Assembly (NCBI GenBank): GCA_947474645.1
Contig: CANJJD010000003.1
Location: 1-64,000, forward strand
Length of the DNA: 64,000 nucleotides
Source: Alphaproteobacteria bacterium
GTDB lineage: Bacteria; Pseudomonadota; Alphaproteobacteria; Micropepsales; Micropepsaceae
Reading direction: 5' to 3'
How positions within the stretch are numbered: the first letter of the stretch is position 1; every line of letters starts with the position of its first letter. Positions 1 to 64,000 of the stretch are shown here, piece after piece. A model generated the notes under the pieces. That model made no database searches. It was given only the letters and a program-made list of their open reading frames with translations, and was not told where the DNA came from. Position numbers and translations under genes: made by a program.

Positions 1-164
1 ACCGTCGTGGGGGTCGGAGCGTCAAAGCCCGCCGCCTGAAGGCGCGTCGACGAAACGACGACTTGTTCAACGCCTTCCTGCGCAAGCGCGCCGCCGGCGC
101 TAAGCGCCAAAATGGCTGCGCCGCCTGCAAGACGAACGCGAGTCTTCGTCAAACCATAGTTCAT
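1..164 (-). CDS. TonB-dependent receptor, N-terminal fragment (cut by window edge)
   Basis: This gene is absent from the ORF track because it runs off the window. Reading the minus strand from the ATG at 162-164 gives a signal peptide (MNYGLTKTRVRLAGGAAILAL, then SAGGALAQ) followed by EGVEQVVVSSTRLQAAGFDAPTPTTV. That is the usual start of a plug domain in TonB-dependent outer-membrane receptors, where a VVVT/S-x-R strand opens the plug. A purine-rich ribosome binding site (GGGGGA) lies about 8 nt before the ATG. Family members import siderophores, cobalamin or carbohydrates through an outer-membrane beta-barrel; the substrate cannot be told from 54 residues. A long intergenic region with several inverted repeats lies upstream. 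Confidence 0.72.
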   Translation of the reverse strand, partial: MNYGLTKTRVRLAGGAAILALSAGGALAQEGVEQVVVSSTRLQAAGFDAPTPTT

Positions 165-276
165 AGGTATAGTCCCCCTGGACGGTTGTTCTACCGGCGA
201 TTACCGGATTTCTGGCGGTTGGATAGCAGAGGCGCGCGCTGCCAAGCGAGAGAATATTCGGCAGAACAGGGCTCTA

Positions 277-300
277 GACGTTCGGAAAGGGCGGAACGTC
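277..300. promoter_or_regulatory. Inverted repeat GACGTTC-N10-GAACGTC, candidate operator
   Basis: Seven-bp arms match exactly around a 10-nt spacer (GGAAAGGGCG). It sits about 113 bp upstream of the TonB-receptor ATG, a reasonable place for an activator or repressor site. No regulator is identified. Confidence 0.35.
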
Positions 301-335
301 ACATTATTGCAACGCCGTGAAACCTCTCCTTAGTA

Positions 336-350
336 TTGTGCGCCGCACAA
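336..350. promoter_or_regulatory. Inverted repeat TTGTGCG-C-CGCACAA, candidate operator
   Basis: A 7-bp perfect dyad with a 1-nt centre, 172 bp upstream of the TonB-receptor ATG. The compact, odd-centred symmetry is typical of a dimeric helix-turn-helix site rather than of a terminator. No cognate regulator is visible in the window. Confidence 0.35.
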
Positions 351-391
351 AATCCGGTGGCCAGCTTGGGGCTGGACGCGGCGAGCGCGAG

Positions 392-420
392 AAAAAGGCC
401 CGGTTTCCGTGGCCTTTTTT
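392..420. terminator. Bidirectional rho-independent terminator-like hairpin
   Basis: AAAAAGGCC and GGCCTTTTTT flank a 10-nt loop, giving a stem with an A-tract on one side and a T-tract on the other, so it could stop transcription in either direction. No annotated gene ends nearby, which suggests an untracked short transcript or an outside relic. Confidence 0.55.
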
Positions 421-557
421 ATTACCTGAAAGGATGTCGAGTGCGCGCCGGTCCCGTTCCGCAATAATATAAGCCAGAACCGCACAAAGAGGCCCGAGTT
501 CGCACCGGCCGTGTTCACCGCCCAACAAAGTGAGCTCGTAAGCGCTGATTCTTTCTC

Positions 558-571
558 TTAACGACCGTTAA
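558..571. promoter_or_regulatory. TTAA-N6-TTAA palindrome, CtrA-like spacing minus one
   Basis: TTAACGACCGTTAA lies in a larger dyad (CTTTCTCTTAACG / CGTTAAGAAAG with a 2-nt bulge). CtrA boxes in alphaproteobacteria are TTAA-N7-TTAA, so this differs by one base. A GANTC site (GATTC, 547-551) is adjacent. It may be an operator for the cytochrome c/PQQ operon about 270 bp downstream. Confidence 0.3.
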
Positions 572-839
572 GAAAGCCGGATGCCGCGCAATGCGGCCTG
601 CACCCACATCCGCTCATCCGCGATTCTTGCAAGCCTTCGCAGGCAGCAAAGTTTGCGCACGCTCAACAGATCGGCGTGCGCGGCTGAACGGTGCGATCGT
701 ACAGAACGGCGCTTTATTCGGGCGCGCATATCCATGACGCCATTTCCGGCATCGCGCGCAATGGCGCAACTTTGCTGGTCAATCCGGGGGCCTGCCGTTA
801 TCGTATAAACTTCAGAAAGATCCGCTCCAAGGACATCCC

Positions 840-1256
840 ATGCGCCCGCTTCTGCTTCTTTCCGCCGCCCTGTGCGTCACCGGACTGGCCATCGCGCCCA
901 TTGCCAATGCGCAAAGCGCCAAGCCCGCTCTCTATACCGATGCCCAGACCACCGCCGGCGCGCAGGTCTATGCGTCCTCCTGCGCCGCCTGTCACGGCAC
1001 GCAGCTTGAAGGCGTCGCCGCTCCCGCCCTGAAGGGCGCCGCGTTCGGCGAGATGGCCGCGGCGCAAAGCCTGACGGTCGCGACCTTGCTGGAGGTGATC
1101 GTCAATACCATGCCGCAATCCGAGCCGGGCTCGCTGAAGCCGGAGGAATATGCCGCGGTCACCGCCTATATCCTGCAGCAGAACGGCTATCCCGCCGGCA
1201 CCGCGGCGCTGGCCGCCGGCGCGGCGGGCACGAAAGACGCCAAGATCACGCCCTGA
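840..1256 (+). CDS. Exported class I c-type cytochrome (electron acceptor for the PQQ dehydrogenase)
   Basis: A 138-residue periplasmic cytochrome. Residues 1-25 form a signal peptide ending in ANAQ. The haem-binding CxxCH (CAACH) is at residues 48-52 and a likely distal ligand is Met91 (NTMPQ), the layout of a small class I cytochrome c. The start has AAGGA about 8 nt upstream. The PQQ-dependent dehydrogenase gene begins 20 bp downstream on the same strand. In quinoprotein alcohol oxidation such a cytochrome takes electrons from PQQH2, so the pair is probably one functional unit; this role is inferred from adjacency and family knowledge. Confidence 0.85.
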   Translation: MRPLLLLSAALCVTGLAIAPIANAQSAKPALYTDAQTTAGAQVYASSCAACHGTQLEGVAAPALKGAAFGEMAAAQSLTVATLLEVIVNTMPQSEPGSLKPEEYAAVTAYILQQNGYPAGTAALAAGAAGTKDAKITP

Positions 1257-1276
1257 ACCGGCACCCGGAGCTCATC

Positions 1277-3055
1277 ATGAAGAAATCCGCAATCGCTTTG
1301 CTGGCGGCGGCGTGCCTGGGCCTGTGCGGCAGCGCATTGGGCCAGGCGCCACAGCCGCAACCGACACCAGGCGTGGCAGGCAGCGCCGGTGAAGCGGCGC
1401 CGGCAGTGGGCGCGAGCACCGCGCCGCGCCCCGAAAGCTTCCTGAACCGGGCGGCAACCCAGAACGTCGATGTCAGCGATGCGATGATGCTGGACGCCGA
1501 CAAGTCCGACGGCTGGATCCTGCACGGACGCACCTACGACAACCAGCGCTTCTCCCCCTTCACCGACATCAACCTGTCGAATGTCAGCAAGCTCAAGCCC
1601 ACCGCGATCCTGCAGACCGGGGTGCAGAAGAATTTCGAGAACACCGCGATCGCCGTGGATGGCGTGCTGTATCTGAGCACCGCCGACAACAAGGTGATGG
1701 CCTATGATGCCGTCACCGGCAAACAGCTCTGGTCCTATATTCCCACCCTGGCCTATTCCAATCTGTGCTGCGGCCAGATCTCGCGCGGCGTCGCGGTGGC
1801 CTATGGCAAGGTGTTTTCCGCGCAGCTCGACGGCCGTGTCGTGGCGCTGGATGCGCGCACCGGCAAGCTGCTCTGGAAGACCGAAAATGCCGACATCCTA
1901 CCCCAGCCGGCGGTGTTTTATTCCTTCACCATGGCGCCCATCGCCTTAAACGGCATGATCCTGCTGGGCAATGCCGGCGCCGAATGGCCGACGCGGGGCT
2001 TCCTGCAGGCGCTGGATGCCAATACCGGCAAGCTGGTGTGGCGCTTCAACACCACGGCGGCGCCCGACCAGCCCGGCGGAAAAACCTGGAGCGGCGATAG
2101 CTGGAAATATGGCGGCGGCTCGGTGTGGAACACGCCCGCGATCGACGTGAAGAACAACCTGATCCTGTTCGCCACCGGCAATCCCAATCCCGACCTGGAT
2201 GGCTCAAGCCGCAAGGGCGACAACGCCTATACCGACTCCGTCGTCGCCATCGACAGCCGTACCGGCAAGCTGCGCTGGTGGTACCAGGAAGTGGCGCACG
2301 ACATCTGGGACCTGGATGCCTGCGCGCCGGTGGTGTTGTTCGACACGGTGGACGAACGCGGCAAGCCGGTGCAGGCCGCCGCCCATGCCGGCAAGACCGG
2401 TATCGTCTATATCGTCAACCGGCTGACCGGAAAGCTGATCCGCAAATCGGCGCCTTTCGTGGATATCAGCGATAACTTCATGACGCCGCTGGGACCCGAA
2501 CCCAAGACCATGTGGCCGGCCAATCACGGCGGCGCGATGTGGCAACCGCCGGCCTATTCGCCCCAGACAAAATATCTGTACCAGTTGGGCATCAACGAGG
2601 CGCACGACTATATCGTCAACAAGCCGCTGCCGGAGGTCTACAAGCCCGGCACACCGATCCGCGGCCAGTACAGCGGCGGCGACATGCCGCTCAACACCAA
2701 GGTCTTCATTCCCAACGGCACCTTCAGCGCCATCGACATGGCCACCGGCGCCATCGCCTGGCAATACAAGTCCAGCCGCCCGCTGTTCAGCGGCGTGGTC
2801 GCCACCGCCGGCGGCCTGGTCTTCACCGGCGAGATGGACGGCGACTTCATGGCGTTCGACGCCAAGACCGGCAAGAAGGTCTGGACCTTTCCGCTGGGCG
2901 CCGGCGTCTGCACCCCGCCCATCACCTACAAGGTCAAGGGCGTGCAATATATCGCGGTCGGCGCCGGCGGCTGCCACGGCGGCGAGATTTTCATGCAGAA
3001 TGAAGGCAAGGGAATCTTCGGCAACGTCTTCGCCATCTTCGCCCTGCCAAACTGA
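1277..3055 (+). CDS. PQQ-dependent alcohol dehydrogenase (quinoprotein), Asp-x-Asp active-site type
   Basis: A 592-residue eight-bladed quinoprotein propeller. It has a signal peptide (to about residue 22), repeated blade-end motifs such as DAxTGKxxW, and the vicinal disulfide Cys164-Cys165 (NLCCGQ) that sits over PQQ. Asn in FATGNPNP (about 302) is a metal ligand in the family. The catalytic region is HDIWDLDACAP (341-351), where Asp345 is the catalytic base and Asp347 occupies the +2 position. Lanthanide-dependent enzymes (XoxF, PedH) carry Asp at +2 and calcium enzymes usually Ala or Ser/Thr; membrane glucose dehydrogenases also have Asp there, so metal choice is not settled. It oxidises an unknown alcohol in the periplasm, passing electrons to the upstream cytochrome. 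The RraA-like gene follows 15 bp later. Confidence 0.9.
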   Translation: MKKSAIALLAAACLGLCGSALGQAPQPQPTPGVAGSAGEAAPAVGASTAPRPESFLNRAATQNVDVSDAMMLDADKSDGWILHGRTYDNQRFSPFTDINLSNVSKLKPTAILQTGVQKNFENTAIAVDGVLYLSTADNKVMAYDAVTGKQLWSYIPTLAYSNLCCGQISRGVAVAYGKVFSAQLDGRVVALDARTGKLLWKTENADILPQPAVFYSFTMAPIALNGMILLGNAGAEWPTRGFLQALDANTGKLVWRFNTTAAPDQPGGKTWSGDSWKYGGGSVWNTPAIDVKNNLILFATGNPNPDLDGSSRKGDNAYTDSVVAIDSRTGKLRWWYQEVAHDIWDLDACAPVVLFDTVDERGKPVQAAAHAGKTGIVYIVNRLTGKLIRKSAPFVDISDNFMTPLGPEPKTMWPANHGGAMWQPPAYSPQTKYLYQLGINEAHDYIVNKPLPEVYKPGTPIRGQYSGGDMPLNTKVFIPNGTFSAIDMATGAIAWQYKSSRPLFSGVVATAGGLVFTGEMDGDFMAFDAKTGKKVWTFPLGAGVCTPPITYKVKGVQYIAVGAGGCHGGEIFMQNEGKGIFGNVFAIFALPN

Positions 3056-3070
3056 TTTGAAGGACACCGC

Positions 3071-3775
3071 ATGGACAGCAAGACCAGGGAAATTCTTTCG
3101 GGCATTTCCACCGCAACCCTGACCACGGTGCTGTTGAAGAAAGGCCTGCGCAACGTCTGGCTGCGCGGCGCCTTCCCCAAGCAGCCCGGCCAGAAGCGGG
3201 TGGTAGGCACCGCCTTCACCTTGCGCTTCGTCCCGGCGCGCGAGGACCTGGCGACGCCGGCAAGCTGGGCCTCGCCCATTTCCACCCGCGCCGCCATCGA
3301 AGCGATGGAAGAAGGCGTGATCTGCGTGGCCGACGCCAATGGCGTGACCGATGCCGGCATTTTCGGCGACATTCTCTGCGCCCGCATGGCCAAGCGCAAA
3401 GTGGGCGCGCTGATCACCGACGGGGTGATGCGCGACATGGAAGGCGTGCTGGCGACCGGATTGCCGATCTGGTGCGCCGGCGCCGCGGCACCGGCGAGCG
3501 TTGCCGGCCTAACCTTCATCAACTGGCAGGAACCGATCGGCTGCGGCGGCGTCGCGGTATTTCCCGGCGACACGATCGTGGCGGATGGCGATGGCGCGGT
3601 GTTGATCCCGCAAGCCATGCTGGCGGAAATCACCGAAGCGGCCGCCGAGCAGGAAGCGATGGAATCCTGGATCATGGGCGAAGTGGAAAAAGGCGTACCG
3701 CTGCCCGGCCTTTATCCGCCCAATGACGAGAACAAGGCCAAATACGCCGCCTGGCGCAAAAGCCAGAAAAGCTAG
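3071..3775 (+). CDS. RraA-like / HMG-CHA aldolase family protein
   Basis: A 234-residue protein with the RraA-like fold. The segment GDILCARMAKRKVGALITDGVMRD (about 98-121) matches the conserved G-D-x(20)-R-D metal and pyruvate-binding motif of 4-hydroxy-4-methyl-2-oxoglutarate / 4-carboxy-4-hydroxy-2-oxoadipate aldolases, and VADGDGAVLIPQ (about 176-187) is the family's C-terminal signature. True RraA (RNase E inhibitor) is shorter and lies in another context. Following the PQQ dehydrogenase on the same strand, a class II aldolase or decarboxylase role on a catabolic intermediate is more likely. Its stop overlaps the tail of the convergent gntR gene by 4 bp. Confidence 0.78.
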   Translation: MDSKTREILSGISTATLTTVLLKKGLRNVWLRGAFPKQPGQKRVVGTAFTLRFVPAREDLATPASWASPISTRAAIEAMEEGVICVADANGVTDAGIFGDILCARMAKRKVGALITDGVMRDMEGVLATGLPIWCAGAAAPASVAGLTFINWQEPIGCGGVAVFPGDTIVADGDGAVLIPQAMLAEITEAAAEQEAMESWIMGEVEKGVPLPGLYPPNDENKAKYAAWRKSQKS

Positions 3776-4479
3776 TCGTTTATAAAGTCCCGCAGGCGCG
3801 CATAGCTGCGCTCGATATGCCGGCGCATGACGGCTTCCGCCTTGGTGCCGTCACGCGCGCGGATGGCGGCGATGATGTCGTCATGTTCATGCACCGCTTC
3901 TTCGGCGATCTCGCTGCGAAAACACGAGCGGAAGATGTGGACATGGATGTGCAGCCGCGCCAAAGAATCCGCGATCAGGTGATTGCCGGCGCCCCGCGCG
4001 ATCAGGCGGTGAAATTCGGTATCCATGTCGGCAAAGGCGTCGTGTGACGGCGCCGTCTCGCCGCTGGCAAGCTGGCGCATCTCATCATCCGCCATCGCCT
4101 CGGCCGCCTTGCGCGCGGCATGGGGCTCGATCAGCAGGCGGAATTCGAACAGCTCATCCAACTGGGCGCGGTCCATGCGCGGGCTGGTGGCGTAACCGGC
4201 GAAGTGGCGCTTGGAGACCAACCCGTTGGCTTCCAGCATGGACAGGGCCTCGCGGATCGGGGTCTGCGATACCCCCAACTCGCGGGCCAGGCTGTCCACC
4301 GACACCCGGGTATCGGGGGGAATCTTGAGGGACATGATGTCGGCCCGGATGCGGCGATAGACCTCTTCCGCCAGCCCGGAGGGGCGCAGGATCGGACGGT
4401 CCGCCGTTTCATTCAGTACTGACGTCAAAGGAACTTTCCCACAGGAAGACTGGCTTTTGTCATTGACCGGGCGGAGCAT
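3772..4479 (-). CDS. GntR-family transcriptional regulator, FadR/FCD subfamily
   Basis: A 235-residue regulator. Residues about 34-100 are the winged helix-turn-helix (VDSLARELGVSQTPIREALSMLEANGLV). The C-terminal all-helical FCD effector domain carries the metal-site pattern of the family (DTEFHRLI, HEHDDII, RRHIERS). FCD members usually sense small carboxylates and repress neighbouring catabolic genes. It lies between two catabolic operons, divergent from the Ldh-family gene, and a perfect 12-bp palindrome occupies the space between them. The ATG has only a weak ribosome binding site, so the start may be further in; the first 30 residues are not conserved-looking. Confidence 0.88.
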   Translation of the reverse strand: MLRPVNDKSQSSCGKVPLTSVLNETADRPILRPSGLAEEVYRRIRADIMSLKIPPDTRVSVDSLARELGVSQTPIREALSMLEANGLVSKRHFAGYATSPRMDRAQLDELFEFRLLIEPHAARKAAEAMADDEMRQLASGETAPSHDAFADMDTEFHRLIARGAGNHLIADSLARLHIHVHIFRSCFRSEIAEEAVHEHDDIIAAIRARDGTKAEAVMRRHIERSYARLRDFIND

Positions 4480-4491
4480 AGCCCATACGGT
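4463..4491 (+). promoter_or_regulatory. Predicted promoter of the ldh/adh/aldh operon
   Basis: TTGACC (4463-4468) and TACGGT (4486-4491) are separated by 17 bp, close to the housekeeping consensus. Transcription would start near 4498, inside the palindrome and about 20 nt before the GTG start of the Ldh-family gene. The -35 box lies within the first codons of the divergent gntR gene. Confidence 0.45.
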
Positions 4492-4497
4492 TGATAA

Positions 4498-4509
4498 ATC
4501 CTATAGGAT
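4498..4509. promoter_or_regulatory. Perfect palindrome ATCCTATAGGAT, likely GntR operator
   Basis: Twelve fully symmetric bases between divergent gntR and the Ldh-family gene. They fall on the predicted +1, and their right half (AGGAT) doubles as the ribosome binding site of the GTG start at 4519. FCD-type GntR proteins commonly bind short AT-rich palindromes of this size. Binding here would block the catabolic operon and could autoregulate gntR. Confidence 0.55.
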
Positions 4510-4518
4510 ATTTGATCC

Positions 4519-5541
4519 GTGCTGGTCGCCGTCGAGGAAGTCCGCAAGCTGGCCGAGGCCATCCTGCTCGCCAATGGCGTGCCGGCGTCCCATGCCGCGA
4601 TTCAGGCGGGCCTCTTCATCGAAGCGGAAATGCGCGCCATTCCTTCGCACGGGCTGCTTCGCCTGCGCCGGGTGATCGAGCGCATCCATGCCGGCCTGTC
4701 GGTGCCCGGCGCCACCGGCGCGCAGAACTGGACGGCACGCAGCTTTCTTTCCGTGGACGGCCAGCGCGGCCTTGGTCCCGTCGTTGCCATGGCGGCGCTG
4801 GATGCGATCGTGCCGCGCGCGCGTGAAGACGGCATCGCCATCGCCGCCATCCGCAACACCAATCACCTGGGCGCGCTGGCCTACTATGCCGAACATGTCG
4901 CCAATCAGGGACTGACCTGCATCGCGCTCACCATCTCCGAAGCGCTGGTGCATCCCTGGGGCGGACGCAAGGCGATGATCGGCACCAATCCCATCGCCAT
5001 CGGCGTGCCCGCCGATCCCACCCCCATGGTGCTGGACATGGCGACCGGCCTTGTCTCCATGGGCAAGATCCATGACCACGCCAATCGCGGCGCGCCGATT
5101 CCGCTGGGCTGGGCGCTGGACGAAAATGGCGATCCCACCACCGACGCTTCCGCCGCCAAGAAAGGCGCCATCGCGCCGTTCGGCGGTCCCAAGGGTTACG
5201 CCCTGGGCATCGCCTTTGAAGTGCTGGTGGCCAGCCTGGCTGCGTCGGCCATCGGCACCGACGTGAAAGGCACCCTGGATTCCACCAATGTCTCCAACAA
5301 GGGCGACATCTTCATCGTCATCGCCCCGCCCCATGCGGACGGCGCCCGCGCCCTGGTCACCGAATATCTGGACGGCATCCGCGCCGCCGCCCCGTCCGAT
5401 CCGGCCCATCCGGTGCTGGCGCCGGGCGACCGCGCCCATGCGGTGCGCGCCCAATCGGAAAAGCGCGGCATGTTCATCGACGACGGGCTGTGGGCGGACC
5501 TGCAAAAGCTTTCGCAAGATTCCAGGAAGGACAAGTCATGA
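4519..5541 (+). CDS. Ldh-family (malate/L-lactate/ureidoglycolate-type) NAD(P)-dependent oxidoreductase
   Basis: A 340-residue member of the type-2 malate/lactate dehydrogenase family, which is unrelated to classical LDH. Hallmarks are IPSHGLLRL near residue 43 (catalytic His), NTNHLGALAYYAEH (about 115-127), GTNPIAIGVP (about 155-164) and GGPKGYALG (about 230-238). The start is GTG, with AGGAT about 9 nt upstream, overlapping the palindrome. The family interconverts 2-hydroxy and 2-oxo acids; the substrate is unknown. Its stop overlaps the ATG of the Fe-alcohol dehydrogenase (ATGA), so the two are translationally coupled. Confidence 0.88.
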   Translation: MLVAVEEVRKLAEAILLANGVPASHAAIQAGLFIEAEMRAIPSHGLLRLRRVIERIHAGLSVPGATGAQNWTARSFLSVDGQRGLGPVVAMAALDAIVPRAREDGIAIAAIRNTNHLGALAYYAEHVANQGLTCIALTISEALVHPWGGRKAMIGTNPIAIGVPADPTPMVLDMATGLVSMGKIHDHANRGAPIPLGWALDENGDPTTDASAAKKGAIAPFGGPKGYALGIAFEVLVASLAASAIGTDVKGTLDSTNVSNKGDIFIVIAPPHADGARALVTEYLDGIRAAAPSDPAHPVLAPGDRAHAVRAQSEKRGMFIDDGLWADLQKLSQDSRKDKS

Positions 5542-6758
5542 GTTCATTGTTCGGCGCCCTGCGCCTGCCCGCCTCGGTGATCTTCGGCTCCGGCCAGCGC
5601 GCCGCGCTGGGCATGATGACGGCGCAGATCGGCAGCCGCGCCCTGGTCTGCACCGATGCGCGCATGGCGGGCGACGCGCAGTTCAAGGCCATTGTCGCGG
5701 ACCTGAAAGCCAATGGCGTGGAGGTGATGGTCTATGACCGCACCGAGGCCGACCTGCCCATTGATGGCATTTCAGCCTGCGTCACCGAATGTGCCGGCTT
5801 CAAGCCTGATGTGGTGCTGGGCATCGGCGGCGGCTCCTGCATGGACATGGCCAAGTGCGTGGCGGTGCTGCTCAAGCATGGCGGTTCGTTGCGCGACTAT
5901 TACGGCGAGAACAAAATCCCAGGCCCAGTGGCGCCGGTGATCGCCGTGCCCACCACCGCCGGCACCGGCTCGGAAGTCACCCCCGTGGCGGTGATCGCCG
6001 ATACCGAGCGCGGCACCAAGGTGGGCATTTCCAGCCCCTACCTGATCCCGCGCGTGGCGGTGTGCGATCCCGAACTCACCCTCACCTGCCCGCCGGGCTT
6101 GACCGCCATCAGCGGCGCCGACGCGCTGACCCATGCCATCGAAAGCTTCACCGCCGCCGCCCGAGAGGTGACGCCGGATCTCACCGTAAAGAACGTGTTC
6201 GTGGGCAAGAATGTGCTCAGCGACACCTTCGGCCTCTTGGCGCTCAAGAACATCTTCCAGGCGCTGCGCATCGCGGTGAAGGACGGCAAGAATATTCAGG
6301 CGCGCGAGCAGATGATGCTGGCCTCGCTGGCGGCCGGCTGCGCCTTTGGCGCGGCAGGCACCGCGGCGGCCCATGCCATCCAGTATCCGGTCGGCAATGA
6401 AACCCACACCCCCCATGGCATGGGCGTGGCGCTGTTGATGCCCTATGTGATGGAGTTCAACCGCCCCACCTGTGTCGGCTGCTTTGCCGAGATCGGCCGC
6501 GCTATCGGCCTGAGCGGCACGGATGAAGAGCTGTCGCGCAAAGTGATTGATGAGGTCGCCAGCTTGTTGAAGGACATCGGCATCCCGGTGACCTTGCGCG
6601 AGTTGGGCCTGCCGGAAGACAAGCAGGACTGGACGGCGGAAAGCGCCATCGGCGCCGCCCGCCTGGTCAACAACAACCCCCGCAAGCTGGATGTGGACGC
6701 CATGAAGGCGATCACCCGCGCCGCCTTCTCCGGCGACCGCGCCACGCTTGCTTCCTGA
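5538..6758 (+). CDS. Iron-containing (group III) alcohol dehydrogenase
   Basis: About 406 residues from the ATG at 5538. The ORF track starts at 5490, but AAGGAC lies before 5538 and the ATGA overlap with the preceding stop favours the later start. The NAD-binding motif is GIGGGSCMDMAKC, followed by PTTAGTGSEVTPVAVI. Metal ligands of the family are visible as Asp and His in GADALTHAIESF, His in AAHAIQYPVGNE and His in THTPHGMGVALLMPYV. Such enzymes oxidise primary alcohols, diols or hydroxy acids in the cytoplasm. The aldehyde dehydrogenase 18 bp downstream would take its product. Confidence 0.9.
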   Translation: MSSLFGALRLPASVIFGSGQRAALGMMTAQIGSRALVCTDARMAGDAQFKAIVADLKANGVEVMVYDRTEADLPIDGISACVTECAGFKPDVVLGIGGGSCMDMAKCVAVLLKHGGSLRDYYGENKIPGPVAPVIAVPTTAGTGSEVTPVAVIADTERGTKVGISSPYLIPRVAVCDPELTLTCPPGLTAISGADALTHAIESFTAAAREVTPDLTVKNVFVGKNVLSDTFGLLALKNIFQALRIAVKDGKNIQAREQMMLASLAAGCAFGAAGTAAAHAIQYPVGNETHTPHGMGVALLMPYVMEFNRPTCVGCFAEIGRAIGLSGTDEELSRKVIDEVASLLKDIGIPVTLRELGLPEDKQDWTAESAIGAARLVNNNPRKLDVDAMKAITRAAFSGDRATLAS

Positions 6759-6776
6759 CATTCAAACGAGAGAGCG

Positions 6777-8258
6777 ATGACCAATACCGTCACCATCCCA
6801 ACACCCAAGACCGGCCCCGCGCCCTTCCCCATCCCTACCGACCTGTGGATCGGCGGCAAGTGGGTGGAAAGCGCCACCAAGAAGCGCGTGGACGTGTTTG
6901 ATCCTTCCACCGGCAAGAAGATCACCGATGTGGCCGACTGCGACGCGTCCGATGCGCTCGCCGCGGTGGACGCCGCCGATGCGGCCGCCGCCGCCTGGGC
7001 CGCGACCACGCCGCGCCAGCGCGCCGAGATCCTGCGCAAATGCTATGAACAGATCGTCGCCAATATCGAATGGCTGGCCTACCTGATCAGCCTGGAGAAC
7101 GGCAAGGCGCTGCCCGATGCGCGCGCCGAAGTGCTGTATTCCGCTGAATTCTACCGCTGGTATGCCGAGGAATGCTGCCATGTGCTGGGCGAATTGGCGA
7201 TGGCGCCGGCCAGCGGCGCGCGCATCATGGTGCAATACCAGCCCATCGGCATCGCGCTGTTGATCACGCCGTGGAATTATCCCGCGGCGATGGCCACCCG
7301 CAAGATCGCGCCGGCCCTGGCGGCCGGCTGCACCGTGGTGCTGAAGCCCGCCACCGAAACCCCGCTCACCGCCCTGGCGGTCGCCCAGATCATGCATGAC
7401 TGCGGCGTGCCGGCCGGCGTGGTCAATGTCGTCACCACGTCGAAAGCCAGCCCGCTGTCCAAAGCGGTGCTACACGACCCGCGGGTGCGCAAGATTTCCT
7501 TCACCGGCTCCACTCCGGTGGGCCGCGCCCTGCTGCACGAAGCCGCCGACCAGGTGATTTCCTGCGCCATGGAGCTGGGCGGCAACGCCCCCTTCATCGT
7601 CTGCAAGGACGCCAATTTAAACGACGCGCTGGACGGCGCCATGCTGGCCAAGATGCGCAACAGCGGCGAAGCCTGCACCGCCGCCAACCGCTTCTATGTC
7701 CACAAGGACATCTACAAGCCCTTCACCGATGGCATGGTGGCGCGCATGTCGGCGATCAAGCTGGGCGAAGCCACCGATCCGGAATCCACCCTGGGGCCGA
7801 TGGTGAACGAGAAGGCCGTCGCCAAGATCGCCGAGCTGGTGGACGATGCCGTGGCCAAGGGCGCCAAGCTGCTGCTGGGCGGCCAGCGCCTCAACCGGCC
7901 GGGCTATTACTATCCGCCCACCGTGCTGGCCGATGTGCCGGACAATGCCGACATGATGAAGGAAGAAATCTTCGGGCCGGTGGTGTCGCTGCAATCCTTC
8001 GACGATGAGGAAGAGGCCATCCGCAAAGCCAATGACACCGAATATGGCCTGGCGGCCTATGTCTATACCCAGGATCTCAAGCGGGGCCTCAAGATCTGCG
8101 AGAAGCTGGAGGCCGGCATGCTGGGCCTCAATCGCGGCCTGATGTCGGACCCGGCGGCGCCCTTCGGCGGCGTCAAGCAGTCGGGCCTGGGCCGCGAAGG
8201 CTCACACCACGGCCTGATCGAATTCTGCGAGATCAAGTATATCGCGACGAACTGGTAG
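6777..8258 (+). CDS. NAD(P)-dependent aldehyde dehydrogenase, succinate-semialdehyde dehydrogenase-like
   Basis: A 493-residue aldehyde dehydrogenase of the class containing GabD. The catalytic glutamate lies in MELGGNAPFIV and the catalytic cysteine in NSGEACTAANRFYVH. FTGSTPVGRALL is the cofactor loop and EEIFGPVVSLQSF the C-terminal signature. It is the last gene of the ldh-adh-aldh operon (GAGAGCG before the ATG) and should oxidise the aldehyde made by the upstream alcohol dehydrogenase to an acid. GABA-specific partners (transaminase, permease) are absent, so succinate semialdehyde is not a safe substrate. Its stop abuts that of convergent selO with no gap. Confidence 0.88.
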   Translation: MTNTVTIPTPKTGPAPFPIPTDLWIGGKWVESATKKRVDVFDPSTGKKITDVADCDASDALAAVDAADAAAAAWAATTPRQRAEILRKCYEQIVANIEWLAYLISLENGKALPDARAEVLYSAEFYRWYAEECCHVLGELAMAPASGARIMVQYQPIGIALLITPWNYPAAMATRKIAPALAAGCTVVLKPATETPLTALAVAQIMHDCGVPAGVVNVVTTSKASPLSKAVLHDPRVRKISFTGSTPVGRALLHEAADQVISCAMELGGNAPFIVCKDANLNDALDGAMLAKMRNSGEACTAANRFYVHKDIYKPFTDGMVARMSAIKLGEATDPESTLGPMVNEKAVAKIAELVDDAVAKGAKLLLGGQRLNRPGYYYPPTVLADVPDNADMMKEEIFGPVVSLQSFDDEEEAIRKANDTEYGLAAYVYTQDLKRGLKICEKLEAGMLGLNRGLMSDPAAPFGGVKQSGLGREGSHHGLIEFCEIKYIATNW

Positions 8259-9683
8259 CTACGAAGAGCAGCTTACTTCAAGATTGCACAGCTCCGGTGG
8301 CGGCGGCGCGGCGAAAGCCTCGTCGCCGTCATGGCTTTGGAACGGTGACTGAACCAGCTTGAAGATGCGATCCAGGGTGGCGATGTCGCCCTGGTCTTCC
8401 ACGGCGCGAATGGCGGTTTCCGCCACCCAGTTGCGTAACACATATTTGGGATTGACCTTGTCCAGATCCAGCACGTGCTCGCGCTCGGTGCGCACGCGAT
8501 AGCGTGACAGCCAGGCTTCCGCCTCCGCGCCCGCCGCGCCGAACAGCGACAGCCAGTCTGCGTCCTCGCCGCTGAGATTGCGGAAGCTCAATGTGTAATC
8601 GGCGCGCGCCTTGACCATCAGGTTCAACAGGTCGCCGATCAACTGGTCGTCGCCCGGCGCCTTGCGCGCCAACCCCAGCTTGGCGCGCATCAAGGTGCGA
8701 TAGCGGGCGCGATACAGGCCCTCATAAGTATCCAGCGCGCTGATCAGCGCGTCCTTCTCGATCAGCCCAGACAAGGCGAAGGCGAGCGCCCGCAGATTCC
8801 AGTGGGCGATGGCCGGCTGCATGTCGAAGGCATAGCGGCCTTGGCTGTCGGTGTGATTGCAGACAAAGCCCGGATCATAGGCTTCCATGAATCCGAACGG
8901 ACCAAAGTCCAATGTAAGACCCAGGATGGACATATTGTCGGTGTTCATCACCCCATGGGCGAAGCCCACCGACTGCCAGCCGGCCATCAGCTCGGCGGTG
9001 CGCTTGACCACTTCGCTGAACCATGCGGCGTGATCGCCCACCAGGTCCGGGAAATATTCCGCGATGACATGATCGGCCAGTTGGCGCACCTGCTCGTGCT
9101 GGCCCTTGTGGAAGAAATGCTCGAAATGGCCAAAGCGGATATGGCTGCGCGCCAGCCGGGTCAGCACCGCGCCCGGTTCCGCCGCCTCGCGCAGGACCTG
9201 TTCGTTGGTGGCGATGATCGCCAGCGCCCTTGTGGTGGGAATACCCAGCGCGGCCAGCGCCTCGCTGCACAGATATTCGCGGATGGTGGAGCGCATCACG
9301 GCGCGGCCGTCGGCGAAGCGCGAATAGGGCGTCTGGCCCGCGCCCTTGAGCTGGATGTCCCACAGTTCACCCGCGGCGTTGCGCGCCTGCCCGATCAACA
9401 ACGCGCGCCCGTCGCCCAACTGTCCGGCCCAGACGCCAAACTGGTGGCCGGAATAGACCATCGCCAGCGGCGTAAAATCGCCCAGCGGCGCATGGCCGGA
9501 AAAAACCTGGGTGAAGGCGGGATCGGAGAAAGCGCCCGCATCCATGCCGATCAGCGCGGCGGCTTTTGGGTTGGCGTGCAGCAGTTTGGGCTGCACCCCG
9601 ACCTTTTCCGCCGGCATCAGGGTGTAGAACTCGCCCGGCAAGCGGGCGTAATGGCTTTCAAGCTTCAGACCGAACTGGTGCAT
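8259..9683 (-). CDS. selO: Protein adenylyltransferase SelO (YdiU/UPF0061 family)
   Basis: A 474-residue pseudokinase-fold AMPylase. Diagnostic segments are YSGHQFGVWAGQLGDGRALLIG (about 78-99), DIQLKGAGQTPYSRFADGRAVMRSTIREYLCSEAL (about 112-146), NTDNMSILGLTLDFGPFGF and the C-terminal VNPKYVLRN. Bacterial SelO transfers AMP to Ser/Thr/Tyr of redox and metabolic proteins during oxidative stress. The protein ends in CSS, matching the USS ending of eukaryotic selenoproteins with Cys in place of Sec. The ATG is at 9683. Upstream lies an inverted repeat that separates it from the yaiI/helicase pair. Confidence 0.93.
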   Translation of the reverse strand: MHQFGLKLESHYARLPGEFYTLMPAEKVGVQPKLLHANPKAAALIGMDAGAFSDPAFTQVFSGHAPLGDFTPLAMVYSGHQFGVWAGQLGDGRALLIGQARNAAGELWDIQLKGAGQTPYSRFADGRAVMRSTIREYLCSEALAALGIPTTRALAIIATNEQVLREAAEPGAVLTRLARSHIRFGHFEHFFHKGQHEQVRQLADHVIAEYFPDLVGDHAAWFSEVVKRTAELMAGWQSVGFAHGVMNTDNMSILGLTLDFGPFGFMEAYDPGFVCNHTDSQGRYAFDMQPAIAHWNLRALAFALSGLIEKDALISALDTYEGLYRARYRTLMRAKLGLARKAPGDDQLIGDLLNLMVKARADYTLSFRNLSGEDADWLSLFGAAGAEAEAWLSRYRVRTEREHVLDLDKVNPKYVLRNWVAETAIRAVEDQGDIATLDRIFKLVQSPFQSHDGDEAFAAPPPPELCNLEVSCSS

Positions 9684-9733
9684 GACTCACTATAACGCCT
9701 GCCGCTCGCTTTGGCTCGCGGCGTACGGCGCTC

Positions 9734-9756
9734 AAATCGGTCCACTGGACCGATTT
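9734..9756. repeat. Strong inverted repeat AAATCGGTCC-ACT-GGACCGATTT
   Basis: A 10-bp perfect stem with a 3-nt loop in the 79-bp gap between the yaiI stop and the selO start. It may terminate the helicase-yaiI transcript, though only three T residues follow it on the minus strand. The flanking sequence (GCCGCTCGCTTTGGCTCGCGGC) forms a second imperfect hairpin, giving a REP-like look. No second copy was noticed in the window. Confidence 0.45.
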
Positions 9757-9762
9757 GCCGGG

Positions 9763-10215
9763 CTACGCCCGTCGCGCCTTAACAATGCAATTTTCCAATA
9801 CGCCCAGGAACCGCGAACGGTCCTGTTTGGAAAAGCCGGCATGATGGGTCTGGCCGCCCGGCGTGAGCTCACGCAGATGCCGGCTGAGGTCCCGCATCCC
9901 CAGCGCCATGCCGATGCCGTCTTGGGTAAACGGTTTGCCGTTGGGGCCGATCACGCGCGCACCTTTTTCCAGGCAGCGTGACGCCAAAGGAATGTCGGCG
10001 GTGATGCAGATGTCGCCGGCGGCGATATGCTCGACGATCCAGTCATCGGCGGCATCCGCGCCCTCCGCCACGGTGACATGGCGCAGGAGCGGATTGGCCG
10101 AGGGACGCAAGCCCCCGTTGCTGACGATGGTGACGGACAAGCCGTGCCGGCCCGCCACCTTTTCGACCTCTGCCTTTACCGGGCAGGCGTCGCCGTCAAC
10201 AAACAGTGCAATCAA
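9763..10215 (-). CDS. yaiI: YaiI/YqxD family (DUF188, UPF0178) protein
   Basis: A 150-residue protein with the family signature [17 protein letters not shown] at residues 5-21, then [46 protein letters not shown]. Conserved Asp residues in a PIN-like arrangement suggest a nuclease-type fold; the function is unproven. It begins with TTG at 10215, overlapping the stop of the upstream DEAD-box helicase gene by 4 bp (TTGA), so translation is probably coupled. The non-ATG start is supported by the family's conserved N-terminus beginning right there. Confidence 0.88.
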
Positions 10216-11564
10216 GCAGCGCTGGTCCGCTTTTTATCGTTGCCGCGATGCCAATGCGGCCGCGAGCCGTTGCGCTTGGCCGGGGCATGGGGATCGCCAT
10301 GCGGCAAAGCTTCGCCGCGTCCGCCGCCGGGCTTGTGGCCGCCCTTGTTGTGACCATGCGGCTTGCCATGGCGATGACCATGGGCGCGGCGCGGCTCTTC
10401 CTGGTTGCGGCGCTGTTCTTCCGTCAGCTCCGGCAAATCGTGCGCCACCGGCTCGATCTTCATGCGGATCAGGCGCTCGATGTCGCGCAGATAGCCACGC
10501 TCCGACGCGTCGCAGAAGCTGATGGCGATGCCCTCGCCGCCGGCGCGCGCGGTGCGGCCGATGCGATGGACATAGCTTTCAGGCTCGTTGGGCAATTCGA
10601 AGTTCACCACATGGCTGATATTGTCCACGTCAATGCCGCGGGCGGCGATGTCGGTGGCCACCAGCACGCGGGCCTTGCCGCTCTTGAACATGTCCAGCGC
10701 CCGCTGACGGGCATTCTGGGACTTGTTGCCGTGAATGGCATCTGACACCACGCCGGAGCGGGTGAGAAATTCGGCCACCTTGTTGGCGCCATGCTTGGTG
10801 CGGGTAAACACGATCACCCGGTTCATCGCCACATCCTTCAGCAGCTCACCCAGAAGCTGGCGCTTCTGCGGCGCCGGCACGAAATAAAGCTTCTGTTCGA
10901 TGCGGTCGGCGGTCTTGCTCTGGGGGGTGACCTCGATGCGCTCGGGCGAACGCAGCATGTCATGGGTCAGCTTGACGATGTCGTCCGGCATGGTGGCCGA
11001 GAACAGCATCGACTGGCGCTCGCGCGGCAGCAGCGCCACCAGCTTGCGCACATCGCGGATGAAGCCCATGTCCAGCATGCGGTCGGCTTCGTCGACGATG
11101 AAGGTGTTCACCGCGTTGAGCTGAACCTGCTTCTGCTGCACCAGGTCCAACAGGCGGCCCGGTGTCGCCACCAGAATGTCCACGCCCTTGGACATGTTGC
11201 GGATCTGGGTGTTCTGGTTCACGCCGCCCAGGATCACGGTCATCTTCAAATTCAGGAAGCGGCCATAGGTGCGCAAGGATTGTTCGATCTGCACCGCCAG
11301 TTCGCGGGTGGGGGCCAGGATCAGCGCCTTGGCCTGCTTGGGGCCCGGCGGAAAATGGCCGACGGACAGCCGCTGCAGCAGCGGAATGCCGAAAGCGGCC
11401 GTCTTGCCGGTGCCGGTCTGGGCGATGCCCAGCAAATCGCGGCCGCCCAGCAGCGCCGGGATGGCGCGGGTCTGGATGGGGGTCGGTGTGGTGTAATTCT
11501 CTGCCGCCAAAGCGCGCAGGATCGGCTCGGCAACGCCAAGCCCTTCAAAAGTCACGTCAGTCAC
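10212..11564 (-). CDS. DEAD-box RNA helicase, RhlE type
   Basis: A 450-residue helicase with Q motif (F-GL... [12 protein letters not shown]), motif [12 protein letters not shown], motif Ia PTRELAVQI, motif II DEAD (about 153-156), motif III SAT, motif [13 protein letters not shown], motif [12 protein letters not shown] and motif [12 protein letters not shown]. The last 60 residues are rich in His, Gly, Arg and Lys ([27 protein letters not shown]), a basic RNA-binding tail that could also bind metal. The start is GTG with AAGGAC 5 nt upstream. It is divergent from a two-domain cold-shock protein, which suggests a shared role in RNA unfolding or ribosome assembly at low temperature. It overlaps yaiI by 4 bp. 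Confidence 0.93.
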
Positions 11565-11910
11565 AAAAGTCCTTAAAACCGTGGGGACGCGCCAATAGGC
11601 GCGGATTTACGGCTGTTGCCGTCTTCCACGCACACTGGAGGGAACGGAGGTCAAAGCTGAGATCCGGCGGTGGCAGCGCTGAAAAGCACCTTGTGCGGTC
11701 GCGGGATGGCGGCTGTATGGGGGTGTTCGGCCCTGAAGTCAACCCGTTTTTGCTGCATCGCAGCAAATGAGACCATAACAATTGTACCCTTAACCCCGTT
11801 GCGGGGTGTGGCCTTCTGTAGTCATCATTGCCGACAGCCTCCCCCACGCAGCCGGGGCGCGGGGTTGGCTTTGGAGTTTCGACCGGCATTGGGGCAGTGC
11901 GTCGGTTCTC
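11565..11910. other. 346-bp divergent regulatory region (helicase / cold-shock protein)
   Basis: No gene is supported here. It holds a hairpin CGCGCC-AATA-GGCGCG (11588-11603) in the helicase leader, a dyad TTTGCTGC-ATC-GCAGCAAA (11749-11767), and a hairpin ACCCCG-TTG-CGGGGT (11793-11807) in the cold-shock leader. A possible promoter for the cold-shock gene is TTGCTG (11750-11755) with CATAAC (11774-11779). That would leave a 5' untranslated leader of over 100 nt, as in cspA-type mRNAs. Confidence 0.45.
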
Positions 11911-12510
11911 ATGGCATACGGTAATGACGGGCCTAAGCCCATTTCGCAGGCATCCGCGAAGGGCAAGGTAAAGTGGTTCAACGCCACCAAGGGATACGGT
12001 TTCATCACACTGGACAATGGCGGTGACGCCTTCTGTCACGCCAGCGCGTTGCAGGCGACCGGGCACGCCGATGTGCAGCCCGGCACCACGATCGTCTGCG
12101 ACCTGGCCGACAGCCAGCGCGGCTTGCAGGTGGTGACGGTTCACAGCGTGGATCCCTCCACCGCGGAAGCGCCGGCCCGCAGCCCCCGCGGCGACCGCTT
12201 CGGCGGCGGCGGCGACCGTTTCGGCGGTGGCGGCGGTTACGGCGGCGGCGGTGGCTATGGTGGTGGCGGCGGTGGTTATCGCGATAACAATGCCCCTTCC
12301 GGCCCGATGGTCGAAGGCAAGGTCAAGTTCTTCAACGACCAGAAGGGCTTTGGCTTTGTGATGCCGGACAATGGCAGCGGCGACATCTATCTGCATGCCA
12401 GCGCGCTGCGGCGTTCCGGTGTCCAGGCGGTGGAGCCCGACCAGCGCATCCGCTATTCGACACGCCAGGGCAACAAGGGCGTCGAAGTCGACAAGGTCGA
12501 GATCATCTAG
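11911..12510 (+). CDS. Cold-shock protein with two cold-shock domains and a Gly/Arg/Phe-rich linker
   Basis: The ORF is open from 11806, but the conserved protein starts at the ATG 11911 (MAYGNDGPK), giving 199 residues. Cold-shock domain 1 (about 17-80) has KGKVKWFNATKGYGFITLD; domain 2 (about 134-199) has EGKVKFFNDQKGFGFVMPDNGSGDIYLHASAL. Both keep the aromatic RNP1 (KGFGF/KGYGF). Domain 1 has AFCHAS in the RNP2 position, where domain 2 has IYLHAS. Between them lies SPRGDRFGGGGDRFGGGGGYGGGGGYGGGGGGY, an RGG-like low-complexity linker. It probably binds and melts single-stranded RNA. Two-domain CSPs are typical of alphaproteobacteria; such a Gly-rich linker is less usual. Confidence 0.9.
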   Translation: MAYGNDGPKPISQASAKGKVKWFNATKGYGFITLDNGGDAFCHASALQATGHADVQPGTTIVCDLADSQRGLQVVTVHSVDPSTAEAPARSPRGDRFGGGGDRFGGGGGYGGGGGYGGGGGGYRDNNAPSGPMVEGKVKFFNDQKGFGFVMPDNGSGDIYLHASALRRSGVQAVEPDQRIRYSTRQGNKGVEVDKVEII

Positions 12511-12512
12511 CC

Positions 12513-12752
12513 TTGCTCGAACTGCGCCCCAATTGCGAATGCTGCGACAAGGATCTGGCGCCCAGTGCGACGGATGCCATGATCTGCACCTTCGAATGCA
12601 CCTTCTGCCGTGATTGCGTGGAGACAAGGCTTGGCGGCGCCTGCCCCAATTGCGGCGGCAATTTCTGTGCCCGCCCGATCCGCCCGGAAGGCAAGCTGGC
12701 GAAGAATCCGCCTTCCACCAAGCGCGTATTGAAGCCGGACTGCGCCGCCTAG
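12513..12752 (+). CDS. DUF1272 small zinc-ribbon-like protein
   Basis: A 79-residue protein starting at TTG two bases after the cold-shock stop. It matches DUF1272: LELRPNCECCDKDLAP, then MICTFECTFCRDCVETRLGGACPNCGGNF, then RPIRP. Nine cysteines in four C-x(1-3)-C clusters indicate one or two structural zinc sites. Function is unknown. No ATG or GTG is available in frame before the conserved N-terminus, so TTG with the AAGGTCGAG ribosome binding site is the likely start. The last 4 bp overlap the tail of the convergent ABC transporter gene. Confidence 0.85.
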   Translation: MLELRPNCECCDKDLAPSATDAMICTFECTFCRDCVETRLGGACPNCGGNFCARPIRPEGKLAKNPPSTKRVLKPDCAA

Positions 12753-14614
12753 GCGGGCTCTGCCTTCGCCACACCCGGCGCCACGTCGGGATCGTTCTCG
12801 ACTTCCTTCAGCTTTTCGCGCGCCGCGGCGGCTTCGCGCTGCTTGCTCCACATCGAGGCATAATGGCCGTTCTGCGCCAGCAATTCGGAATGGCGGCCAC
12901 GCTCGATGATCTGGCCGTGATCCAGCACGAGGATTTCGTCGGCATCCACCACGGTGGAAAGACGATGGGCGATCACCAGGGAGGTGCGATCGCGCGACAC
13001 CACATTCAGGGCGCTCTGGATCTCGCGCTCGGTGCCGGTGTCCAGCGCGCTGGTGGCTTCGTCCAACAGCAGGATGGGCGGATTCTTGAGGATGGTGCGG
13101 GCGATGGCGACGCGCTGCTTTTCGCCGCCCGACAGTTTCAGCCCGCGCTCGCCCACCATGGCGTCATAGCCCAGCGGCAGCAGGCTGATGAACTTGTCGA
13201 TCTGGGCCAGGCGCGCCGCCTCCTTGATGTCGGCTTCATTGGCGCCGATGCGGCCATAGGCGATGTTGTACTTGACCGTGTCGTTGAACAGCACCGTGTC
13301 CTGGGGGACGATGCCGATCACGCTGCGCAAGGATTCCTGCGTCACGTCGCGAATGTCATGGCCGTCAATGGTCACCGTCCCGCTCTTGATGTCATAGAAG
13401 CGGTACAGGATGCGGCTGATGGTGGACTTGCCGGCGCCTGACGGCCCCACGATCGCCACCGTGCGCCCCGCCGGCACCGTGAAGCTGATGCCTTTCAGGA
13501 CCACCCGTTCCGGGTCATAGGCGAACACCACATTGTCGAAACGGATCTCGCCGCCCGACACCGCCAGGGGTTTGGCGCCCGGCCGGTCCTGGACTTCGCG
13601 CGGCTGATTGAGCAGGCGGAACATGGCTTCCATGTCCACCAGGCCTTGCGTGATCTCGCGATAGACCGTGCCCAGCAGGTTCAACGGCTGGTAGAGCTGG
13701 ATCACGATCAGGTTGGCGGCGACGAACTGGCCCAGCTTCACTTCGCCCGACTGGACCATCACCGCCGCCAGCGCCAGCACGATGCCCTGCCCGATGGCGA
13801 TGATCGCGGCCTGGCCGGTGTTGAGGATGGACAGCGAGGTCTGGGACTGGATGGAGGCGTTGGAATACTTCTCCATCGAGACGTCGTAGCGCCGCGTCTC
13901 ATGCTTCTCGTTGTTGAAATACTTGACGGTCTCGAAATTCAGCAGGCTGTCCACCGCCTTGGTGTTGGCGTCGGTGTCCGACTCGTTCATCTCGCGGCGG
14001 AAGGCGATGCGCCAGCGGGTGACCGCCACCGTGAACCAGCTATAGGCCGCCACCATGCCGATTGCGGTCAGCGCCACCCAGATGTTGAAGGTCCACAGCA
14101 GCAGCCCGGCATAGATCAGCACCTGGAAGATGATCGGGAATACCGAGAACAGCGCGAAGGACAGGATATTGTCGATGCCGCGGGTGCCGCGTTCGATGAT
14201 GCGCGACAGCCCGCCGGTCTTGCGCTCCAGGTGAAAGCGCATGGACAGGGTATGGACATGGGCGAAGGTTTCCACCGCCACTTCGCGCATGGCGTGATAC
14301 TGGACCTTGGCGAACACCCCGTCGCGCAACTGGGCGAAAGCCTGCATCAACACGCGCGACATGGCGTAAGCCGCCACCAGCGCGATCACCACCCACAGCA
14401 CCGCCGTCTGGGGCGTGGTGCCGAAGGCATCCACCGCCGCGCCGAGAAACTGCTGCGATATGGTGGTGGTGATGATGCCAAGCATCAGGAAGACGATGCT
14501 CCAAACCACCCTGGCGCGCAGGTCGGGTCGGCCTTGCGGCCACAGATAGGGCATCAGCCGCCACAGGGGGCGGAAAGACGGGGCGCTGCTGCCTTCTTCT
14601 ACGGGATGGGCCAC
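12749..14614 (-). CDS. ATM1-type ABC exporter (fused permease and ATPase)
   Basis: A 621-residue half-transporter. Six transmembrane helices (residues about 35-330) include NTKAVDSLLNFETVKYFNNEKHE (about 222-244), the marker of the ATM1/HMT1 group that exports glutathione-linked metals or Fe-S precursors. The C-terminal ATPase has Walker A GPSGAGKST, signature LSGGEKQRVAIA and Walker B ILLLDEATSALD. It acts as a homodimer in the inner membrane. The start is GTG at 14614, one base after the stop of a 31-codon membrane-peptide gene, which suggests coupling. The tail overlaps the convergent DUF1272 gene by 4 bp. Confidence 0.92.
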   Translation of the reverse strand: MAHPVEEGSSAPSFRPLWRLMPYLWPQGRPDLRARVVWSIVFLMLGIITTTISQQFLGAAVDAFGTTPQTAVLWVVIALVAAYAMSRVLMQAFAQLRDGVFAKVQYHAMREVAVETFAHVHTLSMRFHLERKTGGLSRIIERGTRGIDNILSFALFSVFPIIFQVLIYAGLLLWTFNIWVALTAIGMVAAYSWFTVAVTRWRIAFRREMNESDTDANTKAVDSLLNFETVKYFNNEKHETRRYDVSMEKYSNASIQSQTSLSILNTGQAAIIAIGQGIVLALAAVMVQSGEVKLGQFVAANLIVIQLYQPLNLLGTVYREITQGLVDMEAMFRLLNQPREVQDRPGAKPLAVSGGEIRFDNVVFAYDPERVVLKGISFTVPAGRTVAIVGPSGAGKSTISRILYRFYDIKSGTVTIDGHDIRDVTQESLRSVIGIVPQDTVLFNDTVKYNIAYGRIGANEADIKEAARLAQIDKFISLLPLGYDAMVGERGLKLSGGEKQRVAIARTILKNPPILLLDEATSALDTGTEREIQSALNVVSRDRTSLVIAHRLSTVVDADEILVLDHGQIIERGRHSELLAQNGHYASMWSKQREAAAAREKLKEVENDPDVAPGVAKAEPA

Positions 14615-14615
14615 G

Positions 14616-14711
14616 CTATTGGCCCATGTTCCCGCCGCCGAAGGTGACGAATCCGGCGATCATGGCGACCAGGGCAACGGCTGCCAAAATCAACAACCAG
14701 CGCGGCATCAT
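14616..14711 (-). CDS. 31-residue single-span membrane protein upstream of the ATM1 exporter
   Basis: Too short for the ORF track. The minus strand reads MMPRWLLILAAVALVAMIAGF followed by VTFGGGNMGQ and TAG. It starts with a tandem ATGATG directly after GGAGAA; the second ATG (14708) has ideal spacing. Residues 5-24 form one hydrophobic helix ending in a Gly-rich tail. The start of the ATM1-type gene (GTG) lies one base after its stop, so the peptide may act in cis as a leader or be a small accessory subunit. It resembles short DUF1328-type or other small hydrophobic proteins only loosely; the family is not recognised. Confidence 0.55.
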   Translation of the reverse strand: MMPRWLLILAAVALVAMIAGFVTFGGGNMGQ

Positions 14712-14795
14712 TTCTCCATTGGCGTGGACGGCGAACCCGTCTAGGAAGTTACCGGTTTAAGAAGATGCGCGCGCTAGCGCAACCCCGTTGGCAAC

Positions 14796-15353
14796 ATGGA
14801 AAAGTCCAAACCCGCGATCTGCGTTTTCTGCGGCTCATCCTTCGGCACCGACCCTGCTTTCCGTGACGCCGCCCGTGCGATTGGGGCCGGAATCGCCAAA
14901 ATGGGTCATGCCCTGGTGTTCGGCGGCGGCAGCCCCGGCCTGATGGGCGATGTCGCGCGCGCCGCGCGGGAAGCGGGAACCCCTGTCGAAGGCATCCTGC
15001 CGGGTTTCCTGCGCGACGTGGAACCGCCCTTGACCGATGGCGAGACCACCGAGATCGTGCCCGACCTGTTTGTGCGCAAGCAGAAAATGATGGATCGCGC
15101 GGCCGGTTTCTTCGTGCTGCCGGGTGGCCTCGGCACCTATGACGAATTCTTTGAGGTTCTGACCAGCGCGCAGCTTCGGGTGAGCGTCAAGCCCATCATC
15201 CTGGTCAATGTGAACGGCTATTTCGCGCCGCTGGAGGCGATGCTGCAGGCTTCGGTGAAAAGCGGTTTTGTGCGGCAGGAAAATCTTGCGCTTTACCGGA
15301 TCGCGCCGGACGCAGGTGCCGCGTTGGCGATGATGGCCGAAGCGCTGCGTTAA
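14796..15353 (+). CDS. LOG-family protein (TIGR00730 Rossmann fold), cytokinin riboside 5'-monophosphate phosphoribohydrolase type
   Basis: A 185-residue lysine-decarboxylase-like (LOG) protein. It opens with ICVFCGSSFGTDPAFRDAA, has GGGSPGLMGDVARAA (about 43-57) and the active-site motif PGGLGTYDEFFE (about 108-119, PGGxGTxxE). The family hydrolyses nucleoside 5'-monophosphates to base and ribose 5-phosphate; in bacteria AMP or modified AMP is the usual substrate. The name lysine decarboxylase is historical and wrong. It is monocistronic; its stop overlaps by 4 bp with the tail of convergent cimA. Confidence 0.9.
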   Translation: MEKSKPAICVFCGSSFGTDPAFRDAARAIGAGIAKMGHALVFGGGSPGLMGDVARAAREAGTPVEGILPGFLRDVEPPLTDGETTEIVPDLFVRKQKMMDRAAGFFVLPGGLGTYDEFFEVLTSAQLRVSVKPIILVNVNGYFAPLEAMLQASVKSGFVRQENLALYRIAPDAGAALAMMAEALR

Positions 15354-16930
15354 ACCGGCGCTTTGTCCGTATAGAGCTTGTAGATGATGGAGTCGGTCAG
15401 CGCCTCGAACGAGGCGTCCACGATATTTTCCGACACGCCCACCGTGGACCAGCGATTGCCCTTGCCGTCGGCCGATTCCACCATGACGCGGGTCACCGCC
15501 TCGGTGCCGCTGGTGAGGATGCGCACTTTATAGTCCACCAGCCGCAAGTCCGACAGGAACGGCGAATATTTGCCCAGATCCTTGCGCAGCGCTGCGTCCA
15601 GCGCATTGACCGGACCGTTGCCGGTGCCGGCATTGCGGATCTTCTCGCCCGCCACCATCAGCTCCACCGCCGCCTTGGAGCGGGAGGCAAGCTGGCCATC
15701 GGAACCCTTCAGGCTTTCCACCGTGACGCTGAATTGTTCCACTGTGAAATAACGCGGCAGCTTGTTCTGCTGGCGCAGCGCCAGCAATTCGAACGACGCG
15801 GCGGCATCGTCATAGCTGTAGCCTTCGAATTCGCGGCGCTTGACGTCCTGCAGCAGCCGCGAAAGATCGCCGCCTTCGGCCGCGACACTGGCCGCCACAT
15901 TGGCGCGGCCCGACTGGGCCGAAACCGGCATGGTGCGCTTGTTGCCCACCGACTCGGGCGCCACATGCTCATAGGTGTGGGGGTCCTTGACCACGGCGGA
16001 GACGTGAAGCCCGCCCTTGTGGGTGAAGGCCGAGGCACCGACGTAAGCCGCATAGCGGTTGGGCGCGCGGTTGAGGATTTCGTCGAGCAGCCGCGAGACA
16101 TGGGTGAGCTGGGCCAGGCCTTCCTTGGTCACGCCGGTCTCAAACTGCGAAGCGAACGGCTCCTTCAGCATCAGGTTGGGCAGCAAGGTGCAGAGATTGG
16201 CGTTGCCGCAGCGTTCGCCCAGCCCGTTCAAGGTGCCCTGGATCTGGCGCACACCGGCGCGAATCGCGGCCAGCGACACCGCCACCGCCTGTTCGGTGTC
16301 GTTATGGGCATGGATGCCCAACGCCGCATCGGGCAGCGCGGCTTTCACCGCTGCGACGATGCGATAGACATCGTCCGGCATGGAGCCGCCATTGGTGTCG
16401 CACAGCACCAGCCATTTGGCGCCGGCGTCATGGGCGGCTTTCAGGCACGACAAGGCGTAGTCCGGATTTTCCTTGTAGCCGTCGAAGAAATGTTCGGCGT
16501 CGAACAAAGGTTCACGCTTCCTGGCCGCGATGGCTTCCATCGAGCGGGCGATATTGTCCAGGTTTTCGTCCAGCGAAATTTCCAGCGCCACCTGCACCTG
16601 ATAGGCGCTGGTCTTGCCCACCAGGCAGATGGAATCCACGGCGGCATCCAGCACCTGGGCCAGCGAGGGATCGTTGGCGGCGCTGCGTCCCGCCCGCTTG
16701 GTCATGCCAAAGGCCGTAAAGCGGGCGCGTTTCAGCGGCGGGCGTTCGGCGAAAAAGGCGGTGTCGGTGGGATTGGCGCCGGGCCAGCCGCCCTCGATGT
16801 AATCCACGCCCAACTTGTCGAGCGCCAGCGCGATCTGGCGCTTGTCCTCGACCGAGAAATCCACGCCTTGGGTTTGCGCCCCGTCACGCAGGGTGGTGTC
16901 GAATATGTAGAGGCGTTCGCGCGTGGTCAC
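15350..16930 (-). CDS. cimA: (R)-citramalate synthase
   Basis: About 526 residues from the GTG at 16930. The ORF track starts at 16993, but the GTG overlaps the cysS stop as GTGA and begins the conserved N-terminus [25 protein letters not shown]. The HMGL-like TIM barrel has DTTLRDGAQ (catalytic Arg-Asp), [11 protein letters not shown] and the metal-binding [12 protein letters not shown] linker ([16 protein letters not shown]) and the C-terminal LeuA dimer domain follow, the site of isoleucine feedback in the family. It condenses pyruvate and acetyl-CoA to citramalate, the threonine-independent route to isoleucine. The GWPGxNPTD motif separates it from 2-isopropylmalate synthase. Confidence 0.9.
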
Positions 16931-18237
16931 TTCTTGACCTCCCACGTCGTGCCTTGCGGGCCGTCCTTGAAGACAACGCCCTTGGCCAGCCATTCGTCGC
17001 GGATGCGGTCTGACTCCTTGAAATCCTTGGCCTTGCGCGCCGCGTTGCGGGCGGCGATGGCGGTTTCGATGGCCGCGGTGTCTACCTTGGCCTTGCTGGC
17101 GATCTTGAGCTGAACATTGGAGAAGCCCAGGAACCCGAGGCCTCCGGCCAACGCCATCTCGTCGGCCTGGTGCAGCGATGCGATAGCGGCGGGGGTGTTG
17201 AGGTCGTCAGACAGGGCGTCGAAGAAGGCGGCGTTGGGCGCGGGATCCACCAGCGGCTCGGTCACTTCGTACCAGCGCTCCAGGGCCTTCCAGCTTTCCT
17301 TCAGCCCCGCGATGGTGAAGTCGATCGGCTGGCGATAGTGCGTGCGCAGCATGTTGAAACGCAGCACCTCGCCCGGCCAGTCGGCCAGCAGGTCGCGGAT
17401 GGTGAAGAAGTTGCCCGCGCTCTTGGACATTTTCTCGCCTTCCACTTGCAGGAAGCCGTTGTGCATCCACACCTTGGCCAGCGGATGGTCGTGGTTGGCG
17501 CCTTCGCTCTGGGCGATTTCGTTTTCGTGATGGGGAAATTGCAGGTCTATGCCACCGCCATGGATATCGAACGTCTCGCCCAGATACTTCCCCGCCATGG
17601 CGGAACATTCGATATGCCAGCCGGGACGGCCGCGGCCCCAGGGTGACTCCCAGCCGGGCACATTCGCTTCCGACGGCTTCCACAGCACAAAGTCCATGGC
17701 GTTCTGTTTGTAGGGCGCCACCTCGACCCGCGCGCCGGCCAGCATCTCGTCCAGGCTGCGGCGCGACAGCTTGCCGTAGTCAGCCTTGGACGAAACGTTG
17801 AACAGCACATGGCCTTCGGCGGCATAAGCGTGCCCCGCCGCGATCAATTGCCCGATCATGGCGATCATCTCGGCGACATGCTCGGTGGCGCGCGGCGTGA
17901 CGGTTGGCGGCAGATTGCCCAGCGCCACCACGTCTTCTTCATAGATGCGCGCCGTGTCCTCGGTCAGTTCGCGGATGGAGATGCCACGCTCAGCCGCCCG
18001 TTCGTTAATCTTGTCGTCCACGTCGGTGATGTTGCGGACGTAAGAGACATGGGCGTCGCCATAGACGTGGCGCAGCAGCCGGAACAGCACATCGAATACG
18101 ATGACCGGCCGCGCATTGCCGATATGGGCGAAGTCATAGACCGTGGGGCCGCAGACATACATGCGGACATTCTTCGCATCGATCGGCGAAAAATCGTCCT
18201 TGGTCTTGGTCAGGGTGTTGAAGAGGCGCAGGGACAT
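16927..18237 (-). CDS. cysS: Cysteinyl-tRNA synthetase
   Basis: A 436-residue class I synthetase. It has [23 protein letters not shown] (about 27-49, first Zn-ligand Cys and HIGN), WHIECSAM and [12 protein letters not shown] (remaining Zn ligands), and KMSKS in [13 protein letters not shown] (about 266-270). The C-terminal anticodon-binding region is slightly short compared with the 461 residues of the E. coli enzyme. It charges tRNA-Cys in the cytoplasm. The gene precedes cimA with a 4-bp GTGA overlap and follows gltX by 93 bp on the same strand. A 15-bp sequence upstream (18291-18305) recurs before the acyl-CoA dehydrogenase gene. Confidence 0.96.
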
Positions 18238-18290
18238 TGGCAGGGCTCGAAAAAGGGATGGACAGGTCAGGCAAACGGAAGCGGCGGCGA

Positions 18291-18305
18291 ACTTAGCCGC
18301 TAATT
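18291..18305. promoter_or_regulatory. ACTTAGCCGCTAATT motif upstream of cysS
   Basis: A 15-bp sequence containing the near-palindrome TTAGCCGCTAA, 54-68 bp upstream of the cysS ATG. An identical 15-mer lies at 60569-60583 upstream of the acyl-CoA dehydrogenase gene in the same orientation. On the coding strand it reads AATTAGCGGCTAAGT, and GCTAAGT resembles an alphaproteobacterial -10 element, so both may be promoters. Confidence 0.35.
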
Positions 18306-18330
18306 CGAATTCCGGTCTGACACCAAACGA

Positions 18331-19647
18331 TCACGCCGTTTGCCCTTTGAGCCGCGCCACGGACTTGTCGCGCCCGATCAGGGGTAACAGTTTTTTGAGT
18401 TCGGGTCCATGCTCCAGCCCGGTCAGCGCCAGCCTTAACGGGTGAAACAACCCCCTGCCCTTGGCGCCGGTCTGGGCCGAGACCGCCTTGGTCCAGGCGC
18501 TCCAGGTATTTTCGTCCCAGGGCTCGGGCGGCAGCAGGGCGGCGGCGGCATCGGCCAGGCCGGCATCCTCGATCATCGGGGTGACGGGGCCATTGATCAG
18601 CCGGGCCATCTCCCCGATGTCGCCCAGCTTGGTGAGGTTGGCCTTGACCGCTTCCCAGAAAGCTTCGCCCTGCGGCACACGCGCGGCCACGGCGCTGTAA
18701 GGCAACAGGTGCAGCAGCTTGGCATTCAGCGCGTCCAGTTCTTCTGGGACAAAGTGCGCCGGCGCCCGGCCGATCTTGGCGAAATCAAATTCCGCCGCCA
18801 GTTCGCCCAGCGACTGGCGCGGTTCGACGGGATCACTGGTGCCGATCTTGGCCAGATATGACGCCACCGCCAGCGGTTCAACGCCCGCCTCGCGCATGCT
18901 CTCCAGCGACAGCGAGCCCAGCCGCTTGCTCAGCGCCTCGCCGCCCGCGCCGACCAGCAGCGGAAAATGCGCGAACTTCGGAATGGCGGCACCCAGCGCC
19001 TGGAAAATCTCGATCTGGGCGGCGGTGTTGGTGACATGGTCTTCGCCGCGCACCACATGGCTGATCGCCATGTCGATGTCATCGGCCACCGACGGCAAGG
19101 TATAAAGAAACGCACCGTCCTCGCGCACCAGCACCGGATCGGACATGGTGGCGGTGTCGATCTCCACCGGGCCGCGCACCAGATCGGTCCAGCTTACCGC
19201 GGCTCGCGACAGCTTGAAGCGCCAATGTGGCCGGCGGCCTTCGGCTTCCCACTTGGCCTTGTTGGCCGGCTCCAAGGAGGCGCGATTGTAGATGGGCGGC
19301 AGCTTGCGCGCCGCCTGCAGCGAACGCTGGCGCTCCAGCTCGCTTTCGGTTTCGAAACAGGGATAGACGCGGCCGGCCGCCTGCAACTGGTAGAAAGCGG
19401 CGCTGTATTTGGCCAGCCGGTTGATCTGGCGGTCGGTGCCGTCATGGGTCAGGCCCAGCCAACCCAGGTCGCGATAGATCGCCTCTTCAAATGCCTTGGT
19501 GGAACGCGCCGCATCGGTATCGTCGATGCGCAGCAGGAAACGCCCGCCCAGCTTCTTGGCGAACAGCCAGTTCAGCAGCGCGGTGCGGGCATTGCCGGCA
19601 TGCAGCAACCCGGTGGGCGACGGCGCGAAGCGGACGGTGATGGTCAT
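18331..19647 (-). CDS. gltX: Glutamyl-tRNA synthetase (GluRS)
   Basis: A 438-residue class I synthetase. RFAPSPTGLLHAGNARTALLNWLFAKK carries the HIGH-equivalent (HAGN) near residue 16, and ALSKRLGSLSLES carries the KMSKS-equivalent (SKRLG, about 240). IDDTDAARS is the amino-acid/ATP-binding strand of GluRS rather than GlnRS. At 438 residues it is shorter than E. coli GltX (471). Alphaproteobacteria often have two GluRS, one of which charges tRNA-Gln for GatCAB; which one this is cannot be told. It overlaps nadE by 4 bp at its start. Confidence 0.93.
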   Translation of the reverse strand: MTITVRFAPSPTGLLHAGNARTALLNWLFAKKLGGRFLLRIDDTDAARSTKAFEEAIYRDLGWLGLTHDGTDRQINRLAKYSAAFYQLQAAGRVYPCFETESELERQRSLQAARKLPPIYNRASLEPANKAKWEAEGRRPHWRFKLSRAAVSWTDLVRGPVEIDTATMSDPVLVREDGAFLYTLPSVADDIDMAISHVVRGEDHVTNTAAQIEIFQALGAAIPKFAHFPLLVGAGGEALSKRLGSLSLESMREAGVEPLAVASYLAKIGTSDPVEPRQSLGELAAEFDFAKIGRAPAHFVPEELDALNAKLLHLLPYSAVAARVPQGEAFWEAVKANLTKLGDIGEMARLINGPVTPMIEDAGLADAAAALLPPEPWDENTWSAWTKAVSAQTGAKGRGLFHPLRLALTGLEHGPELKKLLPLIGRDKSVARLKGQTA

Positions 19648-21302
19648 CGCGCGTCTCTAAAAGCATTGGTGATGGGATAGCGGCGGTCGCGGCCGAAATT
19701 ACGGCTGGAAATCTTCACCCCCGGCGGCGCCTGGCGGCGCTTATATTCGGAGATATACAGAAGATGTTCCACCCGCTTGACCGTGGCCGGATCATAACCC
19801 TTCGCCACCGTTTCTTCGAAGCTGCATTCCTGCTCCACCAAACATTCCAGGATGCCGTCCAGGACATCGTAAGGCGGCAAGCTGTCCTGGTCGGTCTGGT
19901 CCGGCTTGAGTTCGGCGCTGGGCGGCTTTTCGATGATGCGTTCGGGGATCACGCGGCCGCGCGGCCCCAGCGCGCCGGCCGGGGAATTCTGGTTGCGCCA
20001 GTGGCACAGCCGGAACACTTCGGTCTTGTAGATATCCTTCAGCACATTATAGCCGCCGCACATGTCGCCATAGAGGGTGGCATAACCCACGCTCATCTCG
20101 CTCTTGTTGCCGGTGGTCAGCACCATGGGGCCGAACTTGTTGGACAGCGCCATCAGGATCACGCCGCGCAGGCGCGACTGAAGATTTTCTTCGGTGGTGT
20201 CGGACTTGGTGCCGGCGAACGGTGCGGCCAGGGTTTCTCCCATCGCTTCGACGGCGCGCTCGATCTCGATGGTCTCGTAGGTCACGCCCAGCATGCGGGC
20301 ACAGGCATCGGCGTCTTCCAGGCTTTCGCGGCTGGTGTAGCGTGACGGCAGCATCACACAGCGCACGCGGGTAGGCCCCAGCGCATCCACCGCGACTGCC
20401 GCCGAAATGGCGGAATCAATGCCCCCCGACAGGCCCAGCACCACGCCGGGAAAGCGGTTCTTGTTCACATAGTCGCGCAGCGCCAGCATCATGGCGTGAT
20501 AAACTTGGGAGGACCGATCCTCCGCCACGAATTTGTCACCGGGGGCGCAAACCCACTTGCCGCTGCCGTCACGCTGCCATTCGGTGATGGTGACGCATTC
20601 TTCCCAACTGGGCAGCGCCGCGGCGATTGTGCCATCGGCATTCAGCACAAAGCTGGCGCCGTCATAGACCACCTCGTCCTGTCCGCCGAGCTGGTTGAGA
20701 TAGATCAGCGGCACACCGGTCTCGTGGATGCGGGCCGCCGCCAGCTTCAGCCGCACATCTTCCTTGCCGGCCTCGAAGGGCGAGCCGTTGGGCACGCAGA
20801 AAATCTCCGCCCCCGCATCCGCCAGCCAGATGGTGACATCCTGCTTCCAGATATCCTCGCAGATGGGAACGCCCAGCTTGACGCCGCGCACCGTCATCGG
20901 CTCAGGCGTGGGGCCGCGGGCGAAGACGCGCTTCTCATCGAACACGCCATAATTGGGCAGCTCATACTTGTAGGTGAGCCCGGCCACCTTGCCGCCGTCC
21001 AGCAGCGCCACGGCATTGTAGAGTTCGGCATGTTCGACCCAGGGCGTGCCGATCAGGATCGCCGGGCCGCCATCGGCGGTATCGCGCGCCAGTTCTTCCA
21101 CCGCGGCGCGGGCGTCGGCTTGCAGCGCCGGCTTCAGCACCAGGTCCTCGGGCGAATAGCCGACAATGAAGAGTTCGGGAAACAGGATGACGTCGGCGTC
21201 CATCGCCTTGGCGCGGGCGACGCGGGCGCGCGCCAGATTGCCGGCGATGTCGCCCATCACCGGGTTCAGCTGCGCCAGGGCAATGCGATAACGGTCCGTC
21301 AT
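19644..21302 (-). CDS. nadE: Glutamine-dependent NAD+ synthetase
   Basis: A 552-residue two-domain enzyme. Residues 1-260 are a nitrilase-type glutaminase with the Glu-Lys-Cys triad (FPELFIVGY, YKYELPNYGVFDEKR, GVPICEDIWK). Residues about 270-552 are the ammonia-dependent synthetase with P-loop LGLSGGIDSAISAA and downstream TTGNKSEMSVGYATLYGDMCGGYNVLKDIYKTEV. It makes NAD+ from deamido-NAD+, ATP and glutamine. The glutaminase domain means it does not rely on free ammonia. Its stop overlaps the gltX start by 4 bp. A long inverted repeat lies between it and the upstream Gfo/Idh gene. Confidence 0.96.
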   Translation of the reverse strand: MTDRYRIALAQLNPVMGDIAGNLARARVARAKAMDADVILFPELFIVGYSPEDLVLKPALQADARAAVEELARDTADGGPAILIGTPWVEHAELYNAVALLDGGKVAGLTYKYELPNYGVFDEKRVFARGPTPEPMTVRGVKLGVPICEDIWKQDVTIWLADAGAEIFCVPNGSPFEAGKEDVRLKLAAARIHETGVPLIYLNQLGGQDEVVYDGASFVLNADGTIAAALPSWEECVTITEWQRDGSGKWVCAPGDKFVAEDRSSQVYHAMMLALRDYVNKNRFPGVVLGLSGGIDSAISAAVAVDALGPTRVRCVMLPSRYTSRESLEDADACARMLGVTYETIEIERAVEAMGETLAAPFAGTKSDTTEENLQSRLRGVILMALSNKFGPMVLTTGNKSEMSVGYATLYGDMCGGYNVLKDIYKTEVFRLCHWRNQNSPAGALGPRGRVIPERIIEKPPSAELKPDQTDQDSLPPYDVLDGILECLVEQECSFEETVAKGYDPATVKRVEHLLYISEYKRRQAPPGVKISSRNFGRDRRYPITNAFRDAR

Positions 21303-21334
21303 AACCGTGTTCTAGCGTGTTGGGGACAAGTTAC

Positions 21335-21404
21335 GCAAAGCCGCACTCAAGCAGCGAGAGCGCCCCGGCGCCGGACGGCGCCCTTCAAATAAGTGCGGCT
21401 TTGC
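21335..21404. repeat. 13-bp inverted repeat with structured 44-nt interior (possible ncRNA or palindromic element)
   Basis: GCAAAGCCGCACT (21335-21347) and AGTGCGGCTTTGC (21392-21404) are perfect complements. The interior is GC-rich and holds its own dyads around GGCGCCGGACGGCGCC. It lies in the 120-bp gap between the Gfo/Idh stop and the nadE start. An A6 run on the plus strand precedes GAGAATT; no T-tract follows the stem on the minus strand, so a simple terminator for the upstream gene is not clear. It could be an mRNA leader structure for nadE. Confidence 0.5.
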
Positions 21405-21422
21405 CAAAAAAGAGAATTGGTA

Positions 21423-22394
21423 CTAGCGGCCCGCGATGCGGCGCGCGACCGGGCGCACGGCAACGCCAGAGGCGTCCTCGATCCACAACGCGGTTTGCAG
21501 CGCCTGGGCAGCCTGTTCCGGCGTCACCAGGGCATCCACCCCGGCATGGGCGGCGGCGACAAAGCCGGCCACGGATTCGCCCAACGGATCGCCCAGCTCC
21601 AGCGCGCCCAGGGGACGCGGCGTGGTGTTGGTCACGGTGCGGGACAGGAAATCGATTTCCACCACGCCATCGGCATAGACGGCGCGCAGGCCCCGCTTAC
21701 GCTCATTGGCGACGCGGCTGGTTTCCAGCTTGGCGATGGTGCCGCAGGCAAAGCGCAGCAGCGCGAAGACTTCATCGGCATGGGGGCCGTATTCAACCAG
21801 GCCTTCGGCGCGCACATCGGCCACCGCGCCGGGCACCAGGGCATGCACCAGGTCCAGGTCATGGATCATCAGGTCCAGAACCACCGAGACATCGTCGCCG
21901 CGGCCGGTCCAGGGACCCTGGCGCCAGCAAGTGATTTCCTGCGGCACTTGCGAAACATCCAACAAGCCGGTGCGGGCAAAGACGAAGCGTTCCTGATGGC
22001 CGACCGAAAGAATGCGGTCCATCTGGCGCGACAGGCTCACCAGTTCGGCCGCCTCTTCCATGGTGGTGGCGATGGGCTTTTCCACCAGCACATGGGCGCC
22101 GGCCTTGAGGAAGTCGCGCACGATCTCGGCATGGGTCACGGCGGGCGAGCAGATGCTCACCAGGTCCACCTTGCCCAGAAGCTCGCGCCAGTCGGTGACC
22201 ACCAGGCAGCCATGATGGGCCCGGGCCTTGGCCAGCATCTCGGCATTGGGATCGGCGATGGCGAACAGCTCCACGCCCTTGCCCGCCTGGGCCAGGGTTT
22301 TGTACTTGGTGGCATGGTGGTGCCCGAACACGCCGGCGCCGATCACGGCGGCTTTCAGCGGTCCACTTTCCGGCACGCGGCGGCGCAGAAACAA
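21423..22394 (-). CDS. Gfo/Idh/MocA-family NAD(P)-dependent oxidoreductase
   Basis: A 323-residue oxidoreductase. The Rossmann motif is AAVIGAGVFGHHHATKY (about 15-31), the EKP motif is VLVEKPIATTMEEA (about 102-115), and DVSVVLDLMIHDLDLVHALV supplies the catalytic-domain His-Asp. Proteins with the same GVFGxHHAxKY and DLMIHDLDL pattern are often found near lipid A genes in alphaproteobacteria and resemble the UDP-GlcNAc 3-dehydrogenase GnnA. No lpx gene is present here, so that role is a suggestion only. The track start is TTG with GGGGAA upstream; a GTG at 22376 is an alternative. Confidence 0.82.
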   Translation of the reverse strand: MFLRRRVPESGPLKAAVIGAGVFGHHHATKYKTLAQAGKGVELFAIADPNAEMLAKARAHHGCLVVTDWRELLGKVDLVSICSPAVTHAEIVRDFLKAGAHVLVEKPIATTMEEAAELVSLSRQMDRILSVGHQERFVFARTGLLDVSQVPQEITCWRQGPWTGRGDDVSVVLDLMIHDLDLVHALVPGAVADVRAEGLVEYGPHADEVFALLRFACGTIAKLETSRVANERKRGLRAVYADGVVEIDFLSRTVTNTTPRPLGALELGDPLGESVAGFVAAAHAGVDALVTPEQAAQALQTALWIEDASGVAVRPVARRIAGR

Positions 22395-22506
22395 GGTTTT
22401 GGATTCCCCGAACGAAGTCAGGCGGCGATTAGGGCCTTTCGCCCATGGCAGGCGCCAGCAAACAAATGTTTCGGCTTGTTACCATACAAGCCATTGAAAT
22501 ATTTCG

Positions 22507-23259
22507 CTATTTTTCGGGTGCCGAAGCCATCAACGACGCCAGGGCAGCGACAATCAGATAGGCCAGCATCAGGGGGGCCAGCCCGATCAAAAGCGCCCCG
22601 GTGATATCGGCGAAGGCGCTGCAGTTCAGCCAGGGATAGGCCGAGCCCACGAACAGGAACTGGATGCCCACCACTGCCACGATTCCGAACAGGAAGGCGC
22701 GCAGGGTCGGCCCCAGGGCTTGCGGCCGGTCGCCCGCTTCCAGCCGGATCAGCCCGGCCTGCAGCTTCAGCCGCGAGGCGGTGCTGGCCAGGTAGATGAT
22801 GGCCAAAAGCCAGGCGAAAGCGGCACCGAAGATCCGCCCGCCATCCATGGTGCAGGCCTCCAGCGAATAGACCAGCGCCCGCTGGCCAGGCACCACGAAG
22901 TAAATCGCATTCTCCAGCTTGCCCGCGACGCCCAGATCGATATTGGCGGGCGCGACAAAGGCCTGGTTCATAAAACTTAAAGCGACGAACAGCAGGAAAA
23001 CCGATTCATTGAAGCCGGGGATCAGGTGATGGAGCTGGAAGCGCCCGCGCCAGGGCGCGCCGCCGGCATGGGCGGCAGAAACTCCGAAGCCGCCCACGAA
23101 CAGCAGGCCCATGGCGGCGAACAACAGGGCGCAGATGGCGATGCCCGGCAGCGAGGAATTCAGCGGCAGGCCCTGCAGCAGGGCCAGGCGCACGGCATGG
23201 GCGCCGGCGAACAGGCAGAAAATGATCCAGCCTTTGGCGAGAAGACGAGCGATACCCAT
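22507..23259 (-). CDS. Hypothetical polytopic membrane protein
   Basis: A 250-residue protein of unrecognised family. Hydrophobic segments are visible at about 8-30, 38-60, 87-105, 145-165, 188-208 and 215-243, so five or six membrane spans are likely. A cytoplasmic- or periplasm-exposed loop (GAPWRGRFQLHHLIPGFNES) contains paired His, and ACTMDGGRIFGAAFAWLL and YPWLNCSAF carry single Cys residues. It stands alone between the Gfo/Idh gene and a palindromic repeat pair, and nothing in its neighbourhood gives a function. No strong ribosome binding site precedes the ATG. Confidence 0.6.
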   Translation of the reverse strand: MGIARLLAKGWIIFCLFAGAHAVRLALLQGLPLNSSLPGIAICALLFAAMGLLFVGGFGVSAAHAGGAPWRGRFQLHHLIPGFNESVFLLFVALSFMNQAFVAPANIDLGVAGKLENAIYFVVPGQRALVYSLEACTMDGGRIFGAAFAWLLAIIYLASTASRLKLQAGLIRLEAGDRPQALGPTLRAFLFGIVAVVGIQFLFVGSAYPWLNCSAFADITGALLIGLAPLMLAYLIVAALASLMASAPEK

Positions 23260-23279
23260 TACACAACCATCTCAGCCCA

Positions 23280-23349
23280 CTCACCCTTCGGCAAGCTCAG
23301 GGTGAGGACTTGGCGAATATCCTCATGCTGAGCCTGTCGAAGCATGAGG
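23280..23349. repeat. Pair of opposed REP-like hairpins (CTCACCCT.../CCTCATGCT...)
   Basis: Hairpin 1 (23280-23306) is CTCACCCT-TCGGCAAGCTC-AGGGTGAG. Hairpin 2 (23321-23349) is CCTCATGCT-GAGCCTGTCGA-AGCATGAGG. The loops are related in opposite orientation (GAGCTTGCCGA versus GAGCCTGTCGA), as in paired intergenic palindromes widespread in sphingomonads and caulobacters. They fill the gap between the aroG-type stop and the hypothetical membrane protein start and may end the DAHP synthase transcript. Confidence 0.7.
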
Positions 23350-23358
23350 GGGCAATGC

Positions 23359-24744
23359 TCAGGCGGACGCCGCCAGCCCCGTCTGCTTCATCCGCTCGTC
23401 GCGAATGCCCTCGGCGATCAGGAAGGCCAGTTCCAGCGCCTGGCTGGCATTGAGCCGCGGATCGCAGGCGGTCTGATAGCGATCGGCAAGATCGATTTCC
23501 TTCAGGCCCTGGGCGCCGCCCAGGCACTCGGTGACGTTCTGGCCGGTCATCTCGAAATGGACGCCGCCGGCATGGGTGCCTTCGGCGCGATGGATGGCGA
23601 AGAAGCTGCGCACTTCTTCCAGCACCCGCTCGACGGGACGGGTCTTGTAGCCGGACTGCAGCTTGATGGTGTTGCCGTGCATGGGATCGGACGACCATAC
23701 AACGCTTGCGCCTTCGCGCTTCACCGCGCGCACCAGGGTGGGCAGCTTGTCGGCAATCTTGTCGGCGCCGAAGCGCGCGATCAGCGTCAACCGGCCCGGA
23801 ATGTTCTGCGGATTGAGCGCCGCGATCAGGCGCAGCAGGTCATCCGGCTCCAGCGACGGGCCGCATTTCAGGCCGATGGGGTTCTTGATGCCGCGCATGA
23901 ACTCGACATGGGCGCCGTCGAGCTGGCGGGTGCGGTCGCCGATCCACAGCATGTGGGCGGAGGTGTCGTACCAGTCGCCGCTGGTGGAATCGACGCGGGT
24001 CATCGCCTGCTCATACGGCAGCAGCAAGGCTTCGTGCGACGTATAGAAATCGGTACCACGCAACTGCGGCACCGACGTGGACGTAATGCCGATCGCGTCC
24101 ATGAATTCGAGCGTTTCGGAAATACGCTGTGCGAGACCTTTATATTGTTCGCCGGCCGGCGAGTCCGCGATGAAGCCCAACATCCAACGATGGACATTGT
24201 GCAGGTCGGCATAGCCGCCTTGCGCGAAGGCGCGCAGAAGATTGAGCGTCGCCGCCGACTGGGCATTGGCCTGCAACAGGCGCTGCGGATCGGGAATGCG
24301 GGACTCCGGCGTGAACTCGCCGCCATTGATGTTGTCGCCGCGATAGGAAGGCAGCTTGACGCCGTTCTGGGTCTCGAAATCGTCGGAGCGAGGCTTGGCG
24401 AACTGGCCGGCGATGCGGCCCACTTTCACCACCGGCACGCCGGCGGCGAAGGTCAGCACCACCGCCATCTGCAAGAGCACACGGAAGGTGTCGCGGATAT
24501 TGTCGGGATGGAATTCGGCGAAGCTTTCGGCGCAGTCCCCGCCCTGCAGCAGGAACGCCTTGCCCTCTGCCGCCTGGCCCAACGCGGCCATCAGGTTGCG
24601 CGCCTCGCCGGCGAACACCAGCGGCGGATGGGTCCTGAGCTGGCCCAAGACGCGGTCCAGCGCCGCCTTGTCCGGATAATCCGGCATCTGACGGGCGGTC
24701 TTTTCCTGCCAACTCTGCGGGGTCCAGCTCTGGGCCACGGTCAT
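23359..24744 (-). CDS. Class II 3-deoxy-7-phosphoheptulonate (DAHP) synthase
   Basis: About 461 residues from the ATG at 24744, which has GGTGGAG 3 nt upstream; the track start (TTG, 24756) is weaker. The plant-like type II signature is clear: [56 protein letters not shown], then [37 protein letters not shown] and [11 protein letters not shown]. The metal ligands of the family (Cys in GGDCAES, His in DPMHGNT, Glu in [14 protein letters not shown]) are present. It joins phosphoenolpyruvate and erythrose 4-phosphate, the first step of aromatic amino acid synthesis. The gene is monocistronic. Confidence 0.95.
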
Positions 24745-24864
24745 AAACTCCACCAATAGGGGCGTGGATATAGGAGATTGGGGGCCATTTTACCAGACGC
24801 AGCGGCCGCAGGGGCGACCAGCGTCAGCCTGGACAAAGTCCAGCAAAGTTAAAGGTTTAAGCCG

Positions 24865-25203
24865 CTACCAGCCGCGGAAGCCGATGGATATGCGGCGGGT
24901 GGTGCCGGGCACGCAGCCCTTGGGCCAGCGCCAGTTATCGCGCACCCAGCTGACGGCCCGCTCGTTCAGGGCGGTAAGGCCGCTGCTGCGCAATACGCCG
25001 ATCTCGGCGGTGCCGTCCGGGCGGATCACCGCCTTCAGCAGTACGGTGCGATGCTCGCCCTGATGCAGCAGCTCGTCGCCAGTGGGCGGACGGGTGTGGG
25101 TGGCGAAAGTGGGCGCATACATGGGCGGGCAAACGCTTTGCGCCGTCGCCGGATGCGCCAGCGCGACCGCCAAAGTTGCCGCTGTTATAACTCCGCCCTT
25201 CAT
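24865..25203 (-). CDS. Exported single-domain TonB C-terminal-like protein
   Basis: A 112-residue protein with a signal peptide (MKGGVITAATLAVALAHPATAQS). The mature part has the TonB_C pattern: a strand HRTVLLKAVIRPDGTAEIGVLRSSGLTALNERAVSWVRDNWRWPKGCVPGTTRRISIGFRGW. It lacks the N-terminal membrane anchor and Pro-rich spacer of true TonB, so it would be a free periplasmic domain. Its role is unclear. Two Cys (VCPP, KGCVPG) may form a disulfide. It stands alone between the DAHP synthase and gor genes. Confidence 0.65.
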   Translation of the reverse strand: MKGGVITAATLAVALAHPATAQSVCPPMYAPTFATHTRPPTGDELLHQGEHRTVLLKAVIRPDGTAEIGVLRSSGLTALNERAVSWVRDNWRWPKGCVPGTTRRISIGFRGW

Positions 25204-25281
25204 GGCGGCAGATGTAAATCAGAACAAATGACGGTGGTGTAAAATCCGGCGCGTTGGTTAAGCGATGTTGACGCCGATACT

Positions 25282-26667
25282 TTACGGCGCCTTGCTGTAG
25301 CTTTTTGTGCGCATTGTCACCAGCTCTTCCGCCGCGGTGGGATGCAGCGCCATGGTGCCGTCGAAATCCTTCTTGGTCGCGCCCATCTTCAGACACACCG
25401 CGACGATCTGGATGATCTCCGAGGCATGGTCGCCGAAGATGTGGCAGCCCAATACCTTGTCGGTCTTGGAATCCACGATCAGCTTGATGAGGGTGCGCAC
25501 CGGCCGGCCGCCCAAGGTGTGCAACAGCGGCTTGAAGGTGGATTTGTAGACGTCAATGGCATGACCCTTCAGCAGCGCCGTGCTTTCACTGAGGCCCACA
25601 CAGGCCAGTTCCGGGGTGGTGAAGACGGCGCTGGGCACATGCGCATGGTCGGGCCGGGTTGGGTTGTTCTTGAAGGCGGTTTCGACAAAACACATGGCTT
25701 CATGGATGGCCACCGGGGTGAGCTGCACCCGGTCGGTGACGTCGCCCACCGCATAGATGTGCGGCGCGGAGGTGCGCGAATAGCCGTCCACCTTGACCTC
25801 GCCCTTGGCGCCCAGTTCCACCCCGGCCTTCTCGACATGCAGCGCCAGGGTGTTGGGCATGCGCCCGATCGCCAGCAGGATCTGGTCGCATTCGATCACC
25901 CCACCCTTGTTGGTCTCGACATGCAGGCAAGGCCCACGCTTCTCGACCTTGGTGAATTCGCAGCCCAGCAAGACTTCCAGCCCGCGTTCCTGCATCGAGG
26001 CGCACAGGGCATCGCGCATGTCATCGTCGAAACCGCGCAGCGGTTTTTCCCCGCGATACAGGACCGACACTTTGGAGCCCAACCCGTGGAAGATATGGGC
26101 GAACTCCAGGGCGATATAGCCGCCGCCGGCGATCAGGATGCGCTTGGGCAATTCCTTGAGATGAAAGGCTTCGTCCGAGGTGATGCAAAGTTCGGCGCCC
26201 GGAACGATATGGCTGGTGCCCATCTCGCGGGTCGGCCGGTTGCCGGTGGCGATCAGGATTTTCTCGGCGGTGACACGCTTGCCGGAATTGACCAGCAGCA
26301 AGGTATGCTCATCCTCGAACACCGCCCGGTCTTGAATGATGGTGACCCCGGCCTTGCCGACATTGGCGGTGTAAAGGCTTTCCAGCCTTGCGATTTCCTT
26401 GTCCTTGTTGGCAATCAAAGTCGGCCAGTCGAACCTGGCCGCGCCGAAATCCCAGCCATAGCCGGCGGCATCCATCACGTTCTCGGAAAACTGGCTGGCA
26501 TAGACCAGCAGCTTTTTGGGAATGCAGCCGCGAATGACGCAGGTGCCGCCCATGCGCCATTCCTCGGCCAGCGCCACGCGCGCGCCGGCCAGCGCCGCCA
26601 TGCGCCCGGCGCGCACCCCGCCCGAGCCCCCGCCGATCACGAACAGATCATAATCGTACTGGGTCAC
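25282..26667 (-). CDS. gor: Glutathione-disulfide reductase
   Basis: About 461 residues from the GTG at 26667. The track start (26817) lies inside rpiA, whereas this GTG overlaps the rpiA stop as GTGA and begins the conserved DYDLFVIGGGSGGVRAGRMAA. The redox-active pair is in GGTCVIRGCIPKKLLVYAS (CxxxxC shifted, as in GR). The NAD(P) motif is ILIAGGGYIALEFAHIFHGLGSKVSVLYRGEKPLRGFD, and the C-terminal dimer domain ends in GTMALHPTAAEELVTMR with the catalytic His-Glu. It keeps glutathione reduced with NADPH. It is the fourth gene of a glmU-glmS-rpiA-gor run. Confidence 0.92.
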   Translation of the reverse strand: MTQYDYDLFVIGGGSGGVRAGRMAALAGARVALAEEWRMGGTCVIRGCIPKKLLVYASQFSENVMDAAGYGWDFGAARFDWPTLIANKDKEIARLESLYTANVGKAGVTIIQDRAVFEDEHTLLLVNSGKRVTAEKILIATGNRPTREMGTSHIVPGAELCITSDEAFHLKELPKRILIAGGGYIALEFAHIFHGLGSKVSVLYRGEKPLRGFDDDMRDALCASMQERGLEVLLGCEFTKVEKRGPCLHVETNKGGVIECDQILLAIGRMPNTLALHVEKAGVELGAKGEVKVDGYSRTSAPHIYAVGDVTDRVQLTPVAIHEAMCFVETAFKNNPTRPDHAHVPSAVFTTPELACVGLSESTALLKGHAIDVYKSTFKPLLHTLGGRPVRTLIKLIVDSKTDKVLGCHIFGDHASEIIQIVAVCLKMGATKKDFDGTMALHPTAAEELVTMRTKSYSKAP

Positions 26668-27368
26668 GCGGGTTTTTCGATCACTTCGATTTCGCCATCC
26701 GCCGCGATCAACAATGTGGTGGCGATGCCGATGAACAATCCATGCTCCACCACGCCCGGCACCGCCGAGATCGCCGATGCCAGTTTGGGGGCGCTCTGGA
26801 TCACGCCAAAGGCGCAATCATAAATCACATTGCCGCCATCGGTTTTGAACGTGCCGCCATCGCGCTGGCGCAGGGTCATTTGGGTGTTGGCGTAACCGGC
26901 CGCCGCTAAGCCTGCGTTCAGCCGCGCGGCGATGGATTTGTGGCCGAACTCCACCACCTCAACCGGCAGGGGATATTTTCCCAGCCGCGGCACCAGCTTC
27001 GTTTCATCGGCGATCACGATCATCTTGCGCGAGGCCGAGGCGACGATCTTTTCGCGCAGCAGCATGCCGCCACCACCCTTGATCAGGTCCAGGTTGCGGT
27101 CGGCCTCATCGGCGCCATCAATGGTCAGGTCCAGCGGCGCCAGGTCGTCCAGCGACGCCAAGGTCAGGCCCAACTTGCGCGCCAGGGTGGCGGTCTTTTC
27201 GCTGGTCGGCACGCAAAGCAGCTTTTCACCGCCGCGTACCCGGGGCGCCAGCATCTCGACAAAGATTTCGGCGGTGGAGCCGGAGCCCAGGCCCAGCTTC
27301 ATGCCGTCCTGGACATATTCCAGGGCCTTGGCGGCGACGGCGCGTTTGAGGGCGTTCTGGTCGGTCAT
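26664..27368 (-). CDS. rpiA: Ribose-5-phosphate isomerase A
   Basis: About 234 residues from the ATG at 27368 (MTDQNAL); the track start at 27380 adds MVPP. Family motifs are GLGSGSTAEIFVEML (about 25-39), TIDGADEADRNLDLIKGGGGMLLREKIVA (about 82-110, catalytic Asp/Lys/Glu) and KLVPRLGKYPLPVEVVEFG. It interconverts ribose 5-phosphate and ribulose 5-phosphate in the pentose phosphate pathway. Its position before gor suggests coordinated supply of pentose-phosphate NADPH and glutathione reduction. The stop overlaps the gor GTG by 4 bp; glmS ends 39 bp upstream. Confidence 0.95.
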   Translation of the reverse strand: MTDQNALKRAVAAKALEYVQDGMKLGLGSGSTAEIFVEMLAPRVRGGEKLLCVPTSEKTATLARKLGLTLASLDDLAPLDLTIDGADEADRNLDLIKGGGGMLLREKIVASASRKMIVIADETKLVPRLGKYPLPVEVVEFGHKSIAARLNAGLAAAGYANTQMTLRQRDGGTFKTDGGNVIYDCAFGVIQSAPKLASAISAVPGVVEHGLFIGIATTLLIAADGEIEVIEKPA

Positions 27369-27407
27369 GGGCGGGACCATACCGGGCTTCTGTGACGGCG
27401 CAAATCG

Positions 27408-29233
<1,826 letters not shown>

Positions 29234-29234
<1 letters not shown>

Positions 29235-30559
29235 TATTTGGACCTCTTCTTGTCGCGGAACGCCTTGGCCCAACCGGGCTTTTGAGTCTGGGCGCCGCGC
29301 GCGATAGCGAGCGCGTCGGCTTGCACATCTTCGGTGATCACCGAACCGGCCGCGGTGATGGCGCCGTCGCCGACCTTGACCGGCGCCACCAAAGCGGTGT
29401 CCGAGCCGATAAAGGCGCCGGCGCCGATTTCGGTGATCGCCTTGGTGAAGCCGTCATAGTTGCAGGTGATGGTGCCGGCCCCGATATTGGCGCCCGCCCC
29501 CACGCTGGCATCGCCCAGATAGGTGAGATGATTGGCCTTGGCGCCCTTGCCGATCACCGTATTCTTCACTTCCACGAAATTGCCGATATGGGCGTTCTCG
29601 CCGATCACCGCGCCGGGACGCAGGCGGGCGAACGGCCCGATAATGGCGCCGGACGCCACCGAGGCGCCTTCCAAGTGGCTATGACTGCGGATGCGCGCGC
29701 CGCTCTTCACCGTCACACCCTGGGCGAACACCACGAACGGTTCGATCTCCACATCGTTCTCCACCACCGTGTCATGGGCGAAGAACACCGTCTCGGGCGC
29801 CGCCATGGTGACGCCGTCGGCCAGCAGGCGGGCGCGGACTCTGTTCTGGAACTTGGCTTCCGCCTCGGCCAGTTCGGCGCGGCTGTTGACCCCGGTGACC
29901 GAGACTTCGTCGGCCACCGCGATGGCGCATTTGACCCCATCGGTGCGCGCAATGCTGGGCACGTCGGTGAGGTAATATTCCTTCTGGGCATTGTCGTTCT
30001 TGAGCGCGGACGTCCAGTGGAAAAACTTCTGCGCATCGGCGGCATAGCAGCCGGCATTGCACAAGCCGATCCCACGCTCGGCGGCCGTGGCGTCCTTGAA
30101 CTCGACGATGCGGTTCAGAAATCCGTCCGGAGTCATCAGAACCCGGCCATAGGAGGCCGGATCGGCCGGCTCGAAGGCCAGCATGGCAAGCCCGGTGCGG
30201 GCCTGTGTCCGCAAGCACTCGGCAATGATCTCGCCGGTGACCAGGGGCAAGTCGCCATTGACGACCAGCAAGGTGCCGGAAAAATCCGCCAGCGCGTCCT
30301 TGGCGCAGGCCGCGGCATGGCCGGTGCCCAGTTGCTGGTCCTGGATGGCGCTTTCGCAGCCCAGCGCCTTGGCATAGTCGCGCACCGCATCGCCGGCGGG
30401 CGACGTCACCACCACAATGCGCTCCACCCCGGCCGCCCTCAGCGCGCCGATGACATGGCCGAGCAGCGGCAGCCCGGCCACCTTGTGGAGGACCTTGGGA
30501 AGTGCCGATTTCATACGGGTGCCCTGCCCAGCGGCAAGGATCACGGCAGCCTTCGACAT
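29234..30559 (-). CDS. glmU: Bifunctional GlcNAc-1-phosphate uridyltransferase / glucosamine-1-phosphate acetyltransferase
   Basis: A 441-residue two-domain enzyme. The N-terminal pyrophosphorylase has VILAAGQGTRMKSALPKVLHKVAGLPLLGHV (about 6-36) and DQQLGTGHAAACA. The C-terminal left-handed beta helix (about 245-420) has hexapeptide repeats and the catalytic segment NFVEVKNTVIGKGAKANHLTYLGDASVGAGANIGAGTITCNYDGF. It completes UDP-GlcNAc synthesis from glucosamine 1-phosphate. It is the first gene of the run glmU-glmS-rpiA-gor and is divergent from gph. The length is slightly below the 456 residues of E. coli GlmU. Confidence 0.96.
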
Positions 30560-30647
30560 GGCGTTTGGGTAGTGCCCTGTGAGAAAAAGATGAAGTGACG
30601 AATTGCGACTGTATATTGCCTTGATTCTAGGGACGATCCGTTAATTC

Positions 30648-31316
30648 ATGCCCCCCACACCTGCCCTGATTTTCGACCTGGACGGCACTTTGGCCGATAC
30701 CGCCCCCGACCTTTTGGGGGCGACCAATGCCGTGCTGGCGGCCCAGGGGCGGGCTTTGCTGGATCTTGGCCATCTGCGCCACATGGTGGGGTTCGGCGCC
30801 AAGGCGCTGATCGCCCAGGCGATGGAAGCCAGCGGCGCCCCGGTGACCGAAAGCCAGATGCCGCCTTTGGTGGACATTTTCATCGCCCATTACACCGCCC
30901 ATATCGCCGACAACAGCCGCCTGTTCCCCGGCGTGGCCGAGACCCTGGCCAGGCTGAAAGCCGGCGGGGCGCGGCTGGCCGTGTTGACCAACAAGCCGCA
31001 AGGCCTGACCGACCTGTTGCTGCCGGAACTGGCGCTGGACGGCATTTTTTCTGCCGTGTATGGCGCGGGGCGCAAAGCCTATACCAAGCCGGACCCGCGC
31101 ATCTTTCATGACGTGGTGGAGGATTGCGGGGGCGGCCAGGCGGTGATGATCGGGGATTCCATCACCGACCTGAACACCGCGCGCGCCGCCGGCGCACCCT
31201 GCATCCTGATGTCCTATGGCTTCACCCCGGTACCGGCCCGGGAGCTTGGCGCGGATCTCGTGCTGGACAATTTTGCCCAGCTTCCCGATGCGTTGCGCGA
31301 AATGAATCTGCTTTAG
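30648..31316 (+). CDS. gph: Phosphoglycolate phosphatase-like HAD hydrolase
   Basis: A 222-residue HAD subfamily IA enzyme. Motif I is FDLDGTLADTAPDL (about 9-22) with the nucleophile Asp and acid/base Asp, motif II is VLTNKP, motif III a Lys in AYTKPDPRIF, and motif IV MIGDSITDLNTARAAG. The helical cap lies between motifs I and II. It probably dephosphorylates 2-phosphoglycolate made during DNA repair or metabolism, though related HADs have broad specificity. It is divergent from glmU and convergent with the response regulator gene, with a 4-bp tail overlap. Confidence 0.86.
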   Translation: MPPTPALIFDLDGTLADTAPDLLGATNAVLAAQGRALLDLGHLRHMVGFGAKALIAQAMEASGAPVTESQMPPLVDIFIAHYTAHIADNSRLFPGVAETLARLKAGGARLAVLTNKPQGLTDLLLPELALDGIFSAVYGAGRKAYTKPDPRIFHDVVEDCGGGQAVMIGDSITDLNTARAAGAPCILMSYGFTPVPARELGADLVLDNFAQLPDALREMNLL

Positions 31317-31744
31317 AGTTCCCAGGTCGCGCCGTTGGGCACGACAGTCACGGGCGGAGCGACCCATACCATGGCGCTGGACTTGACCAGCCGCGAAAGC
31401 CGTTCCAGCAAGGTGTCGGGATTGAATGGCTTGACCATATAGTCGCTGGCGCCACCATTCATGGCCTCCATCACCGTTTCGGGATTGCGTTCGCCGGTCA
31501 GCATCATCACCGGCAACTTGGCCATCCGGGGATCGGACTTGATCTTGGCTAGCGCCGATAAGCCGCCACCGCCCGGCATCTGCACATCCAGGATCACCGC
31601 CACCGGCTCCTGGGCCCGCACCATGACGAGCGCGGCCACCGCGTCATTGGCGGCGATGACGTTGTAGCGGGCCATGCCCAACCGCAGTTTCACCAGACTG
31701 ATGATGGTGGGATCGTCATCGGCGATCACGACACAACGCTGCAT
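31313..31744 (-). CDS. Single-domain response regulator (CheY-like receiver)
   Basis: A 143-residue protein that is almost entirely a receiver domain. Acidic residues ADDDP (about 8-12), phospho-acceptor Asp in VILDVQMPGGGG (about 53), Thr/Ser switch in MMLTGE (about 83) and Lys in DYMVKPFNP (about 105) are all present. There is no output domain; about 20 extra residues (SAMVWVAPPVTVVPNGATWEL) follow. It is divergent from a membrane histidine kinase gene about 158 bp away, so the two probably form a pathway that signals by protein contact or a phosphorelay. Confidence 0.85.
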   Translation of the reverse strand: MQRCVVIADDDPTIISLVKLRLGMARYNVIAANDAVAALVMVRAQEPVAVILDVQMPGGGGLSALAKIKSDPRMAKLPVMMLTGERNPETVMEAMNGGASDYMVKPFNPDTLLERLSRLVKSSAMVWVAPPVTVVPNGATWEL

Positions 31745-31802
31745 GAAAAAGACCCCAGTTCGTCCGGCGGACCTTGCCGTTGGGGAACTTAAGAACTCCT
31801 TC

Positions 31803-31814
31803 CTGAAATTTCAG
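31803..31814. promoter_or_regulatory. Palindrome CTGAAATTTCAG between response regulator and kinase genes
   Basis: Twelve perfectly symmetric bases, 59 bp upstream of the response-regulator ATG. The half-site ATTTCAG recurs at 31856-31862, closer to the kinase start. A divergent two-site arrangement suggests binding by a shared regulator. The local response regulator has no DNA-binding domain, so the protein is not known. Confidence 0.35.
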
Positions 31815-31902
31815 TTTTTGTCGATTTTCTGCGGAGTTTCGCGGTTTTCCGTGACATTTCAGCCAGAATCGGTGCCAGTTGCGCATCCCAAAGGGGATCA
31901 AG

Positions 31903-33519
31903 TTGCCAGCAGACACCGCGCGCCCATTCCTGCGAACCGATCTCCTGCTCGCCACGCTTCTGGCGGCGGTCGGTTTCTTCCTGCTCGGCTTCGGCGCTAT
32001 CCGGCTGACACCGCAGGGCAGCCCAATTGCGATCATCTGGCCGGCCAATGCCTTCGCGCTGTGTCTGATGCTGCGCTACGGCCGCAACTGGCGCGACTAT
32101 GGGCTCATGCTGGCGGGGACCTTCGTCGGCGATCTGTTCGGCAATGGGCTGGGCGCCGGTTCTTCGATGGTGCTGACACTCGGCTACAGCCTGGCCAATA
32201 CGCTCGAGATCGGCGTGTGCATGGCGCTGGTCGGCAAGGTGCGCGCGCTGCGCTTCGCCAATGTCCGCGCGGCCATCGCCTTCGGCTTCAAGGCGGGGCT
32301 GGTGCCGCCGCTGCTGGGCGCGACGGCCGCCATGCTGGTGACTTGGGCAGGTGGGGGGCACGACGCCTTCGCGGCGGGACGCAACTGGCTCTTCGCCGAC
32401 GTGCTGGGCTTTTGCATCATCTTTCCCATCGGCATGACCATTTCCTGGCGGCAGATCCAGAAACTGCGGTTGCCCCAGCGCCTGCCGCTGGCGGTGGGAG
32501 CGGTGATATTGATGCTCGGGGTTACCGTACTGGTCTACCCGCTGCGTTTCTATTCCCTGCAGTTCCTGATCCTGCCCGCCGCCCTGCTCCTCACCGCGCG
32601 GTTTCGCATACTGGGCGCCGGTACAGCCATGATCATCATCACCGCCGTGATCCTGGCCGATCCCATGCCGCCCAAATCGCTCGATCCGGTCGTGCGCATC
32701 CAGTATCTGCAGTTGTTCGTGGCGGTGTGCAGCCTGGTCTGCGTACGCGCAGCAGGCCTTCTGAACCAGCGCGACCTGCACCAGGCGATCATCGAGCGGC
32801 GGCATCGCCGCGCCGTACGCGCCAGCCGCTTCAAGAGCCAGTTGCTCGGCCATGTCAGCCATGAGGTGCGCAGCCCGCTGTCAGCGATCATCGGCTTTTC
32901 TTCGATGCTGGAGTCCGGATCGCTGTCGCCGGAGCGGGCGCCGGAATTCGCCGCCATCATCGCCCATAACGGCGAGCTGCTGCAGCGGCTGCATGACGAC
33001 TTGCTGGACCTGTCCCGCGCCGAAGCCGGCGCCTTGACTATCCAGGCCGAGAGGGTGGCAGTGGGCACCACGCTCATCGCCTGCATCAAGGGCATCCGGC
33101 TGGACGCCACCCTGGGCGGCAAGGAAGTGCTGATGGACCGCATTGAGGACGCGCTGGCAGTGCGGGCCGATCCGGTGCGGCTGGCCCAGATCCTCAACAA
33201 CCTGATCGCCAATGCCTTCAAGTATGGCGACAATTTTTCGCCCATCCGGGTCAGCGCCCATGCCCGCGCCGACGGCTTTGGCCGCATCGAGATTGCCAAT
33301 ACCGGACCGGGCATTCCCGTGGCCGAGCGGAGGGCCGTGTTCCTGCCGTTCCGCCGCTCGCAACTGGTGGGCCGCTCGGTGCCGGGGGCTGGGCTGGGGC
33401 TTTCGATCGCCAAGCTGCTGGTCGAGGCGCAAGGCGGGCGGATTGATTTTGAGAGCGAACCAGGCCGCCAGACCCGGTTCTGGATTGACCTGCCTTTGGC
33501 CGCCAAAGCGGCGGCTTGA
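31903..33519 (+). CDS. Membrane histidine kinase with MASE1 sensor domain
   Basis: About 538 residues from a TTG at 31903 with AAGGGGAT 6 nt upstream; the track uses a TTG at 31879. The N-terminal 290 residues are a MASE1 domain of about eight membrane spans (AIRLTPQGSPIAIIWPANAFALCLMLRYG is its typical opening). Then follow the H-box LLGHVSHEVRSPLSAIIGFSSML, N-box NNLIANAFKYG, G1 IANTGPGIPVAERRAVF and G2 GAGLGLSIAKLLVEAQGGRI. It resembles plant-pathogen and Caulobacter kinases that sense an unknown membrane or small-molecule signal. The divergent receiver protein is the likely partner. Its stop codon lies inside the -35 box of the tRNA-Val promoter. Confidence 0.88.
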   Translation: MPADTARPFLRTDLLLATLLAAVGFFLLGFGAIRLTPQGSPIAIIWPANAFALCLMLRYGRNWRDYGLMLAGTFVGDLFGNGLGAGSSMVLTLGYSLANTLEIGVCMALVGKVRALRFANVRAAIAFGFKAGLVPPLLGATAAMLVTWAGGGHDAFAAGRNWLFADVLGFCIIFPIGMTISWRQIQKLRLPQRLPLAVGAVILMLGVTVLVYPLRFYSLQFLILPAALLLTARFRILGAGTAMIIITAVILADPMPPKSLDPVVRIQYLQLFVAVCSLVCVRAAGLLNQRDLHQAIIERRHRRAVRASRFKSQLLGHVSHEVRSPLSAIIGFSSMLESGSLSPERAPEFAAIIAHNGELLQRLHDDLLDLSRAEAGALTIQAERVAVGTTLIACIKGIRLDATLGGKEVLMDRIEDALAVRADPVRLAQILNNLIANAFKYGDNFSPIRVSAHARADGFGRIEIANTGPGIPVAERRAVFLPFRRSQLVGRSVPGAGLGLSIAKLLVEAQGGRIDFESEPGRQTRFWIDLPLAAKAAA

Positions 33520-33544
33520 CGGCCCCAAACCTCACCCTTATAGC
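33516..33544 (+). promoter_or_regulatory. Promoter of tRNA-Val(CAC)
   Basis: TTGACG (33516-33521), exactly 17 bp, then TATAGC (33539-33544), a near-consensus promoter for a stable RNA. It would start transcription near 33551, about 14 nt before the mature 5' end. The -35 box contains the TGA stop of the kinase gene (33517-33519). Confidence 0.7.
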
Positions 33545-33564
33545 CTGCGACCCTGCCAATAGGC

Positions 33565-33639
33565 GGGCGCGTAGCTCAGCGGGAGAGCACTCCCTTCACA
33601 CGGGAGGGGTCACAGGTTCAATCCCTGTCGCGCCCACCA
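33565..33639 (+). tRNA. tRNA-Val (anticodon CAC), CCA encoded
   Basis: A full cloverleaf: acceptor GGGCGCG/CGCGCCC, D arm GCTC-AGCGGGA-GAGC, anticodon arm CTCCC-TTCACAC-GGGAG with CAC reading GUG, T arm ACAGG-TTCAATC-CCTGT, discriminator A and encoded CCA. A T6 run follows at 33640-33645. Its bases 33595-33636 (from the anticodon loop to the discriminator) are repeated exactly at 35203-35244, which marks the gene as the attachment site of the small island that follows. Confidence 0.97.
33595..33636. repeat. Left attachment-site copy (attL), 42-bp tRNA 3' half
   Basis: TTCACACGGGAGGGGTCACA...GCGCCCA, from T of the anticodon loop to the discriminator base, identical over 42 bp to 35203-35244. 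The preceding base differs (C versus T) and so does the following one (C versus A), so the repeat ends are sharp. tRNA 3' halves of this extent are the usual attB of tyrosine recombinases. Confidence 0.85.
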
Positions 33640-33783
33640 TTTTTTCTTCGCAGCCAGAGCCACCACACAGCACGATTCCCAAGGGCCGCTAACAAGTCGC
33701 AGCCGCACCATGACCGGTTGATCCGTGTCATGCCGTGCGTTGGGCGCTGCCCATAGTCTGATACAGTTATTGGAAGGCTTCTC

Positions 33784-34317
33784 ATGCCCGTTGAACGCTA
33801 CAGCACACCCGCCATATGGCTGCACTGGATGATCGCACTGCTGATTGTCTGCGCCTTCCTTCTCGGCCTAACAGTGGATGCGTTCCCCAAAAGCTGGGAT
33901 GGCGCAATCGTTAATCTTCACGTGCTGCTGGGCCTGGGAGTCTTAGTGCTGTCCGGCGCGCGGGTCTGGTGGAGACTAACCCATCGCCCGCCAGCACTGC
34001 CGTCAGGAACCTCGGCGCTGACAAATCGGCTTTCTCTGGTCGGGCATATACTTCTGTATGTCATGATGTTTGTCGTGCCGCTGATCGGCATTCCCACCTT
34101 GCTGTACCGGGGCCGCGGGATTAATTTCGGCCTGTTCCAAATTTCCTCGCCCTTCGCGCGCGATCCGCAAATCTTCCGCCCGCTGACGGACAACCATGAA
34201 CTTGCCGCCTATGCACTGGTCCTGCTGGCCGCCGGGCACGCCATGGCCGCGATCTATCATCACGTCATCCTCAAGGATCGTCTGCTTCTGCGCATGACGC
34301 GGTCGCGTTCGCCTTGA
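33784..34317 (+). CDS. Cytochrome b561-family membrane haem protein
   Basis: A 177-residue four-helix cytochrome b. Haem-ligand candidates are His14 (IWLHWMIALLIV), the His of NLHVLLGLGVLVLSGARVWWR (about 46), and the two His in DNHELAAYALVLLAAGHAMAAIYHH (about 138 and 153), the spacing expected of the bacterial b561 family (as in CybB). Spans lie at about 13-33, 45-62, 88-108 and 140-160. It moves electrons between quinol and a periplasmic acceptor, possibly superoxide. GGAAGG lies 6 nt before the ATG. It is cargo of the tRNA-Val island, 19 bp upstream of the VIT gene, so the two may be a metal or redox stress pair. Confidence 0.86.
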   Translation: MPVERYSTPAIWLHWMIALLIVCAFLLGLTVDAFPKSWDGAIVNLHVLLGLGVLVLSGARVWWRLTHRPPALPSGTSALTNRLSLVGHILLYVMMFVVPLIGIPTLLYRGRGINFGLFQISSPFARDPQIFRPLTDNHELAAYALVLLAAGHAMAAIYHHVILKDRLLLRMTRSRSP

Positions 34318-34336
34318 GACAGGGGGAGCCATCCTG

Positions 34337-35038
34337 ATGCGCCATTTACAAAGACACCGGGAGCGCCATCTGGTCGCGCGCATCGGCTGGTTGCGAGCGG
34401 CCGTCTTGGGCGCCAATGACGGTATTGTTTCCACGGCCAGCCTGATCCTGGGCGTGGCGGCCGCATCGGCCACCAAGGACGATGTTCTGCTTTCGGGAGT
34501 TGCAGCGCTTGTCGCCGGGGCAATGTCCATGGCGGCAGGCGAGTATGTCTCGGTCAGTTCTCAGTCCGATACCGAGACCGCCGATCTGGCGCGTGAAAGG
34601 CAGGAGCTTGCGTCCGATCCCGAGGCCGAACGTGAAGAGCTTGCGGGTATCTATGCCCTCAGGGGACTGGACCGAGACACCGCGCTGATAGTTGCCCGGC
34701 AGCTCATGGCTAAGGACGCGCTTGTCGCTCATGCCCGCGACGAACTGGGGATTTCCGACCTCACCACCGCAAGACCGATACAGGCGGCCCTGACATCGGC
34801 TGCCACCTTCACGGCAGGGGCGGCCATGCCCCTGCTGACCGCGCTTGTGGTCCCGGCCCACACTGTTGTCATCGCCGTATCGGCCTGCTCACTTGCCTTC
34901 CTGGCCATCCTCGGTGCCATCGGCGCGAGAATGGGGGGCGCCCGCCCGCTCCGGGCGGCAGCTAGGGTCACACTCTGGGGTGCGCTGGCCATGGCCATCA
35001 CTGCCGGGGTCGGCCTGCTGGCCGGAAAGGTCGTCTAG
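34337..35038 (+). CDS. VIT1/CCC1-family iron/manganese transporter
   Basis: A 233-residue membrane protein with the family opening LGANDGIVSTASLILGVAAA (about 24-43) and AGAMSMAAGEYVSVSSQSDTE (about 61-81), which hold the metal-binding Asp, Met and Glu. A cytoplasmic helical stretch (about 82-145) with acidic residues links to three C-terminal helices. VIT/CCC1 proteins take Fe2+ or Mn2+ out of the cytoplasm, in exchange for protons. It is the second and last gene of the tRNA-Val island. The ATG has GGGGGAG about 9 nt upstream. Confidence 0.88.
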   Translation: MRHLQRHRERHLVARIGWLRAAVLGANDGIVSTASLILGVAAASATKDDVLLSGVAALVAGAMSMAAGEYVSVSSQSDTETADLARERQELASDPEAEREELAGIYALRGLDRDTALIVARQLMAKDALVAHARDELGISDLTTARPIQAALTSAATFTAGAAMPLLTALVVPAHTVVIAVSACSLAFLAILGAIGARMGGARPLRAAARVTLWGALAMAITAGVGLLAGKVV

Positions 35039-35202
35039 CAGTCCGGAGCCACGCGGCAGCGACGTAGGCACTAGCGGTGACGGAACGTGTTCAAACGCCT
35101 GTGCAGCATGTGCACACCGTAGCCAATGATGGACCCGACCGGGATAAAAACCCTAGCCAAATCAACTTTGTGCGCTGAGAGAGGGCCACTGGTGTGCTGG
35201 CT

Positions 35203-35244
35203 TTCACACGGGAGGGGTCACAGGTTCAATCCCTGTCGCGCCCA
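35203..35244. repeat. Right attachment-site copy (attR), 42-bp direct repeat of tRNA-Val 3' half
   Basis: Exactly the same 42 bp as 33595-33636, in direct orientation, without the tRNA 5' half and without an encoded CCA (GCGCCCA is followed by AGCCCC). It is preceded by GTGTGCTGGCT. It therefore is not a tRNA gene but the scar of integration. Confidence 0.85.
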
Positions 35245-35270
35245 AGCCCCCTCTTTCCAGTGACGGCCTT

Positions 35271-35897
35271 CTATTTCTTGAACTCCACCAGGATCGCTTC
35301 CAGCGGCGTATCGCCAGCATTTTCATCGCCGCCCGTGCCCGGTGTCAGCCAGCGGACTTCGCCCGGCTTTAGCTGCATGGCCGCGCCCGCCATCTTCAGC
35401 CGCGCTTGTGTCAGAGGCACCAGCAACCGTTCCAGCCGCGCGTCATAGCTGCGCGTCTTCTCACCTTTGGCCAGATTCAGCCGCAGTACCCGGACCTGGT
35501 TGTTGTCCAGTTCCACCTTGAAATGGTCGGGATCGGGTGCGGGCGTTTTGACGGTGGGCACCATGCCGGGCGGCGATTTCAACTCGACATGCACAATGTC
35601 CACCGGGCCTGCGGCGGTAATCTCCGCAGTGTGCGTGCCCATGGCGTCGTTCCACTGCACCTCGCCGGGGCGGAAATGTTCCGGCGCAACTTTGCCGTCC
35701 GGATAGCGGATGGTGTTGGTCCCCGCCTGAAAATAGATCATCACCCGGCTGGTGAGATGGACATGGGGCTTGGTGAGCACGCCCGGTGCGCCTGCGCTGA
35801 GCGCCACCCGCGCCACTGCATTGTCTATCGGCGTGGTGGGTGGATCATAAGGGATGCCCATATGGGCCGCAGCGGCCAATGCCAGAAGGGTCAGCAT
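35271..35897 (-). CDS. Exported bicupin-like protein
   Basis: A 208-residue protein with a short signal peptide (MLTLLALAAAAHMG). Two cupin-like halves are visible. The first has KPHVHLTSRVMIYFQAGTNTIRY...HFRPGEVQWNDAMGTHTAEITAAGPVDIVHVELK, with His pairs for metal. The second (DPDHFKVELDNNQVRVLRLNLAKGEKTRSYDARLERLLVPL...LKPGEVRWLTPG...EAILVEFKK) has the same strand order but lost the His residues. The function is unknown. It lies 18 bp downstream of the APC permease gene on the same strand and could be co-transcribed with it. Confidence 0.68.
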   Translation of the reverse strand: MLTLLALAAAAHMGIPYDPPTTPIDNAVARVALSAGAPGVLTKPHVHLTSRVMIYFQAGTNTIRYPDGKVAPEHFRPGEVQWNDAMGTHTAEITAAGPVDIVHVELKSPPGMVPTVKTPAPDPDHFKVELDNNQVRVLRLNLAKGEKTRSYDARLERLLVPLTQARLKMAGAAMQLKPGEVRWLTPGTGGDENAGDTPLEAILVEFKK

Positions 35898-35914
35898 GGA
35901 TCAGGCCTTTCCTG

Positions 35915-37291
35915 TCATGAGGGGGCGCGCCGCAGGACCAGGGTGGTGACCGCGCCGATCAGCGCCCAGGCCGGGAAGATCAGATAGACGGTGGGAAATC
36001 CGCCCGCCTGGATGGGCGGCATGATGACCGCCATGCAGGCCATCACCAACGCGCCGGCCACGCCCACCGCCACCACGGCGGGCGGCGCAGCAGTGCCGGC
36101 GGGCGCTGCCGCCTGGCGCCGCAAAACCAGCAGCGCGATGCAGCAGATGGCATAGCCCAGCACCAGGCTGATGGTGATGGTGTCCACCAGGATGCCGATG
36201 GCGCCCCGGCCCAGGGTCAGCCCGGCAATGTTCATGGCGAAGATGGCCAGGATGATGGGCGCCGGCACGCCGGAGCGGCCTCGCCCCTTGTTCATCCAGG
36301 CCGGCAGGAAACCCTCACGGCCCAGCGCGATCAAAGTGCGCGACGCCATCAGGAAGACGCCGTTCCAGGTCTTGACCAGCGACAGCATGGCGATCAGCAG
36401 CACCAGCGGTACCAGCACCTGTCCAAAGGGCAGCAGCCGCGCCGCCTCGACAAAGGCCAGGCTGTGCGGCGGCAAGGACTGCCAGGGCATCGTGATCGCC
36501 GTGCCGATCACCACCAGGCAATAGAAGCCGGCGGCGGCGGCGATCGCCAGCACCAGGATGCGGAACAGGGTCTTGAACGCCAGGTGCTCGGATTTTTCCT
36601 CCACCACTTGGCTAATGGCCTGGAAGCCGCACAGCAGGAAGGCGCAATTGGCGAAGATGGCGGCGGCGCCCTGCCACCATACCGGCGCGTGCGCCGGCAG
36701 CAGCGGCGCAAGATTGGCGGGATTGCCCTGCGCCAGCATCAGCGCCACGATGGCCAGCGCCACGCCGATGAAAGTGTAGGTCAACAGGCTGTGAAACCGC
36801 GCCAGCGCCTGTCCGCCGGTGTAATTGACCAGCGCGATCAGCGGGGCGCCGATGCAGCCGATGATGAGCTGGTTGCGGGTGACGCCGGTGCCGAAGGCAT
36901 TATACAGCACCACGTCCTTTATCCCCGTCCCCAGCCTTTCAAAAAGCCAGGCGATGGCGAGCCCCTCGAACACCGTGACGCAGATCCAGGCCAGCGCAAT
37001 GAACCAGCCGACATAGAAGGCCAGGTTGCGGCCGAATACGGCCAGCACGAAGCTGAACTCCCCGCCCGTGACGGGCACCCGAGCAGTCAGTTCGGCATAA
37101 CAGGCGCCGATGCAGGCGACCACGATGCCGCCCGCGATAAAGCCGATCAGCGCGCCGCCCGGGCCGGACGATTCCAGCCAGCTTCCCACCAGCACGCACC
37201 AAGCCGAGCCGATGATCGAGCCGAAGCCGAAGGCAAAAAGCTGGAAGCGGCCGATATTGCCTTTGAGGGACGGCGCCCCGGGAGCACTCAC
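35915..37291 (-). CDS. APC-superfamily amino acid/polyamine permease
   Basis: A 458-residue carrier with about 12 membrane spans. Helix 1 has the unwound GFGSIIGSAW substrate motif (about 22-31), and helix 3 region ACYAELTARVPVTGGEFSFVLAVFGRNLAFYVGW matches the APC signature. The start is GTG, sharing one base with the stop of the upstream DMFase-like gene (TAGTG). The close coupling suggests that the carrier moves the product or substrate of that amide-hydrolase-like protein, for example an amine or amino acid. Substrate specificity cannot be read from the sequence. Confidence 0.86.
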   Translation of the reverse strand: MSAPGAPSLKGNIGRFQLFAFGFGSIIGSAWCVLVGSWLESSGPGGALIGFIAGGIVVACIGACYAELTARVPVTGGEFSFVLAVFGRNLAFYVGWFIALAWICVTVFEGLAIAWLFERLGTGIKDVVLYNAFGTGVTRNQLIIGCIGAPLIALVNYTGGQALARFHSLLTYTFIGVALAIVALMLAQGNPANLAPLLPAHAPVWWQGAAAIFANCAFLLCGFQAISQVVEEKSEHLAFKTLFRILVLAIAAAAGFYCLVVIGTAITMPWQSLPPHSLAFVEAARLLPFGQVLVPLVLLIAMLSLVKTWNGVFLMASRTLIALGREGFLPAWMNKGRGRSGVPAPIILAIFAMNIAGLTLGRGAIGILVDTITISLVLGYAICCIALLVLRRQAAAPAGTAAPPAVVAVGVAGALVMACMAVIMPPIQAGGFPTVYLIFPAWALIGAVTTLVLRRAPS

Positions 37292-39696
37292 TAGATCGGC
37301 GCTTTGAACGGCTGCGGATCGGAAAAACGCTTCAGGACATTGGTGGTGATGCGGGCAATGTCGTTGTCGAAGTTCTTGTGGTTCAGCGCGCCGATATAGG
37401 CCATCGAGCCGACGGAAAACACCGCGCCGCCCGAGGGCGTCTCGAAGAAGGTGAGCGAGGCGTAGCTTTTGTTGTCGTAATCGTCGCGCATCTGCGCCGC
37501 CTGCTGGGCGTTGGCCCAGGCCGGGATCGGCGTGCCTTCGGACTTGGCCAGGTGCAGCGCATGGCGCGGCGTGCCGGCGTCATAATCCACCCGGTCGAAC
37601 TCATCGCCCGCGGCGCCGCCGAAATGGGTGCCGTAATCGCCGATGATCTCGTTATGCACCCCGGCGAAGATGAAGGCGGCGCGCGGGTTCTTGGAATCGG
37701 GCAGCACCTTGTAATAGGTGTTGCCCGACCCGAAGGTGGTGCCCACATAGCGCACGCCCAAGGTGTGGGCCAGCCAGGTATGGTCCCATTCCAGATTGTC
37801 CACGCCATTGAGCTCGAAGCGCCGCTCGCCTTCGAAATTCTGCGGCGTCCAGTAGATTTCATTGAGGCGCCGCAGCTCGATGGCCGGAATGCCGTCATCG
37901 CGCCAGGCCGCCGGATTCTGGAAGCCGTTGCCGCCCATGTACATAAAGCGGCCGCCACTCCCCAGATAATCCTTCACGGCGGTGAAGATTTCGGGCGACT
38001 GGTATTCCGGATGCTGGCCTGTGATCACCGTGCGATAGCGCGACAGCAGCGCCTTGCCCTCCTTGTGCACCAAGTCGTCGGTGATGATGTCGTAAGGCAT
38101 ATCCTCATGTTCCAGCCAGTCCACGATCTGGGTGTCGGAATTGATCAGGTGCAGCCAGGTCTTGAGCGTCACCGTCAGCAGCGGCCGGCGCCAGGTCGAA
38201 CGGGTCACCAGTGTGCCGTCAATATGCTGGTCGTAAAGACCACGGCCGAATTCGGGGTGCTGCATCAGGAAATCAATGTCGTCAGCGTTGAAATGGAAGG
38301 CGGGATAACGCTCGAGCTGGGCGAAATTGCGCGTCCAGTTGACGTAGGCCAGATAGGTGGTGGTGGGGATCAGGAAAGCGGTGGGTGCGGTGGTGGTGCC
38401 CTTGGGCGGCGCCACAAAGAAGGGCACATAATGCTCGGACTTGCCGTGCTGCAGATGCACGGCATAGATGCCGCTCTTCAAGCCCGCCGGCACCGCATAG
38501 GTAAAGCTGGGCTTCCATTCCGCATCCAGAAGATCGTCCTCGCGGAAATAGATGGCGGAAAATTCGTTCGGCTGCTGGCGCCAATCTTTGCTGGAGGTCC
38601 AGTGATAGCCTTTCATGGCGCGCTGCGGCCAGTTGACGCCGCGCCCGTTCCAGCCCGCCGCTGTCGTGTCATGCACGGTCAGGGTGCCGATGCCGCGCCC
38701 GAAATCCCAGAAGCCGCGAATGGCGTCGCCGGCCACCTGGTCCAGCCGTGTGGCGGAAGCCACGCGGATCATGTCGGTGGGATGCAGCACCTTGCCGGCG
38801 ATGCGCACGCCATCGATGCGGCCGTTGAAAAGCGCGAAGGGCGCCGGCTGGCCATTGGCCATGGTCTCGCCGCAGCCGGCGGCAAAGCGCATCGGCGTGC
38901 CGGCAGCCACGGTCCAGTCCCGCGCCAAACGACGTGTGCCGAAAATGTAGTGCCAAGGGTCGCTGTTGGACGCGAGGGTGAAATTGGGGTCGGTCAGCAG
39001 CACGTCATAGACGCGCCACTCCCCCGAAGCGGCATCGAAGGAGGCGCCCAGCATGGTCCAGTGATTGGGCTGGATGAAGCGCGAAGTGCGCAGCTTGAAA
39101 TATCTGCCGCCGCCCTCGCCCACCCACAGCGCGCCTTCGCCGCGCTCGTCAATGCCGATGGCCCAGCCGGTCTTTTTGGTCTCGTCCCATTGCGAGGCGA
39201 TGAATTGCGGGCCCTTGCCGGGCAAGGTGGGCTTGATCAGCGCCACCACCGAGAAATCCTGTTTGCTGCTGGTGATGGCCGAGGCCGAGGGCGTATCGAA
39301 GGTCACATAAGAGCCGGCCCAGACTTTCTGTTCGCCGCCCGCATAGCTTTTGGTGAAATCGGCGGACACCGGGTCCACCCGGAAACGCCCGGCGCCCGAC
39401 AGGCTGTCGCCATTGATCACCCGCACCAGCGAGGCTTTGTAATCGCCCGGCGCATAGGTGCTGACATGGAAGGTGATGGCCTCGCCCGGCCGCACCGTGA
39501 TCTGGTCGCTGTAACCGACAACGGTCTTGTTGGATTTGGCCAAAGTCAGGGCATGGCCCTTGTCGGCGTCCGTCACCGGGCGGCGCGGGCGCTGCGTCAG
39601 GCTGGTCAACGCCATGGCGGGAAGCTTGGCCATGGCGGTGAAGGCCGAGACCACCCCCATCATCAAGATGGACGTGCGGCGCGTGAGATTGACCAT
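37291..39696 (-). CDS. N,N-dimethylformamidase large-subunit-like protein with Tat-type leader and LamG domain
   Basis: About 801 residues from the ATG at 39696 (MVNLTRRTSILMM). The TRRTSIL leader and hydrophobic stretch look like a Tat signal. Then come an N-terminal beta domain (YSDQITVRPGEAITFHVST), a LamG/concanavalin domain (about 115-300, FSVVALIKPTLPGKGPQFIASQWD, WTMLGASFDAASGEWRVY), and a C-terminal catalytic region with TTTYLAYVNWTRNF, the GRFMYMGGNGFQNPAAW segment and Tyr/Glu-rich stretches where DMFase places its Fe ligands. Known DMFase is an alpha2beta2 cytosolic enzyme; no small subunit is encoded nearby. Probable role: hydrolysis of an amide or related C-N bond in the periplasm. 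The track start (39759) is less likely. Confidence 0.75.
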   Translation of the reverse strand: MVNLTRRTSILMMGVVSAFTAMAKLPAMALTSLTQRPRRPVTDADKGHALTLAKSNKTVVGYSDQITVRPGEAITFHVSTYAPGDYKASLVRVINGDSLSGAGRFRVDPVSADFTKSYAGGEQKVWAGSYVTFDTPSASAITSSKQDFSVVALIKPTLPGKGPQFIASQWDETKKTGWAIGIDERGEGALWVGEGGGRYFKLRTSRFIQPNHWTMLGASFDAASGEWRVYDVLLTDPNFTLASNSDPWHYIFGTRRLARDWTVAAGTPMRFAAGCGETMANGQPAPFALFNGRIDGVRIAGKVLHPTDMIRVASATRLDQVAGDAIRGFWDFGRGIGTLTVHDTTAAGWNGRGVNWPQRAMKGYHWTSSKDWRQQPNEFSAIYFREDDLLDAEWKPSFTYAVPAGLKSGIYAVHLQHGKSEHYVPFFVAPPKGTTTAPTAFLIPTTTYLAYVNWTRNFAQLERYPAFHFNADDIDFLMQHPEFGRGLYDQHIDGTLVTRSTWRRPLLTVTLKTWLHLINSDTQIVDWLEHEDMPYDIITDDLVHKEGKALLSRYRTVITGQHPEYQSPEIFTAVKDYLGSGGRFMYMGGNGFQNPAAWRDDGIPAIELRRLNEIYWTPQNFEGERRFELNGVDNLEWDHTWLAHTLGVRYVGTTFGSGNTYYKVLPDSKNPRAAFIFAGVHNEIIGDYGTHFGGAAGDEFDRVDYDAGTPRHALHLAKSEGTPIPAWANAQQAAQMRDDYDNKSYASLTFFETPSGGAVFSVGSMAYIGALNHKNFDNDIARITTNVLKRFSDPQPFKAPI

Positions 39697-39788
39697 GACA
39701 AATACCCCAGACTCTTTTTTGGATTCAGGCATATCCCGGCAGGGCTGGCAATGGCGCAATTGTGCAGCAAAACGTGCCTTTGGCCGCG

Positions 39789-40913
39789 CTAGAGGATGCG
39801 GTGAAACCAGGTCAGGGAAAGCCCGGCCGCTGCCAGCATCAAAAGTGCCGCCAGCGCGGCGAAGAAAGCGGTGATTTCCATTTCTCGCGTCTCCACCACC
39901 AACTGGCGCGACAGCACATCGTAAACAGCTTTCAAGTCCTCGGCGCTGGTGGCGTGGAAATAGCGCGCCTTTGTCATATCGGCGATCTTCTTCAGCGCCA
40001 CTTCGTCCAGTTGGGCGCGCATCGACCAGCCACCGAAGCCGACAATGTTGCCCTTGGCGGTGCCGAAGCCCACGGTATAGACGCGCACGCCATATTCGGA
40101 TGCCATGCGCGCTGCCTCGACCGGATCGTATCCGGCATTGGTCTGGCCGTCGGTGAGCAGGATCACCACCGCATTCTTGTAGGAGCCCGGCTCCACCGGC
40201 ACATGCTTCTTGGGCGGCGCCTTGGCGCGCTCACCCAGCGCGGTGCCGCCGAAGCGTTCGCGGAAATCGTAATTGCCCCAGCGCCCGGCGCTGTCGGAAT
40301 TGAACTGGTTGATGGGGAAATTGCCGTCCGGAAACAGGGTGGAGAGCGACACCAGGATGCCGCTGCCCACCGCGGTGCCGCGCTGCAGCTCGAAGCGGTC
40401 TATCGCGGCGGTCAGCGCCGGATGGTCGGTGGTCGGCGCCTGCACCAGAAGCGCGGTGGCGGCGAAGGCGACAATGCCGATACGCACGTCGCGCGGCTGG
40501 TCCTTGATATAGGCCTTGGCCGCCGTCTCCGCCGCGATGATGCGCGACGGGTTTACATCCGTGGCGCGCATGCTGCCCGACACATCCATGGCCAGAATGA
40601 CGGTGGCGACGCGGCTGGGCAGCGCAACTTCGGCGGAAGGCCGCGCCATCGCCAAGAGCAGCATGGCGAATGCCGCCAACATCAGCGCCGGCGGGACATG
40701 GCGGCGCCAGCCGGGGCCGTGGCTGGCTTCGCGCACCAGCGCCAGGTTGGGATAGCGGAAGGCGCCTTTGCGGCGGCGGCGCAGCAAAAGGACATAGACG
40801 GCGACGATCACCGGCACCAGCAGCAACAGCCACAGGAAGCTGGGCCATGAGAAGGAGATGCTGGGAATAAACCCGCCCAACCGCGACCAGGGAATGCCGA
40901 AGAAGTCCTTCAT
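39789..40913 (-). CDS. VWA-domain membrane protein (BatA type)
   Basis: A 374-residue protein. Membrane helices lie at about 24-44 (WPSFLWLLLLVPVIVAVYVLLL), 74-90 and 345-365. Between the last two is a von Willebrand A domain with MIDAS motif DVSGSMRATD (about 109-118), TDHPALT and LLTDGQTNAG. It is the third gene of a MoxR-DUF58-VWA set on the minus strand and overlaps the DUF58 gene by 4 bp. Such proteins act with MoxR ATPases in protein maturation or stress resistance. The usual further VWA/TPR (BatB/BatC) genes are missing; a DMFase-like gene comes next. Confidence 0.87.
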   Translation of the reverse strand: MKDFFGIPWSRLGGFIPSISFSWPSFLWLLLLVPVIVAVYVLLLRRRRKGAFRYPNLALVREASHGPGWRRHVPPALMLAAFAMLLLAMARPSAEVALPSRVATVILAMDVSGSMRATDVNPSRIIAAETAAKAYIKDQPRDVRIGIVAFAATALLVQAPTTDHPALTAAIDRFELQRGTAVGSGILVSLSTLFPDGNFPINQFNSDSAGRWGNYDFRERFGGTALGERAKAPPKKHVPVEPGSYKNAVVILLTDGQTNAGYDPVEAARMASEYGVRVYTVGFGTAKGNIVGFGGWSMRAQLDEVALKKIADMTKARYFHATSAEDLKAVYDVLSRQLVVETREMEITAFFAALAALLMLAAAGLSLTWFHRIL

Positions 40914-41794
40914 GCGGACCTCGCACTGTGTTTGCGCATCGCGGCAAAACGCGCCAGCGCGTCCAGCACTTCATCCTCGGTGGCCAGCTCCACCACATCC
41001 ACGCCGGATTTTTCGAAGGCGGCGCGCAACGCCTGTTCGCGCGCATCGGCGGCATCAGCAAAACGTTCCTGAAATCCCCGATTGTCGGTGTCCACGAAAA
41101 GCTGCTCGCCTGTTTCGGCGTCCTGGAAGGTGAGAAAGCCCAGATCCGGCATCCGCGTATCCAAAGGATCGGTCAGGCGCACCGCCACCACGTCATGGCG
41201 CTGGCCCAGGCGGGTCAGCGCCTCCTCCCAGCCCGGGCTGCTGATGAAATCGGACACCACGAAGACCAGCGAGCGGCGGCGGATGACGCCGGCGGCCTCG
41301 GCCAGCACGGCTTTCAGGTCGGTGGCGCTGTGGCTGGGCCGGTGGCCGCCAACGGCATTGAGGATATGCAGCAACTGGCGGCGCCCGCCACAGGCCGGAA
41401 TGGTGCGGTCCACCTTGCCGGAAAAGATCATCGCGCCGGCGCGGTTGCCGCGGCTCAGCATCAGCCGGCACATCAGAAGCGTGAACTCCATCAGCACGGC
41501 ATGCTTGGAGACGCTGACGCCCTCGAACATCATCGAAGGGCTCATATCCAGCAGGAACCAGACCGGAACTTCCCGGTCTTCCAGATAGTCGCGCACATAG
41601 GGCGCATCGAGGCGCGCGGTGGCGTTCCAGTCCATGCGCCGCACATCGTCGTGAAACTGGTATTCGCGCAGATCCGCCAAATCCAGACCCTGCCCGCGCG
41701 ACGGGCTTCGGTGGTCGCCCTGCAACAAGCCCTCCAGCCGGCGCATCACCGGCAATTCCAGGCGGCGAAGAACGCTGTCAGAGACTGGCGGCAC
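40910..41794 (-). CDS. DUF58-domain protein (MoxR partner)
   Basis: A 294-residue soluble protein with the DUF58 signature SPSRGQGLDLADLREYQFHDDVRRMDWNATARLDAPYVRDYLEDREVPVWFLLDMSPSM (about 30-88). DMSPSM is a degenerate MIDAS, making this a diverged VWA fold. The gene overlaps moxR by 17 bp and the VWA gene by 4 bp. DUF58 proteins are thought to bridge MoxR ATPases and membrane VWA proteins. There are no membrane spans, unlike longer DUF58 members. Confidence 0.87.
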   Translation of the reverse strand: MPPVSDSVLRRLELPVMRRLEGLLQGDHRSPSRGQGLDLADLREYQFHDDVRRMDWNATARLDAPYVRDYLEDREVPVWFLLDMSPSMMFEGVSVSKHAVLMEFTLLMCRLMLSRGNRAGAMIFSGKVDRTIPACGGRRQLLHILNAVGGHRPSHSATDLKAVLAEAAGVIRRRSLVFVVSDFISSPGWEEALTRLGQRHDVVAVRLTDPLDTRMPDLGFLTFQDAETGEQLFVDTDNRGFQERFADAADAREQALRAAFEKSGVDVVELATEDEVLDALARFAAMRKHSARSA

Positions 41795-42761
41795 GCGTCG
41801 TCTCCAGGATGGGCGGGGGTACGGCGCGCAGAATCTGGCTGAGAATGTCGTCCGCCGTCATGCCTTCGGACAGCGCCTCGTAGGAAGGCACCAGCCGGTG
41901 GCGCAGCACATCGGCCGCCACGTCCATCACATCGGCGGGCAGCACATAATCGCGGCCGCGGATGAAGGCCAGCGCCCGGCCCGCCTGGATCATGGCGATG
42001 GAAGCGCGGGGGGACGCGCCATACTGAATGAAGCGCGAAAATTGCGGCATCCCGCATTTCACCGGGGCGCGGGTGGCGGCAACAACTTTCACCGCATAGA
42101 TCATCAGCGACGGATCGACATACAGCTTGCGCGCCGCCGCCTGCATTTCCAGCAACTGGTCGGTGGACGTCACCGGCGTCACCGCCACCGGCTCGCCGGT
42201 GACGCGCTGGACGATGACGAATTCCTCTTCCTCGCTGGGATAGCCGATCAGCACCTTCATCATGAAGCGGTCCACCTGCGCTTCGGGCAGGGCATAGGTG
42301 CCTTCGGTCTCGATCGGGTTCTGGGTTGCCATCACCACAAAGGGGCGCGGCACGGCATAGGACTGGCCGGCGATGGTGACCTGGCGCTCCTGCATCACTT
42401 CCAGCAGCGCGCTCTGCACCTTGGCGGGGGCGCGGTTGATTTCATCGGCCAGCACCAGATTGGCGAACACCGGCCCCAACATGGTGACGAACTCGCCGTT
42501 CTTCTGGTTGAAGATGCGGGTGCCGGTGAGGTCGGCGGGCACTAGATCGGGGGTGAACTGGATGCGCTTGAAGTTGCCCTGCATCGCTTGGGCCAGGGTC
42601 GCCACCGTCAAGGTCTTGGCCAGGCCCGGCACGCCTTCCACCAGCAGATGCCCGCCCGCCAACAGCGCCACCAGCACCCGTTCCAGAAAATGGTCCTGGC
42701 CCACCACCACCTTCTTCACTTCATAGAGAAGATGTTCCAAACCCGGATGCGCGTTGCTCAT
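41778..42761 (-). CDS. MoxR-family AAA+ ATPase
   Basis: A 327-residue AAA+ chaperone-like ATPase. Walker A is in HLLVEGVPGLAKTLT (about 35-49), Walker B in NLVLADEINRAPAKVQSALLEVMQE (about 104-128), sensor 1 in VMATQNPIETEGTYALPEAQVDRFMMKV, and the C-terminal lid has YGASPRASIAMIQAGRALAFIRGRDYVLPADV. MoxR proteins insert metal cofactors or activate enzymes; the name comes from methanol dehydrogenase activation, of interest since a PQQ dehydrogenase lies in this window, but 40 kb away. It starts the set MoxR-DUF58-VWA, 11 bp after the anchored protease gene. Confidence 0.92.
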   Translation of the reverse strand: MSNAHPGLEHLLYEVKKVVVGQDHFLERVLVALLAGGHLLVEGVPGLAKTLTVATLAQAMQGNFKRIQFTPDLVPADLTGTRIFNQKNGEFVTMLGPVFANLVLADEINRAPAKVQSALLEVMQERQVTIAGQSYAVPRPFVVMATQNPIETEGTYALPEAQVDRFMMKVLIGYPSEEEEFVIVQRVTGEPVAVTPVTSTDQLLEMQAAARKLYVDPSLMIYAVKVVAATRAPVKCGMPQFSRFIQYGASPRASIAMIQAGRALAFIRGRDYVLPADVMDVAADVLRHRLVPSYEALSEGMTADDILSQILRAVPPPILETTRAASL

Positions 42762-42772
42762 GGCCTGTCCTT

Positions 42773-43810
42773 TTAAAGCGGGCTGTTTCCAACGGCCTTG
42801 GCCGCATTCTCGATGGGCACGGCGAAGGCCATGCCTGCAAAGACGTGCTGACCGGTGGGATTGAAGATGGCGGTGACGATGCCGACCACCTCGCCCTCGC
42901 GGTTGACCAGCGGGCCGCCGGAATTGCCGGGGTTCACCGCGGCGTCGAACTGGATCAGGTTGGTCAGGCGCGCTTCGCCGTCCTTGCGGTCGGTGTCCAC
43001 AAATTCGCGCTTCAGGCCGGCAACCACGCCGGCAGAGACCGATGGCCCCAGCCCAAACGGAAAACCCACCGCCACCACCGGATCGCCGGGATTGATGCCG
43101 CCGGTGGACGCCAGCGTGGCGGGCTTGAGCTCATCCGGTGGCTTCTTGGCGCGGATCACCGCCAGGTCGTTTTCCGGCTGAATGTTCACCAGCATCGCGT
43201 CGGACTTGCTGCCGTCCCAGAAGGTCACCACCCAGCGGTCGGTGGAGCGGATGACATGCAGGTTGGTGAGGATGTCACCCTTTTCGGTGATCACCACGCC
43301 AGTGCCCATGGAATCGGGCTTTTCCTTCTTGTCGTCAGGCGTGCGCGGCGGCAGGACATGCTGGCCGCCGGCTTTTTCCTTTTTCGCTTTCTTCGCCGCG
43401 GCGGCTTCCACCTTGGCCTGCTGCGCGGCGCGCTCGGGCGACAGGAAGCCTTCCACCCGCACCACGGCGGGGCCCACCATGGCGGCGGCGATGGCGGTGT
43501 CGGCGGGCGGCGCGTCGGTGTGCGACAGGGTGTATTTCACAGCATTGTCGATGTCCCATTGGCTGAGGGCGCGCGGGGCTGGATGAAAAAGCTGCCAGCC
43601 GCCGATCAACGCCAGCACGACCAGCGCCGATGCCACCGCCGGCAAGACGCGCTCATGCCGCGCGGCGAATTTCTTGCTCCAGGTCCAAAGTTGCGCGCCA
43701 AGGCGCGGGCCCTCGTCCTCCCAGTGCGCGGATTGCGGCCGCTGGGGGGCGATGCCATCGGCGGAACCACGCCGCCGTCCTGCACGGCTGTAAAGCGATT
43801 TGCGCTTCAT
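42773..43810 (-). CDS. Membrane-anchored trypsin-like serine protease (S1C, HtrA-like, no PDZ)
   Basis: A 345-residue protein. A basic cytoplasmic N-terminus and one membrane helix (about 57-75, LPAVASALVVLALIGGWQL) anchor a periplasmic protease domain. The triad is His in TNLHVI (about 185), Asp in ENDLAVI (about 216) and Ser in NPGNSGGPLVN (about 295). A charged Ala/Lys stretch (EAAAAKKAKKEKAGG) links helix and protease. It ends right after the protease fold, so it has no PDZ domain and differs from DegP/DegQ. It lies 11 bp upstream of moxR on the same strand and may act with that system in envelope quality control. Confidence 0.86.
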   Translation of the reverse strand: MKRKSLYSRAGRRRGSADGIAPQRPQSAHWEDEGPRLGAQLWTWSKKFAARHERVLPAVASALVVLALIGGWQLFHPAPRALSQWDIDNAVKYTLSHTDAPPADTAIAAAMVGPAVVRVEGFLSPERAAQQAKVEAAAAKKAKKEKAGGQHVLPPRTPDDKKEKPDSMGTGVVITEKGDILTNLHVIRSTDRWVVTFWDGSKSDAMLVNIQPENDLAVIRAKKPPDELKPATLASTGGINPGDPVVAVGFPFGLGPSVSAGVVAGLKREFVDTDRKDGEARLTNLIQFDAAVNPGNSGGPLVNREGEVVGIVTAIFNPTGQHVFAGMAFAVPIENAAKAVGNSPL

Positions 43811-43904
43811 GCCGATTTCACCCGAAGGCCGCAGCCAAGCCTAAGTGACCTTGGGCTGCAACATCAAGCACAGGCGGCGGGAATGATGCGGGCTGACGGA
43901 ACCT

Positions 43905-44441
43905 TTACGGTTTGGCCGCCGATTGGGCGGGAAATTCCAGTTGTCCGGCATAGCCCAGCGCCTTGATCTGCCTGGTCATCTTCTCCACCAGCGCGGGCGC
44001 GGGCCGGGGCTCGCGGGTGTAAAGGCTGACATCGGTCATGTCGGGGCTGGCCATGATCGCCCAGCTTTCCGTGTGATCCAGCACCCAGTAATCGCGGCTG
44101 ATCGGCACCAGGCCGAACATGGCGCGATAGGTGGCATGCACCTTGGTATTCTGCCCGGGGTTCATGATCTTCATCTGCCCGGTCAGGCTTTCTTCCTTGC
44201 CGTCCGGAGTCTTGGCGTGACAGCCATCGCGCTCGGACAGCGCACCATCTCTGTTGGTGTAGTCGGTGAAGCCCGCCACGCAGCCGGCATTGAAGCTCTT
44301 GGGCGTGCGGCCGATCTCATACCAGCGCCCGGCATAGAAGCTGGCGGCGTCCACCGGCTTGGCGGGTTCGGGCGCCTTGGGCGCGTCGGCGGCGAAAGCG
44401 ATTGTGGTCATGGCCAGAAGGGCCAGGGTGGCGGCTTTCAT
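43905..44441 (-). CDS. Exported lipocalin-family protein (Blc-like)
   Basis: A 178-residue protein with signal peptide (MKAATLALLAMTTIAFAADA). The lipocalin G-x-W motif is in FYAGRWYEIGRTPKSFNAGC (about 35-54), and the barrel strands continue with DYWVLDHTESWAIMASPD. It has no lipobox Cys at the signal cleavage site, unlike E. coli Blc. Lipocalins bind fatty acids, lysophospholipids or other small hydrophobic ligands in the periplasm. It is the last gene in a set of four exported-protein genes; the YncE-like gene stops at the base before its start codon. Confidence 0.78.
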   Translation of the reverse strand: MKAATLALLAMTTIAFAADAPKAPEPAKPVDAASFYAGRWYEIGRTPKSFNAGCVAGFTDYTNRDGALSERDGCHAKTPDGKEESLTGQMKIMNPGQNTKVHATYRAMFGLVPISRDYWVLDHTESWAIMASPDMTDVSLYTREPRPAPALVEKMTRQIKALGYAGQLEFPAQSAAKP

Positions 44442-45590
44442 CTAGCGGCTGCGCCGGGTGGAGAGCGAGCCGGGCCGCGATACAAAGCTCAACGTCGCGG
44501 CATCGTCGCGCTTGAGCGAAGTGCCGTCGAAACCGAACACCTGGATGACGCGCTCGGCGGCGCATTGCTGCATCACCAGCTTGCCGTCCTCGCTCCACGC
44601 CAGGCCTTGCGCCCAATGACAGGAAGCGGCCTCGGCTACCGGGGTCAAAGTACCCGGCCCCACCGCATAGATGCGGATGATGCCGACCAGCCCGTCATAT
44701 TTGGGATCGCTCTTCACCGTGGCGGCGCCATTGGCCAGCACCAAAGCGGCATGACGGCCATCGGGCGACAGGGCGACGTGCTCCGGCGTCTTGCCCACTT
44801 CCAGCGACAGCGCCAGCTTGCCGGTCTTCAGGTCAATCATGCTCAGGGTGCCAGCGGTTTTATGGTCCAGCGCGCCGCCGACATTGGTGTTGATCAGCCA
44901 GGCGCCGTCCGGCGTGATCATCGCGCCATACGGATTGATGCCGGTCTCGACGTCCTTGCCGGTGCGGGTGACGCGCACGCCTTCGATGCCAAGTTCGATG
45001 ATCTTGTTGACACCCCAGGCCGCGACATAGGCCTTGCGGCCATCGGGTGCGAACACCACATCGGTCGGCGCCGCACCCTTGTCCAGAGCCACCGTGCCGG
45101 CCGGCGCCAGGCGCTTGCCGCGCAGGGTGAAGACCGAGATCGTGTCGTAGCTCTTGTTGGCGACCAGAACCAGGGTCCCGGCGCGGTTGATGGTGACGCC
45201 GCCGGGGGTCAGGCCGGCATGCGCCGTCTGCAGCCATTTGGGATGGGCGGGATCGGCCAGATCGATTACCGACACCGTGTCGTCGGGCACAGCATTTTCC
45301 GGATCGGCGGGCACGAATTTCTGGGCGGCGGTGACGATGACGAATTTCGCGCCCGGACCCACCGCCACCGCATTGGGGGAACCGATCATGGCGGCGGGAA
45401 CCTCCACGCTGCCGATCACGCGCGGCGGATAAGACTTGGTATCCAGCACGGTGACGCTGTCGGGGGTGCGCCCAGTGGGATCGCCCTTGACGATCTGCTT
45501 GCCGTCATTGGCCGAGATCATGAGGTCGGCCCGCGCGGCGCAAGACAGCAGCAGCAAGGCGGACAAGGCTGTAAAACGCAATCGCATCAC
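44442..45590 (-). CDS. Exported YncE-like beta-propeller protein
   Basis: A 382-residue protein with a signal peptide (MMRLRFTALSALLLLSCAARAD). It has repeated propeller units such as DSVTVLDTKSYPPRVIGSVEV, GVTINRAGTLVLVANKSYDTISVFTL, VVFAPDGRKAYVAAWGVNKIIEL, ALSPDGRHAALVLANG, typical of the 7-bladed lactonase/YncE group. There are no obvious catalytic residues. It overlaps the upstream unknown gene by 4 bp and is directly followed by the lipocalin gene. Possible roles are ligand binding, lactone hydrolysis or DNA/metal binding. Confidence 0.76.
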   Translation of the reverse strand: MMRLRFTALSALLLLSCAARADLMISANDGKQIVKGDPTGRTPDSVTVLDTKSYPPRVIGSVEVPAAMIGSPNAVAVGPGAKFVIVTAAQKFVPADPENAVPDDTVSVIDLADPAHPKWLQTAHAGLTPGGVTINRAGTLVLVANKSYDTISVFTLRGKRLAPAGTVALDKGAAPTDVVFAPDGRKAYVAAWGVNKIIELGIEGVRVTRTGKDVETGINPYGAMITPDGAWLINTNVGGALDHKTAGTLSMIDLKTGKLALSLEVGKTPEHVALSPDGRHAALVLANGAATVKSDPKYDGLVGIIRIYAVGPGTLTPVAEAASCHWAQGLAWSEDGKLVMQQCAAERVIQVFGFDGTSLKRDDAATLSFVSRPGSLSTRRSR

Positions 45591-46126
45591 TGGTCCGGGC
45601 AGCCGCTGCCATATTCATTGAAGGCATGGATCGCCAGGTCCATCTGGCGGGAGGCCTTCTTCTTGTTGTTCTCGGCGGCCAGGATGCGATGGTTCTGGAT
45701 TAACAGCAACGGCACCGCGACAGGCTTTCCGCTCGCCTCGGCGCGGGATTGGCGCAAGGTGACGAAATCGCGGATGCAGCGCTGATAGACATTGGAGGCG
45801 GCGGCATAGCGCTTGATGGCCGCCATGCCGGCCACGATCTCTTCCCGGCTGGCGGCCCGCCCGTTGATAGGTTCGGGCATCTGGGGCGCGGTGCAATTGT
45901 CACGGGCAAAGCTCTGGCCCACCCAGGCCGGCTGGGGGCGGCTGTCCACCACCTCGCCCGTATTGCAGATGGGCGCGAAGGATTTGCCCGCGGCCAGCCG
46001 GGACGCATTGACGCCGGCTTGGGACGCTTTGGGCGCCGGCCCGGGCATGGCTTTGGCCACCAGCAAGGCACCGGATGCGGCAAGCACCGCGACAAGCCCG
46101 GCGCCGATTGCGATTTTTCCGAACAT
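45587..46126 (-). CDS. Hypothetical exported protein with four Cys
   Basis: A 179-residue protein not recognised as a known family. It has an N-terminal membrane/signal segment (GKIAIGAGLVAVLAASGALLVAKAMPG). After that, four Cys (PICNTGEVV, RDNCTAPQMPEP, YQRCIRDFV, GSGCPDQ) could form two disulfides. The C-terminal half looks helical (AAIKRYAAASNVYQRCIRDFVTLRQSRAEA; ILAAENNKKKASRQMDLAIHAFNEYG). It lies between the NHL propeller gene (12 bp) and the YncE-like gene (4-bp overlap), which indicates a joint function with them in the periplasm. Confidence 0.65.
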   Translation of the reverse strand: MFGKIAIGAGLVAVLAASGALLVAKAMPGPAPKASQAGVNASRLAAGKSFAPICNTGEVVDSRPQPAWVGQSFARDNCTAPQMPEPINGRAASREEIVAGMAAIKRYAAASNVYQRCIRDFVTLRQSRAEASGKPVAVPLLLIQNHRILAAENNKKKASRQMDLAIHAFNEYGSGCPDQ

Positions 46127-46138
46127 CAGTCTCCGTCC

Positions 46139-47428
46139 TTACGGATTGATGACGCTGCCCCCAACCACCTTCTGCTTCAGCAGCGAGCTCAGCGGCACCA
46201 TGCCCTTATAGACGAACTTCTGCACCCGCTGACCGCGATAGGTCTCGGTGGTGTAGATGTTGCCCTTGGAGTCCGTGACGATCGAGTGCACCGCATAGAA
46301 CTGGCCCGGACCGCGGCCGCCGCCGCCGAACCAGTACAGCTCCTTCATGGTCTTGCGGTCGAACACATGGATGTTCTCGTTGGCGCCGTCCGAGACATAG
46401 GCGAACTTCTGCTGCGGATCGCGGCTGAAGGCCATTTCCCAGGCCGAGCCGTCGCCGCGGGTTTCGGGCTTCAGCGCATGCTGGCGCAGATAGGTGCCGT
46501 CCATCTTGAACACCTGGATGCGGTTGTTGGTGCGGTCGCAGGTATAGATCAGCCCGTCATTGGACGGCTGGGCGCAATGCATGGGATTGCCGAACTGCGG
46601 CGAGTTCACGTCGTAGTGCGGGATCGGCGTGTCATCGGGCTTGTTGCCGTAAGCGCCCCACATGCGCTTGAACTTCAAGGTGGCGGCGTCCCACACCGAC
46701 ACGCGCTTGTTGCCGTAACCATCGGCCAGGATCATCTCGTTGCCGGCAAAACGGATTTGGGCGACGCCGCGCACATTCTCGGTGTCCAGACTGCCCTTGC
46801 TGGCATTGGCCTTGCCGATCTGGGCCAGGTATTTGCCATCGGGCGTGAACTTCAGGATGAAGCTGTCGTGATACTGGCCGACCGTGCCGCCTGCATAGAG
46901 CGGCGGCACCACGTTCGGGGCCGCGGCAAACTGCGCCGCGCTGCCCGGCGCCGCCATCGGCTGATAGGCGCCGTTGCCGCCCAGCCAGATATTGCCGTCC
47001 GGACCGACGGTGATGCCGTGGTTGGAGCTGGGCCAGTCATGGCCGTTGCCTTTGACCTGGTCGCGGCCCCAATGCTTGATCAGTTTGCCGGCGGGATCGA
47101 AAGCCAGCACGTCCGGCGCGGCGGTGCAGCAGTCGGCCTCGCCGCGCGTGGCGTAGGATTCCTTCTGCTCCAGGGTCTGGGGGCGGTGGACGATCCACAC
47201 ATTGTCCTTGGCGTCCATCGACAGGCCGATGACCATCGCCATGCGCCAGTGATTGGGCAGCGGCTTGGGCCAGAAGGGGTCCACTTCAAACTTGGGGACC
47301 ATCACATCGGCGGCCGGCTCTTGCGCGTTGGCGCCGCGAAACGCGGACGGACCGGCGCCAAGGCCTACGACAAGTGTCGCGGCGCCGGCGGCAAGCAGAA
47401 ATTTCCTGGAAAAGGAGAAGCGCGTCAT
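46139..47428 (-). CDS. Exported NHL-type six-bladed beta-propeller protein
   Basis: About 429 residues from the ATG at 47428, which has GGGGG about 8 nt upstream; the track start (47482) is less likely. It opens with a basic signal peptide (MTRFSFSRKFLLAAGAATLVVGLGAG...ANAQ). Blade motifs are typical of NHL proteins: GLSMDAKDNVWIVHRPQTL, GITVGPDGNIWLGGNGAYQ, NEMILADGYGNKRVSVWD, GLIYTCDRTNNRIQVFKMDGTYL, SIVTDSKGNIYTTETYRGQRVQKFVYKG. A C-C pair (ADCCTAAPD) is notable. Similar propellers accompany oxidoreductases in soil bacteria and may be peptidylglycine-lyase-like or binding proteins. Confidence 0.77.
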   Translation of the reverse strand: MTRFSFSRKFLLAAGAATLVVGLGAGPSAFRGANAQEPAADVMVPKFEVDPFWPKPLPNHWRMAMVIGLSMDAKDNVWIVHRPQTLEQKESYATRGEADCCTAAPDVLAFDPAGKLIKHWGRDQVKGNGHDWPSSNHGITVGPDGNIWLGGNGAYQPMAAPGSAAQFAAAPNVVPPLYAGGTVGQYHDSFILKFTPDGKYLAQIGKANASKGSLDTENVRGVAQIRFAGNEMILADGYGNKRVSVWDAATLKFKRMWGAYGNKPDDTPIPHYDVNSPQFGNPMHCAQPSNDGLIYTCDRTNNRIQVFKMDGTYLRQHALKPETRGDGSAWEMAFSRDPQQKFAYVSDGANENIHVFDRKTMKELYWFGGGGRGPGQFYAVHSIVTDSKGNIYTTETYRGQRVQKFVYKGMVPLSSLLKQKVVGGSVINP

Positions 47429-47599
47429 GACCATACCCCCAATTGGGAGGGCGGTTGGTTCAGCCTCTCCCTTATCGGTCAAGCGTTACATGGGTGCGGG
47501 GGCGGCGCAACCCTGCGTGGGCTTGTTTGCCAAGGGTTTTTTCCGCCAAACTGATCCGCCGCCGCAGCCATTTCGTAAGCAGCTGCAACAGGATTTTGC

Positions 47600-48622
47600 A
47601 TGACCTTCGCCACCGCCGCCGCCAGCCTTGCCGAACGCGCGCCCCTGCCCGATTTCGTGATCCGCGCCGGGATGCGCCGGGTGATCGCGGCCAATGACGC
47701 CCATGTGCCCCTGCCCGGCACCGATGCGGCGTTTGCCCGCGCCATGTCCGATCACGCCATCGCCGAACATGCCGACGCCGCCAACCGCCAGCATTATGAA
47801 TTGCCGCCCGAATTCTTCGCCTTGTTCCTGGGGCCGCATCGCAAATATTCCAGTTGCCTCTATCCCAAAGGCAACGAGACACTGGGCGAGGCCGAAGCCA
47901 TTGCCCTGGCCGAGACGGTGGCGCATGCCGGCTTGGCCAACGGGCAAGAGATATTGGAGCTGGGCTGCGGCTGGGGTTCGCTGTCGCTGTACATGGCCGA
48001 GAAATTTCCCGGCGCGCGCATCACCTCGGTGTCCAACTCCGCGCCGCAGCGCGGTTACATCGAGGCCCAGGCGCGGGCCCGCGGCTTGACCAACCTTACG
48101 ATTATCACCGCCGACATGAACGACTTCACCACCGCCAACGCCTTCGACCGCGTGGTGTCGGTGGAGATGTTCGAGCATATGGCCAACTGGCAGGCGCTGT
48201 TGTCGCGGGTGAAGACCTGGCTCAAACCGGATGGGCGGCTGTTCATTCATATCTTCACCCATCGCCACCGGCCGGCGCGCTATGACTGGCGCGATCCGGA
48301 AGACTGGATGGGCCAGCATTTCTTCACCGGCGGCATCATGCCGACCGTGGGCTTGATCCGACAGTTTCCCGACCTGTTCACGGTGGAAGAGGAATGGCGC
48401 TGGAGCGGCAGCCATTACAAGCGCACCGCCCTGCAATGGCTGGAGCTGTTCGATGCCAACCGCGCCAGGATCGATCCCATCCTGCGCGACGTCTATGGCG
48501 CGGATGCCGCGCTGTGGCGGCGGCGCTGGCGCATGTTCTTCCTGGCCACCGCCGAAAGCTTCGGCTTCAAGGATGGCGACGCCTGGGGCGTCAACCATTA
48601 CCGGCTGAAACCGGTTTCCTAG
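47600..48622 (+). CDS. Cyclopropane-fatty-acyl-phospholipid-synthase-like SAM methyltransferase
   Basis: A 340-residue methyltransferase. HYELPPEFFALFLGPHRKYSSCLYPKGNETLGEAE (about 65-99) is the CFA-synthase-type substrate-side motif, and ILELGCGWGSLSLYMAEKFP (about 117-136) is the SAM-binding motif I. VVSVEMFEHMANW follows. It lacks the N-terminal domain of E. coli Cfa and resembles the plant coclaurine N-methyltransferase-type subgroup, so the substrate may be a lipid or an amine. AGGA lies about 8 nt before the ATG. It is convergent with the FKBP gene. Confidence 0.84.
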   Translation: MTFATAAASLAERAPLPDFVIRAGMRRVIAANDAHVPLPGTDAAFARAMSDHAIAEHADAANRQHYELPPEFFALFLGPHRKYSSCLYPKGNETLGEAEAIALAETVAHAGLANGQEILELGCGWGSLSLYMAEKFPGARITSVSNSAPQRGYIEAQARARGLTNLTIITADMNDFTTANAFDRVVSVEMFEHMANWQALLSRVKTWLKPDGRLFIHIFTHRHRPARYDWRDPEDWMGQHFFTGGIMPTVGLIRQFPDLFTVEEEWRWSGSHYKRTALQWLELFDANRARIDPILRDVYGADAALWRRRWRMFFLATAESFGFKDGDAWGVNHYRLKPVS

Positions 48623-49161
48623 TTGCGCAGTGTGAAGGAGGCGCCGTTCTCGCGCCCGTTGCCCCAGAGCGAGAAGGGACTCTGGGTCACCGTCTGTCCT
48701 GCCTGCGGCGGCGAGGTGGAAATCAGGGTCACATCCATCACCAGCGCCTGATCCGGACCGATCGTGCCGTTCATGGCGCCCTTGGACCCGAAGGCCAGGT
48801 TGGGCGGAATAACGAGCTGCCAGCGGTCGCCCTCATGCATAAGCGGCAAGGCTTCGGCCAACCCCCCGAGGGAAACCGTGCTGACCAGCAGCGACGCCGG
48901 CAGCACCGGGGTGGTGCTGTCCACCACAGTGCCGTTGATCAGACGCATGGCATAGGCGACGCGCACCACGTCATTGCCGCGCGGCCGCTTGCCGGTGCCG
49001 CTGCGCAGCACGCGATATTGCAACCCGCTGGGCCGGGTGATGGTGCCGGGCTTCTTGGCATTGGCGGCCAGGAAGCCGCTGGTGGCGGCGGGCGAATCCT
49101 CGGCGGCAACCGGCGCGCACAGCGCCAGCAGCAGCGTTAAGGCGGCAAGCGTCCTGGTCAT
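48619..49161 (-). CDS. Exported FKBP-type peptidyl-prolyl isomerase
   Basis: 180 residues from the ATG at 49161 (MTRTLAALTLLLALCAPVAAEDS); the track ORF (to 49560) overlaps the divergent nucleoside hydrolase. A signal peptide is followed by a linker and the FKBP domain: PSGLQYRVLRSGTGKRPRGNDVVRVAYAMRLINGTVVDST (about 44-83), LPLMHEGDRWQLVIPPNLAFGSKG and ALVMDVTLI. Key aromatics of canonical FKBP (Trp59-equivalent) are replaced (GGLAEALPLM), so activity could be low. It probably helps folding in the periplasm. Confidence 0.8.
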   Translation of the reverse strand: MTRTLAALTLLLALCAPVAAEDSPAATSGFLAANAKKPGTITRPSGLQYRVLRSGTGKRPRGNDVVRVAYAMRLINGTVVDSTTPVLPASLLVSTVSLGGLAEALPLMHEGDRWQLVIPPNLAFGSKGAMNGTIGPDQALVMDVTLISTSPPQAGQTVTQSPFSLWGNGRENGASFTLRN

Positions 49162-49267
49162 GGCGGCATGGATGCGTTTTTGCGCCCATCCGGTCAAGAA
49201 GCCTGGCCAAGGCTTTGACCTTTTTGCCCGAAACCCGGCATCATGCCGCCCATAACAGGGGTGGAAC

Positions 49268-50230
49268 ATGCACAAGATCCTCGGCATCGCCATGGCCGCT
49301 TTTTTGCTTGCTGGCGGCACGGCACAAGGCCAAATAAGCGAGAGGGCGCGCGAGAAGATCATTATCGACGCCGATATCGGCGATGACATCGACGACGCCT
49401 TTGCCCTGGGACTGGCCCTGTCCAGCCCGGAGTTTGAAATATTGGGCGTCTCGGCCAGCTTCGGCGACACCGTCACCCGCGCCCGGATGTTCGATCGCAT
49501 GCTGGGCGAGCTGGGCCGTAGCGACATTCCCGTGGCGATGGGCGCGCCCGCTGCCGTCAACCTGAATGCCTTTACCCAGCGCCGCTATGCCGAAGGCGGC
49601 AGCGTGGCGCCGCGTTCCCATCCCGATGCGGTGGACTTCGTGCTGGAACAGGCGCGCAAATATCCAGGCCAGGTGACGCTGGTGGCGGTCGGGCCGCTGC
49701 CCAATGTCGGGGCGATGATCGACAAGGATCCGGCTGCGTTCCGCATGTTGAAACAGGTGGTGATCATGGGCGGCTCCATCCGCACCATGCACGACCCCTA
49801 TGGCGCGGCCGCGCCCATCGCGCCGCATCCGGAATGGAACATCAAGAACGACATTGCTTCGGCCAAGAAGCTCTTCGCCTCGGGCGTAAAGCTGAAAGTG
49901 ATGCCGCTGGATTCCACCGCCAATTTGAAATTCCATGAGGTGGCGCGCAACGCCTTGCTGGCCCATGGCAGCATGCTGACCAACATCCTGGCGGGACTTT
50001 ATTATGAATGGAGCGCCGCCACCCGCGCGCCCACGCCCATCATGTACGATCCCATGACACTGGCCGCACTGCTCCAGCCCTCGCTGTGCCCGCTGACACC
50101 GCTGCACATCAGCGTGGACGATGCCGGCAACACCATCGAGACACCCGGCGCGCCCAATGCCGAAGTGTGCCTGCGTTCCGACGCCGAGGCCTTCGCCCAG
50201 TTCTATGTCCGCCGCGTGACGGCCCGCTGA
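49268..50230 (+). CDS. Exported nucleoside hydrolase (IU-NH family) with His-to-Tyr change
   Basis: A 320-residue protein with a signal peptide (MHKILGIAMAAFLLAGGTAQGQ). The Ca2+-binding motif IIIDADIGDDIDDAFALGLAL (about 31-51, DxDxGxDxDDA) and EWNIKNDIASA are present. The late catalytic His of the family (HDP) is Tyr here (PIMYDPMTLAA), a change that in known enzymes shifts substrate or lowers activity. It should split ribonucleosides to base and ribose in the periplasm, feeding transport. Its stop overlaps the next start (TGATG), coupling it to the GT41 gene. Confidence 0.85.
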   Translation: MHKILGIAMAAFLLAGGTAQGQISERAREKIIIDADIGDDIDDAFALGLALSSPEFEILGVSASFGDTVTRARMFDRMLGELGRSDIPVAMGAPAAVNLNAFTQRRYAEGGSVAPRSHPDAVDFVLEQARKYPGQVTLVAVGPLPNVGAMIDKDPAAFRMLKQVVIMGGSIRTMHDPYGAAAPIAPHPEWNIKNDIASAKKLFASGVKLKVMPLDSTANLKFHEVARNALLAHGSMLTNILAGLYYEWSAATRAPTPIMYDPMTLAALLQPSLCPLTPLHISVDDAGNTIETPGAPNAEVCLRSDAEAFAQFYVRRVTAR

Positions 50231-52143
50231 TGCAACAATTGTTCGACCAGGCGCGCGAAGCGCAACGCGGCGGCAATCTGGCCGAGGCCGCGCGGCTGTA
50301 CCGCCAAATCCTGGCGTCCATGCCGGTGCCCGAGATCATGGTCAATTACGGCAATGTGCTGGGCCAGTTGGGCAACCGCGCCGAGGCGCTGACCCAGTTC
50401 GACCAGGCGGTGAAGCTGAAGCCCGGCCTGTTCGAGGCGGTCTTCAACCGCGCCAACATGCTGCTGGAGATCGGGCGCGCCCCCGAAGCGCTGGCGGATT
50501 TCGAGCGCGCGGTAGCGATCCGCCGCGACATACCGGCGGTGTGGAACAATCGCGGAACCGCTTTGCGCCGGCTGCGGCGGCTGGAAGAAGCGCTGGCGAG
50601 TTACGAACAGGCGGCAGCGCTGGCGCCCACTCATGTCAACGCCTTGACCAACCGCGCCATGGCGCTGTTCGAACTACGGCGATTGGATCTCGCCTTGAAA
50701 GCAGCCGACACGGCGCTGGCGGCGCAAGGCGATTTCGCCGAGGCGCTCTATGTCAAAGCCAACACCTTGCGCGACCTGGCACGCCCGGATGAGTCGCTGG
50801 CCGCTTACGAGCAGGTTCTGAAACTCCAGCCCGCCCATCCCCATGCCCTGAACGGCGCGGCGCAGGTGGCGCGCATCCTGTGCGACTTCCCGCGCGCCGG
50901 CGCGCTGGCGCCGCAAGTGCTGGAAAATGCGCCGGGCGGCCGCGCCCTGATCCAGCCCTTTGTGCTGATGGGCTACAGCGATGATGCCGCGCTGCTGCGG
51001 CGCTGCGCCGAGAATTATGTGCATCGCATGGCCCCGGCCCACCCCTCCCTGTGGGACGGCAAGCGCTACAGCCATGACCGCATCCGCGTGGCTTATCTCT
51101 CGGCCGATTTCCACCAGCATCCCACCGCCCAATTGCTGGCCGAACTGTTCGAGCGCCATGACCACGCGCGTTTTGAAATCACCGCCATCGCCTTCGGGCC
51201 GGATGACGGCAGCGCCCTGCGCGCCCGGCTGAAAAAAGCCTTCGACCATTTCGAGGATGTGCGCGGCAAAAGCGACCTGGAGGTCGCGCAAATGCTGCGC
51301 GCCCGCGAGATCGACATCGCTGTGGATCTGAACGGCCACACCCTGGACGCCCGTCCCGCCATCTTCAGCCATCACCCCTGCCCGGTTCAGGTGAACTACC
51401 TGGTCTATCCCGGCACCACCGGCGCCCGCTTCATGGATGTGGTGTTGGCCGACCGCATCGTGCTGCCCGTGGACCAGCAGCCTTTCTTCAGCGAGAAGAT
51501 CGTCCACCTGCCCGATTGCTACCAGGCCAATGACGCCACCCGCGCCGTGCCGCCCGCGCCCACACGCGCCGAGGCGGGACTGCCCGAGAGCGGTTTTGTT
51601 TTCTGCTGCTTCAATAACAGTTGGAAGATCACCCAGCCGGTGTTCGACATCTGGATGCGGCTGCTGGAACAGGTGGATGGCAGCCTGCTCTGGCTGCTGG
51701 ACGGACCCCATGCCGGCAATCTGCGCGCGCATGCCAAGGCGCGCGGCATAGACCCGGACCGGCTGGTATTCGCGGCCAGGCTGCCGCCGGACCAGCATCT
51801 GGCGCGGCATCAACTGGCCGGCCTGTTCCTGGATACCTTGCCCTACAACGCCCATACCACCTGCAGCGACGCGCTGTGGGCGGGGCTGCCGGTGGTGACC
51901 TGCTACGGCAAGTCCTTTACCGGCCGCGTCGCCGCCAGCCTGCTCAAGGCCGTGGACCTGATGGAGCTGGTGACGCTGTCGCCGCAAAAATATGAGGAGC
52001 TGGCGCTGGACCTGGCGACGAATCCGGCATTGCTGAAAGCCACCAGGGACAAATTGGCCCGCAACCGCACCACCACACCGCTGTTCGACAGCGAGCGTTT
52101 CCGCAAAGGCATCGAAGCTGCTTATGAGGCGATGCTGGCTTAG
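50230..52143 (+). CDS. TPR-containing GT41 (SPINDLY/OGT-like) glycosyltransferase
   Basis: 637 residues from the ATG at 50230; the track ORF extends upstream into the nucleoside hydrolase. Residues 1 to about 270 contain about seven TPR repeats (EAARLYRQILASMPVPEIMVNYGNVLGQLGNRAEALTQFDQAVKLKP). The rest is the OGT C-terminal catalytic domain: RIRVAYLSADFHQHPTAQLLAELFERHD, DIAVDLNGHTLDARPAIFSHHPCPVQVNYLVYPGTTG, and DTLPYNAHTTCSDALWAGLPVVTCYGKSFTGRVAASLL. It probably transfers a sugar from a nucleotide donor to protein Ser/Thr, as in plant SPINDLY and bacterial homologues. TGATG coupling to a nucleoside hydrolase is odd. The tail overlaps the convergent amidohydrolase gene by 4 bp. Confidence 0.88.
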   Translation: MQQLFDQAREAQRGGNLAEAARLYRQILASMPVPEIMVNYGNVLGQLGNRAEALTQFDQAVKLKPGLFEAVFNRANMLLEIGRAPEALADFERAVAIRRDIPAVWNNRGTALRRLRRLEEALASYEQAAALAPTHVNALTNRAMALFELRRLDLALKAADTALAAQGDFAEALYVKANTLRDLARPDESLAAYEQVLKLQPAHPHALNGAAQVARILCDFPRAGALAPQVLENAPGGRALIQPFVLMGYSDDAALLRRCAENYVHRMAPAHPSLWDGKRYSHDRIRVAYLSADFHQHPTAQLLAELFERHDHARFEITAIAFGPDDGSALRARLKKAFDHFEDVRGKSDLEVAQMLRAREIDIAVDLNGHTLDARPAIFSHHPCPVQVNYLVYPGTTGARFMDVVLADRIVLPVDQQPFFSEKIVHLPDCYQANDATRAVPPAPTRAEAGLPESGFVFCCFNNSWKITQPVFDIWMRLLEQVDGSLLWLLDGPHAGNLRAHAKARGIDPDRLVFAARLPPDQHLARHQLAGLFLDTLPYNAHTTCSDALWAGLPVVTCYGKSFTGRVAASLLKAVDLMELVTLSPQKYEELALDLATNPALLKATRDKLARNRTTTPLFDSERFRKGIEAAYEAMLA

Positions 52144-53063
52144 AGCGCCTTGGGGCGCTTCGCCGGGTCGAAGCCGTAAAAGCGTTCCGGATTTTCTACC
52201 AGGATCCGATGGCGCAACTTGGCATCCGGCGCCCACTTGGCCATCAGGTTCAGCAGAGTGACATCGTCAGGCATCGCCACCGGATTGAGTTTCTTGGTGG
52301 CGTCGGGATGCGGCCAGTCGCTGCCCCACACGCAGCGCTCGGGCGCGCTCCTGATGTAACCCATCGCCGCCGCGCTGGCGCCGGCGTAATCCGGCGCCGC
52401 GCCGCCGCCATACAGATACGCGCCGGACACCTTCACCCAGCCATGGCCGCTGTCCAACAGCTTGCGCACGGTGGCATATTGCGGCCCCTTGACGTCCACG
52501 GCGCGGCCCAGGTGATCGATGATCACCGGCACCGGCAGGCCCAGCAGCAACGATTCCATCTGCACCAATTGCTCGGGCGGCATGTTGCATTGCATGTGCC
52601 AGCCCAGGGCTGCGATGCGGCGGGCCAGCGGCATCACTTCATCGGCGCTTACGGGATTGCCCAGGCCGAACTGCACCCGCACCCCGCGGGTGCCGGCGGC
52701 GTGCAGCTTCTTCAATTCCGCGTCACTGACCGTGCTGTTGACCACGCAGACGGCGCGGGCGTTCTCGCCCATCTGCGCCAGCACATCCAGCAGGCAGCGA
52801 TTATCGGTGCCATAGGTGCTCGGCTGCACCATCACATTACGGCTGGTGCCCAGCCTCTTCTGCAGCGCCTTGTAATCGGTAACCGTGGCGTAAGGCGGCG
52901 TCAGCACCGCCTTGGGATTGAAGGGAAAGCGCGGATCGTAAATATGGTGATGGCTGTCGCAGGCGCCGTCCGGCACCGCGAAACTCACCTTGGGATCCCT
53001 GGCAAAGGCCGGCGTGGCCGCGAGGGCCAACCCAGCGCCGATCATGGTGCGGCGGTTCTGCAT
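52140..53063 (-). CDS. Exported amidohydrolase-2 (TIM-barrel) family protein
   Basis: A 307-residue protein with a Tat-like leader ([23 protein letters not shown]). The metal-dependent hydrolase motifs are CDSHHHIYDPRFPF (about 35-48, HxH), VIIDHLGRAVD (about 180-190) and VWGSDWPHPDATKKL (about 242-256). The family includes lactonases (4-sulfomuconolactone, 2-pyrone-4,6-dicarboxylate) and decarboxylases. An exported form linked to the sorbosone dehydrogenase-like gene, with a one-base overlap, suggests hydrolysis of a lactone formed by that dehydrogenase. This pathway is inferred. Confidence 0.8.
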   Translation of the reverse strand: MQNRRTMIGAGLALAATPAFARDPKVSFAVPDGACDSHHHIYDPRFPFNPKAVLTPPYATVTDYKALQKRLGTSRNVMVQPSTYGTDNRCLLDVLAQMGENARAVCVVNSTVSDAELKKLHAAGTRGVRVQFGLGNPVSADEVMPLARRIAALGWHMQCNMPPEQLVQMESLLLGLPVPVIIDHLGRAVDVKGPQYATVRKLLDSGHGWVKVSGAYLYGGGAAPDYAGASAAAMGYIRSAPERCVWGSDWPHPDATKKLNPVAMPDDVTLLNLMAKWAPDAKLRHRILVENPERFYGFDPAKRPKAL

Positions 53064-54268
53064 TATTTTGCTCCCGTGTAAGTGACTTTCCAGATGGTCT
53101 GGCCCTGGTCGTCGGCCACCAGCAGGCTGCCGTCTTTCGCCACCGCCAGCCCGACGGGGCGGCCCCAGGCCTTGGGCGGATTCTTCGACACCCCATCCCA
53201 GAAGCCCACCAGGAAATTGTCATAGCCGCCCACCGGCCGCCCATTCTTCATGCGGATGCGCACGACCTTGTAGCCATGCGGCTCAGCGGTGTTCCACGAC
53301 CCGTGCAGCGAGACGAAAGCGTCGCCCTTGTAGGCGGCCGGAAAACTGTTGCCGGTATAGAAAGCCAAACCGGTGGGCGCGCTGTGCGCCGGGAACAGAA
53401 CGTCGGGCGCGATCGCCTTGGCCACCATGTCGGGCCGCTTGGCGCCCAGGTCGGGATCGGGAATCTGGCCGGCATAGCTCCAGGGATAGCCGTAGAAACC
53501 GCCCGGCTTCACGTAAGTGAAAAAATCCGGCGGCAGGTTGTCGCCCAGCCCGTCACGCTCATTGGTGGCGACAAACAGATCATGAGTGCCGGGCGCGAAG
53601 GCCACGCCCACCGGATTGCGGATGCCGCTGGCATATTCCACCAACTGGCCGTCCTTGATCTGGAAGATCTTGGCGCCCGGCTGATGTTCGGAAACATTGT
53701 CGTGGCTGCCCATCTCCACGAACATCGCCCCGTCCGGCGCGATGGCGAAGTTGCGGGTGCCGTGCATGCCCGAATTGCGCAGGTCCGGCGTCTTGGTCAC
53801 CTGTTCCAGCTTGCCGGCCTTGGTGGCGCCGTCGACATACGGCGTGCGCCAGATGGCGATCTGGTCGCTGATATACACAAAACCGTCATGCACCGCGACG
53901 CCGGACGGATTGTGCAAGCCTTCCGCGAAAGTAAAACGCTGGTCGGCCGCGCCGCTGCCCTTGGTATCGCGCAGCAGAGTGATCTTGTTGGCCTTGCGCT
54001 CCGACAGGAACACATCGCCATTGGGCGCGATTCCCATGAAGCGCGGAAAAGTCAGCTTGTCCGCGTAAATCGAGACGGTAAAACCCTTTGGCGCCTTCGG
54101 CATCACGCCGGCGGGACGCGGGATCGCCTCATTGTTGTTGGCCACGGCCGGCGTGGCATAGGGCTTGGGCAAATCCGAGGGCTTGAGCAGGAAATGCTGG
54201 CCGGGCTGGTCCACCGCCCAGGCGGCACCGGACAACAGCAACAAAATCGTCACGGCTCGAAGTGTCAT
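53063..54268 (-). CDS. Exported sorbosone/glucose-dehydrogenase-family PQQ propeller
   Basis: 401 residues from the ATG at 54268 with GGAGGGGAC upstream; the track start (54325) is further out. After the signal peptide ([20 protein letters not shown]) come propeller motifs of the soluble glucose/sorbosone dehydrogenase group: [153 protein letters not shown]. The conserved His/Gln/Arg for PQQ-sugar binding lie in these. It is a one-base overlap neighbour of the amidohydrolase gene. Divergent hemF starts 107 bp away. Confidence 0.85.
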
Positions 54269-54375
54269 GTCCCCTCCACGCGCCGCGTTCGGCGGCTTTT
54301 TGTGGCGGCGAGAATGGCCGGGCATGGCCGCAAAAACAATGGTGCGGGAGGCGCGGACCGGCTAAAAGCGCCGCC

Positions 54376-55242
54376 ATGACCGTGCCCGAAACCCGCAAGA
54401 CCGAGGCGCGCGCCTGGTTCGAAGCCTTGCGCGACCGCATCATGACCGTGTTCGAGACGCTGGAGGATGAAGCGCCCGCCAATCTCTATCCCGGCGCGCC
54501 CGGACGCTTCATAAAAACACCTTGGAGCCGCGGAGAGGCCGAAGGCGGCGGGGTGATGGGGATGATGCGCGGACGGCTGTTCGAAAAGGTCGGCGTCCAT
54601 ACCTCCACCGTGTTCGGCGCCTTCTCGCCGGAATTCGCCAAGCAGGTGAAGGGCGCCAGTGAAGATCCGCGCTTCTGGGCCAGCGGCATCAGCCTGATCG
54701 CCCATATGAAGAATCCCCGTGTGCCGGCGGTGCACATGAACACCCGCATGATCGTGACCACCGAAAGCTGGTTCGGCGGCGGCGCTGACCTCAATCCCAC
54801 CCTGGATGCAGCGCGCACCCCGCGCCATCCCGACACGGTGGATTTCCATGCCCGCCTGAAAAAGGCCTGCGACGGTTTCAACACCGACTGGTTTCCCCAG
54901 TACAAGAAATGGGCCGACACCTATTTCTGGCTGCCGCACCGCGCAGAGCCGCGCGGCGTGGGCGGCATCTTCTATGACCATCACGACAGCGGCGACTGGG
55001 CGCGCGACTTGGCCTTCACCAAATCGGTGGGCGAAGCCTTTCTCGACATCCAGCCCCAGATCATCCGCCGCCGCATGGCGGAAAGCTGGACCGAAGAAGA
55101 GCGCCACGAACAAGCCAAGTGGCGCGGTCGCTATGTCGAGTTCAATCTTCTTTATGATCGCGGCACCCATTTCGGCCTGAAGACCGGCGGCAATGTCGAA
55201 AGCATCCTCTCCTCCATGCCGCCGGTGGCGGAATGGACATGA
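54376..55242 (+). CDS. hemF: Oxygen-dependent coproporphyrinogen III oxidase
   Basis: 288 residues from the ATG at 54376. Signature segments are [30 protein letters not shown] (about 55-84), [33 protein letters not shown] (about 115-147), [32 protein letters not shown] (about 176-207) and [38 protein letters not shown]. It decarboxylates coproporphyrinogen III to protoporphyrinogen IX using O2, so the organism makes haem aerobically. It overlaps hemC by 10 bp. Confidence 0.96.
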
Positions 55243-56159
55243 AGCTGGGCTCGCGCGGCTCGCCGCTGGCGCTGGCCCAGTCGCGGCTGGTGGCCGGGAT
55301 GCTGGGCGTGCAGGAAGGCGCCATCCAGAGTTTCATGACTAGCGGCGACCGCATCCAGAGCCGCTTGCAGGACCAGGGCGGCAAGGGCCTGTTCACCAAG
55401 GAACTGGACGAAGCCCTGCTGGATGGGCGCATCGACGCCGCGATTCATTCCATGAAGGACCTGCCCACCCGCATGCCGGACGGCATCGTGCTGGCCTGTG
55501 TGCCGTCGCGCGAGGACCAGCGCGATGCCTTCATCGCCACGCGCGCCAAGACGCTGATGGACTTGCCGGCCGGCGCCACCGTGGGCACCGCCAGTTTGCG
55601 CCGCCAGGCCCAGACCCTGCACACGCGGCCCGACCTGAAAGTGGAATTGCTGCGCGGCCGGGTGGAAACACGGCTGGCCAAGATCGAAAGCGGCGCGTTC
55701 GACGCGACGTATCTGGCGCTGGCCGGATTGAAGCGGCTCGGCCTGGAGCGCCATGCCGCCTCCATCTTGGACAGCGAAGTGATGCCGCCGGCGCCGGGAC
55801 AGGGCGCACTGGCCATCACAGCCCGCGCCGACGACGCAAAGATTCTCGCGCGGCTCGCGCCGATCAACATCCTCGAGCACACCATCACCACCACGGCAGA
55901 GCGCGCTTTCCTCCAGGCGCTGGATGGCTCCTGCCGCACGCCGATTGCCGCGCTGGCGGCGATTAATGACGGCACCCTGTCCTTCCTGGGCGAAGTGCTG
56001 ACACCCGACGGCCGGCATTGCTGGCGGCGGCGCGGCAGCGTGGCGCTGGGCGGCGAGCCGATCGAAACGGCACGCGCACTGGGGCTGAAGCTGGGAGCCG
56101 AAATCAAAGCCGAAGCCGGGCCGCTGTATCAGTCTCATTTCGGGGACAACGGCTGGTAG
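55233..56159 (+). CDS. hemC: Porphobilinogen deaminase (hydroxymethylbilane synthase)
   Basis: A 308-residue enzyme. It begins [19 protein letters not shown], has [57 protein letters not shown] (Arg cluster for substrate) and the Cys that carries the dipyrromethane cofactor in [14 protein letters not shown] (about 234). It joins four porphobilinogens into hydroxymethylbilane. hemC after hemF with a 10-bp overlap is an uncommon pairing, as the enzymes act at different ends of the pathway. Confidence 0.96.
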
Positions 56160-56259
56160 CTCTCGCTATTGCAGCACGTTTAGGCCCTTTGCATCCCCGA
56201 TTTTTTGGACCAGCATCCCCACCAGAAAAAGCGCCAAAGCGCTGGCTGGGGAGAAGACG

Positions 56260-57156
56260 ATGCTCAACAAACGCAACTTCATGACAGGAACGCTGGCGGC
56301 CGGCATGGCGACGGCTGCGGCCTCCGCGGCGCTGGCGCAAGCGCCGGCGGCCAACGGCCTCAATCCGCCGCGCAAGATTCCGCACGGCATGATGAAAACC
56401 ACCCGGATGTTCAAATACCCCAAGGGCTATGGCAACGGCCTGGCGGTGGCGCCGGAAGGCTTGTGGATCGCGCAACAGAAATTGTCGGGCGACAGCGCCA
56501 AACGCTATGGCATGGCGGAACCTGCGGACCTGCGCGAAGCCGCCTGGCTGGTGGACTGGAACGGCAAGCTGCTCAAGACGGTGATGACCAACTGCCGCAA
56601 CTGTTCCGGCATGGCTTATGGCGATGGTTTTGTCTGGATGATGGCCAACCAGCCGCCGCAGGGCTGTTTCCAGGTGGACATGAATGGCAAGCAGATCAGC
56701 CATCGCCAGATTCCGCTGGGCCTGCCCGGACAGGACGGCGGCGGCAGCCATGGCGCGCAATGGCACAATGGCAAATTGTGGATCGCGGCGCTGCGGCCGA
56801 AGCTCATTTTGCGCGTCGATCCCAAGACCTGGGCGCCGGAAGTGGCGATCTCGACCTACACCTCGCCGGACAAGCCGCGCACCCATGACCTGACCATCGA
56901 TGACAAGGGCGATATCTGGGTGGTTCTCGGCAACGACAGCAAGAACTACAAGGAAGGAAAGCCGGGACTGGTAAAGTATGACGGCAAGACCGGCCAGATT
57001 GCAGCCACCTATGATTTCCTGCCCGGCTCCTGCGATCCGCATGGACTGGAATTCCACAACGGCAGCTTGATCAGTTGCGATGCCGGCATCCACCCCGGCT
57101 GGCCCAATGGCGATAGCCCCCATGCGGGCTGGATCTTCAAGATCGAACCGGCATAA
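56260..57156 (+). CDS. Exported beta-propeller protein, paralogue 1
   Basis: A 298-residue protein with a Tat-like leader that has KR rather than RR (MLNKRNFMTGTLAAGMATAAASAALAQ). Propeller-type strands: GLAVAPEGLWIAQQKL, GMAYGDGFVWMMANQPPQGCFQVDMNGK, GAQWHNGKLWIAALRPKLILRVDPKTW, DLTIDDKGDIWVVLGN. Three Cys (NCRNCSG, QGCFQ) lie mid-protein. It is followed 11 bp later by a related gene (57168), and both resemble SMP-30/strictosidine synthase-like propellers without clear catalytic residues. GGGGAGAAGACG precedes the ATG. The function is unknown. Confidence 0.7.
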   Translation: MLNKRNFMTGTLAAGMATAAASAALAQAPAANGLNPPRKIPHGMMKTTRMFKYPKGYGNGLAVAPEGLWIAQQKLSGDSAKRYGMAEPADLREAAWLVDWNGKLLKTVMTNCRNCSGMAYGDGFVWMMANQPPQGCFQVDMNGKQISHRQIPLGLPGQDGGGSHGAQWHNGKLWIAALRPKLILRVDPKTWAPEVAISTYTSPDKPRTHDLTIDDKGDIWVVLGNDSKNYKEGKPGLVKYDGKTGQIAATYDFLPGSCDPHGLEFHNGSLISCDAGIHPGWPNGDSPHAGWIFKIEPA

Positions 57157-57167
57157 GGACGCGAACG

Positions 57168-58100
57168 ATGATGAAGCGCAGAAATTTCCTCGCCGCCGCC
57201 GCGGTTTCGCCCGCCGCCGCCATTCCGGCTTTGGCCCAGCCGGCGCATTCCACCTGCGTGCCAGACTGGTCGAAGATTCCAACCCGAGCCGCCAGCAAGA
57301 TCGACGTGCTGTACAAGACCAAGCATGGCCAGCCCAACGGCTTGGCCATTGCCTCGACACCGGGACAAATGTGGGTGCTGGACCAGGGCGCCGGCCACTG
57401 GATCACCCTGACCAACATCAAGGACGGCTCGACGGTGCGCGAGTTCCAGGCCGATGTGGTCGGCCCCAGCGGACTGGTGCAGGACGGCGAGACGATGTGG
57501 ATCACCTCGACCCACAATTCGCTGATCGTGCATTGCGATCTGAACGGCAAGACCATCGCCAAGTATGTGACGCCGGGTGCGGGGCGCATCTATGAGCGCG
57601 AGGACGATCCCAAGGGGCGCTCCTCGCCGCTGAAGCCCGCCTGGCCCGACATGCCGCGCGGCATCGGCCCGGCGCCGACCGGCAATGTCGGCAACAACAC
57701 CGGCCAGGGATTGCCGCCGGGACAATTGCCGCTGAATGCCCAGGAAGGTTCGGGCGGCACCGGCGCCCACGCCATCATCCTGGACGGCGATTACCTGATC
57801 ACCGCCGTGCCGCCGGCGCGGGCGATCTTCACCATCAACAAGAAGACCTGGAAGGTGAAATCCACCTGGCCGGTGCCGGGCAACCGCACCCATGGCATGA
57901 GCTGGGGCAAGACGCGCGACACCATCTGGTCGTCGGATTCCAATCTCAACTGCTTCTTCCGCCACGACGCCAAAACCGGCGCCATCCATGAGCGGGTGCA
58001 GTTGCCGGACACCTCGCCGGTAATCCACTGCGCCAAGATGGTGGGCGACGACATGTATTTCTGCGACGATATGGGCTGGATGGCCCGCTTTAGAATCTAG
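57168..58100 (+). CDS. Exported beta-propeller protein, paralogue 2
   Basis: A 310-residue protein with a clear twin-arginine-type leader (MMKRRNFLAAAAVSPAAAIPALAQ), unlike its neighbour, which has KR. Propeller strands: GLAIASTPGQMWVLDQGAGHWITLTNIKDG, GLVQDGETMWITSTHNSLIVHCDLNGK, AHAIILDGDYLITAVPPARAIFTINKKTW, GMSWGKTRDTIWSSDSNLNCFFRHDAKTG. It shares a pattern of PNGLAIA...W(I/V)L with paralogue 1, so the pair likely arose by tandem duplication. AAGGACGCGAACG precedes tandem ATGs. It is convergent with the FMN oxidase gene with a 4-bp overlap. Confidence 0.7.
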   Translation: MMKRRNFLAAAAVSPAAAIPALAQPAHSTCVPDWSKIPTRAASKIDVLYKTKHGQPNGLAIASTPGQMWVLDQGAGHWITLTNIKDGSTVREFQADVVGPSGLVQDGETMWITSTHNSLIVHCDLNGKTIAKYVTPGAGRIYEREDDPKGRSSPLKPAWPDMPRGIGPAPTGNVGNNTGQGLPPGQLPLNAQEGSGGTGAHAIILDGDYLITAVPPARAIFTINKKTWKVKSTWPVPGNRTHGMSWGKTRDTIWSSDSNLNCFFRHDAKTGAIHERVQLPDTSPVIHCAKMVGDDMYFCDDMGWMARFRI

Positions 58101-59272
58101 TCGACGCGGAAGCCGGGACGCAGCGCGATATAAGACTGATCCAAAGCCGCGATGCTGGGGCAACCCAGCAGCTTGAGTGTGCGGATGATGTCGGCGCGGA
58201 AAATCGCGATGGCGCGCTCGATCCCGGCATCGCCGGCCGCCGCCATGCCATAGGCATAGCCGCGTCCCAAGAGGCACGCCTTGGCGCCCATCGCCATCGC
58301 CTTGACCATGTCGCTGCCGCGGCGGATGCCGCCATCGAACAACACTTCGGTCTGGCTGCCCACCGCTTCCAGGATCCCCGGCAGCACGCGCAGGCTTCCC
58401 GCCACGCCGTCCAACTGGCGGCCGGCATGGGTGGAAACCACGATGCCCTGCGCGCCGTAATCCACCGAGCGCTTGGCATCTTCCACCGTCATCACGCCTT
58501 TCATGACGATAGGACCGTTCCACACCTCGCGGATCCATTTGAGATCCGTCCAGGACACTTGCGCCGACTCCAGCGCCGCCGCCACGTCGGTGGCCGCCAG
58601 CGGACCGGAACCGGGCACCACGATATTGGGGAAAGGCCGCGTCATGCCGTCGGCAAGGAACGACGCCAGCCAGCGCGGATGCGCCAGGATGTTGGGCACA
58701 TACTTGGCCTTGGCCAGCAGGCTGCGCCCCATCAGCTCCTTCATGCCGTTGCGGAAGTCGCGCTCGCGGTTGCCGGCCACCGGCGTGTCGATGGTGACGA
58801 ACAGCGCGGAGTAGCCGGCCGCCTTGGCGCGGGCGATGGCGGCTTCCGCCGCGCCGCGCCCGCCGGCGAGATAGAGTTGATAGAATGTGGGGCCCTTCGA
58901 TTCCGCCCGCACATTTTCGATGGTGTGGCCGGACATGGTGGAAAGGATATAGGCGGTGCCGTTGTTGCCCGCCGCTTTCGACGCCGCCAGCTCGCCGCGC
59001 GGATGCATCAAACGCGAATAGCCGATCGGCGCCAGCAGGAACGGCAGGTCCAGCTTCTGCCCCAGCACCGTCACGCCAAGATCACAGGACGGATTGGCCA
59101 CGGCAAAGCGCGGCTTGAACAACACTTCCCGGAAGGCAAGCTCGCTATCCTTGAGCGTGCCTTCATCATCCGCCCCGCCGTCCAGGTAATCGAACACGCC
59201 GTCCGGCAGGCGGGCGCGCGCCAGCCGGCGCAGATCCTTGATGTTGACGACGCGCGGAGAAGCCAGGGTCAT
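58097..59272 (-). CDS. FMN-dependent alpha-hydroxy-acid oxidase/dehydrogenase
   Basis: A 391-residue TIM-barrel flavoprotein. It has FDYLDGGADDEGTLKDSELAFREVLFKPR (about 24-52), FLLAPIGYSRLMHPRGELAASKAAG, FYQLYLAGGR, ALFVTIDTPVAGNRERDFRNG, KGVMTVEDAKRSVDYGAQGIVVSTHAGRQLDG (catalytic His; family usually SNHGGRQLDG) and VLFDGGIRRGSDMVKAMAMGAKACLLGRGYAYG. The changes Asn-to-Thr and Gly-to-Ala near the His are unusual. It oxidises an L-2-hydroxy acid such as lactate, glycolate or mandelate. The gene stands alone, convergent with the propeller genes. Confidence 0.87.
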   Translation of the reverse strand: MTLASPRVVNIKDLRRLARARLPDGVFDYLDGGADDEGTLKDSELAFREVLFKPRFAVANPSCDLGVTVLGQKLDLPFLLAPIGYSRLMHPRGELAASKAAGNNGTAYILSTMSGHTIENVRAESKGPTFYQLYLAGGRGAAEAAIARAKAAGYSALFVTIDTPVAGNRERDFRNGMKELMGRSLLAKAKYVPNILAHPRWLASFLADGMTRPFPNIVVPGSGPLAATDVAAALESAQVSWTDLKWIREVWNGPIVMKGVMTVEDAKRSVDYGAQGIVVSTHAGRQLDGVAGSLRVLPGILEAVGSQTEVLFDGGIRRGSDMVKAMAMGAKACLLGRGYAYGMAAAGDAGIERAIAIFRADIIRTLKLLGCPSIAALDQSYIALRPGFRVD

Positions 59273-59301
59273 GATTGGTTTATGCCCGCAAACCCGCCAT
59301 C

Positions 59302-60483
59302 TTAAAAGGCGGAAATGCCTGTCTGGGCCCGGCCCAGCACCAGGGCATGGATGTCGTGGGTGCCTTCATAGGTGTTGACGGATTCCAGGTTCATGACATG
59401 GCGCATGACGTGATAATCGTCGGCCACGCCATTGCCGCCATGCATGTCGCGGGCGGCGCGCGCGATGTCCAGCGCCTTGCCGGCATTGTTGCGCTTGAGC
59501 AGGCTGATGGCTTCGGGCGCCAACTTTCCCTGTTCCATCAGCCGTCCCGCCTGCAGGCAGGCGATCAGGCCCAGGGTGATTTCGGTCTGCATGTCGGCCA
59601 GCTTCTTCTGGTAAAGCTGGTTGGCGGCCAGCGGCCGGCCGAACTGCTTGCGCTCCAGCCCGTAACTGCGCGCCGCATGCCAGCAGAACTCCGCCGCTCC
59701 CAACGCGCCCCAGGCAATGCCCTGGCGCGCATTGTTCAGGCAGTCGAACGGTCCCTTCAGTCCTTCCACGCCCGGCAGCATGCGATCCGCCGGGATCGCC
59801 ATGTCATTCATGGCGATCTGGCCGGTGACGCTGGCGCGCAGGGAAAACTTGCCCTCGATCTTGGGCGTGGTGAGACCCTTGTCGCCGCGCTCCAAAATAA
59901 AGCCGCGCACACGCCCATCCGGCTTGGCATCCAGCTTGGCCCACACCACCAGCACATCGGCAATCGGCGCATGGGTGATCCATGTCTTGGTGCCGTTCAG
60001 CACAAAGCCATCCGCTGTCTTGACCGCCTTGGATTGCATGGCGCCGGGATCGGAGCCGGCTTCCGGTTCGGTCAGGCCGAAACAGCCGATCCATTCGCCC
60101 GCTCCCAGCTTGGGCAGATATTTTTTCTTCTGCGCCTCGCTGCCAAAGGCATGGATGGGATGCATCACCAGGCTGGATTGCACCGACAGGGAGGAGCGGA
60201 ACGCCGAATCCACCCGCTCCACTTCCCGCGCGATCAACCCGTAAGCTACCGGCGAGACGCCGCCGAATTCCGCTTGCGTTGCGCCCAACAGGCCCAGCGC
60301 ACCCATTTCTTTCAGGATGCCCGGATCGAAGCTCTCATTGCGGTGCATCTCCTGCACCCGCGGCATCAGCCGCGATTGGGCGAAGCCGCGCGCGGTATCG
60401 CGCACCAGCTTTTCCTCCTCGCGCAGCGAGGCTTCCAGCAGAAGTGGATCGGCCCAGTCAAATTCAGGCCAGATTTTCGGCAT
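59302..60483 (-). CDS. Acyl-CoA dehydrogenase, glutaryl-CoA dehydrogenase type
   Basis: About 393 residues from the ATG at 60483 ([17 protein letters not shown]); the track ORF starts at 60543. The sequence pattern is that of Gcd[138 protein letters not shown] with the catalytic Glu in TYEGTHD. It probably oxidises and decarboxylates glutaryl-CoA to crotonyl-CoA in lysine or aromatic catabolism. A 15-bp motif shared with the cysS upstream region lies 86-100 bp before its ATG. Confidence 0.89.
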
Positions 60484-60568
60484 TTCCCCAGCCAACGAAA
60501 ACGGGGAGGCGAAATGCTTCCCGCCTGGAAAGCATATCGCCATCCCCGTGCCGCCCGCAAAGGGCGGA

Positions 60569-60583
60569 CTTAGCCGCTAATTT
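60569..60583. promoter_or_regulatory. ACTTAGCCGCTAATT motif upstream of acyl-CoA dehydrogenase
   Basis: Identical over 15 bp to 18291-18305 upstream of cysS. It is next to a GC-rich hairpin (CCGCCC-GCAAA-GGGCGG, 60551-60567). On the coding strand AATTAGCGGCTAAGT could hold a -10 element; the hairpin would then be in the leader. Confidence 0.35.
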
Positions 60584-60600
60584 GGGCCCACAAACCGGGA

Positions 60601-60783
60601 CTAATTGGACTTGGTAACCTGGCCCTCGGCCACGCCGGCCTTGCTGCCCACGCCGGGATTGACGTCATGTTCGTTCTTGGGGGCGGTCGGCATGGTCTGA
60701 TCGGTATGACCGGCCAGCTTGGCGTTGGTGTTGGCATCGGCGCCGGGGCGGCCGTTGCGCAGGTCGTTCTGGGGATTGGCCAT
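60601..60783 (-). CDS. Hypothetical 60-residue hydrophilic protein
   Basis: The sequence MANPQNDLRNGRPGADANTN continues as AKLAGHTDQTMPTAPKNEHD and ends VTKSN. It is poor in hydrophobic residues, with no Cys or Trp, so it is likely disordered. GGAG lies 7 nt before the ATG (GGAGCATCTGATG), which supports translation. It sits between the lipoprotein hydrolase gene and the acyl-CoA dehydrogenase gene on the same strand. I do not recognise the family; small stress-induced hydrophilic proteins look similar. Confidence 0.5.
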   Translation of the reverse strand: MANPQNDLRNGRPGADANTNAKLAGHTDQTMPTAPKNEHDVNPGVGSKAGVAEGQVTKSN

Positions 60784-60828
60784 CAGATGCTCCGAAAAAA
60801 GGTTCCGGAACGATAACGGCCGGCGCGC

Positions 60829-61767
60829 CTATTTGTTGCCGTGAGAAAAGACCCAATCGGCCACATCCTGCTGCACCTTTTGCCCTTGCAGGTCGCGCAG
60901 CAGCATATGCCAGCCTTGCGGGTACTTCTTCACGGCCGCCCGGGTTCCCAGGCCGGCGATCACCGCCTCGGTCGGCTTGGCGGGAATGACCTGGTCGTTG
61001 GCGCCATAAAGAAACAGGATCGGCGGCGCGGTGGTGAGATGCTGCGGGACGGTGCGCGCCTCGTCCATCAGGTTCACCAGGCCAAACAAAGTGTCGGTGC
61101 GGGTCCTCTTCTGGAACAGCGGATCCTTACCCAGCGCGATCAGCATGGGAATATTGTCGGAAGGCATGATCTTGACCACCGACTTGGCGGCATTGTTGGA
61201 CAGGATCATGCCGGGCACCAGATGCGCCGCCAGATACAGGGCGCTGCGATAGAGGATCGGCATATCAGCGCGCGACCACACCGCCGGCCCCACCAGAATG
61301 GCGCCGTCCGCGGCGGGCGGATTGGGCGATGCGAGTGACGTCAGCACCACAGCCCCGCCCATGCTTTCGCCCAGGGCAAAGACCGGCACATTCGGGTAGC
61401 GCACCCGCGCCGCCGCCACCGCATCGGCGAGATCGGCGCGCATGGTGTCAGCCCCCGCCCAGACGCCGGACGGGATGTTGCGGCCAAAACCGCGCTGGTC
61501 ATAGGCGATGGTGGTGATGCCCCGTGTCGCCCAGAATTTTCCGGGCGTATCGAAGGCGTTGGAATAATCGCTCATGCCATGCAGGCCGACGATCACGGCG
61601 CGCGGCGCACCGGCCGCTTCCCAGCGGCGCAGGGGCAATTGCGCGCCATCGCGCGCCACCAGCATCTCGTCACCGATCACCGGCGTCATGCGCGCATCAC
61701 CGGCGGGCGCGAAATCGGGCGCGCATCCGGCCAGCAGGAAGGGGAAAAGCAACAGCCAGCGGCGCAC
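60829..61767 (-). CDS. Lipoprotein alpha/beta hydrolase (monoacylglycerol lipase-like)
   Basis: About 312 residues from a GTG at 61767, which has GGGGT 6 nt upstream; the track uses a TTG at 61779. The leader VRRWLLLFPFLLAGC ends in a lipobox (LLAGC), so it is a lipoprotein. The hydrolase fold has LHGMSDYSNAF (oxyanion side), AYDQRGFGRN, nucleophile ALGESMGGAVVL (Ser about 139), acid YGANDQVIP and His in PQGWHMLLRD. It is like monoglyceride lipases or lysophospholipases and acts in the envelope on lipids or esters. Confidence 0.84.
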   Translation of the reverse strand: MRRWLLLFPFLLAGCAPDFAPAGDARMTPVIGDEMLVARDGAQLPLRRWEAAGAPRAVIVGLHGMSDYSNAFDTPGKFWATRGITTIAYDQRGFGRNIPSGVWAGADTMRADLADAVAAARVRYPNVPVFALGESMGGAVVLTSLASPNPPAADGAILVGPAVWSRADMPILYRSALYLAAHLVPGMILSNNAAKSVVKIMPSDNIPMLIALGKDPLFQKRTRTDTLFGLVNLMDEARTVPQHLTTAPPILFLYGANDQVIPAKPTEAVIAGLGTRAAVKKYPQGWHMLLRDLQGQKVQQDVADWVFSHGNK

Positions 61768-61821
61768 GTCACACCCCAAGGTCGCCGCAAGGTTTTGCCA
61801 TGTTGGAAATGTAAGCCGCCG

Positions 61822-63069
61822 TCAGAACGGCAGCAACCCGATCATGGCGCCCGACAGGCCGCTGGCCAGGGTGCCCGCCACCAGCGCCTTGAGCGCCAGC
61901 GACACCACTTCGTCGCGCCGCTCCGGGATCAGGGCGCTCATGCCGGCAATCAAAATGCCGACACTGGCGAAATTGGCGAAGCCGCACATGGCATAGACCA
62001 TGATCATGGTGCTGCGTGGATCCAGGCTCCCGGCCGGCAGCGCCGCCAGTCTTAAATAGGCCACCAGCTCGGTCAGGATGATCTTGATGCCGAGCAGCCC
62101 GCCTGCCGCGCCCGCCTGGCTCCACGGTACGCCCAGCAGCCAGACAAAAGGCGCGAACAGCCAGCCCAGCATGCGCTCAAGCGTCAGCGGCGCGCCGCCC
62201 ACCCCCGGCAGATGGCCCAAGATCACATTCGCCAGCGCCATCAGCGAGGTGGTCACGATCAGCATGGCCAGGACCTGGAGATAGATCTTCAGCCCGTCCT
62301 CGGTGCCCTGCGCCATAGCATCCATGGTGGAGCGGTAATGCACCGCTTCCTGCTTTTCGGTCAGATCGGTCTGGGCCGGGCCCGGCACCATGATCCGCGC
62401 CATCAGCACACCAGCCGGCAGCGACATCAGCGACGCGACCAAGAGATGTCCCAGCGCGCCGGGCAGCACGTCCTTCAGGATGGTGGCATAGAGCACGAAC
62501 ACCGTGCCGGCGATCACCGACAGGCCCACCGTCATCAGGATGAAGAGCTCAGTGCGCGTCAGCCGCGCCAGATAGGGCCGGATCACCAATTGGCCCTCGA
62601 TATTGCCCAGGAACACGGTGGCCGCCGCGCCCAACCCCACCGCGCCGCCCAGGCCCAGGCTGCGCTTCAGCACCAGCGCCAGGCCATGCACGATGGCGGG
62701 CAGAATGCGCCAGTGCCACAGGATGGCTGACAGGGCGCTGATCACCATCAGCAGCGGCAGGATGCCAAAGGCCAGGTTGATCAGGTTACCCGGCTGGGTA
62801 ACCGCGAACGGCGCCGGCCCGCCGCCCAGATAGCCGAAGATGAAACTGGTGCCCGCGCCCGTGGCGGTGGACAAGGCCGTGACCACGCCGTTGAGCTGAA
62901 ACAATCCATCGCGCAGCACCGGCAGCTTGAGCAACGCCAGCGCCAGCGCCGCCTGCAGCAACAGCGTGCCGGTCACGGCGCGCCAGCGAAACTCCCGCCG
63001 ATCCTCCGACAGCGCCCAGCCCAGCGCGAGTATGACGCAAATCCCCAGCGCCGATTGCAGATGCGCCAC
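61822..63069 (-). CDS. Concentrative nucleoside transporter (CNT, NupC type)
   Basis: A 415-residue carrier with about ten spans. Core CNT motifs are ATGAGTSFIFGYLGGGPAPF (about 69-88, the first re-entrant hairpin), AAATVFLGNIEGQLVIRPYLARLTRTELFILMTVGLSVIAGTVFVLYA (about 148-195) and MVYAMCGFANFASVGILIAGMSALIPERRDEV (about 360-391). GN-EGQLVI holds polar nucleoside and Na+ or H+ contacts. It imports nucleosides by ion symport and would complement the exported nucleoside hydrolase, although it is 12 kb away. The start is GTG. Confidence 0.9.
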   Translation of the reverse strand: MAHLQSALGICVILALGWALSEDRREFRWRAVTGTLLLQAALALALLKLPVLRDGLFQLNGVVTALSTATGAGTSFIFGYLGGGPAPFAVTQPGNLINLAFGILPLLMVISALSAILWHWRILPAIVHGLALVLKRSLGLGGAVGLGAAATVFLGNIEGQLVIRPYLARLTRTELFILMTVGLSVIAGTVFVLYATILKDVLPGALGHLLVASLMSLPAGVLMARIMVPGPAQTDLTEKQEAVHYRSTMDAMAQGTEDGLKIYLQVLAMLIVTTSLMALANVILGHLPGVGGAPLTLERMLGWLFAPFVWLLGVPWSQAGAAGGLLGIKIILTELVAYLRLAALPAGSLDPRSTMIMVYAMCGFANFASVGILIAGMSALIPERRDEVVSLALKALVAGTLASGLSGAMIGLLPF

Positions 63070-63175
63070 CCACGGCCCCCGCCAAAAATCCCGCCGTCAC
63101 GCTACACGATTCCGCTCCCGCGTCCCATGACAGGCGGCCGCCCCAGGGCTAGTGTCGCGCCAGCGGGATGGGAAC

Positions 63176-64000
63176 GTGACCGGCAAAACTCTCAAGACTG
63201 GGACGATCGGCGCGCTGGCGGGCGCGCGGGGGATACCGCCCCTGATGATCATTCTCTATCACTTCAGCGAAGGTCATCATTACACCGGTCTGTTATGGTT
63301 CGACCGCATCGCGGCGCGCGGCTATCTGTGGGTCGAGTTCTTTTTCGCGCTGTCGGGCTTCATCCTGACCTATGCCTATGGCTACCGGCTGAAAGACCTT
63401 TTGCAGCGGCGGGGCTATGCCGACTTCCTGCGCGCCCGGCTGATCCGGCTTTATCCCTTGCACCTGTTCCTGCTGCTGCTGCTGCTGGCGATTGTGCTGA
63501 GCCTGCGCGCCCTGGCGGCCGCTGGCGGTTATGTCTCCATCTACGACCTGCCCTGGGCCCAGGATGTCAGCCCTAAGGGCTTCGCCCTGAGTATTTTCCT
63601 GGTGCATGCCTGGAACACCATGGACCGGCTGACCTGGAACGGCCTGTCCTGGTTCGTCAGTGTCGAGTTTGCGCTCTGCCTGCTGTTTCCGGTCCTGCTG
63701 TATCTGTCGAGCGGCAGGCTGTGGCGCGGCGCCGCGCTTATCGCGGCAGGCATCGCCGGATTGATGGCGATGCTGGCGGCTTCGCCGCACGGACTGGACA
63801 TCACCTTTCACAATGGCGTGCTGCGCGGCCTGTGCGATTTCACCGTCGGGGTCGGCATGGCGGTGCTGTTTCACCGCGTGAAGGACCAGCGCATTCCGGC
63901 CTGGATCCATTCGGCGGTGCAAGTCCTGCTGCTCCTGCTGCTGACCTATGCCGTCACCTCCACCGGCTGGTCGCACACCCGCAACGACATTTATACAGTG
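63176..64000 (+). CDS. Acyltransferase-3 family membrane protein, N-terminal part (cut by window edge)
   Basis: This gene is absent from the ORF track because it leaves the window. The frame is open from GTG 63176 for 275 codons. Conserved features: LAGARGIPPLMIILYHFSEGH (catalytic-type His about 33), YLWVEFFFALSGFILTYAYGYRL (about 53-75), DFLRARLIRLYPLHLF, WNGLSWFVSVEFALCLLFPVLLYL and NGVLRGLCDFTVGVGMAVLFHRV. These are the OafA/NodX-type acyltransferases, which have 10 or more spans and acylate sugars of LPS, exopolysaccharide or glycans. About five or six spans are seen. It is divergent from the CNT gene, 106 bp away. Confidence 0.84.
   Translation, partial: MTGKTLKTGTIGALAGARGIPPLMIILYHFSEGHHYTGLLWFDRIAARGYLWVEFFFALSGFILTYAYGYRLKDLLQRRGYADFLRARLIRLYPLHLFLLLLLLAIVLSLRALAAAGGYVSIYDLPWAQDVSPKGFALSIFLVHAWNTMDRLTWNGLSWFVSVEFALCLLFPVLLYLSSGRLWRGAALIAAGIAGLMAMLAASPHGLDITFHNGVLRGLCDFTVGVGMAVLFHRVKDQRIPAWIHSAVQVLLLLLLTYAVTSTGWSHTRNDIYTV

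Follow-up and report, generated by a model that had tools for sequence, protein, structure and literature searches.

CIMEs are elements that keep their att sites without integrase or transfer genes; the classical examples from S. salivarius measure 1.2-13 kb, and 215 CIMEs have been reported at tRNA-Lys(CTT) in Streptococcus agalactiae (PMC7563491). Among the ssrA islands of Dehalococcoides, 15 of 31 lack an integration module and have been suggested as possible CIMEs (PMC3146451). The Islander catalogue describes tRNA-targeted islands whose integration is catalysed by tyrosine integrases carried on the islands themselves (PMC4383910), and tycheposons, described in Prochlorococcus, are 4-200 kb long and bring their own recombinase (PMC10872708).

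Here a 64-kb stretch of alphaproteobacterial DNA (termed the window) is considered, in which a cytochrome b561 gene and a VIT-family transporter gene lie between two copies of the 3' half of tRNA-Val(CAC). Like CIMEs, this element retains an att core of 42 bp on each side (the distal one without its CCA), carries cargo, and encodes neither integrase nor transfer genes; moreover, ICEs of the same site exist, and accretion is seen, in relatives. It differs from them in its host, in its target site and in having no active helper within its own genome. An ICE-like island does occupy this site in one relative (G013), yet its arms do not match those of the window's element, and both ICE/IME descent and cis-mobilization are hypothetical; the element is thus CIME-like by its att cores and gene content, with formal membership of that class incomplete.

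The other systems are comparable in part. As in Dehalococcoides, the tRNA-Val islands described below include tandem ones and are bounded by copies of the 3' end of an RNA gene, although there the target is the tmRNA gene and the recombinases are serine recombinases, whereas here they are tRNA-Val and tyrosine integrases. As in Islander islands, the ends are marked by a restored tRNA and a displaced fragment, but Islander islands carry an integrase and the window's island encodes none. The likeness to tycheposons, by description only, lies in tRNA-bordered cargo, and the contrast in their tyrosine recombinase and in their size, as the window's unit spans 1.6 kb. A sequence-only reading of the window had proposed a new class of tiny tRNA-targeted element; this is not supported, because CIMEs of 1.2-13 kb (PMC7563491) and integrase-less ssrA islands (PMC3146451) were already described. 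The element is instead a small, clean example of an already known type that occupies a new site.

The tRNA-Val(CAC) gene and its displaced 3' half

The features of the locus, all within the window, are as follows.

31879-33519, + strand: left flank, MASE1-type histidine kinase, syntenic upstream of the tRNA in G081, G064, G036, G031, G009, G008 and other relatives
33565-33639, + strand: tRNA-Val(CAC), intact and encoding CCA (ARAGORN; Rfam tRNA, 66.6 bits); its 3' part is the proximal att site (attL-like)
33595-33636, + strand: proximal copy of the 42-bp core, tRNA nt 31-72; the same core occurs beside integrases and in phage contigs
33640-33783, + strand: proximal arm or leader, 144 bp, GC 0.56, with no relatives among the loci compared
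33784-34317, + strand: cytochrome b561 (PF01292, E 9e-27), 177 aa, intact; aligns with E. coli b561 (PDB 5oc0), its heme-ligand histidines being conserved
34337-35038, + strand: VIT-family transporter (PF01988, E 5e-68), 233 aa, intact; full-length alignment with plant VIT1 (6iu3)
35039-35202, + strand: distal arm, with no integrase remnant detected and no blastn match
35203-35244, + strand: distal copy of the core (attR-like), a displaced tRNA 3' half without CCA and without the terminator hairpin known from relatives
35271-35897, - strand: right flank, cupin-like protein without a Pfam match, which in G081 and G001 likewise lies downstream of the distal half of the tRNA

This tRNA is the only one that ARAGORN finds in the window. 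The direct repeat recovered by the repeat search is 100% identical over its 42 bp, with a spacing of 1608, and extends from the first base of the anticodon loop (nt 31) to the discriminator base (nt 72); the distal copy has no 5' half, and AGC stands where CCA would be. This confirms what had been claimed from the letters alone, namely an exact, direct repeat of the tRNA 3' half, as do the open reading frames and Pfam matches for the two intact, co-directional genes 19 bp apart with no recombinase between the copies. Since the short distal copy alone scores E 1.5e-15 in a genome search, the repeat is not due to chance; it is, moreover, internal to a contig of 184.8 kb. The locus therefore has the outline of a tRNA-integrated island, one end being the intact tRNA and the other a displaced, directly oriented 3' fragment. 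The integrase that such islands encode is missing here, with neither a gene nor a remnant of one between the cores. As to the claim that the event was recent, the copies are indeed identical, but this is weak evidence of youth, as zero differences in 42 bp merely bound divergence at ~7% (own calculation).

Between the cores, a search for recombination, conjugation or mobilization genes returned none, leaving b561 and VIT only. Within the leader, an Rfam scan found nothing beyond the tRNA and a scan for sigma-70-type promoters gave no match. The distal spacer of ~165 bp was searched for the tail of an integrase, which was not found (score 24 versus a shuffle mean of 29); a candidate frame there (...VQHVHTVAND...) was rejected, having scored below shuffled sequence. 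Neither arm matches any of the islands compared, helper-type elements included (by blastn for the distal arm). A further apparent att copy in the same genome (C16:51563-51613) was also set aside, being the overlap of contigs C16 and C17 within tRNA-Val(GAC).

Beyond the right flank, a large protein (37291-39759), whose C-terminal domain resembles the beta subunit of N,N-dimethylformamidase and which also has a laminin-G-like domain, adjoins the cupin and an amino-acid permease; in G001, too, the three are neighbors, close to a tRNA-Val half. In G017 (L214) and G001 (L209), tRNA-Val(CAC) or its half is inverted relative to the neighboring histidine kinase, through inversion of the locus or, in G001, possibly misassembly.

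An integration hotspot within the genus

To place the locus in context, 69 genomes of the window's genus were surveyed with a pattern for the T-arm/acceptor half of tRNA-Val(CAC), and the 5' context of each match was then inspected. Isolated extra 3' halves occur in at least 20 of the 69, so that tRNA-Val(CAC) is an integration hotspot in this genus. The copies begin at nt 27-28 in G013, G021, G022, G025, G027, G029 (twice), G034 and G062; at nt 30-31 in G006, G009, G015, G021, G091 (relative to its own tRNA) and the window; and at nt 20 in G004 and G071. Most independent breakpoints thus fall at nt 27-31, the window's included, and their repeated location at the anticodon stem/loop points to the core of a tyrosine integrase rather than to random duplication of the tRNA. 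Tandem arrays with several half copies, which show accretion, are present in G021, G029 and G079.

Tyrosine integrases of one family (aligned in A1) reach to within 6-35 bp of the distal half in G013, G022, G021 and G034, and another PF00589 frame lies less than 1 kb downstream of the tRNA in G015. Arms of 300 bp are common to G006 and G015 on both sides, and G009 and G025 have the initial 39-97 bp of the proximal arm in common. The A1 family, the separate G015 frame and these shared-arm pairs suggest that this tRNA serves two or more element families. Because the 54-kb island of G013, from tRNA to half, encodes VirB4/TrbE-, TrbL/VirB6- and TrbI-type conjugation proteins, ICE-like elements are among the users of the site. 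The same island (L327-L329, C6:933900-986700) also encodes an Eco57I-type methylase and large helicase-like proteins, possibly a defence cluster, together with AbiEii.

In IMG/VR viral contigs that encode relatives of the A1 integrases, a copy of tRNA-Val nt 27-75, 86-92% identical, is situated ~70-700 bp from the integrase. By their sequence and position, these halves are putative attP-like cores, and the phages that bear them would use the same site.

L302/L303/L309, 5023-5071: tRNA-Val 3' half on viral contigs
L312, 5367-5415: tRNA-Val 3' half on a viral contig
L307, 5663-5711: tRNA-Val 3' half on a viral contig
L308, 5081-5155: whole tRNA-Val near the integrase of a viral contig

Taken with the relatives and their integrases, these copies strongly support the general premise of the sequence-only reading, that the tRNA 3' half serves as an integrase attachment site.

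The nearest relative with both flanks of the window is G081 (kinase 81-82% and cupin 75-77% identical). There the kinase and tRNA-Val are followed by 9.5 kb of other genes, two-component signalling proteins included, and a 3' half at 91% identity, beyond which come a terminator hairpin, small genes, the cupin and the permease. Such a hairpin also follows the distal halves of G001 and G009. An empty/occupied pair is provided by G036 and G025, as the flank downstream of the unoccupied tRNA of G036 matches the flank beyond the distal half of G025 (62 bp at 90%). Relatives thus show integrase-bearing elements, alternative cargo and empty sites at this tRNA, as the comparison suggested beforehand had sought; among the relatives examined, however, no empty site has exactly the window's right flank.

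Several relatives contain units of a size comparable to that of the window. One of these, in G009 (L216:46-2143), lies between two halves, is 2.1 kb long and retains, besides an M28 peptidase-like gene, the last ~35 residues of an integrase directly before the distal half; it catches erosion half-way. Four others, all situated between tRNA-Val(CAC) and a copy of its 3' half, are integrase-less:

G027 (L217:10377-11526): 1.2 kb, one ORF of 283 aa
G085 (L221:4261-5309): 1.1 kb, no clear gene
G091 (L222:4145-5022): 0.9 kb, an HTH_3 regulator
G062 (L223:3451-4406): 1.0 kb, HTH and ParE-type toxin

Integrases of the window's own genome

Because an integrase beside tRNA-Val elsewhere in the genome could act in trans, the rest of the assembly, which is 99.6% complete, also bears on the locus. 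A profile search detected no integrase of the A1 family. There are three PF00589 matches, of which two, strong and single-copy, look like XerC/XerD, judging by their score and ubiquity; the third adjoins not tRNA-Val but tRNA-Ser(GCT), on contig C18:

L231, 6368-7474: tyrosine integrase of C18, beside tRNA-Ser(GCT) at 7506-7599

No duplicated end of this tRNA-Ser was found within the 10 kb inspected. As a possible helper the C18 integrase was rejected, given its neighboring tRNA-Ser(GCT) and its weak similarity to the tRNA-Val integrases.

How the unit may have arisen

The interval is probably the stripped and stranded remnant of a tyrosine-integrase island in tRNA-Val(CAC). A tyrosine integrase, of the kind seen in relatives, would have inserted an element into the 3' half of the tRNA in the window's strain; the element's own copy of nt 31-72 plus CCA would have rebuilt the tRNA, and the displaced half would have been pushed to the far end. 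Subsequent deletion, either internal or between tandem islands, may then have removed the integrase and whatever transfer genes there were, leaving the two intact cargo genes between att cores. Renewed movement could occur only if an ICE or phage of the same site integrated beside the unit (i.e., by accretion) or supplied an integrase in trans.

Site-specific integration as such is strongly supported, whereas tRNA duplication is not, by the shared hotspot, its breakpoints, the A1 integrases, the phage cores and the alternative insert of G081. Taken alone, the repeat would allow a partial duplication of the tRNA by ordinary recombination, with the cargo inserted separately and no integrase involved, and some tRNA duplications do exist generally; yet only the 3' half was copied here, the breakpoints of independent islands coincide at nt 27-31, and the core is shared with integrases and with attP-like copies of phages, which makes such an origin highly improbable.

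The sequence-only reading had left two possibilities side by side, an island trimmed to its cargo and a satellite mobilized in trans, of which the former fits better. A satellite-like mini-island that never had an integrase, and was moved by phage or ICE integrases of the same site, would suit the exact cores, the intact cargo with little spare DNA, the four other genomes with integrase-less units of 0.9-1.2 kb and differing contents (G062, G091, G027 and G085), and the existence of helper-type phages and of the ICE-like island. It is nonetheless unlikely: no A1-family integrase is detected in the window's genome; the distal CCA is lost, as is the terminator hairpin; the unit's arms share nothing with helpers, whereas islands of the two recognized families share arms of 40-300 bp; and the cargo pair occurs in no second genome of the genus (best b561 62%, best VIT 73%). 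The helper-shared arms or packaging signals and the several hosts expected of a phage satellite are therefore not seen, as no arm matches and a single genus genome has the pair. The comparable 2.1-kb unit of G009, which keeps its integrase stump, likewise argues for trimming. Against a stranded remnant stand the absence of an integrase remnant from the window's island, arms that resemble no recognized element family, and the hypothetical nature of an ICE/IME parent, while the identical 42-bp copies would also fit a unit that is still active. On balance, the evidence favors a stranded remnant, with a unit moved by a now-absent helper as the lesser possibility.

It has also been considered that a larger array containing b561-VIT was mostly deleted by recombination between core copies, as the arrays with several halves in G021, G029 and G079 and the 9.5 kb at the same place in G081 might suggest; of the rest of this array the window retains no direct trace, and this course of events, quite improbable in its specific form, is really a sub-version of the stranded remnant. 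A broader, doubtful idea, prompted by the recurrence of mini-units and tandem arrays, is that tRNA-Val(CAC) is a cassette platform, at which integrase-less units of one or two genes are captured and moved in trans by resident phage and ICE integrases sharing a 42-49-bp core; such units might comprise b561-VIT in the window and toxin-antitoxin-like, regulator and unknown-gene units (G062, G091 and G027), an outcome comparable to gene cassettes.

The b561 and VIT cargo

MbfA is a bacterial relative that contains a VIT domain. It exports iron (PMC4902296), and a role as membrane superoxide oxidase has been discussed for E. coli CybB (PMC11869295). By family membership, the cargo, an electron carrier of the b561 type related to CybB and a Fe2+/Mn2+-type VIT transporter, probably acts in metal or oxidative stress.

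Same-strand pairs of b561 and VIT genes also occur elsewhere. In Methylobacterium (L018), Rhodanobacter (L033), Mesorhizobium (L036) and Brevundimonas (L080) b561 lies 12-48 bp upstream of VIT, whereas in two members of the genus, G072 (L137) and G025 (L138), it follows VIT by 82-173 bp. These pairs involve different b561 subfamilies (~28-36% identity), and their recurrence suggests that metal transport and membrane redox chemistry are functionally connected; a literature search for a link between the VIT family and b561 in operons gave no match.

Relatives of the VIT gene occur on 369 plasmid records. In 5-6 of 80 loci a VIT gene lies at most ~400 bp from a tRNA gene (L028, L033, L034, L065 and L080, with L017 doubtful), the rough expectation being ~1. 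A general role of VIT as cargo of tRNA islands is not supported, as the first five of these loci have no duplicated tRNA ends. A Rhodospirillales MAG contig (L014), which also carries a VIT gene, contains another tRNA island, with tRNA-Ser(GCT) at 1484-1576 and an exact 65-bp copy of its 3' end 2.5 kb downstream (4018-4082).

Conclusions

The recurring pairing of b561 with VIT merits a functional test. The window's locus illustrates how much a tRNA island can lose with its cargo still intact between att cores. More generally, because the hotspot, used in at least 20 of 69 genomes, holds an ICE-like island, tandem arrays and ~1-kb units, with phage contigs carrying its core, it could allow erosion, accretion and trans-mobilization to be compared directly within a single genus.
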